From positions 1-64,000 of the forward strand of contig JAUIKY010000004.1 of the NCBI GenBank assembly GCA_030430535.1: DNA of 64,000 nucleotides, read 5' to 3'. Numbering within the stretch: position 1 is the stretch's first letter; each line of letters begins with the position of its first letter. The notes beneath the pieces are model-generated. The model worked only from the letters and a program-made list of their open reading frames with translations. It had not been told where the DNA came from and made no database searches. The DNA is from Bacteroidia bacterium (GTDB lineage: Bacteria > Bacteroidota > Bacteroidia > Flavobacteriales > Flavobacteriaceae). The position numbers and the translations under genes were made by a program. Shown here one piece after another: positions 1 through 64,000 of the stretch.

Positions 1-3000
1 TCGATTTTTATATAACGGCCATAGGGGACAATGCGTTGTTGGAAAATCAAGGGAACAATACTTTTAAAAATAGAGGCCGGGAGTTGAGCGTTTATAATAC
101 GGGATGGGCTTGGGATGTGAATTTTTCGGATTTCGATTTAGATCGCGATGAGGATTTGTTTGTATTGAACGGATTTGAATACGGAAGTTCGGGCGCTTAT
201 AAAAATACTTACTACGAAAATTGGCTCAATAAGAACGAAACAAGGTTGGTGGAGGCTTCCGATAAAGTAAAGTTGGGAGAAGAAACCATAAGCGTTACGC
301 AAGCTGTTTTCGATTATGATAATGATGGCGATTTGGATTTGTTTGTGTCGAACAACGTTGGACCATCATTTTTTTACGAAAATAAAACTACCGATTTTGT
401 TCAGCCGCAAAACGATTTGCATTGGCTAAAAGTAAAGTTAGAAGGCACAGTATCCAATCGCGATGCCATAGGCACAAAACTGACCATAAAAACCACAAGC
501 GGTACTTTAGTGCGCTATTACTCGGGCAAAGGCTTTTTGTCGCAACATGCAGTGCCTGTGCATTTTGGTTTGGGGGCTGATACCGAAATACTTGAGTTGA
601 GCATTACTTGGCCATCGGGCATTAAGGAAACTTATAGTGGTATTGCAGCAAATACTACCATTTTAGCTAAAGAAAACAATGGTTTTCAAACTTTAGAAGT
701 GCAACCGAGCATCAAACCTTATGGGTGTACAGACCAAAATTCCTGTAACTATAATCCGTATGCTACTGTTAGTACAGGAGTGTGTAATTATCTAAAAGCG
801 GGAAAAATTACGGGAACTGTTAAATCCCATAAAAATAGTGTGGAATCTTATCGTTATCCGCTTGAATCGGGTTATCAGTTAGATTGGCGAATTACCGGTG
901 GCGAGATATTGGAAAATCAGAACACAGGAATCATTATAGTAAAGTGGGGATCGGGAAGTAGCGGAAAAATAACATTAATAGTTTCAAACGAAAGATGTAT
1001 TTCAAAGCCAGTGGAATTGTTGGTAAGTTTGTTGGATGAAGAAATCAATTTCAAAGAACAATCCGTAGCCCGACTTTGGAATGAAACCTTGTTGTCATTA
1101 ATAAGAAAAGATTATGCACGCCCTACCGTACACGCACGCAATTTATTCCATACGGGTATAGCAATGTACGATGCTTGGGCTATTTATAACGAAACAGCTT
1201 CGCCATATTTGCTGGGCAACACGGTTCATGGGTTTACCAGTACTTTTGAAGGGTTTAGTACTTCAGAAAACGAAACGGAAGCCCTAAAGAAAACGGTTAG
1301 CTATGCCGTTTATAGGCTTTTATCCGAACGGTTTCGGCATGCGCCTAATCCATCGTTGTCACAAAACATTTTGGATGAAGCAATGAATGATTTGGGGTAT
1401 GATATCGCTATTACAGATGAAGATTATACCTCTGGAAATCCCATCGCTTTAGGAAATTATATAGCGGCGCAGGTTATTGCTTATGGGCTTCAGGATGGTT
1501 CCAACGAAGCCAACCTATATTCCAATAAGCATTACCAACCAGTAAACGCTCCTTTAAGTTTGTCATACCCAGAGAGTATCGAGAATATAAACCCCGATAG
1601 ATGGCAACCTTTGAGTTTTAACAGCTTTATCGATCAGAGCGGCAACGTTATTGGAGGCGCAACGCCAAGCTTTTTGAGTCCGGAATGGGGCAATGTGTTG
1701 CCCTTTTCATTAGATGATGAAGATAAAACCACTTACATGAGAAATGGTGAAAGTTATCAAGTGTACTACGATCCAGGGGCGCCTCCGGAGAGTAATAGTG
1801 AAGATTATAAATGGAATTTTTCATTGGTCTCTAAATGGGGTGCGCATTTAGATCCGCACGATGGTGTGCTCTGGGACATCTCCCCAAAATCAATGGGAGG
1901 GATATCGATAAATCAACTTCCCGAAGGATATGCTGATTATAAAAATTTTTATAATGAATTTGAAGGTGGCGATATTGGTGGGGGGTATTCCAAAAACCCA
2001 ATAACCCAATTGCCTTATAAAGAGCAAATCGTGCCAAGAGGCGATTATGCGAGGGTGTTGGCTGAGTTTTGGGCGGATGGGCCAGATTCAGAAACCCCAC
2101 CCGGGCATTGGTTTACTATTCTCAATTACGTAAACGACCATGAATTATTCAGGAAAAAATTTAATGGTAAAGGAAATGTTCTAACCGATTTGGAGTGGGA
2201 TGTGAAAGCATACTTTGTTATGGGCGGCGCTATGCATGATGCCGCTATAACGGCGTGGGGCATTAAAGGATGGTACGATTACATTCGTCCCATTTCAGCG
2301 ATTCGATATATGTGTGCTAAAGGGCAATGTTCGGACGTGTCTAAACCTAATTACGACCCTATGGGGATTCATCTTCAAGAGGGCTATGTAGAATTAATAA
2401 ATGAAGGCGACCCTTTGGCCGGAGAGGAAAATGAACATGTCGGTAAAATTAAACTCTATTCTTGGAAAGGGCACGATTATATTGAAGACCCCGATACCGA
2501 TGAAGCAGGTGTGGGCTGGATACTGGCAGAAAATTGGTGGCCGTACCAGCGCCCCACTTTTGTAACCCCTCCTTTTGCGGGTTATGTTTCAGGTCATTCT
2601 ACTTACTCGCGGGCTGCTGCCGAAGTTATGACCCTACTCACGGGTAGTGAATTTTTTCCTGGCGGAATGGGGGAGTTTATAGCGAAGAAGAATGAGTTTT
2701 TGGTTTTTGAGGAAGGGCCATCGGTAGATGTGGTATTGCAATGGGCTAGTTACCGAGACGCGTCAGATCAATGTAGTTTGTCCAGAATTTGGGGCGGGAT
2801 ACATCCGCCGGCCGATGATATTAATGGACGAATTATTGGAGAAAAAATCGGAAAAAAAGCCTTCAGTTACTCGGTTGAATATTTTGATGGCAAGCAAAAT
2901 GAGAATAAGATTGCCAATGGAAATATTGACATATATCCAAACCCTGTTGCCAATAAACTATATGTGACCAATACCACTTCAGTCGATTCATTTTATTTGT

Positions 3001-3149
3001 TCGATATCAATGGGAGGTTGATGCAGATACTTTCAAAAGTATTTAACGAAAGCAACAAGACCACAATACTACACTTTTCGGAGTCAATAGTGCCAGGAAT
3101 GTATATTCTAAAAACGGGAAACCATTCAATAAAAATTATAAAAGAGTGA
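1..3149 (+). CDS. 5'-truncated secreted protein: VCBS/FG-GAP + ASPIC/UnbV (CRTAC1-like) N-terminal part, GCTDxxxCNYNP motif, vanadium-haloperoxidase/PAP2-like domain, C-terminal T9SS sorting domain
   Basis: Frame stays open to the left edge (DFYITAIGDNALLENQGNNTF upstream of the TTG at 36), so the true start is outside the window. Motifs: DYDNDGDLDLFVSN, LELSITWPSGIKETY, YGCTDQNSCNYNPYATV, PFAGYVSGHSTYSRAAAEVM, IDIYPNPVANKLYV. Confidence 0.8.
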   Translation, partial: DFYITAIGDNALLENQGNNTFKNRGRELSVYNTGWAWDVNFSDFDLDRDEDLFVLNGFEYGSSGAYKNTYYENWLNKNETRLVEASDKVKLGEETISVTQAVFDYDNDGDLDLFVSNNVGPSFFYENKTTDFVQPQNDLHWLKVKLEGTVSNRDAIGTKLTIKTTSGTLVRYYSGKGFLSQHAVPVHFGLGADTEILELSITWPSGIKETYSGIAANTTILAKENNGFQTLEVQPSIKPYGCTDQNSCNYNPYATVSTGVCNYLKAGKITGTVKSHKNSVESYRYPLESGYQLDWRITGGEILENQNTGIIIVKWGSGSSGKITLIVSNERCISKPVELLVSLLDEEINFKEQSVARLWNETLLSLIRKDYARPTVHARNLFHTGIAMYDAWAIYNETASPYLLGNTVHGFTSTFEGFSTSENETEALKKTVSYAVYRLLSERFRHAPNPSLSQNILDEAMNDLGYDIAITDEDYTSGNPIALGNYIAAQVIAYGLQDGSNEANLYSNKHYQPVNAPLSLSYPESIENINPDRWQPLSFNSFIDQSGNVIGGATPSFLSPEWGNVLPFSLDDEDKTTYMRNGESYQVYYDPGAPPESNSEDYKWNFSLVSKWGAHLDPHDGVLWDISPKSMGGISINQLPEGYADYKNFYNEFEGGDIGGGYSKNPITQLPYKEQIVPRGDYARVLAEFWADGPDSETPPGHWFTILNYVNDHELFRKKFNGKGNVLTDLEWDVKAYFVMGGAMHDAAITAWGIKGWYDYIRPISAIRYMCAKGQCSDVSKPNYDPMGIHLQEGYVELINEGDPLAGEENEHVGKIKLYSWKGHDYIEDPDTDEAGVGWILAENWWPYQRPTFVTPPFAGYVSGHSTYSRAAAEVMTLLTGSEFFPGGMGEFIAKKNEFLVFEEGPSVDVVLQWASYRDASDQCSLSRIWGGIHPPADDINGRIIGEKIGKKAFSYSVEYFDGKQNENKIANGNIDIYPNPVANKLYVTNTTSVDSFYLFDINGRLMQILSKVFNESNKTTILHFSESIVPGMYILKTGNHSIKIIKE

Positions 3150-3201
3150 GTTTGATTAGGTTATAAATATTGAGTTTAAGAACAAGTAATCATTTGTTTT
3201 G

Positions 3202-4242
3202 CTATCTCTCTACTTCCCGATTTATTCTCATCGACGATTTTCTTTTTATGAGTTCTGGAGTTAAAACAACATGCTTTTCAGATTTCATTTTTTCATTGGA
3301 ACTAATTTCATCTAAGAAGATTTGGGCAGAAATTTTTCCTAATTCCAATGGCGATTGATTTACCGATGTTATTGAAAGTTCCATGAATTTAGAAAACGGC
3401 TCGTTACTAAAACCAACCACACAAATATCGTCAGGAACTTTCAAACCCTGAGCTTTTATTTCCTGTATAGCCCCTAGCGCAAGAAAATCGTGTGCTGCGA
3501 AAATAGCATCAGGCGGAGTTTTACTTTTTAGGATTTTTTTAGTTGTTTTTCGGCCATCTTCAACCGTGTATGGCGCATTTATTACCAACTCTGGATCAAA
3601 TTTTATACCGTGGTCTTCCAAAGCTTGTTTGTATCCTAAATAGCGGTTTTTAAATATTTCGAGTTGGTGGTTATTGGTAAAATGGGCGATGTGTTTGCAG
3701 CCTTGCTCAATTAAGTGGGTTGTGGCCAAATAACCGCCTTTAAAATCGTCAACGGTAACCGAACTGACCCCTTTTATGTTCTTTTTTCTGTCGAAGAAAA
3801 CAAAGGGGATGTTTTTGTTTGCCAAGTCACTAAACACTTCAGTGTTATCGGTTTTAGAGTTGGAAATGGACATAAAAATGCCATCAACTTGTATTTTTAA
3901 CAACGAATTAATGGTTTCAACTTCCAAGTGCGCTTTGTCATAAGTTTGACAAATAATAACGTGATATCCTTTAGGATTTAGGGCTTCCTGGATGCCCCGA
4001 ATGGCCGAACCAAAAAAATCAGTATCGATCCACGGTACTATAACACCAACATTATAGCTTTTACCGCTTTTTAGTGCTTTAGCAAAAATATTCCCTCGGT
4101 AGCCCATTTCTTGGGCCGTTTTGTTAACCAAATCGTAGGTAGATTTGCTCACCTTATCTGGGCCGTTCAATGCCCTAGAAACCGTAGCTGAAGAAATATT
4201 TAGCTTTTCGGCAATGTCATATATGGTTGTTTTTTTGGTCAT
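3202..4242 (-). CDS. LacI family transcriptional regulator
   Basis: N-terminal MTKKTTIYDIAEKLNISSATVSRALNGPDKVSKST HTH plus periplasmic-binding-like sensor domain. Confidence 0.95.
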   Translation of the reverse strand: MTKKTTIYDIAEKLNISSATVSRALNGPDKVSKSTYDLVNKTAQEMGYRGNIFAKALKSGKSYNVGVIVPWIDTDFFGSAIRGIQEALNPKGYHVIICQTYDKAHLEVETINSLLKIQVDGIFMSISNSKTDNTEVFSDLANKNIPFVFFDRKKNIKGVSSVTVDDFKGGYLATTHLIEQGCKHIAHFTNNHQLEIFKNRYLGYKQALEDHGIKFDPELVINAPYTVEDGRKTTKKILKSKTPPDAIFAAHDFLALGAIQEIKAQGLKVPDDICVVGFSNEPFSKFMELSITSVNQSPLELGKISAQIFLDEISSNEKMKSEKHVVLTPELIKRKSSMRINREVER

Positions 4243-4626
4243 TAAATTTTTTTTACGAAAAACGATTAAAAATACTTAAGGTTTTTATTGAAATTATCCT
4301 GTTGTATCATGCCTATGTCTTTAAAAGAATAAGATGAAAGTTTAAAAACCCTGTAAAATATTAATGCCAATTTACGATTAATAAATGATGTAGGGAATAA
4401 AGCTCATTGTTGATAATGAATCATTATGCAGTAAAACTAAGGATTTTTTTAATGGGCGTAGCTCTTACTTGTGAAAAAACTTAACAAGGCTTGTTCTTTG
4501 TGCTCTTAAGTAAGAGTTATTTTAGATTTTTAAATACTTCTGTTAAGTAGTAGACCTTATTCTTAAACTTTGTCTAAATTTGCTTTTTTGAAAATTTCAA
4601 AAGGCAATCAAAAAAACATTCTAAAC

Positions 4627-5439
4627 ATGAATTTATTTGACTTAAAAGATAAAGTAGCCTTAGTTACTGGTGGTGGTGGTGTGCTTGGTGGCAGTATGGC
4701 AGAGTATTTGCTGGCCAACGGAGCAACGGTTATTATTTTGCACTACAAAGAAAAAACGGTGCAGGAAACGGTCGAGCGAATGTCGGCCATTAGCAATAAA
4801 GTTGACGGCTATGTTTGCAATGTAGTGGAAGAAGAGAGCACCCAACAAACCTGTGATGCCATTATGGAAAAGTATGGCAGAATAGACATTTTAATCAATG
4901 CCGCTGGCGGAAACATGCCCGGAGCTACCATTGGACCCGACCAATCATTTTTTGATATCAACATGGACGACTTTAAAAAGGTGGTCGATTTAAACTTGTT
5001 TGGTAGCATTATCCCGTCCGTTATCTTCGGAAAGGAAATGGCAAAAAATAAAAAAGGCATTATCATTAATATTTCGTCTATGGCTTCTGAGCGTGCCATT
5101 ACCCGCGTTGCCGGATATTCGGCATCAAAAGCAGCGATAGATAATTACACCCGTTGGCTGGCTGTAGAGTTGGCCACCAAGTACGGCGACGGCCTACGCG
5201 TAAATGCCATTGCGCCAGGGTTTTTTATAGGAAACCAAAACAGAAAACTGTTGTTGAATGACGATGGCAGCTACACCGATAGGGGCAATACGATTATAAA
5301 AAATACCCCGATGAAGCGTTTTGGCAATGCCGACGAGTTACATGGTGCGCTACACTATTTATGTAGTGATGCCTCAAAATTTGTAACGGGTGTTGTTATT
5401 CCCGTAGATGGTGGTTTCAGTGCCTTTAGCGGTGTTTGA
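4627..5439 (+). CDS. SDR family oxidoreductase, probable D-mannonate oxidoreductase
   Basis: TGGGGVLGG cofactor motif, YSASKAA catalytic motif, VDGGFSAFSGV C-terminus; directly upstream of uxuA. ATG at 4627 preferred over the TTG at 4570. Confidence 0.85.
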   Translation: MNLFDLKDKVALVTGGGGVLGGSMAEYLLANGATVIILHYKEKTVQETVERMSAISNKVDGYVCNVVEEESTQQTCDAIMEKYGRIDILINAAGGNMPGATIGPDQSFFDINMDDFKKVVDLNLFGSIIPSVIFGKEMAKNKKGIIINISSMASERAITRVAGYSASKAAIDNYTRWLAVELATKYGDGLRVNAIAPGFFIGNQNRKLLLNDDGSYTDRGNTIIKNTPMKRFGNADELHGALHYLCSDASKFVTGVVIPVDGGFSAFSGV

Positions 5440-5460
5440 TTTTTATTTTAATAAGAAATT

Positions 5461-6621
5461 ATGAAAGAAACATTTAGGTGGTTCGGGGTTTCAGACTCCG
5501 TAAAATTATCCGATATAAAACAGGCAGGCGCCACGGGCGTGGTAACCGCGCTGCACCATGTAGCTAACGGTGAAGTGTGGGAAGTGGAAGAAATCCAAAA
5601 GATGAAAGATGCCATTGAAGCCGCTGGTTTGGAGTGGACGTTCATCGAGAGCATCCCCATTCACGAAAACATAAAATTGAGAAAGGGCGATTACCTGCAA
5701 CGCATAGAAAATTACAAGCAAAGTTTAAGAAACGTGGCTTCCTGCGGAATAAAAAATGTGTGTTATAATTTTATGCCAGTGCTGGACTGGACGCGCACGC
5801 AACTGTTCTGGAGGTTGGAAGACGGCAGTACAGCACTGCGATTCGATAAGGTTGAAATGGCGGTTTTTGAAAAGTTTATCATGCAGCGCGAGGGCGTTGA
5901 AGCAGCCTATTCTCCTGAAATTTTGGCTTTAGCCGAAAAGCGTTTTGCGGAAATGACTTCGGAAGAAAAACAACAACTTGAAGACAATGTTTTAAAAGGA
6001 CTACCCGGCACGGTGGACGATTTGACCATTCCTGTGTTCAAGGAAATGATAGCCCAATACGATAACCTGACGCATGCCGATTTAAAGGCGAACCTATCAT
6101 TTTTCTTAAATGAAGTGATTCCGGTTTGTGAAGAGAATGGCATTGTGATGGCTATCCACCCAGACGATCCGCCAATGGACATTATGGGGCTTCCAAGGAT
6201 TATAAAATCGGAAGCCGATCTGGACGATTTGGTGAACTTTATTGACAGTCCTTCAAACGGAATAACTTTTTGTACGGGCTCGCTCGGTGCCAATGCCGAT
6301 AACGATTTGCCAAAAATGATACGCAAATTTGCCGATAGGATTCACTTTCTACATTTGAGGAACGTAAAGCGTGAGCCCGATGGTAGTTTTTTTGAGGATA
6401 ACCATTTGGAGGGCTCGTCTGATATGTACGAAGTGGTAAAGGCCGTTCTAGAAGTTGAAAAGCAACGGAACATCCAACTGCCCATGCGTCCCGACCACGG
6501 CCACCAAATGCTCAACGATTTAGAGAACAATAAGGCCTATGCGGGTTACACTGCTATTGGCCGATTGCGTGGTTTGGCCGAAATACGAGGCCTGGCTCTT
6601 GGGATTTCAAGAAGCGTATAA
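5461..6621 (+). CDS. uxuA: mannonate dehydratase
   Basis: MKETFRWFGVSDSVKLSDIKQAGATGVVTALHH, AIHPDDPP, MRPDHGHQML motifs; 386 aa. Confidence 0.95.
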   Translation: MKETFRWFGVSDSVKLSDIKQAGATGVVTALHHVANGEVWEVEEIQKMKDAIEAAGLEWTFIESIPIHENIKLRKGDYLQRIENYKQSLRNVASCGIKNVCYNFMPVLDWTRTQLFWRLEDGSTALRFDKVEMAVFEKFIMQREGVEAAYSPEILALAEKRFAEMTSEEKQQLEDNVLKGLPGTVDDLTIPVFKEMIAQYDNLTHADLKANLSFFLNEVIPVCEENGIVMAIHPDDPPMDIMGLPRIIKSEADLDDLVNFIDSPSNGITFCTGSLGANADNDLPKMIRKFADRIHFLHLRNVKREPDGSFFEDNHLEGSSDMYEVVKAVLEVEKQRNIQLPMRPDHGHQMLNDLENNKAYAGYTAIGRLRGLAEIRGLALGISRSV

Positions 6622-6645
6622 AAATGTTAAGAAAAAAGACCAATC

Positions 6646-6676
6646 AAAAAGCCCCAACAATTGTTGGGGCTTTTCT
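6646..6676 (+). terminator. Rho-independent terminator of the uxuA operon
   Basis: AGCCCCAACAA (6650-6660) / TTGTTGGGGCT (6661-6671) perfect inverted repeat flanked by A and T tracts. Confidence 0.8.
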
Positions 6677-6766
6677 TCGCTATTAACTAATCCTTTTTTA
6701 TTTAAGAAAAAGGATTCTTTTAAAGCAACTAAATGCTGTTGCTTTAAATTGTGACTAGATGTTACT

Positions 6767-9700
6767 CTAGCCTTTTTCCATATTTAAAACTTCTTCAGTA
6801 AGAGGTTCTTCCTGTTTGGCAACACGATTTTTAAATAACCACATTTTCAATTTCACTGAAAGGAAAAACAAAACGGGCACTATTATTAGTGTTAAGAATG
6901 TAGCAATAAGCAATCCGTAAATTACCGTCCATGCTAACGGACCCCAAAATACTACATTATCTCCACCCATGTAAATATTCGGGTTAAAATCTTTAAATAG
7001 CGAAAAGAAGTTGATGTTCAAACCAATAGCCAATGGAATTAACCCTAGTATAGTGGTTATGGCTGTAAGCAATACCGGACGCAAACGTGCTTTTCCTGCT
7101 TTTACAATGCTTTCAAATAGATCTTCGTTGGTTAAATATTGGTCGTCGTCCAAATCTCTAAGCGCTTTTTTTCGGTCAATCAACAGTTGTGCGTAATCGA
7201 GTAGCACCACCCCGTTATTTACCACGATTCCAGCAAGTGAAATAATACCCACCATGGTCATCATAATAACGAAGGCTTTTCCGGTGATAACCAATCCGCC
7301 AAACACACCAATAAAACTCAGGAAAATAGCCAACATAATTATAGCGGGTTTTGAAACGGAGTTGAACTGAAAAATCAAAATAAAGAAAATCAACCCAAGA
7401 CCAGTAAAAAACGCTCCCATTAAAAAGGCCATTTGTTTGTTCTGCTCCTCAATCTGTCCGGTGTAATCAATTTTGATGCCTTCGGGAAGACCTTCGTAAC
7501 TTTTCATTTCGTTTTGAATCTGGTTTACAATGGCTCCGGCATCCGTGTAACCCGGTGCCAATGCCGAATACACCGTTACCACTCGCTTGGTGTCTTTGTG
7601 CTTAATGGCACTGAACCCTGAAGTGTTTTCGTATTTTGAAACTGCCGAAAGTGGAATCTCCTTCAACTGCCCGGTGTTGTCCCTAAAAGTGATATTCTGG
7701 TTGAACAGTGCACTGGTGTTGTATCGGTTGTCTTGATTAAAACGCACGTAAATGTCGTAATCATCACCACCTTCTTTGTAAATTCCGGCTTTAGCTCCAA
7801 AAATGGAGTTCCGTAATTGCTGTCCCACTTGTGCGGCACTTACTCCTAATTCTCCTGCTTTTTTTCTATCTACCGAAACTTGCATCGATGGTTTGTCTTT
7901 ATTCACATCAATTTTAAGCTCGTCAATTCCCGGGATATTTTTGGTATTGATAAACTCACGCATGTTTTCGGCCACGGCAATCAATTCGTTGTAATCGTCA
8001 CCTTCAATTTCAATATTGATGGGTGAACCAGCTGGTGGGCCGTTGGCATCTTTTTCAACCGAAATTAAAACTCCCGGATAAATGCCCACCAAGGCTTCCT
8101 GTACTTTTTGACGCAACAGCTCACTATCTTCACCTCGACGGTATTTGTACTCGCGCATGGAAGCCGTAATTTTGGCTTTATGTGGCATTTCGGCAGCAGA
8201 ACCGCCGTCGGTTTGAGGGTTTCCGGCACCTTCACCAACTTGAGAAACGGCACTCTCTACCAAAAAGTTGTAGCCGTTGTCTTGGTATTGATCTTGACTG
8301 ATAACTTTATAAACCCGTTTTTCAATTTCCTTGGTAATGGCATTGGTTTTTTCGATGGCCGTACCTTGCGGATATTCAATGTAAACAATGATCTGGTTGG
8401 GCTTATTGTCTGGAAAAAACTCCACTTTGGTTCGTTGCGTTGCCAATGAAATTCCGAAAGTGATAAATGAAACAATGAGCAACAGGAATATGCCAACACT
8501 TAAAAAATACGGTTTTCTACCTGAAAGCGCCCATCGTAACTGACTTTCGTACCATCTTTCCAACTTTACCAAAGTTTTGGTTTGGAAATTGTTTGCCCAT
8601 TTTCTTAAAAACAATCGATACACCCAAAGCATGATGGCGGTAAACACCATTAGTGTTCCCAATGCACGGTACTCGCCACCTGTAATGAATACCAGTATAC
8701 CGATAACGGCCATGATAACCGTAGTTCTGATTATTTTGTTCAGGGGCATGTCTTTGTCTTCGGTATTCATAAACTGAGAAACCAATACCGAGTTGAAAAA
8801 TATGGCTACGAATAACGATGACCCCAAAACAATGGATAAGGTGATGGGTAAAATCATCATAAACTCACCCATAATACCCGGCCACAATCCCAGAGGAATA
8901 AAAGCAGCTACCGTAGTTGCCGTAGAAATAATAATAGGAAAGGCGATTTCGCCAATACCTTTTTTAGCGGCTTCAATGCGGCTCATGCCTTCTTCATCCA
9001 TCAATCGGTACACGTTTTCAACCACCACAATACCGTTATCCACAAGCATACCTAAGCCCATAATTAAGCCAAAAAGTACCATGGTATTTAAACTATAGCC
9101 AAAAATGTTCAGAATCATGAGCGACATAAACATAGACATCGGGATGGCAAAACCAACGAAAATGGCGTTTTTAAATCCTAAAAAGAACATTAAAACGGTT
9201 ACTACCAATAATACCCCAAAAATGATGTTGTTTACCAAATCGTCCACTTGGCCTATGGTTACAGAAGATTGGTCGTTAGTGATGCTTACTTTTAAGTCTT
9301 GCGGAAACACGTTTTCAACGGCATCTTCAACAATAACCTGAATTTGTTCGGCGGCAGCCACCATGTTTTTTCCGGCGCGTTTTTTTACGTCGAGCATCAC
9401 AACGGGTTCACCATATTCGCGGGCATAAGTAGTTTTGTCTTCTTCCTTAAACGATACTTGTGCCACATCTTTTAGGTAAATGGCGTTTCCGTTTTCTGAT
9501 TTTACAACAAAATTTTCTAAATCGGAAGGCTTGTCTATTTCTCCTAAAATGCGGATGGTGCGTCGTTGTCCACTGGCTTTTAAGTTTCCGGCCGACATGG
9601 TCACGTTGCCATTGTTTATGGCCCCAATAATATCGCTGAAGGTCACTTTGGCAGCCATCATTTTGTAGATGTCAACTGCCACTTCAACTTCTTTTTCTTG

Positions 9701-10288
9701 AGCACCACGGATATCGGCCTTTTTAATTTCCAATAAATCCTCAATTTCGTCTTGAAGGTATTCGGCGTATTCCTTTAGTTTTTCAATAGGATAATCGCCA
9801 GAAATATTAATGTTTAGAATGGGCATTTCTTCCGAAAGACTCAACTCAAACACATCGGGTTCTACTTTTGCGCCGTTAAAGGTGGGCCAATCTTCACCAG
9901 AGGTTTCGGTGTCAATCTCGTCCTTTACCTTTTGTTTGGCCTGATCAACGGTGATGTTTTCATCGAACTCGACCATAATCATCCCATAATCTTCTTGCGA
10001 AGTTGAGGTGATTTCTACCACATTACTCACCGTTTTTAACTTGTCTTCAAGCGGATCTGTAATGAGTTTTTCAATGTCTTCAGCCGTATTTCCTGGAAAC
10101 ACCGAACTTACGTAGATTTTAGTCTCGTTTACTTCGGGGAAATTTTCTCGGGGCATATCGAAAAATGCAGAAGCACCAATATAGAAGAATACGGCAATAA
10201 GTACATACATCGTGGTTTTGTTGTTGATGGCCCACGATGATAAACCAAATTCTTTATCGACTTGTTTTTTGTTCTTTTTGTTAGTCAT
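6767..10288 (-). CDS. efflux RND transporter permease subunit (AcrB/MdtB-like)
   Basis: 1173 aa; FFDMPRENFPEVNE, LVDNGIVVVENVYR, GIVVNNGVVLLDY; RND architecture. Confidence 0.95.
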   Translation of the reverse strand: MTNKKNKKQVDKEFGLSSWAINNKTTMYVLIAVFFYIGASAFFDMPRENFPEVNETKIYVSSVFPGNTAEDIEKLITDPLEDKLKTVSNVVEITSTSQEDYGMIMVEFDENITVDQAKQKVKDEIDTETSGEDWPTFNGAKVEPDVFELSLSEEMPILNINISGDYPIEKLKEYAEYLQDEIEDLLEIKKADIRGAQEKEVEVAVDIYKMMAAKVTFSDIIGAINNGNVTMSAGNLKASGQRRTIRILGEIDKPSDLENFVVKSENGNAIYLKDVAQVSFKEEDKTTYAREYGEPVVMLDVKKRAGKNMVAAAEQIQVIVEDAVENVFPQDLKVSITNDQSSVTIGQVDDLVNNIIFGVLLVVTVLMFFLGFKNAIFVGFAIPMSMFMSLMILNIFGYSLNTMVLFGLIMGLGMLVDNGIVVVENVYRLMDEEGMSRIEAAKKGIGEIAFPIIISTATTVAAFIPLGLWPGIMGEFMMILPITLSIVLGSSLFVAIFFNSVLVSQFMNTEDKDMPLNKIIRTTVIMAVIGILVFITGGEYRALGTLMVFTAIMLWVYRLFLRKWANNFQTKTLVKLERWYESQLRWALSGRKPYFLSVGIFLLLIVSFITFGISLATQRTKVEFFPDNKPNQIIVYIEYPQGTAIEKTNAITKEIEKRVYKVISQDQYQDNGYNFLVESAVSQVGEGAGNPQTDGGSAAEMPHKAKITASMREYKYRRGEDSELLRQKVQEALVGIYPGVLISVEKDANGPPAGSPINIEIEGDDYNELIAVAENMREFINTKNIPGIDELKIDVNKDKPSMQVSVDRKKAGELGVSAAQVGQQLRNSIFGAKAGIYKEGGDDYDIYVRFNQDNRYNTSALFNQNITFRDNTGQLKEIPLSAVSKYENTSGFSAIKHKDTKRVVTVYSALAPGYTDAGAIVNQIQNEMKSYEGLPEGIKIDYTGQIEEQNKQMAFLMGAFFTGLGLIFFILIFQFNSVSKPAIIMLAIFLSFIGVFGGLVITGKAFVIMMTMVGIISLAGIVVNNGVVLLDYAQLLIDRKKALRDLDDDQYLTNEDLFESIVKAGKARLRPVLLTAITTILGLIPLAIGLNINFFSLFKDFNPNIYMGGDNVVFWGPLAWTVIYGLLIATFLTLIIVPVLFFLSVKLKMWLFKNRVAKQEEPLTEEVLNMEKG

Positions 10289-10299
10289 TAGTCTTCCGG

Positions 10300-11472
10300 T
10301 TAGTAGTTAATCACTTTAACGGTTTGTCCGTCTTTTACGCTTCTAGCACCTTCTTTGATAATTTCGGTGCCATTGCTAACGCCCTCTAAAATTTCAATGA
10401 CATCGCCCTGGGTTTTGCCCGTTTTTACAATCACTCTATTGGCAATACCTTCGTCGTTTCCGTTTTTATCTTTTATGGTGTAAACGTACTGCTCGCCGTT
10501 GGCATTTTCAGAAATGATACTTTGCGGTACCAAAATAGCCTCGTTATTAGTATAATCGTTAATTTTAAGTTTTGCCGTTAAGTTGGGCTTAATATTTTTG
10601 TTTTTATTGGGGATGCCCACTTCAATTTTAAAAGTTCTGTTATCAGGATTGATGAAATCGCTGGCTTGGCGCACTTCGGTTTCAACGCTTTCGCCCAAAA
10701 TAGGAAACTCGACCACAACGTGTTTTCCTTTGGTAACATCGGGGATGTAGCTTTCTGGTACGCTGGTTTCAATATACATATCGTTGAGGTTGACTAATCG
10801 CATTAACGGGGTTTGCCCTGCTGCAACTACGCTGCCTTGTTCGGTAATAACATCGTCGATAGTGCCAGAAAATGGAGCGGTTACATTGGTTTTAGCAACT
10901 TGTTTTTTTAGTTGGTTGACCGTTTCCTGTTGTGCTTCGTAATTAGATTTGGCTTGTAAATATTGTATTTCACTGCCAATATTTTGTTCCCACAAACGCT
11001 TTTGACGCTCGAAGGTGGTTTTTGCCAAATCGGCCTGAATTTGCAATTGAGCCAACTGTTGGCTAAGTCCGCCATCATCTATTTTTGCAAGTAGTTGCCC
11101 TTTGTTTACACGTTGTCCTTCTTTTACGTACACTTGAGTTAAAACGCCATTGTATTCGGGAGTGATTACTAAAAGGTTTTTGGTGGTAACGTTACCTTGA
11201 ATTTCCAAAACGTGTTTAAAAACTTCTTCCTTGGCCAAAAATGTTGTTATTAACGGTATGTGTCTTACCGTATCTAATTTTGATATGGCGGCGTCCAACT
11301 GTTTTATTTTGCTGTTGGTAATTTCCTGTTCGTTAACCAATTCCGCGCGTTTTTGGCGAATGGCTTCTAAATTATTGCTTTCTAAAACTTTTTCAACAGA
11401 GTTTTTTTTCGCTTCGCCCCCGCAGGAAACCAAAAGCAACGTGATTACGATTAAAGAAAATATATGTTTCAT
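10300..11472 (-). CDS. efflux RND transporter periplasmic adaptor subunit
   Basis: Lipoprotein signal (LLLVSCGG), barrel-sandwich motifs VYVKEGQRVNKGQLLAKID and APFSGTIDDV; operonic with RND pump. Confidence 0.95.
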   Translation of the reverse strand: MKHIFSLIVITLLLVSCGGEAKKNSVEKVLESNNLEAIRQKRAELVNEQEITNSKIKQLDAAISKLDTVRHIPLITTFLAKEEVFKHVLEIQGNVTTKNLLVITPEYNGVLTQVYVKEGQRVNKGQLLAKIDDGGLSQQLAQLQIQADLAKTTFERQKRLWEQNIGSEIQYLQAKSNYEAQQETVNQLKKQVAKTNVTAPFSGTIDDVITEQGSVVAAGQTPLMRLVNLNDMYIETSVPESYIPDVTKGKHVVVEFPILGESVETEVRQASDFINPDNRTFKIEVGIPNKNKNIKPNLTAKLKINDYTNNEAILVPQSIISENANGEQYVYTIKDKNGNDEGIANRVIVKTGKTQGDVIEILEGVSNGTEIIKEGARSVKDGQTVKVINY

Positions 11473-11496
11473 TTTTAGTGTTTTTCTGATTGGTGA

Positions 11497-12837
11497 TTAG
11501 TTAATGGTATTAAGTGCGGTTTCTAAAGCGGCTTTTTTATTGATAACATCGAGCATGGCTTGAAGAAATTCTTGTTGCGCCGAATAGAGTTGTGTTTGTG
11601 CCTGTCTCAGTTCGAAACTGGATCCCACACCCTCAAAAAACTTGGTTTGGTTTTTGACTTCAATACGCTCGGCCAAGTTTAGGTTTTGCTTTTTGTTGTC
11701 GTAATCTTCAACGGCGTATTGGTAATCGCTTTTCGCGGAAGCAATTTGCAACCTGATTTTTTGCTCAGTTTCCGTAAGATCGTCTTTGGCTTTTTCTAAG
11801 TTGATTTTGGCACGTTGCGTAGCGGCACTTCTACCCAATGAACTGAAAATGGGAATATTTAAACTCACACCAAGTAATGAAGATCCGAACCATTTTTGGT
11901 CGCTATCGGTAAAATTGAATTCATTGCCAAAAGCCGAATAACCACCATTGATGAAAGAATTTAAAGTAGGCAGCGCTTTGCTTTTTTCGAGTTTTAAAAG
12001 CAGCTCTTTCGATTTTGTGTCGTTTTCCGCAATGCGGTAATCGATGGTGTTTTCAACCGATTCTTCGGCGACCAGCAAATCCAATGTAATGTTTTGTGCT
12101 GTTAACTGCTCCAATTTATCGGTTAGCACCGTGGGGTGGTTAATGTCTAGCCCCAAGTTGATGTTCAGCATTTGGTAGGCTAAATCTTTTAAACGGCTTA
12201 CATTTTTAAGGTTGCTCTGCACGCCCGAAAGGGTGATTTGAAGCTGCTCAACACTTTCCTGTTCTTCCAATCCGTTTTCGTAAATTTTTTGGGTTTCGAA
12301 CAGGTTTTTTTCCAAAGTTTCAATATTCCGTTGTAAAATATTAACGCTTTCTTCGGCCATTAGTACATTGCCATAGGCTTCAATAACGGCTTTTCTAACT
12401 TCAAGGTCGGTTTTTTCTTTGGCATTTTTTGAAATCTGTAAATACACCTTTGCCGATTGCAAACCAACAATGTACGAGCCATCAAAAATCTTTTGGGTTA
12501 AAGTGGCTGTTGCCGTCATGTTGTGTTTGGTGCCAAAAATAACCTCTTCAAACTGGCCTGGAGGGCCACCAAAGGCTTCGGCAGGGATTAACGATACCTG
12601 TTGTTTTAAAAAGTTTTGGTAGTCGATAGAGGCATCAATTTGTGGTAACCCCGTTGCTGTGGTTTCCCATTTTTGCTGTTTCGCAGCTTCAATGTCGCGG
12701 GCGGCATTTTTGGCCGTTCGATTATGTTCCAAGGCATAATCAATGGCTTCCTGTATTGAGAATTGGGTTGGGGTTTCTTGCGAAAACCCGTTTAGTGCCA
12801 ATAGAAAACCAAAGATTAAAATGAGTTTGTGCTTCAT
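11497..12837 (-). CDS. TolC family outer membrane protein
   Basis: Signal peptide, IQEAIDYALEHNRTAKNAARDIEAAKQQKWE, coiled-coil repeats; adjacent to MFP/RND genes. Confidence 0.93.
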   Translation of the reverse strand: MKHKLILIFGFLLALNGFSQETPTQFSIQEAIDYALEHNRTAKNAARDIEAAKQQKWETTATGLPQIDASIDYQNFLKQQVSLIPAEAFGGPPGQFEEVIFGTKHNMTATATLTQKIFDGSYIVGLQSAKVYLQISKNAKEKTDLEVRKAVIEAYGNVLMAEESVNILQRNIETLEKNLFETQKIYENGLEEQESVEQLQITLSGVQSNLKNVSRLKDLAYQMLNINLGLDINHPTVLTDKLEQLTAQNITLDLLVAEESVENTIDYRIAENDTKSKELLLKLEKSKALPTLNSFINGGYSAFGNEFNFTDSDQKWFGSSLLGVSLNIPIFSSLGRSAATQRAKINLEKAKDDLTETEQKIRLQIASAKSDYQYAVEDYDNKKQNLNLAERIEVKNQTKFFEGVGSSFELRQAQTQLYSAQQEFLQAMLDVINKKAALETALNTIN

Positions 12838-12840
12838 GTT

Positions 12841-13446
12841 TTATGATTGATTTGTTGATAAATGATGATCTAATTGTTTGAGGCCTTCCGGAGTGCAAAT
12901 ACCACGCAAATGGTATTCTAAGTAATTGTTGTTTAGTGTTAACATTGAATAATTATTTAAAGGGAAAAGGTCTTTGTCTTTTAGGGCCATCATACAGGTA
13001 AAATAGATTTTGGAAATAAAATCGATATTAATATTCTTTCTGTAAAAGCCAAGTTTTACGCCACGTTCAAGGTTGCAGGCTACGCAATCTTCCATAACAC
13101 AAAATTGTTTTTCTTTAATATCCTTAAAAATTTTGGGGTAGTATTTTTCCAACTGATATTGTGGTGACGATTTTTCGTCTTTTAGATGCTGCATCAAGAA
13201 TTGCTTGATTTCCAAAATCTCCTCAATAGGGTTTTTTTCTAAGTCGCGAATGTCTTCAATACCGCTCGAAATGGTTTGAAACAAATACATAACGGCCTCT
13301 TCAACCAGAACTGTTTTGTTTTCAAAATATTGATAAATGGTTTTTTTTGAGATGCCTTGGGCACTGGCTATGTCGTCCATGGTCACACTCTTAAACCCAT
13401 AGTTTAAGAATAAATCAACAGCGCTTTTTAAAATATCTTCCTTCAT
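12841..13446 (-). CDS. TetR/AcrR family transcriptional regulator
   Basis: MKEDILKSAVDLFLNYGFKSVTMDDIASAQGISKKTIYQYFENK HTH; divergent end of efflux operon. Confidence 0.93.
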   Translation of the reverse strand: MKEDILKSAVDLFLNYGFKSVTMDDIASAQGISKKTIYQYFENKTVLVEEAVMYLFQTISSGIEDIRDLEKNPIEEILEIKQFLMQHLKDEKSSPQYQLEKYYPKIFKDIKEKQFCVMEDCVACNLERGVKLGFYRKNINIDFISKIYFTCMMALKDKDLFPLNNYSMLTLNNNYLEYHLRGICTPEGLKQLDHHLSTNQS

Positions 13447-13569
13447 AATTTGGAGGCAAAAGTACAACAGGAAACTTTAAAAACAAAAAAAGTTTCCTGA
13501 GTTTTAACGATAATTTAATATTGTTGTTTTTTACTTTGTATAATGACGACAAAAACCGATTTTTGTTTC

Positions 13570-14544
13570 ATGCTTTCAATAGAAGAATACCAACAGCATG
13601 TTGTTGCTTATTTAAAAGAATACGCCACAACAAAAGATCCCGAAAACCTTTACCGTCCTATAGACTATATTTTAAATTTAGGAGGGAAACGTCTGCGACC
13701 AGTGTTGACATTAATCGCTGCCGAAATTTTTAACGGGCATTACAAAGAAGCCCTCAATGCCGCATTAAGTATTGAAGTGTTCCACAATTTTTCGTTGGTG
13801 CACGACGATATTATGGACGGGGCTCCATTGCGACGAGGCCAAAAAACAGTGCATGAAAAATGGGATGTTAATACAGGAATTCTTTCGGGTGATGCCATGT
13901 TGATTATGGCATATCAGTTGTTTGAAAATTACGAACCAAAAACGTTTCAAGCGCTGGCCAAGTTGTTCAGTAAAACAGCATTGGAAGTTTGCGAAGGCCA
14001 ACAATATGATATGGATTTTGAAACCCGAAATGATGTGTCTGTTGCTGAATACTTGAAAATGATTGAGTATAAAACGGCTGTTTTGGTAGCGGCTGCCCTA
14101 CAAATGGGAGCAATTGTGGCTAAAGCTTCAGGTGAAGACCAGCAAGCTATTTATGAGTTCGGTAGAAACTTGGGCATTGCATTCCAATTGCAGGACGATT
14201 ATTTAGACGCCTTTGGTGATCCCAAAAGTTTTGGAAAGCAAGTAGGCGGTGATATCATAGAAAATAAAAAAACCTATCTGTATTTGAAGGCGTTGGAGTT
14301 TTCAAATGAAAATGAAAGGGAAGAATTAATGGCTTTGTTTTCGGAAACCCCAAAAGATACCAATGCTAAAATTGAGGTTGCGAAAAAGGCTTTTGTATCG
14401 TCGGGTTCTGCTGAAGCCACAAAAAAAGCGATTGATGAATACACACATAAAGCATTCAAAACCTTGGAAATCCTGAATGTTTCAGAAGAGAAAAAAGAAC
14501 TTTTAAAACGTTTTGGTTTAAGTTTAATGAACCGCACTGTATAA
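13570..14544 (+). CDS. polyprenyl synthetase family protein
   Basis: GGKRLRPVL, LVHDDIMDGAPLRRG (DDxxD), QLQDDYLDAFGD; start at 13543 or 13570. Confidence 0.93.
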   Translation: MLSIEEYQQHVVAYLKEYATTKDPENLYRPIDYILNLGGKRLRPVLTLIAAEIFNGHYKEALNAALSIEVFHNFSLVHDDIMDGAPLRRGQKTVHEKWDVNTGILSGDAMLIMAYQLFENYEPKTFQALAKLFSKTALEVCEGQQYDMDFETRNDVSVAEYLKMIEYKTAVLVAAALQMGAIVAKASGEDQQAIYEFGRNLGIAFQLQDDYLDAFGDPKSFGKQVGGDIIENKKTYLYLKALEFSNENEREELMALFSETPKDTNAKIEVAKKAFVSSGSAEATKKAIDEYTHKAFKTLEILNVSEEKKELLKRFGLSLMNRTV

Positions 14545-14891
14545 TGCAATTACCTGCAACTTTTGATGATTTGATTGAGGAAGCCAATCAGTGCAACCTC
14601 TACCAAAAACTAATTTTTCAGCTCAATAAAGATTTTCTTTTGGCTAATATCGATCTAGATTTCCATGAGGATATTTTGCCATCCAGTTTAAAATTGTTGC
14701 TTCACGAAACGGTTTATAAACTCATTCAGGAAAAATTTACCGAATACCTCAATTTACTTTATATTATCGATGTTTCGGAGCATGCCGTTAAAGCTTTGGA
14801 TGGGGAAGATGTACTAAAACTTTCAGAAGACGTTTCGTTTTTAATCCTAAGGCGAGAATGGCAAAAAGTGTGGTTTAAAAATAAATATTAA
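14544..14891 (+). CDS. hypothetical protein, translationally coupled (TAATG overlap) to the polyprenyl synthetase
   Basis: Open 115-aa frame with coding-like composition, stop/start overlap with upstream gene. Confidence 0.7.
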   Translation: MQLPATFDDLIEEANQCNLYQKLIFQLNKDFLLANIDLDFHEDILPSSLKLLLHETVYKLIQEKFTEYLNLLYIIDVSEHAVKALDGEDVLKLSEDVSFLILRREWQKVWFKNKY

Positions 14892-14901
14892 ATTTTAATA
14901 A

Positions 14902-14920
14902 AGATAAATTTGTCCTATTT
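14902..14920 (+). promoter_or_regulatory. candidate Rrf2/NsrR-like operator upstream of rrf2
   Basis: AGATAAATTTGTCCTATTT; shares RGATnnnnTTRTCYTATTT with sites at 15409-15427 and 20944-20962. Confidence 0.55.
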
Positions 14921-14940
14921 AAAATTTCTTTCTAAATTTG
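14909..14940 (+). promoter_or_regulatory. candidate Bacteroidota-type promoter of rrf2 (TTTG-N20-TAAATTTG)
   Basis: TTTG 14909-14912 and TAAATTTG 14933-14940 match the Bacteroidota -33/-7 pattern; ATG at 14960. Confidence 0.5.
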
Positions 14941-14959
14941 TCTCAAATAAATAATCAAT

Positions 14960-15394
14960 ATGTTTTCAAAAGCTTGTGAATATGGTATAAAGGCAGCCAT
15001 ATTTATTGCAACCAAATCTTATGAGGGCCAACGTGTAAGCCCCAAAGAAATTGCAAGCGAAATTAATTCGCCCCAAGCTTTTACTGCCAAAATTTTACAG
15101 GCACTGGTTAGAAACAACGTAATAAATTCCATAAAAGGGGCTTACGGCGGTTTTGAAATAGAAAAGCATAGAATAGCCCAGGTTAAATTGGCCGAAATAG
15201 TAAATGCCATTGACGGCGATAGTATTTATAGTGGTTGCGGATTGGGGCTGGAAAAATGTGATGAAAACCATCCCTGCCCTGTACACGATAAATTTAAAGG
15301 GGTTAGGGAAGAGTTAAAAATGATGTTAGAAAATACCACTTTAGAAGAATTAGCACTTAACATAAAATCTGGGACCTCATTTTTAAGGGTTTAA
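14960..15394 (+). CDS. Rrf2 family transcriptional regulator, NsrR/IscR-like, with three clustered Cys
   Basis: MFSKACEYGIKAAIFIATKS, wHTH, and CGLGLEKCDENHPC (C-x6-C-x5-C) Fe-S-type motif. Confidence 0.93.
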   Translation: MFSKACEYGIKAAIFIATKSYEGQRVSPKEIASEINSPQAFTAKILQALVRNNVINSIKGAYGGFEIEKHRIAQVKLAEIVNAIDGDSIYSGCGLGLEKCDENHPCPVHDKFKGVREELKMMLENTTLEELALNIKSGTSFLRV

Positions 15395-15408
15395 AAAAAT
15401 TTGAATAT

Positions 15409-15427
15409 AAATAGGATAAAAACATCC
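15409..15427 (-). promoter_or_regulatory. candidate Rrf2/NsrR-like operator upstream of ric
   Basis: AAATAGGATAAAAACATCC on +; reverse complement GGATGTTTTTATCCTATTT fits the shared motif; 16 nt before the ATG at 15443. Confidence 0.5.
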
Positions 15428-15442
15428 GAAATAAATAATATT

Positions 15443-16180
15443 ATGGAAATATTAAGCAATAACACCCAAAAACAAATCGGTCAATTTGTGGCCGATGATT
15501 ATAGAACAGCTGCTATTTTTAGCAAATACGGTATCGATTTTTGCTGTAAAGGGCACAGAACTATCGAAGAGGTTTGTAATAAAAAAGGGATTGATGCCAA
15601 TCAATTATTGGATGAACTTGAAGCTTTGTTAAACTCGAAAACCGACCAATCTATCGATTATAAATCTTGGCCCATGGATTTGTTGGTAGATTATATTGAA
15701 AAGAAACATCACAGGTACGTGGAAGAAAAAGTACCGGTGTTGCGTCAATTTTTAGATAAGTTATGCCGAGTGCATGGAGAAAGGCATCCTGAACTGTTTC
15801 AAATTAATGAACTTTTTACGGCTTCGGCAGGAGAGTTGGCCGCCCACATGAAAAAGGAGGAATTGATTCTGTTTCCTTTTGTAAAGAAAATGGTTTCGGC
15901 TGTAATCAATCAAGGTGGAGTGGAAGCACCACATTTTGGAACGGTTGAAAACCCCATTGCCATGATGATGGAAGAACACGATAACGAAGGCGAACGTTTT
16001 AGAAAAATAGCAGAGCTTACCAATAATTACAATCCGCCCGCCGACGCGTGTAACACTTATCGTGTAACCTTCGCGATGTTGGACGAGTTTGAAAAAGATT
16101 TGCATCTTCACATTCATTTAGAAAACAATATTTTATTCCCTAAGGCAATAAAACTAGAACAGCAGTTTACAAAAGAATAA
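15443..16180 (+). CDS. ric: iron-sulfur cluster repair di-iron protein (Ric/YtfE/ScdA family)
   Basis: ScdA_N motif DYRTAAIFSKYGIDFCCKGHRTIEEVC followed by hemerythrin-like His/Glu motifs (HHRYVEEK, HMKKEELILFPF, HDNEGERF, HIHLENNILFP). Confidence 0.93.
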   Translation: MEILSNNTQKQIGQFVADDYRTAAIFSKYGIDFCCKGHRTIEEVCNKKGIDANQLLDELEALLNSKTDQSIDYKSWPMDLLVDYIEKKHHRYVEEKVPVLRQFLDKLCRVHGERHPELFQINELFTASAGELAAHMKKEELILFPFVKKMVSAVINQGGVEAPHFGTVENPIAMMMEEHDNEGERFRKIAELTNNYNPPADACNTYRVTFAMLDEFEKDLHLHIHLENNILFPKAIKLEQQFTKE

Positions 16181-16220
16181 CTGTTGCATAGCAACCTTTA
16201 AAGCTAGTTTTATATTTTTA

Positions 16221-16256
16221 AATTCCAGAGAGGCCAACTTTTCTGGAATTTTTTTA
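16221..16256 (+). terminator. Rho-independent terminator downstream of ric
   Basis: AATTCCAGA (16221-16229) / TCTGGAATT (16242-16250) followed by T tract. Confidence 0.75.
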
Positions 16257-16309
16257 TCGAGTAAATTTGCTTGTTTGAAAACAAATAAAATCAATTTATA
16301 AAAACCAAA

Positions 16310-17512
16310 ATGCCTAAAAACCTTGTTGTAACCTGTTTAATCAATTTTTTAGTGGCCGCTTTAATGGGGGTGGTGTTGCGTTACGCATTTGTTGGCGAGG
16401 TAGGTTTCAACTTTCGGTTTTTAACACATGCGCATTCGCATTTGGCCATGTTGGGTTGGGTGTATTTAATGCTTTACGTATTGTTTGTGCATTTTTTTGT
16501 ACCTGAGAAAAAGGCTGTTTTCAATAGACTGTTTTGGCTCACCCAATTGGCTGTAGTTGGAATGATGTTCAGTTTTCCGGTTCAAGGGTATGCGGCAGTT
16601 TCCATTTCGTTTTCCACCTTGCACATTTTTTGCAGCTATTATTTTGTGTATTTAATTTGGAAACACCAAAAAACTGAACAGCCCGTTGCCGAAAAACTAC
16701 TAAAAACGTCATTGATTTTTATGCTGATTTCAACAATTGGTGTGTGGTGTTTGGGGCCTGCGGTTTCTATGCAGGGGCAAGCTTCGGCCTTTTACCAAAT
16801 TGCTATTCAGTTCTTTTTGCATTTTCAGTTTAACGGCTGGTTTCTTATTGCCGTTTTGGCTGTATTTTTTTATAAATTGAAATTGGAACCATCCCCAACT
16901 TTCAAGCGCTTTTTTCAACTTTTATTGGCTTCTACTATGCTAACCATGGCGTTGCCCGTTTATTGGTTTGTGCCTTTGAAAATATTCTTATGGATTAATG
17001 GTTTAGGCGTTTTATTGCAGTTGTTGACCTTGGTGCTTTTAATTAAATTGATAAAACCATATCGAAAGTCATTCATAAAAAACAACACGAAACTTACCAT
17101 TGCTGTTTTTTGTTTTGCTTTGGTTAGTTTGGTGCTTAAAATGGCACTGCAATCGCTATCTCTGGTGCCCGAAATTGCCGCTGCGGCTTATCAACAGCGC
17201 AACTTGGTTATCGGGTTTATCCATTTGCTGATGCTCGGAGCCATTACCGGGTTTTTGTTCGGTTTTATTTTGCAAAGCAGGTTGACTAATTTCAATTTTA
17301 TTCTTAAACTTAGTCTGCTCCTTTTTATTTTGGGATTTGTGCTAACCGAATTGCTGTTAATGTGGCAAGGGGTAATGCTGTATTTTGGAGTGGGCATTTT
17401 GTCAAATTATTTCATACTGCTGTTTACATCGAGCACACTTTTGCCTTTGGGTATTTTAGGGATTACAGTTAACATTTTAAAAAGAAAGATATATGGAACG
17501 GAAACCTCTTAA
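16310..17512 (+). CDS. polytopic membrane protein with heme-copper-oxidase-like histidine-bearing helices, function unknown
   Basis: 400 aa, many hydrophobic helices; FLTHAHSHLAMLGWVYL, STLHIFCSYY, FFLHFQFNGWFL, GFIHLLMLGAITGF. Confidence 0.75.
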   Translation: MPKNLVVTCLINFLVAALMGVVLRYAFVGEVGFNFRFLTHAHSHLAMLGWVYLMLYVLFVHFFVPEKKAVFNRLFWLTQLAVVGMMFSFPVQGYAAVSISFSTLHIFCSYYFVYLIWKHQKTEQPVAEKLLKTSLIFMLISTIGVWCLGPAVSMQGQASAFYQIAIQFFLHFQFNGWFLIAVLAVFFYKLKLEPSPTFKRFFQLLLASTMLTMALPVYWFVPLKIFLWINGLGVLLQLLTLVLLIKLIKPYRKSFIKNNTKLTIAVFCFALVSLVLKMALQSLSLVPEIAAAAYQQRNLVIGFIHLLMLGAITGFLFGFILQSRLTNFNFILKLSLLLFILGFVLTELLLMWQGVMLYFGVGILSNYFILLFTSSTLLPLGILGITVNILKRKIYGTETS

Positions 17513-17957
17513 ACGACATAAAGCCTTGCAACCCCTAAGCCGCGAACATCATCACGGTTTGCTTTTGTCTTGGAAAATAAGAATGGGATTAAACAAAAAC
17601 GTAGAAGCGCACCGCATCGGGAGATATGCTCTTTGGTTTTACAAAACCCATTTAATTCCCCATTTTGAAATGGAAGAACAACACATTTTCCCCATTTTGG
17701 GAAGCGACCATAAATTGTTGAAACGCGCTTTGGCCGACCACAGACGGTTGGGGCGATTGTTTGCAGCAGAAATTGAGCATGTTGAAACACTCAGTAAAAT
17801 AGAAGAAGAACTGGATAATCATATTAGATTTGAAGAACGCGTATTGTTTCCGGAGATTCAAAACGTAGCGACTGAAGCACAATTATTGCAAATTGAAAAA
17901 ATCCATCGGCCCGATGAAAAATTTGAGGATAATCTGAATGATGAATTTTGGAAATAA
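17493..17957 (+). CDS. hemerythrin domain-containing protein
   Basis: HHHGLLLSWKIR, HFEMEEQHIFPIL, DHRRL, HIRFEERVLFPEIQ; overlaps preceding gene by 20 bp. Confidence 0.88.
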   Translation: MERKPLKRHKALQPLSREHHHGLLLSWKIRMGLNKNVEAHRIGRYALWFYKTHLIPHFEMEEQHIFPILGSDHKLLKRALADHRRLGRLFAAEIEHVETLSKIEEELDNHIRFEERVLFPEIQNVATEAQLLQIEKIHRPDEKFEDNLNDEFWK

Positions 17958-17967
17958 TTTTCCGAAG

Positions 17968-18678
17968 TTATGGGGTAACTTTTAAGATACTCTCAATAGT
18001 CGCTTGGTTGTCAACGCCCAAACCTTCCTGTTGATGCACCAGTTCGCCTTTTGCATCAAACACCGAAATGATGTTGGAATGCGAAAAATCTATCGGAGAA
18101 ATTTCTTTGTACTTAACCGAAAGTACGTTGGCAAATTCACGAACACCGCTTTCGGTGCCCTGTAAAAATGTCCATTGTGCGCCGTCCATTAGGTTTTCTA
18201 TGGCAAAGGCTTTTAGTTTTTCAGGCGTGTCGGTTTCTGGGTCGATGCTCACCATAATAAATTGGATATTTTCAATTTTATCGTCCGGAATTTTACTTTC
18301 AATATTCCGCATATCGGCCACCAATCTGGGGCAAGCGGCTTTGCACGAGGTGTAAATCATCACCATTACCAAAGTTTTTCCTTTTAGGTTTTCCAACTGA
18401 ATGGTTTCGTTTTCCTCGGTATGCCATGTAGAAGTGAGGTTAAAAATGGAAGCCTCGGAAATGAGGCCATCATCAATTGCTTTTTCAGAAGAGTTTTCAA
18501 TAGGCTGTAATTCCATTTTACAAATGGGGCAGCTTCCGGTTTCATTATAGGTTTTTGAGCCTTCACATTGCATGGGGCATTGGTAAACCTGTGCCGTTTG
18601 GTCTTTTTTGCCCGAATTGCAATTTTGGAGCATAAATAGGGCAAATAATATAAAGGTGATATGTTTTAGTGATTTCAT
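17968..18678 (-). CDS. SCO1/SenC family copper chaperone lipoprotein with N-terminal heavy-metal-binding motif
   Basis: Lipobox LQNCNSG; YQCPMQCEGSKTYNETGSCPICKMELQP; TSCKAACPRLVADM (CxxxC); IDPETDTPEKL. Confidence 0.92.
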   Translation of the reverse strand: MKSLKHITFILFALFMLQNCNSGKKDQTAQVYQCPMQCEGSKTYNETGSCPICKMELQPIENSSEKAIDDGLISEASIFNLTSTWHTEENETIQLENLKGKTLVMVMIYTSCKAACPRLVADMRNIESKIPDDKIENIQFIMVSIDPETDTPEKLKAFAIENLMDGAQWTFLQGTESGVREFANVLSVKYKEISPIDFSHSNIISVFDAKGELVHQQEGLGVDNQATIESILKVTP

Positions 18679-18684
18679 AATGGG

Positions 18685-19458
18685 TTATTTTACAATGTCT
18701 TTTACGCAACGGAATCCCAAGTTTTTCATCGAATATTTTGCTTTTAAACTGCCACGGATGGCGTAGCGCATAAAGGCAGCATAGTTCATCAAATCGGTGG
18801 CGTTAACAGCGGCACTTCCGCAGAACAAATTTGAGTCTTTGTCCACATCCTTTCTCGATTCGCCCGTAATCAAAACCGAGTTGAAGTCCAGCGTCCATTC
18901 CCAAACCAAACCGTGCATATCGTAAACACCCCAAACATTTTTTTGGGTTTTTCCAATAGCGTTTTGGTTGGTTCGTGGCGTTTCGTACCACGCCAAAATC
19001 TGTTGGTTGTATGATGGTTTGTTTCGCGCATCTTTGGTGGTTTCGTCGGCCATGGCTACATATTCCCATTCATCAACGGTGGGCAATCGCTTGCCTTGGC
19101 ATTCGCAATAGGCTTTGGCTGCAAACCATGATACGTAGGTGACCGGGCTGTTGGGGTTTTCAATCGCTTTCAATTCTGAATGGCTTTTCCAGTTGGACAG
19201 ATAGCTTTTGTCTGCAAATAGTGAAATGACGTTGTTTTTCTGCCATTTGGGATATTTTTGAACAAAGGCCATGTAATCGGCGTTGGAAACGGGGTAAACA
19301 TCCATTTGAAAATCGTTCACTTCAACTACTGTGGAATCGCGACCGTACAACGGAATGTAACGACTGCCTTTAATGAAAACCATACCTTCAGGCTGGGCAT
19401 AAAGCCCCATTTGAAACACTAATAAAACAAACATTAATCTGAAGGCTGGAGCTTTCAT
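18685..19458 (-). CDS. nirV: formylglycine-generating enzyme (SUMF1) family protein, NirV-like
   Basis: NSPVTYVSWFAAKAYCECQGKRLPTVDEWEYVAMAD, VWEWTLDF, NLGFRCV; same operon as nirK. Confidence 0.75.
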   Translation of the reverse strand: MKAPAFRLMFVLLVFQMGLYAQPEGMVFIKGSRYIPLYGRDSTVVEVNDFQMDVYPVSNADYMAFVQKYPKWQKNNVISLFADKSYLSNWKSHSELKAIENPNSPVTYVSWFAAKAYCECQGKRLPTVDEWEYVAMADETTKDARNKPSYNQQILAWYETPRTNQNAIGKTQKNVWGVYDMHGLVWEWTLDFNSVLITGESRKDVDKDSNLFCGSAAVNATDLMNYAAFMRYAIRGSLKAKYSMKNLGFRCVKDIVK

Positions 19459-19468
19459 AATTCTCTAT

Positions 19469-20914
19469 TTATCGATTTTTTACTTTATCTACCATGGCTT
19501 TGGTAACTACCGTTTTATTGTTGTCCCAACTGTTGTAAACATAAGTGAGTACGTTGGCGATTTCTTCAGAAGACAACATTTGGCGGGTCATAACACTGTT
19601 GTATTTTTGGCCGTTTACGGTAATTTCGCCGGTTAATCCATTAACAACGGCGTTTATCGCTCTATTCACATCGGCATTCAAATAATCTGATTTTGCCAAT
19701 GGCGGAAACGCATTGGGAACACCTTGACCCTCGGCTTGGTGGCAAGCAAAACAGGTTTGCATGTAAATTTGTTTTCCGAATTTCATTTGTTCGTCCAAAT
19801 TTTTTGCGGGTATTTCGGCTTCTACAATTTCATCGGTGGTTGGCATTTCTTGAATTCCGCCGCCTTCCGGAAGGTAAATATCGTCCCGCAACTCACCCGA
19901 ATATATTTTTTTATCCTCTTCGCCTTCCACTTTCAGCATGCCCAGCGCCCCTTTGTTAAAAGCCCTGAAGATGGAGTGGTCTACCAAAATAAAGGTTCCG
20001 GGTACATCAACCGTAAATTCTACGATGGCGGCACCACCAGCGGGAATCAAAGTGGTCTGTACGTTTTCGTTTATTTTGTCGCCACCTTCAATGTGTACTT
20101 TGTCAAATATTTCACCAATAACATGAAACGAAGACACCAAACCGGGGCCGCCGTTGCCCACAAAAAGCCTCACCGTTTCGCCTACTTTAGCCGTAATAGC
20201 ATTGTCGCCCGTAAGTGAGCCAACACTTCCATTGAATACGACGTAATCGGCCTTTTCGTCAACGGCTTTTTGCATATCGAAGGGTTGCAGGCCGCGTTCG
20301 CCGTTTTTTCCTTTGGTATAAAAATCGCCCTGCATGATGTAGTATTCTTTATCGACAATAGGCAAACCGCCTTCGGGTTCAACCAAAATCAACCCGTACA
20401 TGCCATTGGCAATGTGCATGCCCACGGGTGCTGTGGCACAGTGGTAAACGTAAAGTCCGGGATTTAAGGTTTTGAACGAAAATGTTTTTTCATGACCGGG
20501 TGCCACAAACGACGATTCGGCGCCGCCACCAGGGCCAGTTACAGCATGCAAATCGATGTTGTGGGGCAATTTGTTGTCGGGGTGATTTTGCAGATGGAAT
20601 TCCACTTCATCACCCACGCGGGTTCTGATAAAACTTCCGGGCACGGTGCCTCCAAAGGTCCAATATACATAAGTAACCCCATCGGTCATTTCGCCCTCCT
20701 TTTCAAGGATTTCCATTTTAACGATTAGTTTCTTTGCTTGTCGTCTTCCAACGGGAGTGGGTACATGGGGTGGCGATGTGAGTTCGGCAACCATTTCCCT
20801 GCTTACAGGAATGTCGGCCGAATTTTCATAGTGCTTTTCTTTGTTGTTAAAGCATGAAATAAGCAAAAAAGTGCTGCAAAATGTCAGGGTAATGTGAAAG
20901 AGCGAACGTTTCAT
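19469..20914 (-). CDS. nirK: copper-containing nitrite reductase with C-terminal cytochrome c domain
   Basis: [44 protein letters not shown] copper-site motifs; C-terminal [25 protein letters not shown] (CxxCH). Confidence 0.93.
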
Positions 20915-20943
20915 GTTATCAATTTTTAGTGATTTTTAAATTA

Positions 20944-20962
20944 GGATAAGATTGTCTTATTT
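20944..20962 (+). promoter_or_regulatory. candidate Rrf2/NsrR-like operator upstream of nirK
   Basis: GGATAAGATTGTCTTATTT; also contains palindrome ATAAGA-TTG-TCTTAT (20946-20960). Candidate nirK -7 box TAAATTTG on - strand at 20972-20979. Confidence 0.55.
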
Positions 20963-21052
20963 GTATTCCCTCAAATTTACTAAAGATGAAGAATGCTAAA
21001 TATGATAAAAGTCAGTTTTGGAAAGAGATAACAAAGATTAAATGGTTTATTA

Positions 21053-21583
21053 TCAAAAATAAAACCGCACAAAAGGCATCCATGGGTCGGCGTAAATACT
21101 TTTGTTACTGTTGTACAGCACGTCGTACCTAACTCCAAATGTCACGTTTCCGCTTCTATAGCCAGCTCCTAAAAATAAGGCAGGCGACCAATAGTTGTCG
21201 TCTTCAATGTTCAGGTTTACGTTGTATCTTCTGTTAACGTGTAATTGTTCAAATTCTGCAGAAAGTTGAAGCGCATTAAAAATATTACCAAGCCCAATTA
21301 GGCTTCCTCCCAAGACGGTAGATTTATAAAAACTCTTCTGATTGTTGAATGTAGCATTCAGCCCCAAACCTGCGGCAAATGTGTTGTTAAACTGATAGAT
21401 GGCACTTGGGGCAACGGTAGCGCTAAAAAAGTTATCGCCAAAGTTTAGGCCAAATCCGCCACCAAAACGAACGTTTTCCCAAAACGCATTGTTGCTGTTT
21501 TGTGATGTTCCAACTAAAGTGAAAAACGAGAAGATGGTAAAAAGAACGACGTGTTTTTTGTTAATTGAAAAAAATGCATTCAT
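21053..21583 (-). CDS. putative outer-membrane beta-barrel protein
   Basis: Signal peptide (MNAFFSINKKHVVLFTIFSFFTLVGTSQ), alternating Gly/aromatic pattern, terminal aromatic WMPFVRFYF. Confidence 0.7.
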   Translation of the reverse strand: MNAFFSINKKHVVLFTIFSFFTLVGTSQNSNNAFWENVRFGGGFGLNFGDNFFSATVAPSAIYQFNNTFAAGLGLNATFNNQKSFYKSTVLGGSLIGLGNIFNALQLSAEFEQLHVNRRYNVNLNIEDDNYWSPALFLGAGYRSGNVTFGVRYDVLYNSNKSIYADPWMPFVRFYF

Positions 21584-21740
21584 AAAAGTGAGGAATTGAT
21601 AAAAAATTAACAAATAATTAAAACATGTTTATTTAACAGGTTTTCAAGCTATAAATATAGCTAAACGAACTTCTAATTTTGCCAAATGTTGTATTTTTGA
21701 AAAATATTTTGACTAAACCTACACGGGATTAAAACAAACA

Positions 21741-24482
21741 ATGGATAAATTTTCATTTTTAAACGCAGCACATACCGCATTTTTTGCAGATTTATACGAA
21801 CAATATCTTGAAAACCCTGATGCCGTAGAGCCTAGTTGGAGAGCCTTTTTTCAGGGTTACGATTTTGGCAGTGAAAACTACGGATTGGATGGTGAAATTG
21901 TAGAAGGTGTTTCGGCCCAAATGCCAGAATATCTTCAGAAGGAATTTCAAGTTATCAAACTTATTGATGGCTACCGAATGAGGGGGCACTTGTTTACCAA
22001 AACAAACCCAGTTCGAGACAGAAGAACGTATTCGCCCACTTTAGATATTGAAAATTTCGGACTAACGGAAGCCGATTTGGATACCGTTTTTAATGCTGGA
22101 GAAATTTTAGGTATTGGAGCACAGACCCTGCGTGAAATTTTAGTGCATTTAGAACGTATTTATTGCAGTTCTATTGGTGTGGAATATATGTACTTGCGTA
22201 ACCCAGAAGTGATTTCGTGGTGGCAGGAAAAATTGAATTTAAATGATAATCAACCTAATTTTTCGGTTGAAAAAAAGAAATATATCCTATCAAAGTTAAA
22301 CCAAGCGGTAACCTTCGAAAACTTTTTGCAGACCAAATATGTGGGCCAAAAACGTTTTTCGCTTGAAGGTGGCGAGTCGCTAATACCGGCGATTAGTAAC
22401 GTGCTTTTTTACGCATCTGAAAAATACGATGTAAAAGAGTGTGTTTTAGGGATGGCACACCGTGGCCGATTGAATACTTTGGTGAATATCTTCAGAAAAC
22501 CATTAAACGAATTGTTCAACGAATTTGATGGTTTGGATTTTGAAGATGAAAATATTGATGGCGACGTAAAATACCACTTAGGATTAACGCTTGATAAAAC
22601 CTATCAAAACGGTAAAAATATCAAAATGAACTTGGTGCCAAACCCGTCGCATTTGGAAACCGTTGCGCCAGTGGCCGAGGGTATTACACGCGCCAAAATC
22701 GATAACGATTATGGTGGTGACGATTCAAAAATCATTCCTATTATCGTTCATGGTGATGCTGCTATTGCAGGGCAGGGTGTGGTTTACGAAGTAGCCCAAA
22801 TGAGCCAGCTAAACGGTTACAAAACTGGCGGTACGGTTCATATTGTGGTGAATAACCAAATTGGATTTACTACTAATTATCTTGATGCCCGTTCAAGTAC
22901 CTATTGTACCGATGTGGCCAAAGTAACTCTTTCGCCTGTAATGCACGTAAATGCTGATGATGCCGAGGCTGTGGTGCATGCCGTTGAAATGGCTTTAGAG
23001 TACAGAATGCGCTACAAAAAAGATGTGTATATCGATTTGTTGGGCTATAGAAAATATGGGCATAACGAAGGTGATGAGCCTCGATTTACCCAACCTAAAT
23101 TATATAAGGAAATTTCAAAACACCCAAATCCATTTAAAATCTATTCCGATAAGCTAATTGCTGAAAATACGGTAGATAAAGATTATGTGGATGGTATTGT
23201 TAATGAGTTTAAAGACACCTTAGAGTCTGAATACGAAAAGTCGAAAGAGGCCGAATCCTCCAAAGTAAGGGAGTTTATGCAAGAACGCTGGAAAGGGTTC
23301 GAGCGTAGAGGCATTGAAGCAATGTTGGAATCGGATGAAACCGGTTACGACGAGTCTAAGTTGAAAAACATTTCAAAAATAGTTTCTAATGTTCCCGACG
23401 GCGTTAAGTTTTTAAGAAAAGCCGAACGTATTTTAGAAGGTCGTTCTAAAATGGTATTCGAAACTGATAATTTGGATTGGGGTATGGCCGAGACTTTAGC
23501 CTACGGAAGTTTGTTGGAAGAAGGCTATAACGTACGTATTTCTGGGCAGGATGTGGAGCGTGGTACTTTTAGCCACCGTCATGCTATTTTAAGGGACGAA
23601 AAATCTGAAGAGCGTATCAACCTATTAAATACCAACCCAGAGAATAAAGGCGAAATGTATATTTACAACTCGTTTTTATCAGAGTACGGCGTATTAGGTT
23701 TCGATTACGGTTATGCATTGGCCAACCCGAATACCCTAACCATATGGGAAGCTCAGTTTGGTGATTTCAGTAACGGCGCACAGATTATTTTCGACCAATA
23801 TTTATCGGCTGCCGAAGACAAATGGAAATCGCAAAACGGCATTGTGGTATTGTTGCCACATGGATACGAAGGGCAAGGTTCAGAGCACTCGTCTGCAAGA
23901 ATTGAACGCTACCTCCAGTTGTGCGGAAACGACAATATGGTTGTGGCCGATTGTACTACACCAGCAAACTTCTTTCACTTGCTGCGTCGCCAAATGAAAC
24001 GCGATTTCAGAAAGCCTTTAATTGTGTTCACTCCTAAGAGTTTATTGCGTCACCCAAAAGCGGTGTCGTCCATTAGCGAGTTAACCTCAGGAAAATTCCA
24101 AGAAGTTATCGACGATACGATAAACCCAGAAAACGTAAAGAAATTGGTGTTCTGTACCGGTAAATTCTATTACGATTTGTTGGAAGAAAGAGAATCGTTG
24201 GGCAGGGAAGATGTGGCATTGGTAAGATTAGAGCAGTTGTTCCCGCTTCATTTAGATAAAATACAAGGCGTGATTAATCGTTATAGCAACGTTGAAAAAT
24301 ACGTTTGGGCGCAAGAGGAACCTAAAAATATGGGGGCTTGGACGCACATGGCGCAACGCATGGATTTAGTGAAGTTAGAAGTGTGCTCAAGACCATACAG
24401 TTCGGTTCCAGCACCAGGATCCAGCACCCGAGATAAAAGAAGACAAAGACAAGTGATAAACGCTGTTTTTGATATAGAATAA
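21741..24482 (+). CDS. sucA: 2-oxoglutarate dehydrogenase E1 component
   Basis: 913 aa; FSFLNAAHTAFFADLYEQYLENPDAVEPSWRAFFQGYDF, GMAHRGRLNTLVN, GYRKYGHNEGDEPRFTQP, VWAQEEPKNMGAW. Confidence 0.97.
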   Translation: MDKFSFLNAAHTAFFADLYEQYLENPDAVEPSWRAFFQGYDFGSENYGLDGEIVEGVSAQMPEYLQKEFQVIKLIDGYRMRGHLFTKTNPVRDRRTYSPTLDIENFGLTEADLDTVFNAGEILGIGAQTLREILVHLERIYCSSIGVEYMYLRNPEVISWWQEKLNLNDNQPNFSVEKKKYILSKLNQAVTFENFLQTKYVGQKRFSLEGGESLIPAISNVLFYASEKYDVKECVLGMAHRGRLNTLVNIFRKPLNELFNEFDGLDFEDENIDGDVKYHLGLTLDKTYQNGKNIKMNLVPNPSHLETVAPVAEGITRAKIDNDYGGDDSKIIPIIVHGDAAIAGQGVVYEVAQMSQLNGYKTGGTVHIVVNNQIGFTTNYLDARSSTYCTDVAKVTLSPVMHVNADDAEAVVHAVEMALEYRMRYKKDVYIDLLGYRKYGHNEGDEPRFTQPKLYKEISKHPNPFKIYSDKLIAENTVDKDYVDGIVNEFKDTLESEYEKSKEAESSKVREFMQERWKGFERRGIEAMLESDETGYDESKLKNISKIVSNVPDGVKFLRKAERILEGRSKMVFETDNLDWGMAETLAYGSLLEEGYNVRISGQDVERGTFSHRHAILRDEKSEERINLLNTNPENKGEMYIYNSFLSEYGVLGFDYGYALANPNTLTIWEAQFGDFSNGAQIIFDQYLSAAEDKWKSQNGIVVLLPHGYEGQGSEHSSARIERYLQLCGNDNMVVADCTTPANFFHLLRRQMKRDFRKPLIVFTPKSLLRHPKAVSSISELTSGKFQEVIDDTINPENVKKLVFCTGKFYYDLLEERESLGREDVALVRLEQLFPLHLDKIQGVINRYSNVEKYVWAQEEPKNMGAWTHMAQRMDLVKLEVCSRPYSSVPAPGSSTRDKRRQRQVINAVFDIE

Positions 24483-24516
24483 AAATTAGATTTAGATACC
24501 ATTAAAATTATAAAGA

Positions 24517-25728
24517 ATGATTTTAGAAATGAAAGTTCCCTCGCCAGGGGAATCCATCACAGAAGTTGAAATAGCAACATGGTTGGTTGAAGAAGGAGAT
24601 TATGTTGAAAAAGACCAAGCCATTGCAGAGGTAGATAGCGACAAGGCTACTTTAGAATTGCCTGCCGAAGCCAGTGGAACCATTACTTTTAAAGCAGAGG
24701 AAGGCGATGCCGTTGCCGTAGGTGCAGTGGTTTGTTTGATTGACACAGCTGCCGAAAAACCAGAAGGTGGTGATGCTCCAAAGGCTGAGAAAAAGGAAGA
24801 AGCTCCAAAAGCTGAAGCGCCTAAAGCACCTGCTGCCGAAACCAAAACCTATGCTACTGGTAGCGCAAGCCCAGCTGCAAAAAAGATTTTGGCCGAAAAA
24901 GGTATGGATGCCGCTTCTGTTACCGGAACAGGTAAAGATGGTAGGGTAACTAAAGATGATGCCGTTAAAGCGGTACCGTCTATGGGAACACCAACTGGTG
25001 GAAACCGAGGAACTTCACGTACTAAAATGTCAATGCTGCGCCGTAAGGTAGCCGAGCGTTTGGTGGAAGCCAAAAACACTACGGCTATGTTGACGACCTT
25101 TAACGAGGTAGACATGTCGCCTATTTTCGCATTGCGTTCAGAATATAAAGAAACTTTCAAATCGAAGCACGGCGTTGGTTTAGGTTTTATGAGTTTCTTC
25201 ACTTTGGCTGTGGTTAGGGCATTAAAAATGTACCCTGCGGTGAATTCCATGATTGATGGGAAAGAAATGCTTACTTACGATTTTTGCGATATCAGTATTG
25301 CCGTTTCTGGGCCAAAAGGTTTAATGGTACCTGTAATCAGAAATGCCGAAAACTTAAGTTTCAGAGGTGTGGAATCTGAAGTGAAGCGTTTGGCTTTGCG
25401 TGCCAGAGACGGACAAATCACTGTTGATGAAATGACTGGTGGTACTTTTACCATCACCAACGGTGGTGTTTTCGGTAGTATGTTGTCCACGCCAATCATT
25501 AACCCACCGCAAAGTGGTATTTTGGGTATGCACAACATTGTTGAGCGTCCAGTAGCGGTTGATGGTAAGGTTGAAATTCGTCCAATCATGTACGTGGCGC
25601 TTTCTTACGACCATAGAATCATCGACGGTAAGGAAAGTGTTGGGTTCTTGGTAGCGGTTAAAGAAGCTTTGGAAAACCCAACCGAGTTATTGATGGATAA
25701 CGACGTTAAAAAAGCGTTGGAATTATAA
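24517..25728 (+). CDS. sucB: 2-oxoglutarate dehydrogenase E2 (dihydrolipoyllysine succinyltransferase)
   Basis: Lipoyl [14 protein letters not shown], Ala/Pro linker, E3-binding and catalytic [11 protein letters not shown] motifs. Confidence 0.97.
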
Positions 25729-25778
25729 AAACAGAAAAGGAAACCTACCCTTTTTAAAATTCAAATTATAGAACAAAG

Positions 25779-25812
25779 AGCATTCCGGTTTATTCGGAAT
25801 GCTTTTTTATTT
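25779..25812 (+). terminator. Rho-independent terminator after sucB
   Basis: AGCATTCCG (25779-25787) / CGGAATGCT (25795-25803) followed by TTTTTATTTTT. Confidence 0.85.
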
Positions 25813-25827
25813 TTGCAACCAAAATGA

Positions 25828-26460
25828 ATGTTTATGTGGTCATTTTTAAAAGGGTTATTTGCAAAGAAAACAAAGGTTGAAGAACAGGACGTTATGAGGA
25901 AATTTTTAATAGTAGGTTTAGGGAATATTGGTGAAAAATATGAAAACACCCGTCACAATATCGGTTTTAAGGTGTTGGATTATTTTGCCAATAAGGAAGG
26001 CTTTTCATTTGAAACCCAAAAACTGGGCGATGTAGCTACTTATAAGTTAAAAGGGCGAACGTTTATATTTATGAAACCCAATACTTATATGAATTTAAGT
26101 GGAAAGGCGGTGCAGTACTGGCTAACCAAAGAAAATATCCCGATGGAAAACCTTTTGGTGATTACCGACGATTTAAACTTGCCTTTTGGGAGCATCCGAT
26201 TAAAAACCAAAGGGAGCGATGGCGGCCACAACGGTTTGAAAGATATTCAAGATAAACTCAATACCGTAAAATACAACCGCTTCAGATTTGGCATTAGCGA
26301 TGCGTTTAGCAAAGGTAGACAAGTGGATTACGTTTTGGGCGAATGGACCGATGAGGAAAATAGTAAACTCAAAGAGCGCTTGGAAAAATCAACTGAACTG
26401 ATAAAATCGTTCGTGCTGGCCGGGGTCAATAATACCATGAATGCTTTTAATGGGAAGTAA
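25828..26460 (+). CDS. pth: aminoacyl-tRNA hydrolase
   Basis: FLIVGLGNIGEKYENTRHNIGF, MNLSGKAVQYW, DDLNLPFGSIRLKTKGSDGGHNGLKDI. Confidence 0.96.
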   Translation: MFMWSFLKGLFAKKTKVEEQDVMRKFLIVGLGNIGEKYENTRHNIGFKVLDYFANKEGFSFETQKLGDVATYKLKGRTFIFMKPNTYMNLSGKAVQYWLTKENIPMENLLVITDDLNLPFGSIRLKTKGSDGGHNGLKDIQDKLNTVKYNRFRFGISDAFSKGRQVDYVLGEWTDEENSKLKERLEKSTELIKSFVLAGVNNTMNAFNGK

Positions 26461-26594
26461 TCAATCCATTAAATAGTTAAAAGAAATTCTGTTGAAATTG
26501 TTGGTTTCAAGTTTTGATAGTTATTTTCACTAAAGTAGTATTGGAATAAAACCTCTTTATTTTTTTAAATATACATTTTAATAAAATTCGTCAA

Positions 26595-26701
26595 TTCGAG
26601 TGGATTTCACCAAAGAATGAGTGAAATTTGTATCGAGAATTAGAATTTTCGTAAACAAAAAAGTTCTCGATATAATTTTTCGTTCCTCAAAATCACTCGA
26701 A
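26595..26701. repeat. nested inverted-repeat intergenic element between convergent pth and metalloprotease genes
   Basis: Outer TTCGAGTG (26595-26602)/CACTCGAA (26694-26701); inner TATCGAGAA (26631-26639)/TTCTCGATA (26664-26672). Confidence 0.7.
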
Positions 26702-26725
26702 CTGATTATGCTAAGCTAAACTTAA

Positions 26726-29700
26726 TCAATCAACAACTATCTTTTTAGTAGTCCGTCTTAATCCATCACTCACGCGTAAAAGATAAATGCCCGATTGCGC
26801 ATGTTTTAATGAAACGGTTTCATTAAAATCGCCCCCTTCTTCATAAAGATTTTGATAAATCATGCGTCCACTAACGTCGTAAACTTCCACATTTATTTTG
26901 CTGGTTGAAGCGCTATCCAGTTTGATGTTGAATTCACCTTGATTCGGATTGGGGAAAACGTTAAAATTGGCGAACCCAAATTCTTGAATGCTCAATGCAG
27001 TTTCAACGTTTATAGTATAATCTTCCACTTCACCGTCAAAATCATTTTCACACGAAGTTGGCGCCCCATCCTGTTTATATTTGGTGGCTACACGCATGAT
27101 GGTATTTCCAAGAATGGCATTATTCGGAATAGTGATTGAAACCGGTGAATTGCCTGTTGGCTCATCAGAAACATCGGTAGCATCTCCTAAATTGTATTCT
27201 TCACCCGGGTCGTCAAAACTACAGTTTTGGTTCCAATCTATCCATACTTTCGTGTTGGTGGTAAAATTGCCATCAGTGTTGACGTTGACTGTTAAGTTAT
27301 AGCTGCTGTTTCGGTTCACGTCGGTTGAAATGTTCGTGAAATCTGAATAGGCAGATTTTGTAGAAGCATTATCAATAGTATTGAACTGAACGCGTGTAGC
27401 ACTGGTTTCATACTCCAAACTACCCGATGCGACACAGATAGAATTGAAAAAGGGAAAATCCACATTTTTGTTTTTGGTTTGCGTAGTGGCCGTTCCCGTG
27501 ATGATAATCGTGTAATCGCCTTGGGATACACCGTCTAAGTTTCCGAGGGTTAATGTGACTGCGCCCGAGCTGCTCAAATTGGTTGGCGAAAACGAAGCGG
27601 TGGCACCACCCGGAATGTTGGACGCGCTAAACGTGGTATTTTCAGAAAACCCGTTGGCCGTTACGTAATCAAAAGTCAATACCGCACTGTCGTCACCGCA
27701 ATTTACTGGTGTTAGTTCGGTTTCAACAATAAAGAAATCGGGGTTGGTTGAAATGGTGAAATCAAAATCGGAAACATCATAAAAAATATTGTCGGCAGCC
27801 TCAATAAGCAATCTTGCAGAATTGGTATCTGAAATAGACGGAACAGTAAAAGTATGTTCGCCGTCGTTTGGTGTGTTTGAAGCGATTGTGGTAGGGAAGG
27901 TCAGTCCACCGTCGGTAGACAGCTTAATATTTACAAACTGACAATTAATAGTGCCAACATCAGCGGTTTGCCCCACGTTCCAGTTAATGGTTTCTGTGGT
28001 GGTTTGAGCCCAATTTACTGGGTTGGTAACGGTAAAAGGTTCGCTGCTGTTTACGGTAACATCCATAAAATCGACAGCGGTTTGTCCGCCGCCGTCAGTG
28101 CCAACCACATCATTATCTCTTACGGTTAGAGCAAAAGTCATGGTTCTGTTAACCGAAGGTAGTTTTTCCCAATCGGTAGAGCCGTTTGTGGTGAGATAAT
28201 CTCCAAAATCTGGAAAATATCTTACGGGGTCTGTCGTGCCTTCAAAAGAACGAAACAATGGGCCAGTGGTATTTGTTTCTTCAGGGGCGCCGGCAGGCCC
28301 TAAATCATATTGTTCCCAAGTGTAAGTGTGGGTGCCCGTGCCGTCTGGATCGGTGGAGTTTCCTGTAAGCTTAAATGCTGTTGAAATAGGAATGGTGTAA
28401 TCGGCACCGGCATCAGCAATGGGTGCATTATTTCCGGTTGCGGTTAGTGTGCCACAGGTGCTTGCCCCTGTAGAGATATTGTCCCACATCATTTGGATGC
28501 TTTTTTGATGGAAATAGGAATCACTGCTCGATTGTAAATTTTGGGAAGAACAAAGTCCAGCATAGCCCATAATAGTACTGCCACTTCCCGGTTCGTAGGC
28601 GTTATTTGAATTTCTATTACCGCTACAGCTTCCGGTATTGCCGTTAAACGTATGGGGTGCCCCAAATTGGTGTCCCATTTCGTGGGCTACAAAATCAATG
28701 TCGTAAGCATCGCCAACGGGAATGGCAGCTCCGGTAACACCCATGGCTTTGCGGTTGTCTACGCAAGGTGAATTTAAAGACGCTAAACCACCGGCGCCTG
28801 TACTAAAAGTGTGGCCAATATCATAATTTTCAGGTTGAATGACGCTATTGATGACCGACTGGCTTTGGTCAATCAATACATCAGCATCATCATTATCAAA
28901 ATTGTCAGCGTTGATGAAAATAATATCGGTATTATCTACCAAAACCATTTTAACAGAGAGGTCGCGTTGAAAAATACCATTTACTCGTGTCATCGTAACG
29001 ACCATGGCATTGAGTACAGCATTTTTTTTATCGGCTTCGCTATCGCCAGCATTAAGTCCTGCCGCAGTCCAATGAAATTGGGAATATTCAATGGTTGAAG
29101 CCAGTGCCAATCGAAATGTTCTCAACATGCCGTCGTCTGCATTTTTAAAGGCTTTGGAATGGTTTTCAGACTTGCTCGCAACGGTGGCATTTTCGGGCAA
29201 ATAACATTCAAATCCTTTTTTCAAAGTAGGTAAGTCACCTTTGTTGTAAATAATATACTGATTGGTGTTTTTTGAATAGGGATCAATAAATTGTACGCCA
29301 TTTTCGGTGGCGAATGTCATGGCGTGCAGCCCCTGTGGTGTTAAACTAAACGCTATGGTTGAGGCTGGATGGTTAACGTTTTGCCCGATATAGGTTCTGA
29401 TTTCGGGATGTTTCGTTTGGAAATCGGCTTCTAAAATAGAAGATTCGGTGATGCGGAATGTTTCTAAATTCCCATCGCTATTGGGGAAGTTTACCAGAAC
29501 ATTTTCCGCCGTTTTTGTTTTGTTTTTATGGACTTTACTCAAAACTGTTTTTAAACTTTCAATATCCAATTGATAAAATTTTGCTTTTTTGGGCTCAGTT
29601 TTTCTAGCCAGTTTCTTTGCGTTTGATGCTTTTTCAGAAGATATTGCTGTCCAAATTGGATTTTGGTTTTGTGCTGTAAGATTAAAAACAAAGCAGAAAA

Positions 29701-29743
29701 AAAACAGAGACAGTAGGGCGGCTTTTGAGTAAAAACGTTTCAT
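26726..29743 (-). CDS. secreted reprolysin-like zinc metalloprotease with T9SS sorting domain
   Basis: HEMGHQFGAPHTF metzincin motif, signal peptide MKRFYSKAALLSLFFFCFVFNLTAQ, FNVFPNPNQGEFNIKL C-terminal sorting domain. Confidence 0.93.
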   Translation of the reverse strand: MKRFYSKAALLSLFFFCFVFNLTAQNQNPIWTAISSEKASNAKKLARKTEPKKAKFYQLDIESLKTVLSKVHKNKTKTAENVLVNFPNSDGNLETFRITESSILEADFQTKHPEIRTYIGQNVNHPASTIAFSLTPQGLHAMTFATENGVQFIDPYSKNTNQYIIYNKGDLPTLKKGFECYLPENATVASKSENHSKAFKNADDGMLRTFRLALASTIEYSQFHWTAAGLNAGDSEADKKNAVLNAMVVTMTRVNGIFQRDLSVKMVLVDNTDIIFINADNFDNDDADVLIDQSQSVINSVIQPENYDIGHTFSTGAGGLASLNSPCVDNRKAMGVTGAAIPVGDAYDIDFVAHEMGHQFGAPHTFNGNTGSCSGNRNSNNAYEPGSGSTIMGYAGLCSSQNLQSSSDSYFHQKSIQMMWDNISTGASTCGTLTATGNNAPIADAGADYTIPISTAFKLTGNSTDPDGTGTHTYTWEQYDLGPAGAPEETNTTGPLFRSFEGTTDPVRYFPDFGDYLTTNGSTDWEKLPSVNRTMTFALTVRDNDVVGTDGGGQTAVDFMDVTVNSSEPFTVTNPVNWAQTTTETINWNVGQTADVGTINCQFVNIKLSTDGGLTFPTTIASNTPNDGEHTFTVPSISDTNSARLLIEAADNIFYDVSDFDFTISTNPDFFIVETELTPVNCGDDSAVLTFDYVTANGFSENTTFSASNIPGGATASFSPTNLSSSGAVTLTLGNLDGVSQGDYTIIITGTATTQTKNKNVDFPFFNSICVASGSLEYETSATRVQFNTIDNASTKSAYSDFTNISTDVNRNSSYNLTVNVNTDGNFTTNTKVWIDWNQNCSFDDPGEEYNLGDATDVSDEPTGNSPVSITIPNNAILGNTIMRVATKYKQDGAPTSCENDFDGEVEDYTINVETALSIQEFGFANFNVFPNPNQGEFNIKLDSASTSKINVEVYDVSGRMIYQNLYEEGGDFNETVSLKHAQSGIYLLRVSDGLRRTTKKIVVD

Positions 29744-29916
29744 TCGGTTAAATTTTTGTGGCAATTTACTTTTTAAAATGTTGTCAATCCTTGCCAAATG
29801 ACCGTTAAAAGCTATCATGGCAAATGCGATTTGGGCATTACAATTGGCTAAAAATACTCTGTATAAATATCAATTGCAAAAAATACTCCGTCATTTTAAA
29901 ATACATATATTTGTTT

Positions 29917-30435
29917 ATGAAGCATTTGAATCTACTGATTTTACTTGTTTTTACGCTTTCCTGTAAAAGTAAAAACATAGCGGCAACCCAAAAAAACAGT
30001 GAAGTAAATTCCGTTGTTTGTCCCGAAAACGGCGTGTGTTCATTTAAAGTTTTACAGAACAAATCATTGGCAGTAAAAACCGATGGATTGGGGGATTTGT
30101 TTTTGGAAACCGTTGAAGGAGAAAATCTGGTTTCAAAATTTGAGTATAGTAAAAATCACGATAAAAAACTCGCAGACGGCAGTTACAGAGAGGAAGTGTT
30201 TTTAGAGCTGAACCCAAACGATTTAAAAATAGAAACTAAAGACTTGGTAAATCAGAAACTCTATTTTGCGCGATGGTGCTATTGCAAGGGGCAAACGGGG
30301 TTTTACAAAATTAATGAAGGCCTGTTGAAAGTGGCTAAGCAAACTAACGGGGGCTTTCAGCTTTATTTAAGTTTTAAAATAGGCGACGTGCCGCAAGTAA
30401 TAACAAAAATAAACGAAACCTTCAGTTTACAATAA
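29917..30435 (+). CDS. putative lipoprotein, function unknown
   Basis: MKHLNLLILLVFTLSCKSKN lipobox; ATG at 29917 preferred to ORF-track start at 29824. Confidence 0.7.
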   Translation: MKHLNLLILLVFTLSCKSKNIAATQKNSEVNSVVCPENGVCSFKVLQNKSLAVKTDGLGDLFLETVEGENLVSKFEYSKNHDKKLADGSYREEVFLELNPNDLKIETKDLVNQKLYFARWCYCKGQTGFYKINEGLLKVAKQTNGGFQLYLSFKIGDVPQVITKINETFSLQ

Positions 30436-30491
30436 ACGCTTTCAGTTTGTTTTAATAGGTATTATACCTAGTTTTGTAGAAAATTTTCAGC

Positions 30492-31424
30492 TTGAAAACG
30501 AAGAGTAATTTAAATGTCCTAGGCAAAGAAGAAACCGTAGTAACCATTGGTACTTTTGATGGTGTGCACATTGGGCACCAAAAAATAATAAAGCGCCTCA
30601 TTAAAACCGGGGAGCAGTTTGGATTAAAATCGGTGATTCTTACTTTTTTTCCGCACCCGCGAATGGTTTTGCAGAAAGATTCCAACATCAAACTGATTAA
30701 TACTATTGAGGAACGCCACCGCATTTTAAACGATTTGGGCTTGGATTATTTGCTCATAAAAGAGTTTACGCAAGAGTTTTCAAGGCTTTCGGCCGAAGAT
30801 TTTGTAAAGCAAATATTGGTCGATAAACTGCATGCCAGAAAGGTGATTATTGGTTACGACCACCGTTTTGGCCGAAATAGAAATGCCGACATTAACGATC
30901 TGAAAAAATTTGGGGAAGCGTATGGTTTTGAAGTTGAAGAAATTTCAGCACAGGATATTGATGATGTTTCGGTGAGTTCCACTAAAATTAGAACAGCGCT
31001 TCAAGAAGGGGATATTGCTAAGGCCAATGCTTATTTGGGCTATTCTTTTATGCTAACCGGTGTTGTGGCCAAAGGCAAAGGTTTGGGTAGGCAGCTTAAC
31101 TACCCAACGGCAAATATTCAAATTGCGGAAGACTACAAACTTATACCAAAACAAGGTGCGTATATTGTCAGTTCAAAAATTAATGATAACACGTTTTTTG
31201 GTATGATGAATATCGGTACCAACCCCACGGTAAACGGCAGGCAGCAAACTATAGAAGTCCACTTTTTTGATTTTGATGCCGACATTTACGGAGAGACCAT
31301 TCAAATTGACTTGTTGCAGCGCATTCGCGACGAACAAAAGTTCGAATCGGTGGAGGCGTTAAAAACACAATTGTCACTCGATAAACAAACCGCATTGCAT
31401 TTTATTTCAAACCAAAATGGGTAA
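30492..31424 (+). CDS. ribF: bifunctional riboflavin kinase/FAD synthetase
   Basis: VTIGTFDGVHIGHQKII, GYDHRFGRNR, GLGRQLNYPTANI; probable TTG start. Confidence 0.94.
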   Translation: MKTKSNLNVLGKEETVVTIGTFDGVHIGHQKIIKRLIKTGEQFGLKSVILTFFPHPRMVLQKDSNIKLINTIEERHRILNDLGLDYLLIKEFTQEFSRLSAEDFVKQILVDKLHARKVIIGYDHRFGRNRNADINDLKKFGEAYGFEVEEISAQDIDDVSVSSTKIRTALQEGDIAKANAYLGYSFMLTGVVAKGKGLGRQLNYPTANIQIAEDYKLIPKQGAYIVSSKINDNTFFGMMNIGTNPTVNGRQQTIEVHFFDFDADIYGETIQIDLLQRIRDEQKFESVEALKTQLSLDKQTALHFISNQNG

Positions 31425-32742
31425 TAATGGGCTGTTCAAGCGAATTGATAATTCGGCATTAATTGTTTTCCGAATTATTTTTGGACTGCTTTGCTTTTTG
31501 GAATCGGTGGGGGCAATTTTTACCGGGTGGGTAAAAACCACATTAATTGAACCCCAATTTACATTTTCTTTTATTGGTTTTGAGTGGTTGCAGCCATTGC
31601 CAGGAAACGGCATGTACATTTATTATGTACTGATGGGTGTTTTTGGCCTGTTTATTATGTTGGGCTATAAATACCGATTGAGCATGATGGCCTTTACGTT
31701 AATGTGGTCGGCCACCTATTTAATGCAAAAATCGTCCTATAACAACCATTATTATTTGCTGATGTTGGTCAGTGCCATTATGGTGTTTCTTCCGGCCAAT
31801 CGCTATGCTTCTGTCGATGCTAAATTCCATCCCGAAATCAAAAGTATTTCCATGCCACAATGGTGCCGATGGGCGATTATTTTACAGCTTTTCATCGTTT
31901 ATACTTATGCTTCGGTGGCCAAGTTTTATCCCGATTGGTTGGATACCACGGTTATTGAAGTGTTTATGAAAAACAAGCAAAACTATGTTTTGGTGGGCGA
32001 TTTGTTGCAACAAAAATGGATGCATTACATTATCGCTTATGGTGGCATTTTGTTTGATGGATTGATTGTTCCGCTGTTATTGTACAAACCCACGCGAAAG
32101 TATGCTTTTGCGGTTGCGGTGTTTTTTCATCTGTTCAATTCGGCGGTATTTCAAATTGGTATCTTTCCGTATTTGGCCTTGGCGTTCACATTGTTCTTTT
32201 TTGAACCGAAAACCATTCAAAAGTTATTCTTAAAAAAGAAATCGTTTTATGAAGGAAATGAAATTGAACTTCCGAAGTATAAAAACGCATGGATAACGGT
32301 TTTTTCAATCTATTTTATCGTCCAAATAGCTTTGCCGTTGCGACATCATTTTTTTGAGGATGATGTGTTATGGACAGAAGAAGGCCACCGACTTTCATGG
32401 CGCATGATGCTACGAACAAAAGGTGGACAAGTAGCCTATTGGGTGGAAGATAAGCAAACGGGCAAGCGTGAATACATTAATTTAAACAACTACCTCACCC
32501 CAAAGCAAAAACGCTCTGCCAGTACCAAACCCGATGTAATTTGGCAATTTTCCCAACGTTTAAAAAACAAGTATAAAGCTGAAGGAAAAGACGTTGCGGT
32601 TTATGTAAACTGTAAAGTAAGTGTTAACGGAAAGCCGTTTAAACCTTTGATAAATCCCGATGTAGATTTGGCCAGCGTAAAATGGCATCCGTTTAAACAC
32701 AGCGATTGGATTTTACCTTCAAAAACAGGGGCGATTAAATAA
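31417..32742 (+). CDS. HTTM domain (vitamin K-dependent carboxylase-like) membrane protein
   Basis: LIVFRIIFGLLCFLESV, KSSYNNHYYLLMLVSAIMVFLPANRYASVD, YASVAKFYPDWL, FFHLFNSAVFQIGIFPY; overlaps ribF by 8 bp. Confidence 0.85.
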   Translation: MGNNGLFKRIDNSALIVFRIIFGLLCFLESVGAIFTGWVKTTLIEPQFTFSFIGFEWLQPLPGNGMYIYYVLMGVFGLFIMLGYKYRLSMMAFTLMWSATYLMQKSSYNNHYYLLMLVSAIMVFLPANRYASVDAKFHPEIKSISMPQWCRWAIILQLFIVYTYASVAKFYPDWLDTTVIEVFMKNKQNYVLVGDLLQQKWMHYIIAYGGILFDGLIVPLLLYKPTRKYAFAVAVFFHLFNSAVFQIGIFPYLALAFTLFFFEPKTIQKLFLKKKSFYEGNEIELPKYKNAWITVFSIYFIVQIALPLRHHFFEDDVLWTEEGHRLSWRMMLRTKGGQVAYWVEDKQTGKREYINLNNYLTPKQKRSASTKPDVIWQFSQRLKNKYKAEGKDVAVYVNCKVSVNGKPFKPLINPDVDLASVKWHPFKHSDWILPSKTGAIK

Positions 32743-32778
32743 CTATTTCCTTAAATTTGTCGCTTAAATTTTCAATGC

Positions 32779-34050
32779 ATGTTACAAGTTCCCTTTATTA
32801 GAGAAAACAAAGAATTAGTGATAAAGCGATTGGCAAAACGAAACATTGATGCCGCGCAAATGATCAACGATGTCATTACTTTTGATGAGGACAGAAGACG
32901 CCTTCAAACCGAATTGGACAATACTTTGGCCGAATCGAACACCCTTTCAAAAGAAATAGGGAATTTGTTCAAATCGGGTGAAGTTCAAAAAGCCAATGTG
33001 CTGAAGGAAAAAACGAGCCAGTTGAAAGAGGCGTCGAAGGAATTGACCGAGGCTTTAAACCAAAAAGCCGAGGCGCTTAACGAGCTGCTTTATAAAATAC
33101 CCAATGTGCCCAACGACATTGTGCCACAAGGCGGTACTGATGCCGATAACGAAGAAGTGTTTCGGGCGGGCGATATCCCAAAATTGCACGAAGGCGCACT
33201 GCCGCACTGGGAATTGGCCAAGAAATACGATATTATCGATTTCGAATTGGGCAATAAAATTACGGGAGCCGGATTTCCGGTTTACAAAGGAAAAGGGGCA
33301 AGGTTGCAACGCGCGTTGATTGCTTATTTTTTGGATAAAAACACCGCGGCTGGTTATACTGAATACCAATTACCGCATTTAGTGAACGAAGCTTCTGGCT
33401 TTGGCACAGGGCAGTTACCCGATAAAGAAGGGCAGATGTACCACGTAACGGCCGATAATTTATATTTGATTCCAACGGCCGAGGTGCCAGGAACCAATAT
33501 TTTTAGGGATGTGGTTTTAAATGAAAGCGATTTGCCTATTGGCATTACGGGCTATACGCCGTGTTTCCGTCGTGAAGCTGGAAGTTACGGTGCACACGTT
33601 CGCGGACTGAACCGTTTGCACCAATTCGATAAGGTGGAGATTTTGCGCGTAGAACACCCAAGCAAATCCTATGAGGCTTTAGATGGTATGGTGGCGCACG
33701 TAAAAACCATTCTGGAAGAATTAAAATTACCTTACAGAATTTTAAGGCTGTGTGGAGGCGACTTAGGTTTTACCTCGGCACTGACTTATGATTTTGAGGT
33801 GTTTTCAACAGCGCAAGACCGTTGGTTGGAAATTTCATCGGTGTCTAATTTTGAAACTTTTCAAGCCAATCGATTAAAATTGCGATTTAAAAATAGCGAG
33901 GGTAAAAATGAATTGGCGCACACCTTAAACGGAAGTTCGTTGGCACTGCCACGTGTGCTTGCCGGAATTTTGGAAAATTGCCAAACCGAATCGGGTATCG
34001 TTATTCCTGAGGTTTTACAACCGTACACCGGTTTCAAAATTATTGATTAA
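32779..34050 (+). CDS. serS: serine--tRNA ligase
   Basis: Class II aaRS motifs: LIPTAEVPGTN, PCFRREAGSYGAHVRGLNRLHQFDKVE, LNGSSLALPRVLAGILEN. Confidence 0.97.
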   Translation: MLQVPFIRENKELVIKRLAKRNIDAAQMINDVITFDEDRRRLQTELDNTLAESNTLSKEIGNLFKSGEVQKANVLKEKTSQLKEASKELTEALNQKAEALNELLYKIPNVPNDIVPQGGTDADNEEVFRAGDIPKLHEGALPHWELAKKYDIIDFELGNKITGAGFPVYKGKGARLQRALIAYFLDKNTAAGYTEYQLPHLVNEASGFGTGQLPDKEGQMYHVTADNLYLIPTAEVPGTNIFRDVVLNESDLPIGITGYTPCFRREAGSYGAHVRGLNRLHQFDKVEILRVEHPSKSYEALDGMVAHVKTILEELKLPYRILRLCGGDLGFTSALTYDFEVFSTAQDRWLEISSVSNFETFQANRLKLRFKNSEGKNELAHTLNGSSLALPRVLAGILENCQTESGIVIPEVLQPYTGFKIID

Positions 34051-34095
34051 AAAAGTAGGTTAAAACGTTCTTTTTTAGGAAGTTTGATTTAAAAT

Positions 34096-34160
34096 AATCG
34101 ACAAAATACACAAAACACATGTTGTTTGGTGTAATTTTTGTCGATTTTCTTGTTTTTTTA
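34096..34160 (+). terminator. long hairpin terminator downstream of serS
   Basis: AATCGACAAAA (34096-34106)/TTTTGTCGATT (34136-34146) with internal TACAC/GTGTA pairing, then T-rich tract. Confidence 0.75.
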
Positions 34161-34209
34161 AGTTTTATTTCTCAAGTTCGTCTTCCCAAATCTAATTAAC
34201 CTGCTGATT

Positions 34210-34332
34210 ATGAAAAATGTTAAACGCATTGTTTTGTTAATTGCTCTCATTTTTTTCGCGACAAAAGTATTGTCTTCAGATTTCAAGCTGTTTAAATCTG
34301 AAGGTGAAACTACAGCGATTGTTAGCAAATAA
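34210..34332 (+). CDS. small secreted peptide, 40 aa (MKNVKRIVLLIALIFFATKVLSSDFKLFKSEGETTAIVSK)
   Basis: Short ORF absent from supplied track; positively charged N-terminus plus hydrophobic core; flanked by two terminators. Confidence 0.55.
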   Translation: MKNVKRIVLLIALIFFATKVLSSDFKLFKSEGETTAIVSK

Positions 34333-34459
34333 GAGTTTTTCTTTTATTTACTTGATACGATAAAATAGCCTGTCTTGCAAAGCAGGAGTATAATGGCTGT
34401 CCCCAATCGAGTAGTTAATTAACAAGTAGTTAATAGAACATTATTTTTGGTTGGTTTGT

Positions 34460-34490
34460 GCCCGGATGTTTGTCCGGGCATTTTTTTCCC
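34460..34490 (+). terminator. Rho-independent terminator
   Basis: GCCCGGA (34460-34466)/TCCGGGC (34473-34479) followed by ATTTTTTT. Confidence 0.85.
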
Positions 34491-34563
34491 ATAGATTCCC
34501 AAAAACTTCTAAAAATATCGCCCCTTATCTAAAACTGAAATTCACATTTGTTATATTTACCGC

Positions 34564-36339
34564 ATGAGGCCTTTATTTATCATATTGTTTTTCATTACTA
34601 CGGTGGTTTTTTCCCAAAGCGATTTAATTGCGAAAGAATATTTTAAAAATGGGGAATACGAAAAAGCCTTGTTGGAATACAAAAAACTGTATGCCCAATC
34701 GCCATCCAATATTAATTTTATCAACCAAATTGTAAGTGCGCACCAGCAGTTGGAGCAGTATGATGAAGCCGAAACGTTTTTGTTGCAACTTATGGAACGG
34801 GTGAGGTACCCGGCCTTTTTTGTGGAGTTGGGCTATAATTACCAGCTTAAAAACGATTTAGAAAAAGCGCAGACTAATTACGGCATGGCTTTAAAGTCGA
34901 TAGACGAGCGGCCGTCGAATGTATTTACGGTAGCCCGAGGGTTTCAAAACCATTCGTTGTTGAAAGAAGCTGCAACGGCCTACGAAAAGGCGATGGCACT
35001 TAACCCCGATTATAATTTTAACATACAACTGGCGCAGGTTTACGGCGAGCAGGGGCAAATTGAAAAAATGTTTGGCAGCTACCTCGATTTTGCCATGTCG
35101 AACCCCATTGTTTTAAGCGATGTAAAACGAAATATAAACGAATTTATAACTGAAGATTCCAACAACGAAAACAACATCCTGTTCAGAAAAATGCTACTGA
35201 AAAAAATGCAGGAACAGCCCGACATATTGTGGAATGAATTGCTTAGTTGGTTATTTATTCAGCAAAAAGATTATAAAAAAGCATTTGTACAGGAAAAGGG
35301 GATTTACAATAGGGAGCAGGCCGGTTTGCAGCGTATTGAGGAGTTGGCAGGAATTTGCGTAAAGGAAGATGAGATAGAAACCGCCAAGGAAATATATCAT
35401 TACCTAATTGAAACGGCGCAAAACCCCGACACCAAACTCAATGCCCATTATCATTTGCTTCAGCTTCAAATAAAGGAAAGTTCGGCTAAAGATTATCAAA
35501 AGATTAAAGAGCAATATTTAGAACTACTGAACAATTTTGGGAATGAAGCTAACCTATTGAGCTTGCAAATATCGTATGCGCACTTTTTGGCGTTTTACAT
35601 GAACGACCCTAAAACCGCCAGTGGTTTTTTGGAAAACCTTTTGGAAGCACCGTTATCGCAAATGGAACAGGCACAACTTAAATTGGAACTCGGCGATATT
35701 TTAGTGCTTCAGGAAAAATTTAACCAAGCGTTGATTTACTACACGCAAATACAACGTAATTTAAAAAACAGTACCATTTCGCAAGAAGCCCGTTTTAAGG
35801 TGGCGAAGGCGAGTTACTACAAAGGCGATTTTAAATGGGCCGAGTCGCAACTTAAAATATTAAAATCGTCCACCTCACAGCTCATTGCCAACGACGCCCT
35901 CGATTTAAAGTTGCTGATAACCGATAACAAATACGAAGACTCGCTGCAAACCGCACTAAAAAAATATGCCAAGGCCGATTTGTTAGCTTTCCAAAACCGG
36001 AATGATGAAGCCATAAACTTGCTCAACACCATTTTGAGTGAACATAAAACCGAACCCATTATTGCCCAGGCTTTGTACAAACAAGCCCAATTGTTCGAGT
36101 TGAAAAAGGAATTTGAAAAAGCCAAAGCCAATTACGAGGTGCTTATTGAAAATTACCGCGACGGTATTTTGGTGGACGATGAGCTGTTCCATTTAGCAAA
36201 AATCTTCGAAAACCAATTAAGCCAACCCGAAAAAGCCAAACAGCTTTATGAAAACATTATTTTTAACCATGCCGATAGCATTTATTTTGTCGATGCCAGA
36301 AAACGGTTTAGGGCATTGAGAGGCGATGCGATAAATTAA
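34564..36339 (+). CDS. tetratricopeptide repeat protein
   Basis: Signal peptide and many TPR-like repeats (YFKNGEYEKALLEYKKLYAQSPSN, AEKAKQLYENIIFNHADS). Confidence 0.88.
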   Translation: MRPLFIILFFITTVVFSQSDLIAKEYFKNGEYEKALLEYKKLYAQSPSNINFINQIVSAHQQLEQYDEAETFLLQLMERVRYPAFFVELGYNYQLKNDLEKAQTNYGMALKSIDERPSNVFTVARGFQNHSLLKEAATAYEKAMALNPDYNFNIQLAQVYGEQGQIEKMFGSYLDFAMSNPIVLSDVKRNINEFITEDSNNENNILFRKMLLKKMQEQPDILWNELLSWLFIQQKDYKKAFVQEKGIYNREQAGLQRIEELAGICVKEDEIETAKEIYHYLIETAQNPDTKLNAHYHLLQLQIKESSAKDYQKIKEQYLELLNNFGNEANLLSLQISYAHFLAFYMNDPKTASGFLENLLEAPLSQMEQAQLKLELGDILVLQEKFNQALIYYTQIQRNLKNSTISQEARFKVAKASYYKGDFKWAESQLKILKSSTSQLIANDALDLKLLITDNKYEDSLQTALKKYAKADLLAFQNRNDEAINLLNTILSEHKTEPIIAQALYKQAQLFELKKEFEKAKANYEVLIENYRDGILVDDELFHLAKIFENQLSQPEKAKQLYENIIFNHADSIYFVDARKRFRALRGDAIN

Positions 36340-36472
36340 TTTTTGATTTTCTTCGGATGTAAACCCCTTTAAAATAGAGGTTCCGACATGGTTGACGTAA
36401 ACATGACGCATTAAAGGCGCTATTATATAGTGCGATGCGGTTGTAGTTTTACTCAAAATTAAAACTAAAAAA

Positions 36473-37069
36473 ATGAATCATTTCAATTTAGCTGAACGAG
36501 TAAAAGAATTAAGAAAACAAAAAGGGTTATCTCAAGAAAATTTAGCCGAAAATTCAGGTTTAAGTTTAAGGACCATTCAAAGAATTGAAAATAACGAAAC
36601 TGTTCCTAGGGGAGATACTTTGAAAAAGCTGGCACAAGCTTTAAATTGTACCCCTTCCGATATTGTTGAATGGGAAGTTCGGGAAGATAATTCGTATTTG
36701 GTAATTATGAGTCTATCAGCTTTAGGGTTTTTATTCTTTCCTATATTGGGCATCATAATTCCGTTAACACTCTGGATTTTAAAGCGTGAAAAAACAAAAG
36801 GAGTCGATCGGTTGGGAAAATCCATTTTAAACTTTCAGATAACTTGGGTGATATTACTGTTTTCCTTTTACATCATTTTTGTAACAGGAATGATGGGAGG
36901 TTTTCTAAGCGGTGTATTAAAAGCTGTTTCGCCCAATCCGTTTTTAAGTGTGCTTTTATTGTTGGGGATATTGTACGGATATAACATAGTGCTTACAATT
37001 GTAAATACGGTTAGGGTACATCAAAAAAAATCGGTAAAATATGTACCGGCCATACCAATTTTAAGGTAA
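36473..37069 (+). CDS. XRE-family HTH protein with C-terminal transmembrane DUF4870-like domain
   Basis: VKELRKQKGLSQENLAENSGLSLRTIQRIENNETVPRGDTLKKLA followed by about four hydrophobic helices. Confidence 0.85.
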   Translation: MNHFNLAERVKELRKQKGLSQENLAENSGLSLRTIQRIENNETVPRGDTLKKLAQALNCTPSDIVEWEVREDNSYLVIMSLSALGFLFFPILGIIIPLTLWILKREKTKGVDRLGKSILNFQITWVILLFSFYIIFVTGMMGGFLSGVLKAVSPNPFLSVLLLLGILYGYNIVLTIVNTVRVHQKKSVKYVPAIPILR

Positions 37070-37119
37070 ATTACTTTGATGATGTATCAGAACTGCGGTA
37101 ATTTGCAAAAAAAGGAAAC

Positions 37120-37443
37120 ATGTACATCTACAACGTAACCGTAAACATTGACGAAAGCATTCACGACGAGTGGCTAAAATGGATAAAAGAGCATATTCCG
37201 CAAGTATTGGGCACGGGCAAATTTGAAAAAGCCACATTAACCCGAGTGCTGGTTGAAGAAGACATGGGCGGTGTAACCTATTCCATTCAATACCGTTCGT
37301 ATTCCCGCGACGCCTTGGATGCCTATTACCGCGAGGATGCCGACAGACTACGTACTGAAGGTTTGAAAAAGTTTGCCGATAAAATGTTGGCCTTCCGTAC
37401 CGAACTTCAAATTATTGATGAATATACAGTGAATTTTAAATAA
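37120..37443 (+). CDS. DUF4286 family protein
   Basis: MYIYNVTVNIDESIHDEWLKWIKEHIPQVLGTGKF. Confidence 0.8.
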   Translation: MYIYNVTVNIDESIHDEWLKWIKEHIPQVLGTGKFEKATLTRVLVEEDMGGVTYSIQYRSYSRDALDAYYREDADRLRTEGLKKFADKMLAFRTELQIIDEYTVNFK

Positions 37444-37455
37444 AGGTCTCTCAAA

Positions 37456-37475
37456 ATTCCGATGACTATCGGAAT
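37456..37475. repeat. short perfect hairpin ATTCCGAT-GACT-ATCGGAAT
   Basis: 8-bp perfect arms, 4-nt loop in the intergenic region before rsmA. Confidence 0.6.
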
Positions 37476-37611
37476 CCGAAGACACCAAGTTTAAAAGTGG
37501 ATTTATATTCAATTTCGCTTTGGACCTCTGCGTTTTTGTGAGCGTTTTTTAGGGAAGAATACATAGTAGAGCGAGTTACTCGAAGCGCTTTTGTATCTTT
37601 GCTAACTTAAA

Positions 37612-38418
37612 TTGTTATATCCTGTGGCGCAACATTCCAATCAACATCAAGTAAAAGCAAAGAAACATTTAGGTCAGCATTTCTTAAATGACGAATCGGT
37701 GGCCCAAAAAATAGCCGATACCTTAAGCTTAAAAGGCTATAAGAATGTTTTGGAAATTGGTCCGGGTATGGGCGTGCTCACCAAGTATCTCTTAAAAAAA
37801 GACATCACCACGTATGTTATTGAAATCGATACCGAGTCGGTGGAGTACTTAAAAGCCAATTACCTGAATTTGGCACCTCGAATTATTGAAAAAGACTTTT
37901 TAAAATATGATTTAAATGAGGTGTTTAAAGGAGAACCTTTAGCCATAATTGGAAATTACCCGTACAATATTTCAAGTCAGATTGTTTTTAAGGCTTTGGA
38001 AATGCGCCATCAAATCCCTGAATTTTCGGGCATGTTCCAAAAGGAAGTGGCACAGCGCATCTGTTCAAAAGAAGGCAGTAAAGTGTACGGCATTCTTTCG
38101 GTACTTACCCAAGCGTTTTACGATGCCGAATACTTATTTACCGTACCGCCAAATGTGTTCAATCCGCCACCAAAAGTAGATTCGGGCGTGTTACGACTCC
38201 GCAGAAAAGAAAACTTTACTTTGCCATGCGATGAAAAACTGTTTTTTAAAGTGGTGAAAATGGCGTTTCAGCAACGCCGAAAAACCATTCGTAACAGTTT
38301 AAAAACATTGAATTTGTCCGATAATTTAAAAGCAAATAGTATATTTGGCAAACGCCCCGAACAATTGAGTGTCGCAGAGTTTGTAGCGCTCACCCAATTA
38401 ATCGAAGCAGATATATAA
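37612..38418 (+). CDS. rsmA: 16S rRNA (adenine(1518)-N(6)/adenine(1519)-N(6))-dimethyltransferase
   Basis: [47 protein letters not shown]; exact start (37612 or GTG 37624) uncertain. Confidence 0.96.
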
Positions 38419-38436
38419 TCCTTAAAACATTTCCAT

Positions 38437-39813
38437 TTGTCAGAAGAAAAAGAAAACATACAATTTCAGCTTACAGATGAACTCTTAGAGCAGGTTGAGC
38501 AACTTATCGAAACGCAAAATGATAAGCAGCTCAAAAAGCTTATGGACGATTTCCATTATGCCGATATCGCCGAAATCTTGGATGAGCTCGATTTGGAAGG
38601 TGCTATGTATGTGATCAAGCTTCTGGATTCTGAAACCACTTCCGATATTTTAATGGAATTGGATGAGGACAACCGTGAAAAAGTTTTAAAAAACCTGTCG
38701 GCCCAAGAAATAGCCGAAGAAGTTGAGGAACTCGATACCGATGATGCTGCCGATATTATTGCCGAGCTTCCCGAAGAACGCCGGCAAGAAGTTATTTCCA
38801 GAATTGAAGACGAAGCCCATCAGGCAGAAATCAGGGAACTTTTGGCTTACGATGAAGACACCGCTGGTGGACTTATGGCTAAAGAGTTGGTTAAGGTTTA
38901 CGATACTTGGACGGTGGCTGGCTGTTTGCGCCGCATTCGTGGGCAGGCCAGAGAAGTGACGCGGGTGCATTCGGTTTATGTGGTCGATAAGCAGGAAAAA
39001 CTCATTGGCCGTTTATCGCTAAAAGATTTAATTGTTGCCAAAAGCGACCAGAAAATCGCTGATATTTATATTTCCAGTGTCGATTACGTTAATGTGAACG
39101 AAGATGTGGAAGAAGTAGCCCGAATTATGGCCAAGTACGATTTGGAAGCTATTCCGGTAGTTGAAAGCGACGAGAATAAAGTCTTGTTAGGGCGCATTAC
39201 CATCGACGATATTGTGGATGTTATGAAAGAGGAAGCTGATAGAGATTACCAAATGGCTGCAGGTATTACGGGCGATGTCGATTCAGACGATAGTATCCTT
39301 CAGCTTACCAAAGCACGTTTGCCATGGCTCTTTTTGGGCCTTGTAGGTGGTGTGGGTGCTTTTTTAATTATGGAAGGGTTCCATGAGGCTTTCAATAAAT
39401 ATGCGGTATTGTTTTTCTTTACCCCACTAATCGCTGCGATGGCGGGTAACGTTGGGGTGCAGTCCTCCGCGATTATCGTTCAGGGTTTGGCCAACGACGA
39501 TGTAAAAGGAAGCATTAACAGCCGTCTGTTAAAGGAAATGCTTTTGGCAGCCTTAAACGGCGTGGTTTTGGCGCTGTTCTTATTTTTGTTCGTATGGGCA
39601 ATCGGCAATAGCGTCAACACGGCTTTTGCAGTGTCCATTTCATTGGTTGTCGTAATCGTGGTCGCAGGGCTAATCGGTACTTTTGTGCCGCTGTTTTTAG
39701 ATAAACGGGGCATTGATCCAGCCATAGCCACCGGGCCTTTTATAACCACCAGTAACGATATTTTCGGCATTCTTATCTATTTTTCAATAGCCAAACTTAT
39801 TTTAGGGATTTAA
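38437..39813 (+). CDS. mgtE: magnesium transporter
   Basis: MgtE N-domain (DDAADIIAELPEERRQEVIS), CBS domains, TM domain with PLIAAMAGNVGVQSSAIIVQGLA and DPAIATGPFITTSNDI. Confidence 0.96.
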   Translation: MSEEKENIQFQLTDELLEQVEQLIETQNDKQLKKLMDDFHYADIAEILDELDLEGAMYVIKLLDSETTSDILMELDEDNREKVLKNLSAQEIAEEVEELDTDDAADIIAELPEERRQEVISRIEDEAHQAEIRELLAYDEDTAGGLMAKELVKVYDTWTVAGCLRRIRGQAREVTRVHSVYVVDKQEKLIGRLSLKDLIVAKSDQKIADIYISSVDYVNVNEDVEEVARIMAKYDLEAIPVVESDENKVLLGRITIDDIVDVMKEEADRDYQMAAGITGDVDSDDSILQLTKARLPWLFLGLVGGVGAFLIMEGFHEAFNKYAVLFFFTPLIAAMAGNVGVQSSAIIVQGLANDDVKGSINSRLLKEMLLAALNGVVLALFLFLFVWAIGNSVNTAFAVSISLVVVIVVAGLIGTFVPLFLDKRGIDPAIATGPFITTSNDIFGILIYFSIAKLILGI

Positions 39814-39849
39814 CCTAGATATGCTGAATTTGTTTTCGTTTTCATATTT

Positions 39850-40015
39850 GAGCGTTACCCTTTCGGCAAGCTCTGGGTCGGGCTTTCCGCTTTATCTTTT
39901 TTAAAAAGGTTGTTGCGAATACGTAACAGCAAAGCCATTCATTAAATTTCAGTTCGGCACAAAGAGTTTAGTCGTTTAACTTTTTAAAAAAGGATGCCGC
40001 TACAATCCCTAACGC
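39850..40015. repeat. non-coding dispersed-repeat-like region
   Basis: No supported ORF; contains CTTTCGGCAAGCTCTGGGTCGGGCTTTCCGC, TCTTTTTTAAAAAGG and CTTTTTAAAAAAGGATGCCGCTACAATCCCTAACGC segments. Confidence 0.45.
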
Positions 40016-40235
40016 AAACATCGGTAGCCCTTAAATTTGTTCGGTGCTACATTATTTTTAATTTTGGGTGATATAAAAATTCAAAATGAAACGGGCATTC
40101 ATAAATTTTAAAAATTCATTAAACAAAAGGGATGTTTAAAATTTTTAATGCGAGAACGTAGGGCAACAAAGTGGTTGCACATGTTCTTTATTTTGTAATT
40201 GTTTTAATTTCAATTAATTATTAAAATTTAAACTT

Positions 40236-41216
40236 GTGAAAATTCTTCACTTAGATACCAATCACGAACTTATTATTAATCAGTTAAACGATTTAGGCTT
40301 TCAAAACGACGAAGATTATGAATCCTCAAAAGAAGCCATCGAAAAGAAAATTGACCAATACGACGGTATTATCATTAGAAGCCGTTTTACCATCGATAAG
40401 CAGTTTCTCGATGCGGCCACAAACCTAAAATTTATTGGAAGGGTAGGTGCCGGACTTGAAAATATAGACTGCGAGTACGCCGAAAAAAAAGGCGTGTATT
40501 TAATAGCGGCGCCCGAGGGAAATCGTAACGCCGTAGGTGAGCACGCTTTGGGCATGCTGCTCTCACTGTTCAATAAACTCAACAAAGCCGATGCCGAAGT
40601 GCGTTTGGGCCAATGGCTGCGCGAAGATAACCGCGGCATAGAACTCGATGGCCGTACGGTGGGCATTATTGGCTACGGGAATATGGGTAAGGCTTTTGCG
40701 AAAAAGTTACGCGGATTTGATGTTGAGGTACTGTGTTACGATATTAAAGACAATGTGGGCGACAACAATGCCAGACAAGTGTCGTTAAAGGAATTTCAGG
40801 AAAAGGTAGATGTGGTGAGCCTAAACACACCGCAAACGCCTCTGACATTAAAAATGGTAAACGCCGAGTTTATCAACCAGTTTAAAAAACCGTTTTGGTT
40901 TATCAATACCGCCCGCGGAAAAAGTGTGGTGACCCAAGATTTAGTGGAAGCCCTCCAATCGGGTAAAATTCTGGGTGCCGGACTCGATGTTTTGGAATAT
41001 GAAAAAGATTCTTTCGAGAATTTATTCAAAACGCCCGATACCTCCGGAAATGTAGAAAAAGGGTTGCTTAGCGAAGTGGAAGCCACCAAAGCCTTTCAGT
41101 ATTTAATCCGTTCGAAAAGAGTATTGTTAACCCCACATGTTGCGGGCTGGACGGTGGAAAGCAAAGAAAAACTGGCCCAAACTATTGTTGATAAGATTAA
41201 GGCAAAATTTTGTTAA
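40236..41216 (+). CDS. D-isomer-specific 2-hydroxyacid dehydrogenase (phosphoglycerate dehydrogenase-like)
   Basis: GRVGAGLENID, TVGIIGYGNMGKAFAKKLRGF, FINTARGKSVV, GAGLDVLEYE. Confidence 0.92.
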   Translation: MKILHLDTNHELIINQLNDLGFQNDEDYESSKEAIEKKIDQYDGIIIRSRFTIDKQFLDAATNLKFIGRVGAGLENIDCEYAEKKGVYLIAAPEGNRNAVGEHALGMLLSLFNKLNKADAEVRLGQWLREDNRGIELDGRTVGIIGYGNMGKAFAKKLRGFDVEVLCYDIKDNVGDNNARQVSLKEFQEKVDVVSLNTPQTPLTLKMVNAEFINQFKKPFWFINTARGKSVVTQDLVEALQSGKILGAGLDVLEYEKDSFENLFKTPDTSGNVEKGLLSEVEATKAFQYLIRSKRVLLTPHVAGWTVESKEKLAQTIVDKIKAKFC

Positions 41217-41243
41217 CTTTAGGTTCATAAAAAAAAAGAACCG

Positions 41244-41699
41244 ATGCAATATAAAGCCACCTCCCCAGAAGATTATATTAGCCAAGTGCCCGAAGAACGG
41301 CAGGAGGCCTTAAAAAAGCTTCGTAAAATTATAAAAGAAAATCTGCCGAAAGGTTTTGAGGAAGGCATCCAATATGGGATGATTGGCTATTATGTGCCGC
41401 ATTCCGTTTATCCCGATGGGTATCATTGCAACCCCAAAGAGCCGTTGCCGTTTATGAGCTTCGCTTCACAGAAAAATTCGGTGAATCTTTACCATAGCGG
41501 AATTTATGCTGTGCCCGAAATCCATGATTGGTTTGTAGCCGAATACCCGAAGTATAGCAAACGTAAACTGGATATGGGCAAAAGTTGCATTCGGTTTAAA
41601 AATGTGGACGATATCCCTTTGGAATTAATTGCCGAACTGTGCCAAAAGCTATCGGTTAACGAGTGGATAGATATTTACGAAACCGCCATTAAAAAGTAA
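41244..41699 (+). CDS. DUF1801 domain-containing protein (YdhG-like)
   Basis: YISQVPEERQEALKKLRKIIKENLPKGFEEGIQYGMIGYYVP, MGKSCIRFK. Confidence 0.85.
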   Translation: MQYKATSPEDYISQVPEERQEALKKLRKIIKENLPKGFEEGIQYGMIGYYVPHSVYPDGYHCNPKEPLPFMSFASQKNSVNLYHSGIYAVPEIHDWFVAEYPKYSKRKLDMGKSCIRFKNVDDIPLELIAELCQKLSVNEWIDIYETAIKK

Positions 41700-41716
41700 C
41701 TAACAAAACCATTATT

Positions 41717-42088
41717 ATGAAACTAGGAGCATTTTCGGTAAGTCTTAATGTTAAGGATATTAAGGCTTCAAAGGCATTTTACGAAACCTTGGGCTTTTCG
41801 CAATTTGCAGGCGGTATCGAGCAAAATTATCTCATTATGAAAAACGGCAATGCTTTAATAGGGCTTTTTCAGGGGATGTTCGAGCAAAATATTTTAACCT
41901 TTAACCCTGGTTGGGACGAGAATGCGCAAAAGGTAGAGCCCTTTGATGATGTTCGTGCCATTCAAAAGCATCTGAAAAACAATAACATTAAACTGGAAAG
42001 CGAGGCTGATGAAAGTACTTCGGGCCCAGCAAGCACCGTACTGTTCGACCCCGACGGAAATACCATTTTAATCGATCAACATGTTTAA
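41717..42088 (+). CDS. VOC family (glyoxalase-like) protein
   Basis: SLNVKDIKASKAFYETLGF ... STVLFDPDGNTILIDQH. Confidence 0.9.
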   Translation: MKLGAFSVSLNVKDIKASKAFYETLGFSQFAGGIEQNYLIMKNGNALIGLFQGMFEQNILTFNPGWDENAQKVEPFDDVRAIQKHLKNNNIKLESEADESTSGPASTVLFDPDGNTILIDQHV

Positions 42089-42117
42089 TCTTAAAAATGG
42101 GGGCTGTCTGTAAACTA

Positions 42118-42189
42118 TGTCATTCTGAACAAAGTGAAGAATCTCAGAAGAGATTAGAAAGGAGATGCTTCGGCAAGCTCAGCATGACA
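42118..42189. repeat. palindromic dispersed-repeat-like element (TGTCATTCTGAAC...GCATGACA)
   Basis: Terminal TGTCAT/ATGACA; AGAATCTCAGAAGAGATT interior; resembles element at 52448-52525. Confidence 0.6.
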
Positions 42190-42224
42190 AAAAATTATTT
42201 TTCAGACTGTCTTAAAAGAAAACA

Positions 42225-42611
42225 ATGAAAAAACGAGTAACAGGCATAGGCGGATTGTTTTTCAAAACCAAAGACCCCAAAGCCACAAAAGCGTGGTACA
42301 AAAAACATCTGGGATTTAATACCGACGATTACGGTTGTACTTTTTGGTGGAAGGATAAAAACGGTAAGGATTGCTCTACGCAATGGAGTCCGTTTCCTGA
42401 AGACACCAAATATTACGAGCCTTCCAAAAAAGATTTCATGTTCAATTATCGGGTGGAGAACTTGGAGGAACTATTAAAAACTTTAAAAACAGAAGGAGTC
42501 ACCATTGTAGGCGAAATTGAGGAATACGATTACGGAAAGTTTGGCTGGATTTTAGATAACGACGGCAATAAAATCGAGCTTTGGGAACCCGTTGACCAAG
42601 CTTTTTTGTAA
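42225..42611 (+). CDS. VOC family (glyoxalase-like) protein
   Basis: GLFFKTKDPKATKAWYKKHLGF ... WILDNDGNKIELWEP. Confidence 0.9.
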   Translation: MKKRVTGIGGLFFKTKDPKATKAWYKKHLGFNTDDYGCTFWWKDKNGKDCSTQWSPFPEDTKYYEPSKKDFMFNYRVENLEELLKTLKTEGVTIVGEIEEYDYGKFGWILDNDGNKIELWEPVDQAFL

Positions 42612-42635
42612 TTTCGCTGCTTCAAAAAAGAGCCA

Positions 42636-43400
42636 TTGTCTTATTTAGAAATTCTACAATCTTTTCACTTATCCGTTTGGCAATGGATGGCCATTGGTTT
42701 TGCCGTTTTTCTTTTGGGCTTATCGAAGTCGGGTATTAAGGGCATCGGTATTATCATCGTGGTTATTTTAGCTTTTGTGTTTGGTGAAAAAGCATCCACT
42801 GGGGTTTTGCTGCCCATGCTTATCGCCGCAGATATTTTTGCGGTCACCTATTATTTCAAACATGTAAAATGGGATATCATTAAAAAACTAATTCCCTGGA
42901 TGATTGTTGGGGTGCTGGTTGGCGTGTGGGTAGGTAACGATATTTCGGAGTTGCTTTTTAAACGCATGATAGCTGTTATTATTATCGTTTCGGTGTTTAT
43001 CATGATTTATACTGAAAGGCGCGCATCGCCCAAAGTGCCCACCAGTAAATGGTTCGGAATTATTATGGGGTTTTTGGCGGGGTTTACCACCATGATAGGG
43101 AATTTGGCCGGACCTATTTCAAACATCTATTTTTTGGCCATGCGTTTTCCGAAGAATCAATTTATTGGAACGGCGGCTTGGTTGTTTTTTATTATCAATG
43201 TATTTAAACTGCCCTTTCATATTTTAGTTTGGAAAACCGTTACCACCGAAACTTTGGTGCTTAATTCGGTACTTATTCCCATGGTGATTGTTGGGTTTTT
43301 CTTGGGAGCAAGAATAGTTAGGTTAATTTCAAACACCCACTACAGGCGTTTTGTGTTTTTGGTAACGGCATTGGGCGGCATTATTATGTTGTTCAGGTAG
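42636..43400 (+). CDS. sulfite exporter TauE/SafE family protein
   Basis: Polytopic; GLSKSGIKGIGIIIV, GFLAGFTTMIGNLAGPI motifs; probable TTG start. Confidence 0.92.
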   Translation: MSYLEILQSFHLSVWQWMAIGFAVFLLGLSKSGIKGIGIIIVVILAFVFGEKASTGVLLPMLIAADIFAVTYYFKHVKWDIIKKLIPWMIVGVLVGVWVGNDISELLFKRMIAVIIIVSVFIMIYTERRASPKVPTSKWFGIIMGFLAGFTTMIGNLAGPISNIYFLAMRFPKNQFIGTAAWLFFIINVFKLPFHILVWKTVTTETLVLNSVLIPMVIVGFFLGARIVRLISNTHYRRFVFLVTALGGIIMLFR

Positions 43401-43506
43401 CTTGTACATTTCTAGTCAATAAAAATTTTATTATTTGTAGGGGTATAAAGCAAACTTATTTTTCATTACATTTATAATCAGATTACTAACCAATAATTAT
43501 ATTTTT

Positions 43507-43875
43507 ATGTCTGATGAAAAAAATCTAGGCGACGACCTAAACGATATGTTGGGCGACGCCAAAGAAGGTGCTAAAAAAGCGGCCAATGAGGCTAAGGAAA
43601 CAGCATCGGAGTTTGCCAGTAATGCCAAACAAACATTTGATTCTACTGATAACAAGAAAATTTTAGCAGGTGTTTTAGGAATCCTTTTTGGAGGATTGGG
43701 CATACACAAGTTTGTGCTCGGTTATAATAAAGAAGGTGTGATTTTGTTAATAGCTACTATTTTAACTTGCGGTATTGCCAGTATAGTGGGCTTTATTGAG
43801 GGTATTATTTATTTAACAAAATCGGATGCTGAGTTTTATCAAACTTACCAAGTGGGCAAAAAACCGTGGTTTTAA
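43507..43875 (+). CDS. TM2 domain-containing protein with N-terminal LEA/YtxH-like amphipathic segment
   Basis: AKEGAKKAANEAKETASEFASNAKQTF then GVLGILFGGLGIHKFVLGYNKEGVI. Confidence 0.85.
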   Translation: MSDEKNLGDDLNDMLGDAKEGAKKAANEAKETASEFASNAKQTFDSTDNKKILAGVLGILFGGLGIHKFVLGYNKEGVILLIATILTCGIASIVGFIEGIIYLTKSDAEFYQTYQVGKKPWF

Positions 43876-43906
43876 TGTTTGTTAAACTACAATAGAAATA
43901 ATATGT

Positions 43907-43935
43907 AAAAGCCGAAAATTTAATTTTCGGCTTTT
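43907..43935. terminator. bidirectional-type terminator hairpin
   Basis: AAAAGCCGAAAATT (43907-43920)/AATTTTCGGCTTTT (43922-43935) between convergent genes. Confidence 0.75.
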
Positions 43936-43944
43936 AATTATAAA

Positions 43945-43974
43945 AAAACCAGTAAAGACAACTTCACTGGTTTT
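43945..43974. terminator. second hairpin between convergent genes
   Basis: AAAACCAGT (43945-43953)/ACTGGTTTT (43966-43974). Confidence 0.65.
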
Positions 43975-43997
43975 ATATAGTAACATTAAAATTAGAA

Positions 43998-44291
43998 TTA
44001 CTCTTCTAATTCTTTTGCTTTATTTTCAACGGCATCGCCAGCTTCTTTCATAGCTTCGCCAGTTTCTTTAATGGCGTTATCTGTTGCGTCAACGGCTTCG
44101 TCCATAGCTTTTCCAGCTTCTTCCAAAGCGCCTTCGGTAGCATCAGCAGCATCATCAGCAGCTTCTTCCATGGCATCGCCTGCATTTTCGATAGCGTCTT
44201 CAACAGAGTCGGCTTTTTTGGTATCTCTACAAGAGGTGAAACTTATGGCAAGTGCCACTAACATAACGGTACTTAATAATAATTTTTTCAT
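43998..44291 (-). CDS. small lipoprotein with LEA-like acidic amphipathic repeats
   Basis: MKKLLLSTVMLVALAISFTSCRD lipobox; repeated [AI]x[ED]AGxAMxEA units. Confidence 0.8.
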   Translation of the reverse strand: MKKLLLSTVMLVALAISFTSCRDTKKADSVEDAIENAGDAMEEAADDAADATEGALEEAGKAMDEAVDATDNAIKETGEAMKEAGDAVENKAKELEE

Positions 44292-44390
44292 TGGTTTTTT
44301 AATTTTAGTGTTAATTATTGAAGTTGATGGTTAATTTAATAACTTTTTTTATTAAAAACGTTAAAACTTTAACATATTATTTTTTCAACT

Positions 44391-45665
44391 TCAAGTGTAT
44401 ATACGAAGGTAGTTAAGTATTTGGATTACGGCACCTTTATTTTTGTTTATAAAACTAGAATTGGCCAATCCAGTTTCTTGACGTTTTACTTCGTTTTTAA
44501 TTAACTCGTTTAAAATGCTGTTGAGTTCCGTTTGATTGGAAATAGAAAACATGCCGCCGTTGGCAATAAGATCTTGAGCTTCAGGAAAATTGTCGTAGTT
44601 TTTGCCAATTATAACGGGCACGCCAAATACAGCTGGCTCTAAAGTGTTGTGCAGCCCGGTACTTCCCATGGCACCACCAACATAGGCGATATCGGCATAA
44701 TTATAAATTTTTGTTAGTAGGCCTATGGTGTCTATTATAAACACGTTTGTGTTTTGGAGGTGGGTTTTGTCCTTTTTTGAAAAAAGCACGTACGGCACTT
44801 TCAGTTGGTTTTCAATATTCTTAATGTGGGCGGGTTTAATGTCGTGAGGCGCAACAATAAATTTTACATGCGACGGAGCTTGGTTGTTGATGTATTCCAT
44901 TAAAAGAATTTCGTCCTCTGGCCATGAACTGCCTATTACCACGCAAAGTTGATCGTTTTTAAATTCTTCAATAAACGGTAATGTGTTGTTTTGTTCCAAT
45001 TGATTGGAAACCCTATCGAACCGCGTATCGCCACTAACGGTAACAGAGGTGTAGTTTATAGATTTTAATAATGTTTTTGAAATTTCGTTTTGGGTGAAAA
45101 TATGTTCGAAGGCAAAAAGGGCCTCGCGTAAAGGTTTGCCCAATGGTTTAAAATAGACTTGATTTTCCCTAAATGCAGCTGAAATTAAAATAGCCCGAAG
45201 TTGTCGTTTTTTTATTTCATTTAAATAATTGGGCCAAATATCATATTTTACAAATACGGTAAGTTCGGGTTTCAGCAAGCTGATAAAACGTTTGGCGTTT
45301 TTCGTGGTGTCCATTGGTAAGTAAACCACCACATCGGCAATGGGTGTGTATTTTCTAACTTCGTAGCCCGATGGCGAAAAAAAAGTCAGTATAATTTTAT
45401 GCTCAGGATAATGTTTTCTGAGGGCTTCAAAAATAGGAAGGCCTTGTTCGTATTCGCCCAAAGATGCACAATGGAACCACAGGGTTTTATCGTTGGGTGT
45501 TAAGGTCGATTTTAAGGTTTTAAATGCTTGTTTCCTGCCATTAACCCCACTCTTAATTTTGTCGTTAAGGCGCGCTGCGCAGTGTAGTACAAAGTTTGCT
45601 AAATAAATACCTATGTTGTAGATAAAGTTCAAAATACAGTTTTGTTTGCCGCTAAAATACATCAC
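44391..45665 (-). CDS. waaA: 3-deoxy-D-manno-octulosonic acid transferase
   Basis: LWFHCASLGEYEQGLPI, FVKYDIWPNYLNE, YVGGAMGSTGLHNTLEPAVFGVPVIIGKNYDNFPEA. Confidence 0.95.
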   Translation of the reverse strand: MMYFSGKQNCILNFIYNIGIYLANFVLHCAARLNDKIKSGVNGRKQAFKTLKSTLTPNDKTLWFHCASLGEYEQGLPIFEALRKHYPEHKIILTFFSPSGYEVRKYTPIADVVVYLPMDTTKNAKRFISLLKPELTVFVKYDIWPNYLNEIKKRQLRAILISAAFRENQVYFKPLGKPLREALFAFEHIFTQNEISKTLLKSINYTSVTVSGDTRFDRVSNQLEQNNTLPFIEEFKNDQLCVVIGSSWPEDEILLMEYINNQAPSHVKFIVAPHDIKPAHIKNIENQLKVPYVLFSKKDKTHLQNTNVFIIDTIGLLTKIYNYADIAYVGGAMGSTGLHNTLEPAVFGVPVIIGKNYDNFPEAQDLIANGGMFSISNQTELNSILNELIKNEVKRQETGLANSSFINKNKGAVIQILNYLRIYT

Positions 45666-45889
45666 TTTAAGTAAACAGGCTGTAAATTCCTAAGAAATCA
45701 AAAGCTTCAATTAAAATGTAATCGATGACCTTAAATAATAGCAAATGTTTGATTGTTTGTAGCCAATGATTTTTGTAGTTTTGAAAACTGTTTTTGAATT
45801 TGCATTCGGTTGAAAAGCATTTCAAATACAGGAAAAGGCTATAACGCTTTTAAATGGATTTTCGTTTGAAAGCTATAAATTTTGAGCGC

Positions 45890-47023
45890 GTGAGAAAAAT
45901 TCAAATGGTAGACCTAAAAGGTCAGTACAACGACATAAAAGATGTTGTTAATCCCTCAATCCACGAGGTTATTGAAACCACTGCATTTATAAACGGACCA
46001 AAGGTTCACGAATTTCAGAAAAATTTAGAGGACTATTTAGGAGTTAAGCACGTTATTCCGTGTGCCAATGGTACCGATGCGCTTCAGATTGCGATGATGG
46101 GCTTGGGGCTCAAACCCGGTGATGAGGTAATTACGGCCGATTTTACCTTTGCTGCCACTGTCGAGGTAATCGCATTACTGCAGTTAACGCCCGTTTTGGT
46201 TGATGTTAATGCAGATGATTTCAATATTAATATCGAAGCCATAAAAAAGGCTATTACACCAAAAACTAAGGCTATTGTTCCTGTGCATTTGTTCGGACAA
46301 TGTGCCGATATGGAGGCTATAATGAATATTGCTGAAGAACATAATTTGTATGTGATTGAAGACAATGCCCAAGCCATTGGAGCTACTTATACCTATAAAA
46401 ACGGAAAAAAGGTAAAAGTCGGGACTATTGGCGATGTAGGGGCGACGTCATTCTTTCCATCGAAAAACCTCGGTTGCTATGGTGATGGCGGTGCAATTTT
46501 TACCAATAACGATGGTTTGGCGCACACCATTCGCGGTATTGTAAACCACGGTATGTACGAGCGTTACCACCACGATGTGGTTGGGGTAAACTCTCGGTTG
46601 GATAGTATCCAGGCAGCAGTTTTGAATGCTAAATTACCTTATTTGGACAGGTATAACGAGCGAAGAAAGCAGGCCGCTACGAAATATGATGAAGCTTTAA
46701 AAAATATAGATAGCATTATAACACCGTTTAGGTCGGGTGATGCCGATAACCACGTATTCCACCAATATACATTGCAGTTGAAGGGCATTGATCGCGATGC
46801 ATTGGTGAAGCATTTAAATGAAAACGACATTCCGTGTGGGGTGTACTATCCCATTCCGTTGCACAGGCAAAAAGCCTATTTGGATGAAAGATATAACGAA
46901 GCCGATTTTGAGGTGACCAACCAATTGGTGAAAGAAGTTATTTCATTACCGATGCACACCGAATTGGACGACGAACAAATTGAATATATAACTTCAACCA
47001 TAATAAACTTTATAAATGGATAA
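45890..47023 (+). CDS. DegT/DnrJ/EryC1/StrS family aminotransferase
   Basis: QMVDLKGQYNDIKD, PCANGTDALQIAMMGLGLKPGDEVITADFTF, EDNAQAIGA, FFPSKNLGCYGDGGAIFTN; GTG start at 45890 proposed. Confidence 0.94.
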   Translation: MRKIQMVDLKGQYNDIKDVVNPSIHEVIETTAFINGPKVHEFQKNLEDYLGVKHVIPCANGTDALQIAMMGLGLKPGDEVITADFTFAATVEVIALLQLTPVLVDVNADDFNINIEAIKKAITPKTKAIVPVHLFGQCADMEAIMNIAEEHNLYVIEDNAQAIGATYTYKNGKKVKVGTIGDVGATSFFPSKNLGCYGDGGAIFTNNDGLAHTIRGIVNHGMYERYHHDVVGVNSRLDSIQAAVLNAKLPYLDRYNERRKQAATKYDEALKNIDSIITPFRSGDADNHVFHQYTLQLKGIDRDALVKHLNENDIPCGVYYPIPLHRQKAYLDERYNEADFEVTNQLVKEVISLPMHTELDDEQIEYITSTIINFING

Positions 47024-48035
47024 AATTTTAGTTACTGGCGGCCTTGGCTTTATTGGTTCGCACACCGTTGTAGAATTACAGAACGAAGGCTACGAAGTAG
47101 TGATAATTGACGATTTATCGAATTCTTCTGAGAAGGTATTGGAAGGCATTACCGCCATAACCGGAAAAACACCCATTTTTGAAAAACTCGATTTAAAAGA
47201 AAAATCGAAGGTTGAAGCCTTTTTTGCCAAGCACAACGATATAAAAGGGGTTATTCATTTTGCAGCCAGTAAAGCGGTGGGCGAAAGTGTGAAAGAACCT
47301 TTATTGTACTACGAAAACAACATTGGTACGTTGGTATATATTTTGAAGGAATTGAAAAAACTGCCCGAAGCGAGTTTTATTTTTAGTTCCTCTTGTACGG
47401 TTTACGGTCAAGCAGATGAATTGCCAATCACCGAAAATGCACCAGTAAAGCAAGCTGAATCACCTTACGGAAATACTAAGCAAATAGGAGAGGAAATCAT
47501 TCGAGATACCTGTAAAGTGGTGCCTAGCCTTAAAGCCATTGCTTTGCGTTATTTCAACCCAGTAGGAGCTCACGAATCGGCTGAAATTGGAGAATTACCA
47601 ATAGGAGTGCCTCAAAACTTAGTGCCGTTCATTACACAAACGGCCATAGGATTGCGGGAGAAGCTGTCTGTTTTTGGAGATGATTATCCAACGCCGGATG
47701 GTACTTGCATCCGCGATTATATACACGTAGTTGATTTAGCAAAAGCACATGTTGTAGCACTTCAGCGTTTATTGGGCAATAAAAACAAAGCCAATTACGA
47801 AACCTTTAATTTAGGAACTGGTAAAGGAAGTTCTGTTTTAGAGGTAGTGAAGGCTTTTGAAAAAGTATCCGGAGAAAAACTGAATTACCAAATTGTTGGT
47901 CGTCGTGAAGGCGATATAATTTCAGCTTATGCCGACACTACAAAAGCTAATGACGAACTAGGCTGGAAAACCAAATTAACATTGGATGATGCCATGCGTT
48001 CGGCTTGGAAATGGGAACAGAAAGTTAGAGGATAA
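47016..48035 (+). CDS. galE: UDP-glucose 4-epimerase
   Basis: ILVTGGLGFIGSHTVVEL, SSSCTVYG, SPYGNTKQIGEEI, RDYIHVVDLAKAHV; overlaps previous gene by 8 bp. Confidence 0.95.
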   Translation: MDKILVTGGLGFIGSHTVVELQNEGYEVVIIDDLSNSSEKVLEGITAITGKTPIFEKLDLKEKSKVEAFFAKHNDIKGVIHFAASKAVGESVKEPLLYYENNIGTLVYILKELKKLPEASFIFSSSCTVYGQADELPITENAPVKQAESPYGNTKQIGEEIIRDTCKVVPSLKAIALRYFNPVGAHESAEIGELPIGVPQNLVPFITQTAIGLREKLSVFGDDYPTPDGTCIRDYIHVVDLAKAHVVALQRLLGNKNKANYETFNLGTGKGSSVLEVVKAFEKVSGEKLNYQIVGRREGDIISAYADTTKANDELGWKTKLTLDDAMRSAWKWEQKVRG

Positions 48036-48054
48036 ACTACCTTCAAATAATAAT

Positions 48055-48094
48055 AAAAAGAGGCTGTCTGAAAAGTAAAGACAGCCTCTTTTTG
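48055..48094. terminator. strong terminator between convergent galE and lspA
   Basis: AGAGGCTGTCT (48059-48069)/AGACAGCCTCT (48079-48089) flanked by A and T tracts. Confidence 0.88.
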
Positions 48095-48095
48095 T

Positions 48096-48611
48096 TTATG
48101 CGGTTTGTGTTTTCTTTTTTCTGAAACTGACAAGAACCAAAATTATCATTCCCGCAGTGACCGAAAGGTCGGCCAGATTGAAAATTCCCGTTCTAAAAAC
48201 GCCGCCCAAATCAATAAACAGAAAATCGGTTACTTTTCCATAAACAATTCGGTCGTAAACGTTGGCGATGCCCCCACCAATAATACTGGCAAAGGCAAAT
48301 AACGACCACTTATCCAAGCTTTTGTCTTTGATAATATAGCGCAGTACAAACCCCAAAACCAAAATTGGAAGTACGAGCAATAAAATAACACGCAGGGTTT
48401 CGTTCAGTTCGCTGCCCATGCCCAAAAAGGCACCGGTGTTTTCAACATGCATTAAAACAAAAGCATCACCAATTAATGGAATGCGTTCGCCAGGGCTAAT
48501 TTCATTTCTTAACCCGACGTTGGCTCGAACCAATACTTTTGAAATTTGATCGGCAGCAATGGTTAAAGCAATAACCACGATAATAAAGATGGAGCGTTTG
48601 CTGAGCTTCAT
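48096..48611 (-). CDS. lspA: lipoprotein signal peptidase (signal peptidase II)
   Basis: HVENTGAFLGMGS, GGGIANVYDRIVYGKVTDFLFID, FNLADLSVTAGM. Confidence 0.95.
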   Translation of the reverse strand: MKLSKRSIFIIVVIALTIAADQISKVLVRANVGLRNEISPGERIPLIGDAFVLMHVENTGAFLGMGSELNETLRVILLLVLPILVLGFVLRYIIKDKSLDKWSLFAFASIIGGGIANVYDRIVYGKVTDFLFIDLGGVFRTGIFNLADLSVTAGMIILVLVSFRKKKTQTA

Positions 48612-49505
48612 TTAGCTGTTGGTTTCAAAAGTTGCAGAAATGGTTTCAGATTCACGGTTTATCTTTTTTACCAAGCCCTGCAGTACTTTACCCGGTCCTA
48701 CTTCTGTGAAAAGGGTAGCACCATCAGCAATCATTTGTTGTACCGATTGCGTCCAACGCACCGGAGCGGTAAGTTGTGAAATTAAATTGGTTTTTATCGC
48801 CGCCTCATCAATCACGGCATTGGCCGTTACGTTTTGATAAATAGGGCAGTTGGGTTTATTAAAAGTAGTACTCTCAATGGCTGCTGCCAATTCTTCGCGC
48901 GCAGGCTCCATTAATGGTGAGTGGAATGCACCGCCAACAGGCAATACCAAAGCACGTTTGGCGCCTTCAGCTTTTAAAGCTTCACAAGCTTTGTTTATGG
49001 CTTCAACTTCACCCGAAATCACTAATTGCCCGGGGCAGTTGTAGTTTGCAGCAACCACTACACCTTCGGTAGTTGCGCATATTTTTTCAACAATATCATC
49101 GTCCAAACCTAAAACGGCAGCCATAGTACTTGGTTGTAATTCGCATGCTTTTTGCATCGCTAAAGCACGTTGCGAAACCAATTTTAAACCGTCTTCGAAA
49201 TTTAAAGTACCATTGGCTACTAAAGCTGAAAATTCACCTAGCGAATGCCCGGCAACCATATCGGGCTTAAAGCTATTGCCCAAAGTTTTGGCTAAAATTA
49301 CGGAGTGTAAAAATATAGCCGGCTGGGTCACTTTAGTTTGTTTTAGGTCTTCGGCAGAACCTTCAAACATGGTGTCGGTAATGGAAAAACCTAATATCTC
49401 GTTGGCTTGTTCAAACAATTCTTGAGCCAATGGCGAGTTTTCGTAAAGGTCTAAACCCATTCCTGAAAATTGTGCCCCTTGGCCCGGAAAAATATATGCG
49501 TTCAT
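48612..49505 (-). CDS. fabD: malonyl CoA-acyl carrier protein transacylase
   Basis: MNAYIFPGQGAQFSGMG, MVAGHSLGEFSALVANG, GGAFHSPLM, EVGPGKVLQGLVKK. Confidence 0.96.
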   Translation of the reverse strand: MNAYIFPGQGAQFSGMGLDLYENSPLAQELFEQANEILGFSITDTMFEGSAEDLKQTKVTQPAIFLHSVILAKTLGNSFKPDMVAGHSLGEFSALVANGTLNFEDGLKLVSQRALAMQKACELQPSTMAAVLGLDDDIVEKICATTEGVVVAANYNCPGQLVISGEVEAINKACEALKAEGAKRALVLPVGGAFHSPLMEPAREELAAAIESTTFNKPNCPIYQNVTANAVIDEAAIKTNLISQLTAPVRWTQSVQQMIADGATLFTEVGPGKVLQGLVKKINRESETISATFETNS

Positions 49506-49541
49506 AATGTTGTCTTTTTTGTGGAGCAAAAATAAGAATAA

Positions 49542-50102
49542 TTAACTATTATCGATGCTTTTAATGATTTTAGCTGGATTTCCCGCAATGACCACATCAT
49601 CGGGAAAATTTTTGGTGACCACCGACCCCGCACCAACCACCACATTATTGCCCAAAGTAATGCCGGGGCAAATGGTACTGTTGCCACCAATCCAAACGTT
49701 ATCGCCAATTTTGATGGGCTTGCCCAATTCTTTTCCGCTATTTCGGGCTTTGAATTCTATGGGATGCGTGGCTGTATAGATTTGTACGTTGGGTGCGAAC
49801 ATGCAATTATCACCAATGGTAACTTCGGCGACATCCAAAATACAGCAGTTAAAATTCATAAATACGTTTTTGCCCACTTTGATGTTCGAGCCGTAATCGC
49901 AGAAAAATGGCGGTTCCACAAACAAGTTTTTACCCGCTTCACCAAAAATTTCATAAAGTACTTTGGTGCGTTCCTCCAAGTGTTCTTCACTTAAATGGTT
50001 GAATTTATGAAATAACAAACGCACTTTGTGGCGTTCGGCCATTAATGTGGGGTCCGACGGACTGTACATCAAACCGGCGAGCATTTTTTCTTTTTCGGTC
50101 AT
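49542..50102 (-). CDS. sugar O-acetyltransferase (maltose/galactoside acetyltransferase-like, LbH hexapeptide)
   Basis: MTEKEKMLAGLMYSPSDPTLMAER, PFFCDYGSNIKVGKNVFMNFNCCILD, hexapeptide repeats. Confidence 0.93.
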   Translation of the reverse strand: MTEKEKMLAGLMYSPSDPTLMAERHKVRLLFHKFNHLSEEHLEERTKVLYEIFGEAGKNLFVEPPFFCDYGSNIKVGKNVFMNFNCCILDVAEVTIGDNCMFAPNVQIYTATHPIEFKARNSGKELGKPIKIGDNVWIGGNSTICPGITLGNNVVVGAGSVVTKNFPDDVVIAGNPAKIIKSIDNS

Positions 50103-50120
50103 GAGTGTTTTTTGAGGTTT

Positions 50121-50537
50121 CTATTTCGATTCGACGTAAGCCTTAAAGTTATTGAGGATGGCTTGCCACCCGTCGCGTTGCATGTCAATAGGATTCATGT
50201 TTTCGGCTTCAAATACAACGGTTATTTTGGTTTTTCCGTTTTCATCCTTAAAATCGATGTTCACTGTTCTGCCGTCTTCAATGGTATAAACGATTTTTTT
50301 GAATTCTGAAATAGCGTTGTAAGTCGCCTCAAAATCGAAACCAAAACTGCCATCTTTGGCTTCCATTCTGGATTTCATTTTCCCGTTTACTTTTAAATCG
50401 ATTTCAGCTTTTGGGCAATGCCAGTCTTCTGAAGCAAAATTCCAATTAACAATGTGCTTGGGCTGATTGTAGTATGTCCAAACGACTTCAATCGGTCTAC
50501 CAATTGTGGTTCCAATAGTGATTTTTTCGTGTTGCAT
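50121..50537 (-). CDS. SRPBCC/AHSA1 family protein
   Basis: EKITIGTTIGRPIEVVWTYYNQPKHIVNWNFASEDWHCP, MQRDGWQAILNNFKAYVES; ATG at 50537 proposed. Confidence 0.85.
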   Translation of the reverse strand: MQHEKITIGTTIGRPIEVVWTYYNQPKHIVNWNFASEDWHCPKAEIDLKVNGKMKSRMEAKDGSFGFDFEATYNAISEFKKIVYTIEDGRTVNIDFKDENGKTKITVVFEAENMNPIDMQRDGWQAILNNFKAYVESK

Positions 50538-50754
50538 TTTCTTTTGAATTGAAATGAGTTTTATACCATTTTTAGTTTCTGAATTTTTACATATGCCACG
50601 AATACACGAATCATTAAAAGCGTGTTCGCAGATTTGTGGTAAAACCGACAATCAAAAGCTTTATGCCTTTCCGTCCTGATAGTTGTCAGGATTTTGAGAA
50701 TGGTAAAGCAAGAAGCAAGTCTGCCGTTTTTCGAGACTAAAAGATATAAAAAAA

Positions 50755-52311
50755 TTACATGCTCCCGACAGCTGCTTCGGCACAACGTTCGCCATCCATA
50801 GCCGCCGAAACAATACCCCCGGCATAGCCAGCACCTTCGCCACAGGGGTAAAGATTGATAATTTGTAGGTGCGCCAATTTTTCATTTCTCGGAATGGAAA
50901 CCGGCGATGAGGTTCGCGATTCTACCCCAACAATATTGGCTTCATGGGTGTAGTATCCTTTCATTTTTTTTCCGAAGGCATCAAAACCTTTTCGCAATCG
51001 GCTGCCAATCAATTTGGGCAAAAGCGAATGTAAAGGTGAGGAATTTAATCCCGGTTGATACGATGAATCGTTTAAGCTGTTTGATAGTTTGCCTTCCACA
51101 AAATCGGTGAGTCGTTGGGCGGGCGCGGTTTGGCTTTTTCCACCCGCGGTAAAGGCCAGTTTTTCTAAATCTTTTTGGTATTCCAAGCCTTTTAAAACGC
51201 CGAATTTTTCATATTTCGGCAAATCTTTATCCACGTTAATTTCAACCACAATGCCCGAATTGGCGTAAAGGTTGTTCCGTTTGGAGGGCGACATTCCGTT
51301 AACCACTACTTCGCCATTGGCGGTAGCTGCCGGCACGATAAATCCGCCCGGACACATACAGAAGGAATATACCCCACGATTGTTGACCTGCTGCACCAAG
51401 CTGTAGGATGCCGCGGGTAAAAGTTCGTGGCGCTCGCCCGAACAATGGTATTGAATGGCATCGATAATATGCTGCGGATGCTCCACCCGCACGCCCATGG
51501 CAAACGATTTGGCTTCCAGAGTCACTTCCTTTTCGTGAAGCATGTAAAAGATGTCGCGTGCCGAATGGCCCGTAGCTAAAATCACTTGGTTTACCGGAAA
51601 CTCATCGCCATTTTTTAAATGAATGGATTGAATTTTATTATCTCTTATTTTGAAGTCGGTAACACGGGTTTCAAAATGAATTTCGCCACCGTGTTTCAAA
51701 ATGGTTTCACGGATATTTTTTACCACTTTGGGCAGTTTGTTGGTGCCGATATGCGGGTGGGCATCCACCAAAATTTGGTCGGTGGCCCCATGATACACCA
51801 GATTTTCGAAAATACGGCGTACATCGCCCCGTTTTAAACTTCGGGTGTAGAGTTTGCCGTCGCTGTAGGTGCCCGCACCGCCCTCGCCAAAGCAATAATT
51901 GGAATCTTCGTTTACAACATGGTGTTGGTTAATGGCCCTTAAATCGCGGCGGCGGTCTTGCACGTTTTTACCGCGCTCCAATACAATGGGTTTAAACCCC
52001 AATTCGATACAGCGAAGTGCGGCGTACATGCCCGCGGGGCCAAAACCGATAATGTGAATAGGTTTGGCATTAGAAACGTCTTTGTAATCGAAATGGTATT
52101 CGGAGGTTTGCGGAACGTCCTCGTTGATAAAAACCGAAACTTTATAATTGAAAACAATATTGGGTTTTCGGGCGTCAATCGATTTTCGAAGCACTTTAAT
52201 ACCCGAAATATCAGCTTGTTCAATGGCTAATTTTTCTGCAGATTTTAATAAGAGAATGTTACTGATTTCTTCTTCCTTTAAACTAACCCGAAGCTGAATG
52301 TCTTTTATCAT
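50755..52311 (-). CDS. NAD(P)/FAD-dependent oxidoreductase (YtfP/FAD-dependent dehydrogenase type)
   Basis: IIGFGPAGMYAALRCIELGFKPIVLERG, CFGEGGAGTYSDGKLYTR, GVESRTSSPV, YPCGEGAGYAGGIVSAAMDG. Confidence 0.92.
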   Translation of the reverse strand: MIKDIQLRVSLKEEEISNILLLKSAEKLAIEQADISGIKVLRKSIDARKPNIVFNYKVSVFINEDVPQTSEYHFDYKDVSNAKPIHIIGFGPAGMYAALRCIELGFKPIVLERGKNVQDRRRDLRAINQHHVVNEDSNYCFGEGGAGTYSDGKLYTRSLKRGDVRRIFENLVYHGATDQILVDAHPHIGTNKLPKVVKNIRETILKHGGEIHFETRVTDFKIRDNKIQSIHLKNGDEFPVNQVILATGHSARDIFYMLHEKEVTLEAKSFAMGVRVEHPQHIIDAIQYHCSGERHELLPAASYSLVQQVNNRGVYSFCMCPGGFIVPAATANGEVVVNGMSPSKRNNLYANSGIVVEINVDKDLPKYEKFGVLKGLEYQKDLEKLAFTAGGKSQTAPAQRLTDFVEGKLSNSLNDSSYQPGLNSSPLHSLLPKLIGSRLRKGFDAFGKKMKGYYTHEANIVGVESRTSSPVSIPRNEKLAHLQIINLYPCGEGAGYAGGIVSAAMDGERCAEAAVGSM

Positions 52312-52447
52312 GTTGCAAAAGTACTTGAATTTTTTCATTCGGAAATTCACAAAAACTGAATAAAAAAATCATGGACTAACGAAGGGGTTACTGATGTGGA
52401 ACTAAATTTTGCAATTTTTATTATCTATAAACCTTCTGCATACTGAC

Positions 52448-52525
52448 TGTCATTTCGAGCATAGTGAGAAATCTCATCACGCATCAAAATTATGAGATTC
52501 CTCTTCGTGCCTCATCGGAATGACA
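52448..52525. repeat. palindromic dispersed-repeat-like element (TGTCATTTCGAGC...GGAATGACA)
   Basis: Terminal TGTCAT/ATGACA and interior AATCTCAT (52470-52477)/ATGAGATT (52492-52499). Confidence 0.6.
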
Positions 52526-52608
52526 ACTCAACTTCATAAATAATTTTGTGCTTTGTTTAAAACTATGCGTTTCTAATACTTAGTGATTTATTTAATGAGG
52601 CCAAAACA

Positions 52609-52630
52609 ACACTTCGACTGCGCTCAGTGT
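52609..52630. repeat. short palindrome ACACT-TCGACTGCGCTC-AGTGT overlapping the 3' end of the PmoA-family gene
   Basis: ACACT (52609-52613)/AGTGT (52626-52630). Confidence 0.5.
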
Positions 52631-53586
52631 GACAATTCAGGTGACGAAGAATTTTTATATTCCTCATAAATAGAGGCAAGGTTTATGGCATTGGCGTTAC
52701 CGTTATGAACGATTAACCGATATTTTAAAACCGTGGGTTGTGTTTGGGAAAGTGGGACAGGTTCTGCCCCTGGAAACGGATACACGGCATTTTGCATGCT
52801 GCGTTTAGAGCGTAAAATCCAACGGTTAATAGGCTCGGGGTTTTCGGGGTGACATAAAATAGCTATTCCCGAAGGTGCTCCGTTGTTTTCCAATGAACCT
52901 GAAATATCCATCCAATTTCCAGCTTTTACGGGTAAGTTTTTGGGTTCAACTATCCCTGTTGAACTGGTAAATGTTACATCGTCAGGCAGTTTTATTCGGG
53001 GCGAAAATCCGCCGTAGCCCTTTTCGTTTTCCGAGCCGCCAATGCGTAAACTGTCTTCCAAAGCCAATAATGAAATAGCGATGTCAATTTCACGATAATT
53101 GGTCTTTTTCGGATACACCGTAATGGTCGTGGTTTCTTTTACAAATGGTTTTTGTTTGCCGTTTTCGTCCAGCCATAAATTCGATTTCCAAAACACCTCG
53201 GCTTGTATCGCTTTCGCGGAAGTGGTTTGCGGAAGGACTTTAACCGAGTTGACTTCCCATGAAAAACCCTTGATTTCCCAGCCATCGCCAATACGTTTGT
53301 TGCCAATGTACAATTGGTGCCAGGCCCAAAAAATACCACGGTGGTGCAGGTGGTCTTCGGGGAAATCTTCCGTTAAAACTTGGCCGTCCAAAGTATAAAG
53401 TGGATGGATATAATTCGCTCTTTTGAAGTTGTCGTTAAAGCTTTTTTCGGCGATTTGATATTTTAAAATACTATCGCTCCCTTCGGTAAAATAAGCGCCT
53501 TCAGAATTTATTTGAACATGTATTTCCGTTGAATTTGAGCAACCTAAAACGGTAAAAACGGATGTTAAAAGGAGGAGCCATTTCAT
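52624..53586 (-). CDS. PmoA family protein (DUF6807-like), lipoprotein
   Basis: TEDFPEDHLHHRGIFWAWHQLYIGNKRIGDGWE, GYGGFSPRI, ILCHPENPEPINRWILR; N-terminal lipobox VLGCSN. Confidence 0.85.
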   Translation of the reverse strand: MKWLLLLTSVFTVLGCSNSTEIHVQINSEGAYFTEGSDSILKYQIAEKSFNDNFKRANYIHPLYTLDGQVLTEDFPEDHLHHRGIFWAWHQLYIGNKRIGDGWEIKGFSWEVNSVKVLPQTTSAKAIQAEVFWKSNLWLDENGKQKPFVKETTTITVYPKKTNYREIDIAISLLALEDSLRIGGSENEKGYGGFSPRIKLPDDVTFTSSTGIVEPKNLPVKAGNWMDISGSLENNGAPSGIAILCHPENPEPINRWILRSKRSMQNAVYPFPGAEPVPLSQTQPTVLKYRLIVHNGNANAINLASIYEEYKNSSSPELSH

Positions 53587-54956
53587 TTTAAATGGGTTTT
53601 AAAAAAGTTATAAAGTACTTCTAAATCGGATGCCTTTTGTGGTATCGAATGCCCTTCGCCATAATCGACTAAGGTTGAAGTCGGCACGTTGAGGCTGTCC
53701 AGCTTGGTTTTAAAATGTTTGATTTGGTCTGAGTAATACGGTGCATCCGTAGTGTTGTAAAAAAATAGGGTAGGGGCTGTTTTTTGCGATTCCACCAAAT
53801 AACTCGCACCCATGCTTTCCCAGAGTTTTCGATTGTTTTTTAGGTCGCCCCATGCCCACGGACAACGCAGTTCCAAGTTTTTGTCGCCATCGTCCAAAGT
53901 ATTGTAAATTTGTGTGTAATCAAAAACGCCAGGGCCGAGGGCTGCTGCCTGAACATCGTCAGAAACCCCCAAATGAAAACCAGCGTTTTCAAATTCGGAA
54001 ACAGTTTTATCGCCAATAGCTAAAGAACCTGCCGTTGATCCACGCGAAAACCCGTAAATACCAATGTTGCCCGAAAGCCTAAGAGCATCACTTTTAGCAC
54101 GAAGCGTTCGGATGGCCGATTTCACTTTTTGAACCGCATCGGGGTTGGTTTGGTAAGATTTGTAAGTGTCGTTTTTTCCGCCGACGGGTTTGCCGCTGCC
54201 CCACGGCGCGTATTTCGGGTGGTCGGCAATGGCCCAGGCCATGCCGTGTGCCGGTGCGCCTTCCAAAAACGAGTCGTTAAACCCTGCAAAGGTGTACGGC
54301 AGAAAGGTGCGTTTGTTTTTATTGTCGTTGGTGAGTTGATTTTTGTCTTCATTAAAAGTGGCGTAGCTGTTACTGTATGAAAATGACAGCACTACGGGAA
54401 CTTTCTTTTTCGGGTTGGCCGGATAAATAATATCCATGTTTAGGGAGTCACCGATGTTATATTCTTTTAGGGTGTTGTACACCGTCGGGTCGTCCTTGAA
54501 ATAGGGCAGGTTTCTGGCGAGGCGGTAACCCTCAAAAAGCACGTACGATTGTAGCACCGAACAATCGTTTAATCCGCAAAACGACCCATTGGCAATGGAA
54601 TCGTTTATGGCGATAATCTCGTGGTTTATTTTGGTAGGAACGTTATTTGGATGGTTTTTATAATCGAGTTCCACAACCCGATAGCCTTGATTAAGTAGCC
54701 AATTGACATCTTGGTTGTTGCTGTTTTGTCCGATTCTTTCAAAAGATAAATTTTCAAGATACACTATGGTGAGTTGATTTCCTGAATCGTCTTTTATTGG
54801 GGTTTTGGATTCGGAGATTTTGTAGGGAACATTTTGGGCTGTTTTAGCGTTTTGCCATTCACCCTTTAAAACCGAACGGCACGAAGTAAAACAAAACACA
54901 AGGCACAACAGATAAATGCTGTTTTTTTGAAAACGAAAGAAAACTGTTTTTTGCAT
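53583..54956 (-). CDS. secreted alpha/beta hydrolase-fold lipoprotein
   Basis: FCFTSCRS lipobox; IGIYGFSRGSTAGSLAIG nucleophile elbow; DAPYYSDQIKHFK, GEGHSIP; ATGA overlap with PmoA-family gene. Confidence 0.82.
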   Translation of the reverse strand: MQKTVFFRFQKNSIYLLCLVFCFTSCRSVLKGEWQNAKTAQNVPYKISESKTPIKDDSGNQLTIVYLENLSFERIGQNSNNQDVNWLLNQGYRVVELDYKNHPNNVPTKINHEIIAINDSIANGSFCGLNDCSVLQSYVLFEGYRLARNLPYFKDDPTVYNTLKEYNIGDSLNMDIIYPANPKKKVPVVLSFSYSNSYATFNEDKNQLTNDNKNKRTFLPYTFAGFNDSFLEGAPAHGMAWAIADHPKYAPWGSGKPVGGKNDTYKSYQTNPDAVQKVKSAIRTLRAKSDALRLSGNIGIYGFSRGSTAGSLAIGDKTVSEFENAGFHLGVSDDVQAAALGPGVFDYTQIYNTLDDGDKNLELRCPWAWGDLKNNRKLWESMGASYLVESQKTAPTLFFYNTTDAPYYSDQIKHFKTKLDSLNVPTSTLVDYGEGHSIPQKASDLEVLYNFFKTHLK

Positions 54957-55098
54957 GTTGCAAAGCTAGTGAATATTGATGATGCTTTTTTGGGGGTATT
55001 TATAGGAACAACTTCATTTTATTTTCCAGAAGCTTCTGTTGGAAATTCCCCGAGCCCAAATTTATACTACCTTTGTGGATTAGCTAAGGTTTTTATTG

Positions 55099-55557
55099 CT
55101 ATAGTTTTTTTAATTTTATTTTCGGTTTGAATACGATTCCTTTGCAAGCGTTTAGATTTTCATTGAATTTACAATTTTCTTCTGCATTATATTTAGTTTT
55201 ATAGGTTTCGTATCCTTTTTTTGAAACCTCGAAATTTGCGTAACAATAAACAATTGGTAAGTCGATTGGTGTATGTATCCAATCAATTTTTGATCTTGCA
55301 CTAAGTTCAAAATTTCCATTAAGGTCAGTCTTAACTATCTGTGATTTGAATTGCTCATATTCATAATGTCCATATTCTTTGTTTTTTGTCTCATTTTCTT
55401 CAACTCGTGCGACTGTAGCGTTTTGAATTGGGTTACCATTTTGGTCAACTACTTGTCCAGTTATTTTGGGTTCATATATAACTTTTTCAGGACGAATAAA
55501 CATTCCTAGCAAAAATATCAGAACACAAATAATAATGATATCGCCTAATTTTTTCAT
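55099..55557 (-). CDS. carboxypeptidase-regulatory-like domain protein
   Basis: N-terminal TM; ITGQVVDQNGNPIQNATVARVEE ... VKTDLNGNFELSARS. Confidence 0.75.
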   Translation of the reverse strand: MKKLGDIIIICVLIFLLGMFIRPEKVIYEPKITGQVVDQNGNPIQNATVARVEENETKNKEYGHYEYEQFKSQIVKTDLNGNFELSARSKIDWIHTPIDLPIVYCYANFEVSKKGYETYKTKYNAEENCKFNENLNACKGIVFKPKIKLKKL

Positions 55558-55738
55558 AGTTTATAGCTAATTATTTTGGATATGAATATGAAACTGTTTT
55601 ATGACCATCGCTAAACGAAGTTAGTTGAAAAATTTTACAATTCAAATTAGTCAATCTAAAAACCGAATAGCAGGCAAGTACCAAACTTGAGGTTTAGCAC
55701 TTATCTGCTACTTTTGTCGGCTTCATCAGTGACGATAA

Positions 55739-56188
55739 TCAGGATTTTACTTGGTAATTTCCGGGCGTAAATTTAAAAGTCTTGACCAATTTGGTCCATG
55801 TGTTCAATTGGGAAATGGCTAAGGTTAAATGGCAGATTTCATCCCTATTGAAGAATTTAGTCAATGCGTTGAAAACCTCATCCGATATGGTTTCGTTTGC
55901 CGCAGTCAATAGCTCGGTAAATTTAAGCACCACTTTTTCTTTTTCGGTGAAAAATGGAGTTTCATTCCAAACGCTCACCGTTGCCATGCGCAATTCGGTT
56001 TCTCCAGTATGTTTTAGCTCTTTGTAGTGCATATCGATGCAGTAAGCACACTTGTTAATTTGTGCCACACGCAAACGCATAAGCTCTAAAAGTTGTAAAT
56101 CTAAGGTCGATTTGTTGATGTCATTTTCAATGGCCATTAGTTTTTCGACCATTCCTTTGGGAATCTGGTTGAATGGTATTCGTTCCAT
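55739..56188 (-). CDS. carboxymuconolactone decarboxylase (AhpD-like) family protein
   Basis: LRVAQINKCAYCIDMHYKELKHTGETE (CxxCxxxH). Confidence 0.93.
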   Translation of the reverse strand: MERIPFNQIPKGMVEKLMAIENDINKSTLDLQLLELMRLRVAQINKCAYCIDMHYKELKHTGETELRMATVSVWNETPFFTEKEKVVLKFTELLTAANETISDEVFNALTKFFNRDEICHLTLAISQLNTWTKLVKTFKFTPGNYQVKS

Positions 56189-56272
56189 AATTTTATTGTT
56201 TTAATAAGTTATGGAGCAAATTTATTGCGAACCCGAATCGTAAAAATTAAGATGTCTTAAGAAAGGAATTTT

Positions 56273-56838
56273 TTAACCTTTCCGTAGTTCACTTAAATAT
56301 TCGGGTGTGATTTCCAAATACGAGGCAATCATATATTGAGGGATCCTTTGGGCAAAATCTGGGTAATGCTGCAATAGGCTGGAGTACCGTTCTTTGCTCA
56401 TCATTTGCAGATAAATATTATTTCTGCGTTGAATGGCAATTAACATATTTTCGGTGATGATCCTAAAAAGCGTTCCAATTTGGGCATGGAAACGTAAAGG
56501 TTTTCCAGCTGCTCTTTGCTAATAGATAGCACTTGGGTGTCCTCCAAAGCTTGAATGGATAGCAGCGAAGACGTTTGGTTAATGAAGCTTTCCATATTTG
56601 TTACCCACCAATTTTCAAGGGCGAATTGGGTTATTTTTTCATTCCCTTTATGGTCAATATAAAAAGAGCGAACCAATCCGTTTAGAATAAAATAATTGTT
56701 CCTGCAAACCTGACCTGCCTTGAGAATGTATTGTTTTTTTCGATAGGTTTTTAGGGACAGATGATGGTAAAACTCATCAATTTCGGTGTCGGTAAACTTA
56801 ACATAGCGGTTAAAGTAGGCTTTGATTTGTTCCTTCAT
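56273..56838 (-). pseudogene. Crp/Fnr family regulator interrupted by a single frameshift at the 56465-56469 homopolymer
   Basis: Frame 1 gives MKEQIKAYFNRYVKFTDTEIDEF...KLERF; after a 1-nt shift the frame continues RIITENMLIAIQRRNNIYLQMMSKERYSSLLQHYPDFAQRIPQYMIASYLEITPEYLSELRKG*, restoring about 188 aa with the HTH. Confidence 0.85.
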
Positions 56839-56920
56839 GAAGGTTAATATTTTTGCCGTTTAAAGATACGGGCTTTTTACTTTTTTAAATTCGAGTTACT
56901 ATACGATGAAATCTTATTGA

Positions 56921-58906
56921 TCAATCCAAAAACCGAATTCTGCCTTTTCCACTTAATCCCATCAAATCTTGTAAATCGTAAAATTTTAAAACGCCGTACA
57001 GCACATTGGTGTACACATCTTTTTGTATTGGGGTTTCCAGAAAGTTGTAAAACGATTTTATAGATCGGTATATTTCGGTACGGTATATTCGGTTGTCGAG
57101 GTAGGCGGCGTGAATGGCCGTTGGGCCGTAAAGTCCGTTGGCGATAAGCTTGATGTTGTGATTTTTTAGTTTTTCATGTTGTTCAATAAAATCAAGTACC
57201 GTCATCACATCCACCACACGCTGCCCCAAAATGGGTTTGCCAATGTGCATGCTGGCCATGGCGTTGCGGTATTCCCGATTCCAATATTTGGAGTCGTTGA
57301 GGTGTGCTGGATCAGCCGTTTCGCCAAACCCTCGTAAATCGGGAACCACCAAAATATGGTTTTGATTGATGTTGTGGTCAATCAGCGCTTCGTTATTGAG
57401 TACATCAGTTTTTCCGCTTTCATTTAAATACAGAATGAGTTCGCTTTTTGGGTTCGCACTTTCGGGCATAAAAACCAAACAAGGCACGGGCATTTGTCCA
57501 TTTCTATTGATTTGAAATTTATGCAAATCGAATTTTCGATAGGCTTTGGAACCCGTTGTAAGGACTTCGATGTTTTCCTTTGGTAGCATATCAATGCCCA
57601 AAAGTTTCAATACTTGTGTTCGTATTTCTGCACTATCTTTTTTCAAAAAAGATGTTCTGTCGTTTTTCAATTTGTGGAATTGCTGTCTGTGGAATTCGGG
57701 AATGGAAATATTATCAGTATTGGAGGTAATGACCTGTCCCGTTTCAGTGCAATTTAGGTTTTCAATAGCGGTGGTACGGGTTTCGGTTTCCGTTATTGGG
57801 GTGTCATCGTCATAAAACCACGTTTTGAACCAAGTCGCCATTGCTTCGCGTTTGGGTTGGGGCATGCCGTGGCCTGCTTCCACCGAAACCATTTTTACGT
57901 TTTCAGGTTTGCCAAAAACGTTGTAAGCTTGCTCTAAATCCTTAAACGCTTGTGTGGCACCCCAAAAATCGACAAAATCGTATTTGCCTGCCATGATCAA
58001 TACGGGTTTGGGCCCCATCATCAATACAAAATCGGCGAGTTCCAAATGTTCGCGACCTTCATGCGGGACGTGCTGGCAGCCATCGGATGCTCCATAAACC
58101 TCTAAAACCTTTTGGCGTTTTGTGAAATAGCTACAAACGGTAGCGACTTTTATGCGGTCGTCCAAACCGAGCATATACGTGGTTTGTGTGCCGCCGCCCG
58201 AGCTGCCGTAAACGCCTATTCTGTTTTTGTCGATGTCTGTTCGGGTTTCCAAATAATCGATGGCACGGTGGTTGTCCCAAAATTCGTAAGCTGCCAAACT
58301 GGAACCCAAAAGATTGGCTCCGGCATTGAGTAAAGTATGTTCGGTGGTGGCGCCCCGGGTTAATGATAAGCTGTTTTGGTCAACAAACTGAATCCGTTCA
58401 CCTTGGCCTATGGGGTCGACCACCAGAACAGCGATGTTGTTCAGAGCCATTAAAGTGGCGGCTTTTGACAGCGGTGCTTTACCGCGAAGTCCGTGTCCGC
58501 AAAGATGAAGTGTTACAGGAAACGGGCCGTTGCCATCGGGAATGTAGAGATTGGCCGTAACATAACGCTTCGGAATACTCTCAAAAATAATGTTCTCCAC
58601 CCGAAAGCCTTCCAATTGTGTAACGCCCACTACCTTGGCGTTGAGTTTACTTTTTTCGGGAAAATCGCCAATGATGCTTTTGTAGCGTTCGATGGCTTTG
58701 TCCCTGTAATTTTTAAGGTTTTCTTTCGATTGCAGAGCTTCGGCAAATTCAGTGTCGCGTTGACTGTATTGCTGCTGTATATCTCGCAATAAAAAGTTGT
58801 TGTATGCCGTATCCATTCGCCACGACAGCGCATTGCCCGACTCTTGCGCCCATCCTTTTAAGCAGAAAAAAAGCATGGCAACACAGGCATATCGAAAAAG
58901 TTTCAT
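56921..58906 (-). CDS. secreted alpha/beta hydrolase (acetyl xylan esterase-like), two-domain
   Basis: Signal peptide; IGVYGSSGGGTQTTYMLGLDDRIKVA; PVTLHLCGHGLRGK; AGHGMPQPKREAMATW; second hydrolase-like half VPDLRGFGETAD. Confidence 0.85.
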   Translation of the reverse strand: MKLFRYACVAMLFFCLKGWAQESGNALSWRMDTAYNNFLLRDIQQQYSQRDTEFAEALQSKENLKNYRDKAIERYKSIIGDFPEKSKLNAKVVGVTQLEGFRVENIIFESIPKRYVTANLYIPDGNGPFPVTLHLCGHGLRGKAPLSKAATLMALNNIAVLVVDPIGQGERIQFVDQNSLSLTRGATTEHTLLNAGANLLGSSLAAYEFWDNHRAIDYLETRTDIDKNRIGVYGSSGGGTQTTYMLGLDDRIKVATVCSYFTKRQKVLEVYGASDGCQHVPHEGREHLELADFVLMMGPKPVLIMAGKYDFVDFWGATQAFKDLEQAYNVFGKPENVKMVSVEAGHGMPQPKREAMATWFKTWFYDDDTPITETETRTTAIENLNCTETGQVITSNTDNISIPEFHRQQFHKLKNDRTSFLKKDSAEIRTQVLKLLGIDMLPKENIEVLTTGSKAYRKFDLHKFQINRNGQMPVPCLVFMPESANPKSELILYLNESGKTDVLNNEALIDHNINQNHILVVPDLRGFGETADPAHLNDSKYWNREYRNAMASMHIGKPILGQRVVDVMTVLDFIEQHEKLKNHNIKLIANGLYGPTAIHAAYLDNRIYRTEIYRSIKSFYNFLETPIQKDVYTNVLYGVLKFYDLQDLMGLSGKGRIRFLD

Positions 58907-59153
58907 CTGTAAACGTTTTAAAAAAAGTGTTTACAAATTACATAAATAAAATGAGTGTAGGGAAGCAATCTTGTGTTTGTTGGAAAGAATACTTCGTCGT
59001 TCCCGATAGCTGTCGAGACTCCTCGTAATAGCGTTAACAGTTTTGTTATGGCTCGTTTCCGGAAATCCATGAGGATTTTCCACTGTAGAAATAAGATAAT
59101 AAATTCCAACTATTAGGAATTCAGTGGCAATGAGCTATAAAGGGGGCTGTTTT

Positions 59154-59612
59154 TTACTCCGTTATTTTTCTAAAATATAAATCCGATTTTTTGTTATCAG
59201 GCCCATAAATTTCCAAACTTAGTTTGAGTTCATTATTTTCCAATCCAATATTTAATTTGTATTTATTTGTATTCCAATTATTCATTTTGAAATGTCCAAA
59301 TTCATAAACCTGTTTCCCTTTCCAAAACAATTCAAATGAGCAATGACCATATTCGTTTTTAATTCCTTTTCGGTATTTTCCGTCTGCAAAGATTGTCTTT
59401 CCGCTATTTTGGTTCACAACCTTAAAATCAGATAAATTCAGAGTTGAGTCAACTTTTAATTCAAACGTGTTAAAGTCAAACAGTCTTGATGAAATTTGAG
59501 TCGTAAGACAATGTTCGTTTTTTACTTTTGCCGCATAGTTTTTAAAACCATAGAAGCTTAAAATTCCGATTATCAGAATTGAAATTAAAATCAGATTTTT
59601 CTTCTTTTGCAT
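59154..59612 (-). CDS. hypothetical protein with N-terminal TM/signal anchor
   Basis: MQKKKNLILISILIIGILSFYGF; ATG at 59612 preferred to ORF-track start that overlaps the DHFR gene. Confidence 0.65.
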   Translation of the reverse strand: MQKKKNLILISILIIGILSFYGFKNYAAKVKNEHCLTTQISSRLFDFNTFELKVDSTLNLSDFKVVNQNSGKTIFADGKYRKGIKNEYGHCSFELFWKGKQVYEFGHFKMNNWNTNKYKLNIGLENNELKLSLEIYGPDNKKSDLYFRKITE

Positions 59613-59658
59613 TGGGTTTCTCAAATTGCTTACAACAGAATACTGTTGTTGAGTAGGC

Positions 59659-60579
59659 TTACTTCCTTTCGTAAGTAATAAACGAAAACTCAAATTCGTT
59701 GTCGCTATCTTTTTTGTGGAAGGTGTTGTTGGTTTCTTTCCAAAGGTTCGAGTCTATTTCTGGGAAAAAGGCATCGGCCTCAAAACTCTCATGTACACGA
59801 GTAAGCTCGATTTTATCTGCAATGCCCATGGCTTGCTTGTAAATTTGTCCGCCACCAATAATAAACGGTTGTGCATCGCTTTTAGAGGCATCAATAGCAT
59901 CTTCCAAACTGTTTACAATAATTACCCCGTCCGGGGCTTTATAGTCGGCTTGGCGCGTAATCACCACGTGCGTTCTGTTGGGTAATGGTTTAGGGAAACT
60001 CTCAAAGGTTTTGCGTCCCATAATAATATGATGTCCGCTGGTTAAGGCCTTAAAACGTTTTAAGTCGTCACTTAAATGCCAAATGAGTTGGTTGTCTTTC
60101 CCGATGGCATTGTTTTCGGCTGCGGCAGCAATAATGGTCAATATCGATCTCTTTTTAACCGAGGGTTTCGCTTTAGTTTCGTTATAAACCTCGCTTTTGG
60201 CCAAAACGGTTTCTTCCTTTATAAGGCCCTGTTTTATTTTTTCAATGCGGTCTTGCTGTTTGGCCACAAGTTTTTCAAGTTGTTGCTTTTCCCATGCTTT
60301 TCCCATGAATTTGTGTGTTACAAAAACATTAAAAAGATGGTACAAAAAGAAAAATAACCATAACATGATAGCGAACAAAAACCATTCTTTTCCAAAAAGG
60401 GTAACATCTTCACCAATACCCAAAACGGTGTTGGCCACAATCAAAAAAATGGCACCTATTAAAAACAGTACAAAATGAACGTAAAGGCGTTTTTTTTGCC
60501 TGATGCGTTTTTGGGCATTTTCAATAAGCTCTAACTGCTCTTTGTCTATTTGCGGACTGGCTTTTTTCTTTCCGAACAT
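59659..60579 (-). CDS. folA: dihydrofolate reductase with N-terminal 2TM domain fusion
   Basis: N-term: KRIRQKKRLYVHFVLFLIGAIFLIVANTVLG...FFFLYHLFNVFVTHKFMGKAWE (2TM); C-term: TIIAAAAENNAIGKDNQLIWHLSDDLKRFKALTSGHHIIMGRKTFESF. Confidence 0.9.
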   Translation of the reverse strand: MFGKKKASPQIDKEQLELIENAQKRIRQKKRLYVHFVLFLIGAIFLIVANTVLGIGEDVTLFGKEWFLFAIMLWLFFFLYHLFNVFVTHKFMGKAWEKQQLEKLVAKQQDRIEKIKQGLIKEETVLAKSEVYNETKAKPSVKKRSILTIIAAAAENNAIGKDNQLIWHLSDDLKRFKALTSGHHIIMGRKTFESFPKPLPNRTHVVITRQADYKAPDGVIIVNSLEDAIDASKSDAQPFIIGGGQIYKQAMGIADKIELTRVHESFEADAFFPEIDSNLWKETNNTFHKKDSDNEFEFSFITYERK

Positions 60580-60894
60580 ATCTAAATCTATAAGGGTTGT
60601 AAAGTTAAAGTCTTTTTTGGTGAAAGCATAATGATTGTGCAAATACAGGAAAATAAAACAATAATAAATTTTTGGGAAGTTTAAATAGGCTGAAAATCAG
60701 TGAAAAACGGAAAAGTTGAGGTTGCTAATAATATAAATTAGTTGGCATTTTTTTTCTTTGCTTTAATTTTAATCGATTGCATGTTAACAAAATGATAATT
60801 CTTTAGGCTAAAGTGGCTTAAAGTGAAGGCTGTAGTAAATTGTTTTATAAATTTGTACCATATTACAACATACAACACAATTAAAATTTGAATT

Positions 60895-61191
60895 ATGGCT
60901 ATTAAAAAACAATTCTTAAAAAGCAAGCCGGTTTGTAAGGTGACTTTTTCGTTACCTGCTGAAGATGCAAAAAAAGTTTCTGTAGTGGGGTCTTTTAACG
61001 ATTGGAACGAAAAGAAAGCGGTGCTTAAAAAATTAAAAAACGGAACATTTAAAGGTACTGTAGATTTAGAAACAGGAAGCTCTTACGAGTTTAAATATCT
61101 TGTTGACGGTGTTTATGTAAACGATGCTGAAGCCGATGGTTATGCATGGAACGATTTCGCCGGAGCAGAAAACAGTGTTATAAACCTGTAA
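60895..61191 (+). CDS. isoamylase early set / glycogen-binding (CBM48-like) domain protein
   Basis: VCKVTFSLPAEDAKKVSVVGSFNDWNEKKAVLKKLKNGTFKGTVDLETGSSYEFKYLVDG. Confidence 0.9.
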   Translation: MAIKKQFLKSKPVCKVTFSLPAEDAKKVSVVGSFNDWNEKKAVLKKLKNGTFKGTVDLETGSSYEFKYLVDGVYVNDAEADGYAWNDFAGAENSVINL

Positions 61192-61216
61192 TTTTCCAAA
61201 ACATATAAAACAAAAA

Positions 61217-61244
61217 ATGCTTCCAATTTGGGAGCATTTTTTGT
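61217..61244. terminator. terminator between convergent CBM48-like and TonB-like genes
   Basis: ATGCTTCC (61217-61224)/GGGAGCAT (61230-61237, one G-T wobble) flanked by A and T tracts. Confidence 0.8.
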
Positions 61245-61257
61245 TTGTGCTAGTTTT

Positions 61258-61710
61258 TTATTTTTTATACTTAGAATTGTCAACTAGAAACGCAATGGGT
61301 AAAGCATAGGGCACAGAAACAGGTTTTCCTCGAACGATTCCTGGTCTTGTCATTTTTGATATTTTTTTAATTACCCTAACAGCTTCTTTTTCTAAAACCA
61401 CATGGTCGGCGTTAGCCTTTATATCTTCCAATTTGCCTTTTTTGTTAACTTTAAAATTGGCATAAATTTTTGTGATTCCGTCAGGTAACCCCAGTCCCTT
61501 TACTAAATCTGTTCTAAAGTTTTTTGCGATGTGCTGAGATATTTTCTCAGACATGCATTTTCTCAGGACAGCATTGCTTAATTTTTCATCGCAACCTTGG
61601 TATACAGGTACATTTTCTACAACTTCAAAAGGAACCTCTGTATTACTCGAATCATTTTGAGCAAAAAAGTAGTTAGATATTAATAAGGTTAAATAAAATA
61701 GTTTTTTCAT
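61258..61710 (-). CDS. TonB C-terminal-like domain secreted protein
   Basis: Signal peptide; PVYQGCDE, ITKIYANFKVNKKGKLEDIKANADHVVLEKEAVRVIKKISKMTRPGIVRGKPVSVPYALPIAF. Confidence 0.75.
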   Translation of the reverse strand: MKKLFYLTLLISNYFFAQNDSSNTEVPFEVVENVPVYQGCDEKLSNAVLRKCMSEKISQHIAKNFRTDLVKGLGLPDGITKIYANFKVNKKGKLEDIKANADHVVLEKEAVRVIKKISKMTRPGIVRGKPVSVPYALPIAFLVDNSKYKK

Positions 61711-61719
61711 AAGAAATAA

Positions 61720-62544
61720 TTACACCGCCACAACACCTTTAATATGCGGGTGCGGGTTATAACCTTCCAAAGTGAAATCATCAAAGGTAAAATCGAAAAT
61801 ATCGGTTACTTCGGGGTTTAAAATCATTTTAGGCAAGGGTCTCGGTTCTCTGGACAGTTGCAACTCCAATTGCTCGTAGTGGTTGCTGTAAATATGGGCA
61901 TCGCCAAAGGTGTGGATAAACTCACCAGCTTCGTAACCGCAAACCTGCGCCATCATCATAGTAAACAACGCATACGACGCAATATTGAAGGGTACGCCCA
62001 AAAAGATGTCGGCACTACGTTGGTACAATTGGCACGATAATTTGCCGTTGGCCACATAAAACTGAAAAAACGCGTGGCAAGGTGGAAGGGCTGCTTTACC
62101 ATTGGCCACGTTTTCGCTGAAACTTTTCGATGTGTCTGGCAATACCGAAGGGTTCCACGCAGAAACCAGCATACGTCGGCTATTGGGATTGTTTTTTAAA
62201 GTATCGATAACCTCTTTAATTTGGTCGATTTCGTCACTGTTCCAATTGCGCCATTGGTGACCGTAAACCGGACCCAAATCGCCGTTTTCGTCGGCCCATT
62301 CGTTCCAGATTCTGACCCCATTTTCGGTAAGGTATTTTATGTTGGTATCGCCTTTTAAAAACCACAATAGTTCATGGATTATCGATTTTAAGTGCAATTT
62401 TTTGGTGGTCACCATAGGGAAGCCTTCACTTAAATCGAATCGCATTTGGTAACCAAATACACTTTTGGTGCCCGTGCCCGTACGGTCGCCTTTTTCGTTG
62501 CCGTTCTCTAAAACATGCTTTACTAAGTCGTGGTATTGTTTCAT
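61720..62544 (-). CDS. thyA: thymidylate synthase
   Basis: [61 protein letters not shown]. Confidence 0.97.
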
Positions 62545-62709
62545 GAGCCCATCTTACGTCTTCCCAAAGGGAAGAAACTATTTAAGTTGATAAATAAATT
62601 TTGGACTAAATTAAAAATATGTGCAGAATTTTTATGAATTCTAAACAGCATAATATCAAAAGTTATTAACGCTTAAAATTTGAGATGGGATGGTAAATTT
62701 TTAAACTTA

Positions 62710-64000
62710 TTATTTTTTAGAAATACGTTTTGCATAAGTTTGCCCATTATTGGTCACTTTCAATAAATAAATTCCAGAAGGGAAAGCGTTAATGTCAAGT
62801 TCTGCATTATTGCTGTTAAGTTTTTTGCTTGCTATTATTCTACCCGTAATATCGTAAATATGTAATTGAGCACCCACTAAAAAATCATCGCCTTCTATGG
62901 TAACTTTACTTGAACTTGGGTTGGGGTAAACTTTTAATTTTGATAATGATTCATCTTCAACACTTAATGAAGAACTTAATGTTTGTACCTCTTCCGAATC
63001 CATCAATAACCAACGTTGAATTGTTGCAGAATTTGCAATATTGAATGAACTAGTTGTGGTAACGGAATTATTTGTTGCGGCTAAGGTAGTAGGGAATTCT
63101 TTGGACTCTGGATGGATTATCCAATAACCTTTACCGGTGTACGTTTTGCCTTCAACAGTAACCGTAGATTCTACACGCGCCTGCATGAATTGAAAATAAT
63201 CATTTGCAGCTGGATTTGTTCTTGCGACTGTTCCAAATCCATTGGTCCCAGTATTTTTATAGGTGAAATAGCTTCCCGTGTCAACATTTTTTATCGTGTA
63301 ATAGGAATTGTTCGGATTAAAATCGATATACCACGCGGCTTTGTCATTACTCAATGCCTCGTCTGGAGTCATCATTTCATTCACGAGATTACCTGTGTCA
63401 TTAACCGTTAAAAAGGAAGTGTTTCGCCCCGTTGAAATTCCTTCGCTTTTTATGTAGTATTTAGTATCATCATTTTTCAACTTGAACGTGTATGCAGGCG
63501 TGGCATAGGTGTAGGTTGGGGGTAAACCGTCTTCTCCAAGCGCTTGGTGTACAAGGGCATTGGCTATATATGTAAACTCACTTCCGTTGTCTTCATGTGC
63601 TCCATTAATACCGTAGGGCCACATGTGGACGGAGTCTCCGGTTAAATGACTGCTAGTATCATTATTCAAAAACTGAACAACTGCGTCAGTTCTATCGCCT
63701 AACCAAATACCACCAGAACCTGTCTCCCTTAATGGAGAAGAAGGCCCATACCACATGCTGTGGGTGCCTACGCCTATGGTATGTCCCATTTCATGAAGTG
63801 CGGTGCCAGTTCTCTGGTAAGATTCGTTCGGTCCAAAGGTCATGTAACCTCCATATGAAGCTTCAGCAGTTGGAACTCCCGATGAATAGCCTACCGATAA
63901 ATGATGCCCTTGAATACTGGTGAGGTCGTTGAAATACCCAACAGCAGAAGACATGGCCTCATCAATTCTCGTTAGGATATCACCACTCATGCCGCTTCTT
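62710..64000 (-). CDS. 5'-truncated secreted zinc metalloprotease with T9SS sorting domain
   Basis: HEMGHTIGVGTH metzincin motif; KVYPNPSSSKVTIEGD ... FPSGIYLLKVTNNGQTYAKRISKK; frame stays open to right edge. Confidence 0.85.
   Translation of the reverse strand, partial: RSGMSGDILTRIDEAMSSAVGYFNDLTSIQGHHLSVGYSSGVPTAEASYGGYMTFGPNESYQRTGTALHEMGHTIGVGTHSMWYGPSSPLRETGSGGIWLGDRTDAVVQFLNNDTSSHLTGDSVHMWPYGINGAHEDNGSEFTYIANALVHQALGEDGLPPTYTYATPAYTFKLKNDDTKYYIKSEGISTGRNTSFLTVNDTGNLVNEMMTPDEALSNDKAAWYIDFNPNNSYYTIKNVDTGSYFTYKNTGTNGFGTVARTNPAANDYFQFMQARVESTVTVEGKTYTGKGYWIIHPESKEFPTTLAATNNSVTTTSSFNIANSATIQRWLLMDSEEVQTLSSSLSVEDESLSKLKVYPNPSSSKVTIEGDDFLVGAQLHIYDITGRIIASKKLNSNNAELDINAFPSGIYLLKVTNNGQTYAKRISKK

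Follow-up and report, generated by a model that had tools for sequence, protein, structure and literature searches.

A conserved, unannotated membrane protein with a predicted oxidase fold accompanies nitric oxide genes in Flavobacteriaceae

In heme-copper oxidases (HCOs), the transmembrane helices TM2, TM6 and TM10 bear the heme and metal ligands. Relatives of these oxidases and of nitric oxide reductases (NORs) with one or three 4-TM units are said to have been grouped by Pei and colleagues in 2014 as 'HCO homology' (HCOH) proteins; the three-unit members, NnrS included, reportedly have mostly two conserved His residues and a single heme, and many HCOH proteins are reported to act in denitrification or NO detoxification. 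NnrS is a heme membrane protein of NO regulons in Proteobacteria, where it occurs with dnrN/Ric and nsrR (PMC1274295, PMC11526790), and it spares the iron pool from dinitrosyl complexes without removing NO (PMC9246220). In Bacteroidota NnrS is rare (4/297 over the PF05940 cut-off).

Here we describe HPMP, our label for the 400-aa product of positions 16310-17512 (+) of the window, the whole 64,000-nucleotide stretch that was analysed. HPMP is conserved but lacks annotation, and it probably belongs to a class already known, the non-catalytic oxidase-fold proteins of NO metabolism. On balance, we think it somewhat probable that it is a non-catalytic HCO/NOR relative with one low-spin heme, serving an NnrS-like role in NO tolerance in Bacteroidota.

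The HPMP gene, its family and its fold

The coordinates and length of the ORF given in the original prediction, which had been made from the letters of the window, proved exact, and all four His motifs that it quoted are found in the translation. The ORF is intact, with an ATG start and a stop codon, and lies among the following features:

14960 to 15394, + strand: Rrf2-family regulator, probably the NO-responsive regulator of the cluster as judged from domain search and neighbourhood
15401 to 16180, + strand: Ric/YtfE/ScdA-type di-iron Fe-S cluster repair protein (TIGR03652, 253.6 bits, cut-off 204.7)
16220 to 16251, + strand: terminator-like hairpin between Ric and HPMP, a consensus match only
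16310 to 17512, + strand: HPMP, 12-TM protein with a predicted HCO/NOR subunit I fold (ORF, AlphaFold, fold search and conservation)
17493 to 17957, + strand: hemerythrin-domain protein (Pfam, PF01814), overlapping the 3' end of HPMP by 20 bp
19469 to 20914, − strand: Cu nitrite reductase NirK, C-terminally fused to a cytochrome c domain (TIGR02376, 357 bits, cut-off 296)

Homologues of HPMP were found in 69 of 201 Flavobacteriaceae genomes and at no fewer than 525 GTDB loci, indicating that it is a real gene; F. johnsoniae is one of the carriers. A Bacteroidota-wide profile search placed the family in 53 of 248 genomes, four of these being weak matches to single-unit proteins of ~150 aa. No Pfam or NCBIfam model matched HPMP above its cut-off. 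Below the cut-offs, DUF3054 of Pfam gave an E value of 0.03 and DUF2871 (PF11070) matched residues 4-98 (E 0.0076, 17 bits, curated cut-off 27.4), a weak match to one HPMP unit only that may reflect a common 4-TM unit. The COX1 profile (PF00115) did not match HPMP and reached one divergent homologue at E 0.73; searches of the PDB by sequence, with the single query and with a profile, gave no match even at E 10, and a viral fold library gave nothing below E 0.5. A relative on a Tunicatimonas plasmid, the only annotated one encountered, is labelled 'hypothetical protein', and a literature search, whose scope did not take in the 2014 work of Pei and colleagues, found no paper naming the family.

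An AlphaFold (AF2) model built from 45 aligned sequences reached a pLDDT of 94.1 and a pTM of 0.92 and contains 12 transmembrane helices, as counted from the DSSP string. In a Foldseek search of the PDB with this model, ranks 1-18 were all HCO or NOR catalytic subunits, led by NorB of P. aeruginosa (3o0r chain B, E 1.4e-6, TM 0.76) and followed by CcoN, another cNOR, aa3 and qNOR, with the first unrelated match at TM 0.15. As modelled, HPMP thus belongs to the heme-copper oxidase superfamily at the level of fold, and its description in the original prediction as a degenerate heme-copper oxidase/NO reductase subunit I was right in this respect.

Direct hhalign comparisons of HPMP with cNOR, qNOR and CcoN are weak (probability 32, 8 and 6, respectively), so that sequence homology to the HCO/NOR proteins rests on two bridging families. 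Unit 1 of HPMP (TM1-4) gives an end-to-end match to a 4-TM family of 150 aa, with a probability of 94, and aligns with TM9-12 of cNOR and of qNOR with probabilities of 62 and 57. The second bridge is a family of HCO-like membrane proteins of 430 aa, which hhalign relates to HPMP with a probability of 87 and to CcoN (TM9-12) with a probability of 95. Members of the 430-aa family were seen at L228:1658-2941 and L229:1429-2709, and at another locus (L232) the C-terminal end of such a protein is closely followed by a single-unit 4-TM protein of 150 aa.

Conserved residues and the predicted heme site

Conservation was assessed over 169 HPMP homologues, with the distant clade included, and the principal His positions map to the window by codon arithmetic as follows:

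16427 to 16459, + strand: THAHSHLAMLGW motif, residues 40-50 at the start of TM2, with the invariant H42 and H44
16820 to 16822, + strand: codon of H171 (TM6), kept in the main clade only
17222 to 17224, + strand: codon of H305 (TM10), invariant, the predicted second low-spin-heme ligand

Six residues, R24, H42, H44, G93, Y94 and H305, are invariant in 169/169 homologues, and H171 and E347 are each present in 162/169, being confined to the main clade. The conserved His residues are H42, H44, H305 and H171; the His of 'STLHIF' (H105), quoted in the original prediction, is variable (H in 117/169). The finding that would have spoken against that prediction, homologues lacking the histidines, was looked for and not encountered. 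The placement of H42 and H44 in TM2, H171 in TM6 and H305 in TM10 falls on the ligand-bearing helices of the oxidases.

A full-length profile alignment of HPMP 6-392 to CcoN 15-455, with a probability of only ~5, sets H42 on the low-spin-heme His of TM2. Of the two paired His residues of TM10, the second, which is the other low-spin ligand, is matched by H305 and the first, the high-spin-heme ligand, by F303; at that alignment probability the register is likely, short of proven. In this register, all 169 homologues carry F, Y, W or L at position 303 and none has the high-spin-heme His, and for the TM7 His-His pair no HH occurs within residues 190-261 in 165/169 homologues. HPMP plausibly binds one bis-His low-spin heme b, and, judged from the aligned homologues, the classical reaction centre of NORs and oxidases is gone. 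Lacking both the His-His pair of TM7 and a ligand for the high-spin heme, HPMP does not appear to be a classical reductase, and the reductase option of the original prediction finds no support in that form.

The TM6 residue H171 may correspond to a CuB/FeB His ligand, at an uncertain register. Internal-repeat alignments of HPMP (probability 38-61) superpose H44, H171 and H305, in which case H42 would be an extra His two residues before H44, as in the HxH motif of oxidases. H44, which is invariant, and H171 are unexplained by a single bis-His heme and count against a one-heme protein. In the distant clade (L234-L236, L238 and L240), N175 and H171 are replaced by Glu at 175 and mostly His at 167. 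Glu 175 occupies the position of the NorB FeB-Glu by motif alignment, and the replacement of H171 together with this Glu makes a second site possible.

Gene neighbourhood, co-occurrence and a candidate operator

The NO context that had been proposed for HPMP is strong and is conserved across 80 homologous loci and 201 genomes. Neighbours in the 80 loci are Rrf2 (65/80), Ric (61/80), which adjoins HPMP in most of them, NirK and FGE (35/80 each), SCO (33/80), qNOR (26/80) and hemerythrin (22/80), and unsupervised clustering of neighbours, with names assigned by inspection, gave nosF-, nosY-, nosD-, nosL- and nosZ-like genes in 14-21 loci. The genes for NirK-cytochrome c, SCO and the FGE-like protein stand together as a conserved set of three (33-35/80 loci), found here downstream of HPMP on the opposite strand (window 17968-20914 (−)).

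Across the 201 Flavobacteriaceae genomes, 45 have both HPMP and NOR, 24 HPMP only, 4 NOR only and 128 neither (odds ratio 60, p 1.4e-22, p-values ignoring phylogeny), and the odds ratios of HPMP with NirK and Ric are 44 and 45. At least one of NOR, NirK and Ric is present in 67/69 HPMP genomes. Neither NOR nor NirK was detected in 18 of the 69, and Ric is present in 16 of those 18, suggesting that HPMP tracks NO exposure and repair and not one enzyme. A complete, one-contig genome of the same genus (G161) has HPMP and Ric with no match to NOR or NirK, so the HPMP-Ric pair can persist without denitrification enzymes. HPMP as the missing NOR of its own genome was rejected, since a 766-aa qNOR gene is encoded elsewhere in that genome.

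The strong association with NOR and NirK, and the adjacency of nirK or qNOR in many loci, would also suit an electron-transfer or assembly partner of an NO or nitrite reductase: the low-spin heme would pass quinol electrons to a periplasmic acceptor (for instance the NirK cytochrome c domain), or HPMP would help NOR to mature, and a low-spin heme of the predicted kind, unaccompanied by a reaction centre, would fit an electron carrier. However, the 18 HPMP genomes without detected NOR or NirK, including the complete genome of the same genus, and the four NOR genomes without HPMP argue against such a partnership, which we consider possible but doubtful.

The 20-bp overlap with the hemerythrin gene (start 17493), from which coupled expression had been proposed, exists here and is not general, given that an adjoining hemerythrin is found in 22/80 loci, often without overlap. 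This neighbour and the predicted heme site would be in keeping with a membrane sensor of NO or redox state that passes a heme-NO signal to hemerythrin or another partner. Against this, HPMP has no output domain within its 400 aa, Rrf2 is already the likely sensor of the cluster and hemerythrin is not beside HPMP in 58/80 loci, so a sensor is unlikely; no positive evidence emerged for the sensor or channel role raised in the original prediction.

When upstream regions were compared, a palindrome, AAGAYANNNNTRTCTT, emerged ahead of Rrf2, Ric and NirK genes, in most cases at a distance of 50-75 bases. In the window, two copies, each with one mismatch, were assigned by this comparison:

14901 to 14916, + strand: candidate Rrf2 operator AAGATAAATTTGTCCT, 59 bases before Rrf2
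20943 to 20958, − strand: candidate Rrf2 operator AAGACAATCTTATCCT, 44 bases before nirK

With at most one mismatch, AAGAYANNNNTRTCTT lies upstream of 33/66 Rrf2, 18/35 NirK and 9/26 qNOR genes and of 23/471 control genes, a contrast that is no independent test because the palindrome was derived from the same loci; several of the 23 control genes look like norC and nosZ or are divergent neighbours using the same site. The palindrome is also found upstream of norC-like and nosZ-like genes in relatives. In the genome of the window a one-mismatch copy stands before the distant qNOR (C76:25549-25564), and the AAGAYANNNNTRTCYT form has five occurrences, a number not above that expected from the reversed-pattern control; two lie within coding sequences (SusC-like and GroEL), and the other three precede Rrf2, nirK and the qNOR gene elsewhere in the genome. 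From these patterns, AAGAYANNNNTRTCTT may be regarded as a candidate operator through which Rrf2 would act on denitrification genes in flavobacteria. The upstream region of HPMP contains no good copy of its own, which counts against an NnrS-like role; given this and the terminator-like hairpin after Ric, co-regulation of HPMP is no more than a possibility. A second palindrome, TTGTTT-N2-AAACAA, located 39 bases before HPMP, was dropped as an operator, being present in 0/80 homologous loci.

A possible NnrS-like role and competing explanations

HPMP resembles NnrS in having 12 transmembrane helices and in occupying the same niche, adjoining Ric (61/80) and Rrf2 (65/80), but no profile match between the two is detectable. 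Orthology was rejected given the absence of a PF05940 match and an hhalign probability of 0.4 to a small NnrS set; a search of the genome of the window with PF05940 found no NnrS, and the control genomes gave none either. With NorB, CcoN, qNOR and aa3, HPMP shares the 12-TM fold, His residues in TM2, TM6 and TM10, the denitrification context and, in the likely CcoN register, the predicted low-spin-heme ligands, whereas it lacks the high-spin-heme His and the TM7 His-His pair, is shorter (400 aa) and has no significant direct sequence match to them. HPMP probably falls within the HCOH class as reportedly defined, with an oxidase fold made from 4-TM units and incomplete catalytic ligands, although it has three invariant His residues and a nearly invariant fourth, compared with the two said to be usual there.

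As HPMP occurs almost exclusively alongside NO genes, it is probably an NO-protective heme protein. In the mechanism that we propose, the 12 helices would be arranged as three 4-helix units, and H42 (TM2) and H305 (TM10) would between them hold a heme b, whose occupancy and position we infer, close to the outer face of the membrane, the high-spin heme and the CuB/FeB reaction centre having presumably been lost. HPMP would be produced together with Ric and the enzymes of denitrification and, like NnrS of Proteobacteria, may lessen the harm done by NO to iron and Fe-S proteins without catalytic NO reduction.

Since HPMP is a polytopic membrane protein for which heme is predicted only, it could instead be heme-free, its conserved His residues serving the transport of protons, metals or small molecules; the predicted location of two invariant residues, H42 and H305, where a superfamily of the same fold has its low-spin-heme ligands makes this improbable. 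An enzyme that reduces or otherwise consumes NO in an unusual way, with an active site rebuilt from H44, H171 and E347, would find some encouragement in cNOR NorB as the nearest fold match, in the invariance of H44 and the 96 percent conservation of H171, and in the distant clade, whose TM6 Glu 175 coincides by motif alignment with the FeB-Glu of NorB. Nonetheless, neither the high-spin-heme ligand nor the His-His pair of TM7 has a counterpart, a true NOR is already present in 45/69 HPMP genomes and the distant clade lacks both H171 and E347, so we judge this enzyme very unlikely. It is highly unlikely, too, that HPMP is an NO-reactive metalloprotein combining a heme at H42/H305 with a rebuilt second site (H44 and H171, or H167 and E175 in the distant clade), which would consume or shuttle NO without using the classical binuclear centre.

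The proposal that HPMP protects against NO without reducing it bears on a protein that tracks the NO and denitrification genes of Flavobacteriaceae as tightly as Ric, yet is without a family model. If HPMP is the Bacteroidota counterpart of NnrS, it would supply a missing part of the NO defence of a major group of partial denitrifiers, and would offer a tractable oxidase-fold protein in which one heme has been kept and catalysis dropped. HPMP is also relevant to the question of how the oxidases arose from 4-helix units.
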